Of a stretch of DNA of 8,451 nt, positions 1-8,451 are shown in pieces (within the stretch, counting starts at the first letter, position 1; each line of letters starts with the position of its first letter). Source of the stretch: an uncultured Erysipelotrichaceae bacterium. Its GTDB lineage: Bacteria; Bacillota_I; Bacilli_A; Acholeplasmatales; Anaeroplasmataceae. A program made the position numbers and the translations under genes. The stretch spans positions 1 to 8,451 of the forward strand of contig CADBQV010000026.1 in assembly GCA_902796895.1 (NCBI GenBank). The letters run 5' to 3'. Below the pieces are notes generated by a model. It saw only the letters and a list, made by a program, of their open reading frames with translations. It was not told the origin of the DNA and did not search any database.

Positions 1-377
1 CTAAGCTTGGTCATACTAAAGATATTGCTAATGCTATAGCTAATACACTTAATGTTAATGCAATATCTATATTAGATGAACCAATTATAAAAGAATACAC
101 AGATATATTATTTTTAGGTGGTGCTCCATATGCTAATATAATGGATCCTAAATTAAAAGAATATGCTAATAATCTAGATAAAAATATGGTTAAAAGAGTT
201 GTTTTATTTACAACAAGCAATTGGTCAAGAAGAACAGTTAAAGCATTAAAAAAGATATTAGAAAATAAAAAAATATTAGTAGATAATAAATATTTTTATT
301 CTCATATGCTAAGAATAAAAAAAGGAACTTTAAGAGCAAAAAATTTCGCAAAAAAATATTTGGAGGATGTAAAATGA
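1..377 (+). CDS. Flavodoxin-like domain protein, 5' end missing
   Basis: This is the C-terminal part of a gene whose start lies left of the window; about 124 codons are visible, reading in the frame that ends at TGA 375-377. The first visible residues, KLGHTKDIANAIA, match the end of the FMN-phosphate-binding loop and following helix of flavodoxins. The later DILFLGGAPYA (about residues 34-44 of the visible part) matches the strand and loop that contact the flavin in this fold, and RVVLFTTSNW is the next core strand. The likely role is a cytoplasmic FMN-binding electron carrier or a flavodoxin-domain reductase; the partner is not shown. An internal ATG at 141 is not the true start, because the flavodoxin motif continues upstream of it in the same frame. 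The stop overlaps the next start (ATGA, 374-377), so the two genes are probably translationally coupled. The fold is fairly sure; the exact function is open. Confidence 0.75.
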   Translation, partial: KLGHTKDIANAIANTLNVNAISILDEPIIKEYTDILFLGGAPYANIMDPKLKEYANNLDKNMVKRVVLFTTSNWSRRTVKALKKILENKKILVDNKYFYSHMLRIKKGTLRAKNFAKKYLEDVK

Positions 378-853
378 GTGTTTATGATTTTAATGTAATG
401 TGTCAAAATGGAGAAGAAATTAGCTTATCAAATTATAAAGGAAAAGTCCTTTTAATTGTTAATACAGCAACAAAATGTGGTTTTACTCCACAATATGACG
501 CACTTGAAAAAATGTATGAAGAATTAAAGGATGAAGGATTTGAAATTCTAGATTTCCCATGTAATCAATTTTTACATCAAGCACCTGGTAGTGATGAAGA
601 AATCAATAAAGTATGTCAACTTAAATTCAATACTAAATTTCAAAGATTTAAAAAGGTTGATGTAAAAGGTGATAACGCAATACCTTTATACAAATGGTTA
701 ATTTGTCAAAATGAAAAAGGTAAAGCAAAATCTATTAAATGGAATTTCACTAAATTTTTAATTAACAGAAATGGTGAAGTAGTAGAAAGATATGCACCTA
801 TGACTAAGCCTGAAAAGTTCATTGATAGAGTTAAAGAAGAATTAAAAAAATAA
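374..853 (+). CDS. gpx: Glutathione peroxidase family protein (thioredoxin-type thiol peroxidase)
   Basis: This complete 159-aa protein has the usual length for a bacterial GPx. The four catalytic positions are visible: the peroxidatic Cys35 in NTATKCGFTPQY, Gln69 in FPCNQFLHQAPGS, and Trp123-Asn124 in KWNFTKFLI. The active residue is Cys, not selenocysteine. Cys81, in the EINKVCQLKF segment, sits where thioredoxin-dependent GPx enzymes carry their resolving cysteine. The enzyme is therefore expected to reduce hydrogen peroxide or organic hydroperoxides with electrons from thioredoxin, not glutathione, in the cytoplasm. No signal peptide is seen. The usual FGGQ is FLHQ here, keeping the Gln. 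A GGAGG at 362-366, inside the end of the flavodoxin gene, is 7 nt from the ATG and supports this start; the ATGA overlap suggests coupled translation. A hairpin terminator follows. The family call is very sure; the electron donor is inferred. Confidence 0.95.
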   Translation: MSVYDFNVMCQNGEEISLSNYKGKVLLIVNTATKCGFTPQYDALEKMYEELKDEGFEILDFPCNQFLHQAPGSDEEINKVCQLKFNTKFQRFKKVDVKGDNAIPLYKWLICQNEKGKAKSIKWNFTKFLINRNGEVVERYAPMTKPEKFIDRVKEELKK

Positions 854-870
854 TATAATTAATAATTATA

Positions 871-918
871 AAGCCATTAAAATGATGTTATTTTTCATCA
901 AATTAATGGTTTTTATTT
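871..918 (+). terminator. Intrinsic terminator after the flavodoxin-gpx operon
   Basis: The arms CCATTAA-AA-TGATG (874-887) and CATCA-AA-TTAATGG (896-909) form a stem with one 2-by-2 A/A internal loop and an 8-nt loop. A T-rich tract (910-918) follows directly. It begins 18 nt after the gpx stop, as expected for the end of that transcript. Confidence 0.8.
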
Positions 919-1015
919 TTATAAAATAAATAAGAAAAACGTTATTTTAAATTAAAAAGAATCTCAAAAAAATGAAAAAATATAATACACAAACAAATAA
1001 ATATGTAACGAAATT
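919..1015. other. Short non-coding segment between two terminators
   Basis: This is about 97 bp of very A-rich sequence with no convincing gene. A TATAAT at 981-986 looks like a -10 box, but no matching -35 lies 16-18 bp upstream. A 24-codon frame from ATG 972 has no ribosome binding site and ends inside the following hairpin. I call nothing firm here. Confidence 0.4.
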
Positions 1016-1067
1016 AACACACTATTTTTTTATGAAAAAAGTATGAAAATAGTGTGTTTTTTATTGT
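1016..1067 (+). terminator. Second strong intrinsic terminator hairpin
   Basis: AACACACTATTTT (1016-1028) pairs perfectly with AAAATAGTGTGTT (1046-1058) in a 13-bp stem. A T-rich run follows on the + strand (to about 1067, with more T to 1072). The loop itself contains a T6/A6 self-complementary stretch. It lies 98 nt past the first terminator, with no clear gene between, so it is either a back-up stop or the end of a small RNA. It insulates the surface-protein operon from upstream transcription. Confidence 0.75.
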
Positions 1068-1098
1068 TTTTTAGGCCTTATTATTAATAAATTAATAA

Positions 1099-1164
1099 TT
1101 ATAGTTTTTAAAAAAGCTTAAATAGTATCTTTCAATTTAAAATTATTTCTTCACAAAACTATAA
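1099..1164. repeat. Distant inverted repeat of the same half-site
   Basis: TTATAGTTTT at 1099-1108 and its exact complement AAAACTATAA at 1155-1164 are 46 bp apart. Both contain the TTATAGTT half-site of the palindrome at 1191-1210. They may be accessory operator half-sites, giving cooperative or looped binding upstream of the promoter. Confidence 0.45.
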
Positions 1165-1181
1165 TATTATTTCACATCAAG

Positions 1182-1210
1182 TTGATTCTAATTATAGTTG
1201 TAACTATAAT
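1182..1210 (+). promoter_or_regulatory. Sigma-A-type promoter of the surface-protein operon
   Basis: TTGATT (1182-1187) and a perfect TATAAT (1205-1210) are separated by exactly 17 bp. This predicts a transcription start near 1217 and a leader of roughly 95 nt before the ATG at 1311. It is the best-spaced -35/-10 pair in the intergenic region. The -10 box lies inside a palindrome, so binding of a protein there would block this promoter. Confidence 0.65.
1191..1210. promoter_or_regulatory. 20-bp palindrome overlapping the promoter: probable operator
   Basis: ATTATAGTT and AACTATAAT are perfect 9-bp inverted arms around a central GT. The palindrome covers half of the spacer and the whole -10 box. 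Two-fold symmetric sites of this size in this position are typical of dimeric repressors. No regulator gene is in the window, so the binding protein is unknown. Because the arms contain the -10 sequence, part of the symmetry could be chance in A/T-rich DNA, but 18 matched positions out of 20 is hard to dismiss. Confidence 0.55.
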
Positions 1211-1224
1211 CAAAGTGATAAAAC

Positions 1225-1253
1225 ATTGTAACATTTTAATATTTATTGTAACA
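1225..1253. repeat. Direct repeat ATTGTAACA, 20-bp period
   Basis: ATTGTAACA occurs at 1225-1233 and 1245-1253. The starts are 20 bp apart, about two helical turns, so both copies face the same side. A shorter TTGTAAC also occurs at 1198-1204, in the middle of the palindrome. The two full copies lie just downstream of the predicted transcription start. They may be a tandem binding site for a regulator, but no protein can be assigned. Confidence 0.45.
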
Positions 1254-1310
1254 AATTATCAAATTATTATTTTTTCGTCATAAAAAATTTTAAAAAAAGG
1301 AGGGATTTGA

Positions 1311-2600
1311 ATGAAAAGAAATTTGATATTAAATTCAATAGTCTTATTCGTCACATCTTTCCTTTTAGTACTTGTTGTGCTTGCATGGTATGTATCTAAT
1401 TCAACTGTTAGAGCAACAGGAATTATAGTTAAGACATCTGGTGATGATTACACACTTAAGCTTCAACGTGGTACATACACTTATGATTTAGATAATGATA
1501 GAAGCTCATATAATTCAGGTTGGTATTGGGAATGGGAAGATACAGATGCAATGACTTTTTCAGACATTCAACCTGGCGACGCATTCTATTTTAGAATTGT
1601 TATGGAATCAACTGCAAGCCATGAGTTCTCAGTTGATTTTGGAGCTATCGTATCATCATTAATTGAAGATACACTTTATGGGTATAATTCAAGCTTACTT
1701 GTTGAATATACAAAAAGTAGTGATACAAAAAAACAAGAAGGCAAAGAATATTATTTCCCTACATTTACATTAGATAGTGTAATTCAAGGATATCCTGTAA
1801 AGCCATTTACTTATTATGAGAAAAAATTAGATGACAATGATAAAGAATATTATGAATTAACAGAAGATGAAACATTTGCTACTGGTAAAAGCTATTATAA
1901 AGCAAGATTTACATTAGAAGAATTCCCTGATTTTAAAAAGAATGCTTACTATGAAAAAGGTGAAGCATCAACTGATGTAAACGCAATTGGTTATAAAATA
2001 GTAGGAACTCAATATAGCTTCTTATATCCATTATTTAGTGATAATACAGTAAAAATAACAGATGATAAAACTTTATATTCATATGATAGTGAAGCAAAAA
2101 CTGTATCACTTGTTGATTACAAAATAGAAGATGTATTCAAGGTATACGATATAGGAATTAAAGAAGTAGGTAAGAGTGATTTATATCATGATAATTTTTA
2201 TAAGAATGACCTATTATATGAATACAATTATACAAAATTAACAAATGAATCAACATTAAGCAATGATAAAATTTATTATGTTAAAAATTTAGATAGCGAA
2301 TATGTTAAAGTAGTTAACCCAGTTGAAGCTAATAAATTAACATATTATGAGCGTGGATCAAAAATATTAGATTCTCATAATGAGCCAATTACAAGATATA
2401 ACAATGATTTCTTAAAAGAAGCTTCATATACATTTGATACAGAAAACAATGTAGAAGGAATAACTTATTATTATTTCGCATTAGAATTTAATGATGAAGC
2501 ATCAATAGAAAATATTTATGGTACATTATCAAGTAACTGTTATTTATATCAAAAATTAAGAATTGGTGAATTAAAGGTTAACAAAATAGGCGAAGAATAA
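1311..2600 (+). CDS. Exported TasA/camelysin-like surface protein with Tyr-Tyr modules (first of three)
   Basis: This 429-aa protein starts with a Lys/Arg-led hydrophobic segment (about residues 5-24) ending in LAWYVSN. It continues with ATGIIVKTSG, a layout like the TasA/camelysin group and other single-signal AWF/AYF surface proteins. Residues 84-105 (SDIQPGDAFYFRIV...) carry a PGD turn at 88-90, followed by alternating beta-strand sequence, as in that fold. The middle is occupied by repeated units with Tyr pairs at 147, 168, 180, 195, 213, 322 and 345, and a triple Tyr at 386-388; several read YYEKG or YYERG. There is one Cys and no LPxTG, so the N-terminal segment is either a cleaved signal or the only anchor. 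The protein is rich in Tyr and acidic residues. AAAGGAGG (1296-1303) supports the start. It is probably a structural matrix or fibre subunit; the family link is by pattern only and not proven. Confidence 0.6.
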   Translation: MKRNLILNSIVLFVTSFLLVLVVLAWYVSNSTVRATGIIVKTSGDDYTLKLQRGTYTYDLDNDRSSYNSGWYWEWEDTDAMTFSDIQPGDAFYFRIVMESTASHEFSVDFGAIVSSLIEDTLYGYNSSLLVEYTKSSDTKKQEGKEYYFPTFTLDSVIQGYPVKPFTYYEKKLDDNDKEYYELTEDETFATGKSYYKARFTLEEFPDFKKNAYYEKGEASTDVNAIGYKIVGTQYSFLYPLFSDNTVKITDDKTLYSYDSEAKTVSLVDYKIEDVFKVYDIGIKEVGKSDLYHDNFYKNDLLYEYNYTKLTNESTLSNDKIYYVKNLDSEYVKVVNPVEANKLTYYERGSKILDSHNEPITRYNNDFLKEASYTFDTENNVEGITYYYFALEFNDEASIENIYGTLSSNCYLYQKLRIGELKVNKIGEE

Positions 2601-2616
2601 AAGGAGGTGTACAAGC

Positions 2617-3966
2617 ATGAATAATAGATTAAAAAAATTATTATATATTATATTACCATCTATGGCGTTAGTTGCCACAGTTTTAATAACTATAGCTATT
2701 ACTCATGGTTGGTACACTAATATGAATAAGATGGCTGAAATTGATGCGAACACCAAAAATTCAGGTTTTAAATATGAAATAAATGGTGAAACATTAGAAA
2801 AAGATGAATATTCAATTTCAAATTTAGTATTCTTTGATATTAATTCTATTTATGAAGGAAAATATTTCAATAAGATGGTATATGAAATAGAATTAGATAT
2901 TGAAAATATTACAGATGATGATCTAACTTATTCAGTTACATTTGAAGGTTTTAGACAATCATATAATGATGGTTCAAGTGTTAAATCAATTTCATATGTA
3001 GGTTGTATTATGTCACCATATAAGCTTGGATATGAATACCAAGAAAAAGGAAAGCAAGGAACGACATATTATACATACAATGATGATACACATGAATACA
3101 CAGAATATGCTAATTCAAATACAATTGCAGATGAAGTAGACATATCAGGATTAGATTTATATTCATACAATGAAGATTATATTGATGATATATATGTTAT
3201 AACTTCAGATAAGACAGTTATGGCTAATAAAAAATATTATCAAAAAATATCAAATGATTATCGTGAATATATAACTGCAGGAAATAAAATATTAGATGAA
3301 AATAAATATTATGAATTTGTATACGAAATAGCTAATGAGTATGATCCATCAGGAGAATATTATGAAATTCATTCATCTTCTAATGGATCTGCCTTCTATA
3401 CACTTATTAATAATGAATATGTTACAAGTTCAAATTATAGAAATTATTATTTTAAAACAAATAATTGTCAAAAAACTACTGATAAATATTTCCAAAATGA
3501 AACATATTTTTTAAAGAATAATGATACAAATAATAATGAAACATATATTGAACTTACAACATTAACACCTGGTGATTCAACAGAAAATAAGAATTATTAT
3601 GAATGTGGTAAGAAGATTAATTCATTAATTGAAAATGATAATTCACTTGGTATTACATATACTCCATCATATTCAACAATTACAAATGGTGATGTTACAA
3701 ATGAATCAACTTTACCATTTAAAGTAGAATATACAAAAGGTAAACTTGGTCCTAAATCTGGAGTAAAGAAAAATCAAAAATTATATTTATATGTATTTGG
3801 AGTACAAGAAGTAAATCAAGCATTAAATCCAGAATTTATTGAATTTGTTCATGATTTTAGAATTACGATAAGCGCAACAACAGAATCATCTTGGACTGTA
3901 GTTGATGAAATTGAAGATAACAACGACAATAATAATGGACAAAATAATGGTGATAACAATGGTTAA
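2617..3966 (+). CDS. Exported TasA-like surface protein with Tyr-Tyr modules and Asn-rich tail (second)
   Basis: This 449-aa protein has a basic N-terminus and one hydrophobic segment (about residues 8-29) ending in THGWYTN, parallel to the LAWYVSN of the preceding protein. Residues 89-108 (YEIELDIENITDDDLTYSV) look like the beta-strand, Asn turn, strand pattern of TasA-like sandwiches. The central region carries Tyr-Tyr modules at residues 151, 207, 231, 248, 277 and 327. The last, YYECGKKI, aligns with YYERGSKI in the first protein, so the two share ancestry. The C-terminus (about 431-449) is a short tail of Asn, Asp and Gly, probably flexible. No cell-wall anchor is visible. AAGGAGGT at 2601-2608, 8 nt from the ATG, fixes the start. 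The gap from the previous gene is 16 nt, so the two are co-transcribed. It is likely a second structural subunit; function is inferred. Confidence 0.55.
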   Translation: MNNRLKKLLYIILPSMALVATVLITIAITHGWYTNMNKMAEIDANTKNSGFKYEINGETLEKDEYSISNLVFFDINSIYEGKYFNKMVYEIELDIENITDDDLTYSVTFEGFRQSYNDGSSVKSISYVGCIMSPYKLGYEYQEKGKQGTTYYTYNDDTHEYTEYANSNTIADEVDISGLDLYSYNEDYIDDIYVITSDKTVMANKKYYQKISNDYREYITAGNKILDENKYYEFVYEIANEYDPSGEYYEIHSSSNGSAFYTLINNEYVTSSNYRNYYFKTNNCQKTTDKYFQNETYFLKNNDTNNNETYIELTTLTPGDSTENKNYYECGKKINSLIENDNSLGITYTPSYSTITNGDVTNESTLPFKVEYTKGKLGPKSGVKKNQKLYLYVFGVQEVNQALNPEFIEFVHDFRITISATTESSWTVVDEIEDNNDNNNGQNNGDNNG

Positions 3967-4003
3967 TTAAATCATCTGCTATCTGACTATAGGAGGTCTT
4001 AAT

Positions 4004-5062
4004 ATGGTAAAGACAAAAAGAAAGTTAATAATAATTATTGCATCAATTTCTTTTGTATTAACTATTGGTGTAGTATTTGCAGCCTTCCTATTTTCTAGAA
4101 TGGTTGATGGTGATGCAAGAACTGGTAATATTTATGAAATTAATAAAGAAATAAGAAGTTATTCAAAATATACTTCAGTTGAAGCAGCAAAGGCTGCAAT
4201 AGGTAATCCTATTAATTTTGATGTATTATCAGAAAGAAAGAGTGAAGCAACAGTAGTAACTAATAAAATAAATAATGAAGATATTAATGCTGAAACTATT
4301 ACATGCCTTGCATCAAAAAGAACAACAAACTTCTATGATGAGGCAGATTTAGCACTACCTTATCTAAATCAAATTGGCTTATATGTAAGCTTTACAACAA
4401 CAATTGATTCATACGCTAGAATTAGCTTTGAGGATGTATGGATTTCTAAAAAGAGATATCAAGGTTCTGATCCTAAAGAAACAATAATTGTTAAAGACCA
4501 ATTAAATGGTGTATACGAGCAAGTAGACAATTCTAAGATTACACCAAATAATGTTGGTGCTTATTTCTTACTTACTGAATCAGAAGCTCAAACTTATAAT
4601 GAAAATACTTATTATTACACAAAAGAAATAATAAATGAAAAATGGTATTACAGATATGCCATGATAAATAATCAAACTGAATTATCAGGTGACACCACAT
4701 ATTATACTTTAACAGAAACAAAACAAAATAAATATGATTCAGTTGCTGATGCAGATAAGAGATTTTATAAATTCAGTGCTGAATCACCATTTGAAAAAAT
4801 AAATCAAGATGAAAATTCAAAATGGTATTATGATGCAAGAACAAATGTTGCATATTATAAAGAAATGATTGATATTGATGAAAGTCAAAAGGGTAAGAAA
4901 ACAATCAATTTCGGTATAGATATTGCAAATGATTATTTCTATCAAACAAAAGAAGCATCATATGATGAAATCGTAAAGGTTCAATTATCATATCATGTAG
5001 AGGTTGTACAAGCAAATAGATGTATGGCTATATGGCATATACAACCTGAAGAATTATTCTAG
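4004..5062 (+). CDS. Exported TasA-like surface protein with Tyr-Tyr modules (third)
   Basis: This 352-aa protein begins MVKTKRK, then a hydrophobic segment (about 8-29) ending FAAFLFS, followed by ARTGNIYEI. The order A-F, about ten residues, A-x-x-G-x-hydrophobic recalls the mature N-terminus of TasA. Residues 124-145 (IGLYVSFTTTIDSYARISF...) and the last 30 residues are strongly beta-like. Between them lie Tyr-Tyr units at 203-205, 215, 233, 275 and 284; two of these are preceded by Trp (KWYY). It is the shortest of the three and has the fewest modules. AGGAGGT at 3991-3997, 6 nt before the ATG, supports the start. The 37-nt gap from the previous gene contains no terminator, so it belongs to the same operon. 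No LPxTG is seen. A structural or matrix role is inferred from the neighbours and the N-terminal pattern. Confidence 0.55.
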   Translation: MVKTKRKLIIIIASISFVLTIGVVFAAFLFSRMVDGDARTGNIYEINKEIRSYSKYTSVEAAKAAIGNPINFDVLSERKSEATVVTNKINNEDINAETITCLASKRTTNFYDEADLALPYLNQIGLYVSFTTTIDSYARISFEDVWISKKRYQGSDPKETIIVKDQLNGVYEQVDNSKITPNNVGAYFLLTESEAQTYNENTYYYTKEIINEKWYYRYAMINNQTELSGDTTYYTLTETKQNKYDSVADADKRFYKFSAESPFEKINQDENSKWYYDARTNVAYYKEMIDIDESQKGKKTINFGIDIANDYFYQTKEASYDEIVKVQLSYHVEVVQANRCMAIWHIQPEELF

Positions 5063-5080
5063 GATAAGGAGGTATAGCAT

Positions 5081-8000
5081 ATGATAAAGAAAATTTTAAA
5101 AACTAAAAAATTTTATATATTCTCAGCTATACTCCTATCTTTGATAGGTCTAGCTGTTTATTTTATTTCTGGAGCTTTAAAGACTACAGATAATTTAAAC
5201 TATAAAGCTTATGTAGGTCATTATGAAACTGATAAGAATCCTATCACATCATTTACATATAAAGAAGCAAAAAAAGATATAGAATTAAACAAATTTTATA
5301 CAGGAAATGTAAATGATAATACATTTACACCTAAAGATCCTACATCTGTAACTGGTGTAAATGGAATTACATTTGATAGTACTAAAAACATCGGTATTTC
5401 TACAATGGCCGAATTAGTAGCATTTTCATATTTATGTAACCCAGATAAAAATCCTACATATTATAAAAGTTATTTAACATATCATTATGTTTTAACTAAT
5501 AATATAAGTAATGATAGTGCAGCGTTGTATTTTATACCTGTTGGTACTGAACAAGGATATCCATTTAGTGGTACATTTAATGGTAATAATTATGATATTA
5601 CTGGTTTATCATTTATTACTATTACAGATATTAATGGTGATACATTTACAACATCATATCCTAAGACAAAAAATGCAATTAACTATTTTGCAATGTTTTC
5701 AAGAAATAGTGGTACAATTGGTAGTTTTGGTTTAATTAATACTAATATTTCATTTAACTACACATCTACAAGCAACAAATTTGATAAGGTTGCGATGCTT
5801 TGTGGTGAAAACACAGGAAGTATATCAAAAGTATACGTTAGAGATTTAAGAAGTGCATCAAGTAATAAATCAGGTATTATGGCATTTGGTGGCTATATTA
5901 TTTCAGGTTTAGTATTTAATAATTCAGGTACTTTAAAAAATTCATATGTTGCATATAATTCAGTTGTTAATGGTGCAGTATTTGATTATCATGATTTTAA
6001 TGAAATATTATATTCAAATACAAGTACTGCTTTAGATAGTGTTAAAAACTTATATGTATATAACCAAAGTGTAAGATCAATTGAAGGTGAAGCAGATAAT
6101 GCAACAGTATATCCAGTTGGTGGTGAAGGAAAACCTCAAATTGGTATCGAAAAGAAAATAACATACACTAATGGTCAAACAAAAAAGAGAAAGCTATATG
6201 CTACATATTGTTATACATATCAAAAGCAATCTCAAGATGAAAAAGAAGTAGAAACTAAATATTTGAATTACTACATGAATTCAAAGGATAATCAAACATG
6301 GTTTACTGCAACTACTGATGATTTTAATACAATAGATGCAGCATATAACATGTCATCATTAATGCCTACACCTATTTTAAGAGGTATTAAATATAATACA
6401 AATGATGAGGCAGATAAATATTTCATTATTGAATCTGAAAGAGATTATGCATTCATGTATGAAATGTTTAATTCATCAAGTTATTTTGCATCAAGTGATT
6501 TTACATATCAAATTGAAGCAAATATTAATTTAAATGAACTATCTCCTATTCGTTATACATATTCAGGTGGTATTGGTGCGACTATTCGTGGTAAGGTAGG
6601 AGAATATTCAGGTGTAAATACTGAAGTAAAAACACTTCCTACAATTTATTGCCCTGAATTTGTTGAAACTTATACAAAAGTAGAAGGATTTAATGCCTTT
6701 GGTTTATTCCCATATGTTAAAAAAGGAACAATTAAAGATTTAAACGTTGTTGCAGTCGCTAGTCAAGATGGAACAAAAGAAATTAGCTTAACAGTTGATA
6801 ATCAAAATGTTGCCGCATTTGGTGTTATTTGTGGTTACTTAGATTCAGGTAAAATTGATAATGTTAATGTTTATGAAAACATTAATTTGAAAGGTAATAC
6901 TAAAGCGTTTATTGGTGGTGCAGTTGGTGTTTTAACTGGTTTAGCTGAAGCATCTAATATTTCTAATAATGGTGAACTTAATGTTAATATAACTGCAGTT
7001 AAAGAAGATCCAATCGATTATATGAAAGGTATATCTGTTGGTGGTGTTGTAGGTTATATCCATAACAGTATGGCAAACATCAATAATTCTTTAAATAACG
7101 CAAAAATTGATGTTAAAGGTATTAGTTCAGTTGATTATACTGTTGGTGGTATTTTAGGTGCAGGTTATACTAATAAGATTGAAAATGTAGAAAATACAGG
7201 TAATATTACATTTGATAATAAATATAAAACATTATATATCGCAGGTGTAATTGGTAGACATTTAGGTATCAATGAACAATCTGATGGCTTAACTAATTAT
7301 GGTAATATTACAATTACAAATAATAGTAATGATACATATGTATGTGGTGTAGTAAATGCAACACCTATTACAGATGGTGCCGATAATTATTTATTATCTA
7401 ATAATTATAAATATAATGGTGAATATTATTATATTGCAACCATGCTTACTAATGGTGCAACTATTACTGTAAACAATAATAATACATATCAAGCAAAGAC
7501 ACATTTAACTGATGTTATAAATGTAAAAACTAGTGAATGTATTACTAAATTATCTTCAGTTCATAATTTATCTTATAAAGAGAATTATAATGGTGAAAAA
7601 ACTAAAATTGCTGACAATACTATAGTTATGAATGCATATCGTAACTACGCACCAGTAATTAATTATGAATATAATAATTCAAAATATGATTACCTAGATT
7701 TATCAACTGCATATAATTTAAAAAATGTAAATTATACAATGTCAGGTGCTATTAATGATTCAAACTTGAATTTAAATTATACAAATGTTGTTAATGGTTC
7801 AAATGTTAATTTAATTAATGTTAGAAACGAAGGTAATATTACATTTACAATTAATAATGCATTTACTGCAAATTTATTTGCATCAGGTATTATTAAATCT
7901 ATATCAGCTAAAAATATAGCTACATCTGTAGTTAATAGTGGTAATATCACATTAAAACATAGCGCTATGATTACAGGTAATATCAATATAGCTGGTATAT

Positions 8001-8451
8001 GTTATGAAAATAAAAATACTTCATTACAATCTAGTATTGATTTATATAACCCTAATAAAGGTTCATTCGATGCGAAAGCAATAGGTGCTTTAAATAATAC
8101 AATTAATGCAGGTAGTATTGAAGTAACAAATGATGCATATGAAACTGATATTAAATATACATATGTCCAAAAGCAATCAAATAATAAACAACAAAATATT
8201 GGTTATTACTATAATCCACAATATTTAGGCGCTTATATTTTGGGAAATATTAATGTGGCTGGTATAACAAATATAAACTATTCTGTAATTACTAATACAT
8301 TCAATATCGGAGATATATTTGCTGCGAATGCATGTAAAACATCAGGTTTTAAAACTAATGTGACAGGTATAGCTGACTTAAATATTGGACAATATGCATA
8401 TATTCTAAATTCTGCAAATAATGGAGATATAAAAGCAATAAATTTAATCAA
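5081..8451 (+). CDS. Giant GLUG-repeat surface protein, 3' end beyond the window
   Basis: The frame is open from ATG 5081 to the window edge, at least 1123 codons without a stop. AAGGAGGT at 5066-5073 is 7 nt from the ATG, and the gap from the third subunit gene is 18 nt. A basic start (MIKKILKTKKF) and one hydrophobic segment (about 12-32) form a signal or anchor. Residues 107-177 follow the plan of GLUG-type adhesins: a MAELVAFSYL helix, a strand, then PFSGTFNGNNYDITGL. GLUG-like turns of the form GG-hydrophobic-hydrophobic-G...G-x-I-x-N follow near 206, 237, 276, 540, 578, 610, 652, 686 and 719. N-x-G-N-I units recur near 916, 952 and 1110. A second helix-strand entry module begins near 448 (FIIESERDYAFMYEMF). 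A beta-helical extracellular adhesin or scaffold is most likely. No catalytic residues are recognised. The C-terminal anchor, if any, lies outside. Confidence 0.7.
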   Translation, partial: MIKKILKTKKFYIFSAILLSLIGLAVYFISGALKTTDNLNYKAYVGHYETDKNPITSFTYKEAKKDIELNKFYTGNVNDNTFTPKDPTSVTGVNGITFDSTKNIGISTMAELVAFSYLCNPDKNPTYYKSYLTYHYVLTNNISNDSAALYFIPVGTEQGYPFSGTFNGNNYDITGLSFITITDINGDTFTTSYPKTKNAINYFAMFSRNSGTIGSFGLINTNISFNYTSTSNKFDKVAMLCGENTGSISKVYVRDLRSASSNKSGIMAFGGYIISGLVFNNSGTLKNSYVAYNSVVNGAVFDYHDFNEILYSNTSTALDSVKNLYVYNQSVRSIEGEADNATVYPVGGEGKPQIGIEKKITYTNGQTKKRKLYATYCYTYQKQSQDEKEVETKYLNYYMNSKDNQTWFTATTDDFNTIDAAYNMSSLMPTPILRGIKYNTNDEADKYFIIESERDYAFMYEMFNSSSYFASSDFTYQIEANINLNELSPIRYTYSGGIGATIRGKVGEYSGVNTEVKTLPTIYCPEFVETYTKVEGFNAFGLFPYVKKGTIKDLNVVAVASQDGTKEISLTVDNQNVAAFGVICGYLDSGKIDNVNVYENINLKGNTKAFIGGAVGVLTGLAEASNISNNGELNVNITAVKEDPIDYMKGISVGGVVGYIHNSMANINNSLNNAKIDVKGISSVDYTVGGILGAGYTNKIENVENTGNITFDNKYKTLYIAGVIGRHLGINEQSDGLTNYGNITITNNSNDTYVCGVVNATPITDGADNYLLSNNYKYNGEYYYIATMLTNGATITVNNNNTYQAKTHLTDVINVKTSECITKLSSVHNLSYKENYNGEKTKIADNTIVMNAYRNYAPVINYEYNNSKYDYLDLSTAYNLKNVNYTMSGAINDSNLNLNYTNVVNGSNVNLINVRNEGNITFTINNAFTANLFASGIIKSISAKNIATSVVNSGNITLKHSAMITGNINIAGICYENKNTSLQSSIDLYNPNKGSFDAKAIGALNNTINAGSIEVTNDAYETDIKYTYVQKQSNNKQQNIGYYYNPQYLGAYILGNINVAGITNINYSVITNTFNIGDIFAANACKTSGFKTNVTGIADLNIGQYAYILNSANNGDIKAINLI
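7199..7951 (+). repeat. Short coding repeats GGTAATATTACA within the giant gene
   Basis: GGTAATATTACA occurs exactly at 7199-7210, 7301-7312 and 7832-7843, and with one change (GGTAATATCACA) at 7940-7951. All four are in the same reading frame and encode G-N-I-T, the turn of the N-x-G-N-I-T beta-helix unit. They mark sequence repeats inside the protein, not a mobile or CRISPR element. Confidence 0.7.

Follow-up and report, generated by a model that had tools for sequence, protein, structure and literature searches.

TasA of Bacillus subtilis makes donor-strand fibres and is encoded in the tapA-sipW-tasA operon, as described in the available text of PMC9674648. In Bacillus cereus, several co-operating subunits, TasA, CalY and CapP, are associated with sortase-independent filaments, according to the accessible part of PMC13082335. 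Another system, CoCoPALM, was named in 2024 in a census of restriction systems, and in the portion of that source available (PMC11090510) its link to pili is only presumed; the same text describes McrBC as type IV restriction systems.

The window considered here, that is, the whole stretch of DNA that was analysed (8451 bp), is one entire contig from a source assembly of 292 contigs, 79% complete, and its last gene, encoding a giant protein, is therefore truncated by the assembly. The four genes of interest, called the cassette below, and the repeat inserts of the three small proteins are the following:

1311..2600, + strand: ORF1, 429 aa; residues 5-23 hydrophobic, LAWY, then a predicted beta-rich body (model pLDDT 86.4)
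1671..2060, + strand: ORF1 residues 121-250, a region containing the YY-rich repeat insert, mostly missing in shorter relatives (mean occupancy 0.48, alignment A1)
2617..3966, + strand: ORF2, 449 aa; hydrophobic segment, HGWY, beta-rich as judged from its sequence
2977..3756, + strand: ORF2 residues 121-380, a repeat-insert region, mostly missing in most relatives (mean occupancy 0.41, alignment A2)
4004..5062, + strand: ORF3, 352 aa; hydrophobic segment, FAAF, then a beta-rich body with a VVQANR...W signature at the C-terminus (model pLDDT 77.5)
4484..4768, + strand: ORF3 residues 161-255, a repeat insert missing in most relatives (mean occupancy 0.23, alignment A3)
5081..8449, + strand: ORF4, the first 1123 aa of a giant repeat protein rich in Gly and Asn, open at the contig end

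Comparison with described systems

With the tapA-sipW-tasA operon the cassette has in common the SipW-type peptidases found at homologous loci, and small beta-rich proteins with N-termini of the AxF/AWY type, in which a free segment follows the likely cut. It differs in having three separate families plus a giant, in the lack of any match to PF12389 (Camelysin/TasA) in the window, ORF1-ORF3 included, and in the lack of a TasA fold among the matches listed for the small proteins; moreover, an ATPase pair is found here which the available text of PMC9674648 does not mention for TasA. The Bacillus cereus system is alike in its several co-operating subunits and its independence of sortase, and differs in that the accessible part of PMC13082335 mentions no giant repeat protein and terms CapP a chaperone-like protein, not an ATPase.

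The likeness to CoCoPALM appears at loci of other families, where an McrB-like ATPase with the NxD motif and a membrane segment is found with a DUF2357 protein and signal peptidases; as far as tested, these loci match the CoCoPALM description on the NxD motif, the membrane segment, the DUF2357 partner and the signal peptidase. The difference is that the CoCoPALM description, in the part of PMC11090510 available, names no secreted substrates, while the window carries no core genes and the cassette of its family lies mostly away from the core. The earlier note had been unable to name the combination; it is nameable in part, since a core resembling CoCoPALM, invisible from the window, is present at homologous loci.

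In the literature searched, mostly open text, nothing was found that links McrB with TasA and a signal peptidase, or Acholeplasma with SipW/TasA. Searches on CoCoPALM returned, beyond PMC11090510 and its preprint, only unrelated titles, and those on Mollicutes and TasA gave, among the matches listed, a single entry relevant by title, the monoderm surface-protein review PMC5817068. The SipW-type substrates, the CoCoPALM-like core and the repeat giants are of known kinds; as far as these searches reach, the cassette, its link to the CoCoPALM-like core and its separation from that core are undescribed. The cassette offers concrete candidate substrates for CoCoPALM and makes a role of the McrB-like ATPase outside restriction directly testable, and it brings Acholeplasma-like bacteria into the range of SipW-type surface assembly without sortase.

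Organization of the window

The layout read from the letters in the earlier note was borne out: the four genes all lie on the + strand, separated by gaps of 16, 37 and 18 nt, an AGGAGG-like ribosome binding site stands upstream of every one of the four starts, and each product has one N-terminal hydrophobic segment, ending in LAWY, HGWY and FAAF in the small proteins. The single promoter that had also been claimed was lost among 41 promoter-like sites, against 41.5 expected by chance. Scanning ORF1-ORF4 with Pfam and NCBIfam gave no match near cut-off, and Rfam at gathering thresholds gave none in the window; YY pairs in ORF1-ORF3 did not rise above the maximum of the shuffles. On the 5' side of ORF1, the Pfam scan placed the end of a flavodoxin-like gene followed by a glutathione peroxidase gene.

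Conservation of the cassette

In the family of the window, the order ORF1-ORF2-ORF3-giant on one strand was found at 13 loci in 12 relatives, with which two more loci, cut by contig ends (L044, L085), are consistent. The complete set, likewise ordered and on one strand, was also found at 14 loci in 13 genomes of other families. Beyond the window, the full cassette is therefore present at 27 further loci in 25 related genomes, a conservation of gene order that is more than chance; an unconserved neighbourhood had been put forward at the outset as grounds for abandoning the idea of a joint system, and the opposite was found. ORF1-like proteins occur in 20 of the 55 family genomes, and the ORF2 and ORF3 families are strong, and neighbouring, in the same 14 (the window's genome being included in both figures); the ORF3 count omits G008 (E 4e-6, insert region only) and the ORF2 count omits G010, G019 and G040 (E above 1e-4, N-terminus only). 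One genome, G015, holds three copies of the cassette.

At class level, 26 of 395 genomes gave a match to the ORF3 profile. Of these, 21 lie outside the genus; 16 of them supplied the 17 loci that were read, G183, G268, G352, G377 and G394 (E 1.5e-6 to 8e-4) being left out. Fourteen of these loci are full, L110 and L111 have only ORF3 and the giant, and L112, with a masked stretch, has ORF1, ORF3 and the giant. When the search was taken to phylum level with the wider ORF3 profile, 47 of 392 genomes matched, all of them from the window's class or closer, class membership being given for matches only.

The fullest loci (e.g. L104, L107, L109, L101 and L100) begin with AWF-type proteins, a SipW-type peptidase, a protein of ~510 aa and another of ~620 aa, and continue with an ORF1-like protein, a second peptidase, ORF2-like and ORF3-like proteins and a giant of about 2300-2500 aa, which in L101 is split into two frames. 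Profile labelling, with profiles partly built from the loci they label, found a SipW-type peptidase at 13 of the 17 loci, an McrB-like ATPase at 12 and a DUF2357 protein at 10; L108, L110 and L111 have none of the three. The ~620 aa protein exceeds the DUF2357 cut-off (42.5 bits in L104, 36.7 in the L075 counterpart), and the ~510 aa protein matches AAA_5 slightly under cut-off (E 7.6e-4). A membrane segment near residues 58-65 was present in all nine McrB-like ATPases examined, and GTAN[KR]DD, the NxD motif, in 21 of the 21 listed. As for the peptidases, 6 of 8 tested exceed the TIGR02228 cut-off, that of L099 falling below it and the second one of L107 giving no match. Besides the ORF1-ORF3 families, the machine loci also encode additional AWF-type proteins.

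The N-terminal module of the small proteins

ORF1-ORF3 had been taken for three related subunits, a relationship that holds for the N-terminal ~50 residues and fails for the bodies, which do not align. Over their N-terminal modules, the three wider families gave 94.8, 96.8 and 96.3% against one another in hhalign comparisons. The wider ORF1, ORF2 and ORF3 families match a camelysin-type profile at 94.0, 95.4 and 94.5%, this profile (A9) consisting of 5 proteins out of 15 matches, limited by an ORF filter, three of them over the Pfam camelysin cut-off and two (L118, L124) below; controls with hydrophobic starts from the same operons gave 2.5, 9.6, 14.0, 10.5 and 27.0%. The match of the ORF1 family takes in the P-G motif. 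One comparison among the small proteins aligned a repeat insert, not the bodies.

Single proteins gave a more graded picture. L096_07, which is encoded in a homologous operon of another family, exceeds the Pfam camelysin cut-off (PF12389) and lies outside the set of 52 wider-family proteins; it is matched by the wider ORF2 family at 96.5% across 91 columns and by the narrower one at 58.8%, and the wider ORF3 family matches the single protein L117 at 21% (all by hhalign). Within the set of 52, PF12389 reached 2 proteins at E up to 1 (best 0.0051, below cut-off), and the SipW-type signal peptide model TIGR04088, which has no match in ORF1-ORF3, reached 5 at E up to 1 (best 2.6e-4). To judge from these profiles, a SipW-substrate-like N-terminal module is common to ORF1-ORF3 and camelysin-type proteins.

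The segment after the hydrophobic stretch is the best conserved region in ORF1, where it is also unplaced in the predicted model (residues 26-39), and in ORF2, and is not the best conserved one in ORF3. A free and conserved segment such as that of ORF1 is what strand donation would need. The predicted models of ORF1 and ORF3 are beta-rich, and fold searches with them gave weak, mixed beta-sandwich rows with no TasA among the matches listed, an absence that carries no weight as disproof. Nor did the profiles of the small-protein families (A1-A6) match TasA among solved structures; the same search missed it with two camelysin-type proteins of relatives as queries, and it therefore cannot decide TasA identity.

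The giant protein

Complete giants of relatives have 2256-4336 residues, the five in the window's family that end within the fetched stretch having 3627-4336, and in the two family giants scanned the sole hydrophobic segment is N-terminal. The description of ORF4 as a GLUG-like beta-helix can be kept as regards its being a repeat protein, and not as regards GLUG: no Pfam family matched ORF4, PF07581 (GLUG) included, nor the complete giant of L035, and that of L036 has three weak GLUG stretches (18.7 bits against a cut-off of 20.5). ORF4 resembles GLUG-repeat surface proteins in its Gly/Asn repeats, as one relative does in its weak stretches, and differs from them in that those stretches stay below the Pfam cut-off and the window's ORF4 has no match. 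ORF4 contains 11 instances of the pattern N-x-G-x-[IVL], picked after the sequence was read, where 2000 shuffles averaged 2.48 and never exceeded 9, an excess that supports its being a repeat protein. No structural relative was found with the giant's profile among solved structures. A PHROG of undefined function matched ORF4 (E 1e-4) and a relative's giant (0.028).

Machine genes in the family and in the source genome

In the window's family the machine genes stand at a locus separate from the cassette, and at L061, L062, L064, L066 and L073-L075 these machine loci encode further AWF-type proteins; core and cassette were found in one fetched stretch only in G001 (L037), one of 15 cassette loci of relatives. 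An McrB homologue (60% identity or more) is present in 27 of the 55 family genomes, a count that omits G016 (78% over 32 residues, contig edge). It occurs in 13/13 relatives with the cassette versus 14/41 without (Fisher 1.8e-5, or 1.3e-4 with the window's genome scored as a miss), and within the genus in 11/12 versus 6/15 (Fisher 7.5e-3). A SipW-type peptidase over cut-off accompanies the cassette less closely than the McrB homologue does, being found in 12/14 genomes with it (12 of the 13 relatives) versus 21/41 without (Fisher 0.022). All these tests on the cassette ignore descent, and their labels come from profiles partly built on labelled loci.

A SipW-type peptidase or a sortase had been proposed as something to look for nearby, and the peptidases did appear at loci of other families, although not in the window's own genome, 79% complete, where the best candidate reached 46.3 bits, under the cut-off of 51.85. 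The same 79% complete assembly gave no match for an McrB homologue or a sortase; as to signal peptidases, only a signal peptidase I of the ordinary type (L054) turned up, together with one small related protein (L053). Anchoring by sortase was rejected, the enzyme being found in only one genome out of the 55 in the family, and that relative lacks the cassette.

In Anaeroplasmataceae, peptidoglycan genes are present in 40-60% of genomes, according to the available text of PMC10868615. This is probably also the family of the window. No PBP transpeptidase was found in the window's genome (79% complete), and among the 14 cassette-bearing genomes of the family, several of which are incomplete, 11 showed none; how a surface layer is built and anchored in these bacteria is therefore a real question. 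A tie between the cassette and wall loss was also considered and set aside, PBP transpeptidases occurring in 3/14 genomes with the cassette versus 18/41 without (Fisher 0.12).

Proposed mechanism and alternatives

On balance, and with moderate confidence, the four genes are best explained as those for the substrates in a conserved operon for surface proteins, served by a sortase-free machine that probably goes as far as forming a fibre. This explanation starts from what was observed, namely the gene order, the common N-terminal module, the peptidases and the McrB/DUF2357 pair that often accompany the genes in other families, and the co-occurrence with the McrB homologue in the window's own family. 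The ORF1-ORF3 proteins would likely be cut by a SipW-type peptidase near AWY/GWY/AAF, and the cut would free an N-terminal strand, which would then complete the beta-sandwich in the following subunit, in the manner of TasA (PMC9674648, available text). In this way the small proteins would likely polymerise into a fibre holding the giant, which may serve for display, adhesion or spacing and would be held either by its own N-terminal segment or by the fibre. The McrB-like/DUF2357 pair might act as assembly motor or gate, and in the genus of the window the machine genes that serve the cassette would lie at a separate locus.

A bolder version is offered tentatively and is, taken as a whole, rather doubtful. 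It would be a new sortase-free fibre in which three divergent SipW-cut subunits form a strand-donation heteropolymer, displaying a protein of 2300-4300 residues and driven by a restriction-derived, membrane-bound ATPase motor of McrBC type, mostly in genomes without detected penicillin-binding transpeptidases. The cassette would then be the missing cargo of CoCoPALM, in one genus a separate and sometimes multi-copy module.

Three distinct small proteins per giant, with one gene each and in constant order, would also suit fixed roles, and a surface complex without any polymer, in which single-copy small proteins fold, anchor or present a giant adhesin at the membrane, has to be weighed seriously. 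The small-protein bodies, which do not align mutually, the lack of a TasA fold among the matches listed and the free segment of ORF3, which is not specially conserved, are all in keeping with it. Nevertheless, the N-terminal module is of the camelysin type, among which TasA forms fibres (PMC9674648, in the text available), and the machine loci hold extra AWF-type proteins, as a heteropolymer would need; a fixed complex is considered unlikely.

Another alternative is surface-linked defence or signalling, in which the McrB-like/DUF2357 pair would retain a role akin to restriction and sense phage, and the surface proteins would be sensors or decoys. McrBC belong to the type IV restriction systems, and it was their census that yielded CoCoPALM (PMC11090510, available part); AAA-ATPase or nuclease-like genes were noticed by eye near L036, L037 and L065. 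At no fewer than 10 of the 17 loci, however, the pair is surrounded by export substrates and signal peptidases, its ATPase has a membrane segment in 9/9 cases examined, and the two DUF2357 proteins scanned showed no nuclease domain; a role in defence or signalling is considered improbable. That the surface genes are selfish or of phage origin, mere cargo with no function for the cell, is very improbable, for although the PHROG matches of ORF4 and of a relative's giant and the transposase- or integrase-like genes seen by eye near L037 and L062 point that way, no PHROG matched ORF1 or ORF3, the match of ORF2 reached only E 0.34, and the cassette is kept across families alongside export genes.

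Repeat inserts and the ORF1 body

Each of the three small SipW-substrate-like proteins of the cassette carries a YY-rich repeat insert, the position of which differs among them:

1671-2060, YY-rich repeat insert in ORF1
2977-3756, YY-rich repeat insert in ORF2
4484-4768, YY-rich repeat insert in ORF3

The best alignment of the ORF1 family against the ORF3 family runs through these inserts (94.5%), and the ORF3 family also matches, in the insert region (E 4.5e-6), part of a lipoprotein of the window's own genome (locus L087, 8179-9879, G000:C113) which otherwise looks unrelated to it. Spread of a repeat module from one such surface protein to another is possible.

The ORF1 body was also found in two lipoprotein-like proteins without the AWY segment that ends the N-terminal hydrophobic stretch, and within the stretches read no cassette lay near either of them:

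L041, 8234-9064, 276 bits
L045, 9432-10289, 203 bits

Related gene arrangements

A two-gene form, consisting of an ORF1-like gene and one larger adjoining protein, was seen at L047, L049, L077, L078 and L079; the larger partner, of about 580-1915 residues, itself starts with an AWY/SWF-type segment. At four loci of the window's genus (L046, L050, L051 and L052), the apparent order was the giant protein, a second large protein and lastly small proteins of the AWY type. Profile matching picked out the ORF1-like gene alone there (31-39 bits), and these loci are possibly a sister system with a gene order differing from that of the cassette.

Upstream of the cassette, inspection by eye revealed an inverted repeat that leads into a T run (1016-1065), downstream of the glutathione peroxidase gene; it was not among the sites listed by the terminator scan of the window, and is perhaps the terminator of that gene.

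Machine loci and signal-peptidase-like proteins

At the family's machine loci L061, L062, L064, L066, L073, L074 and L075, at least two additional AWF-type proteins stand alongside the SipW-type peptidases. These proteins measure about 290-500 residues, and no NCBIfam model matched the four that were scanned. A small signal-peptidase-like protein was also found in the window's genome, and many genomes of the family encode a counterpart 137-150 residues long:

L053, 8470-8883 (G000:C9), 137 residues, TIGR02228 at 45-46 bits (model cut-off 51.85 bits)
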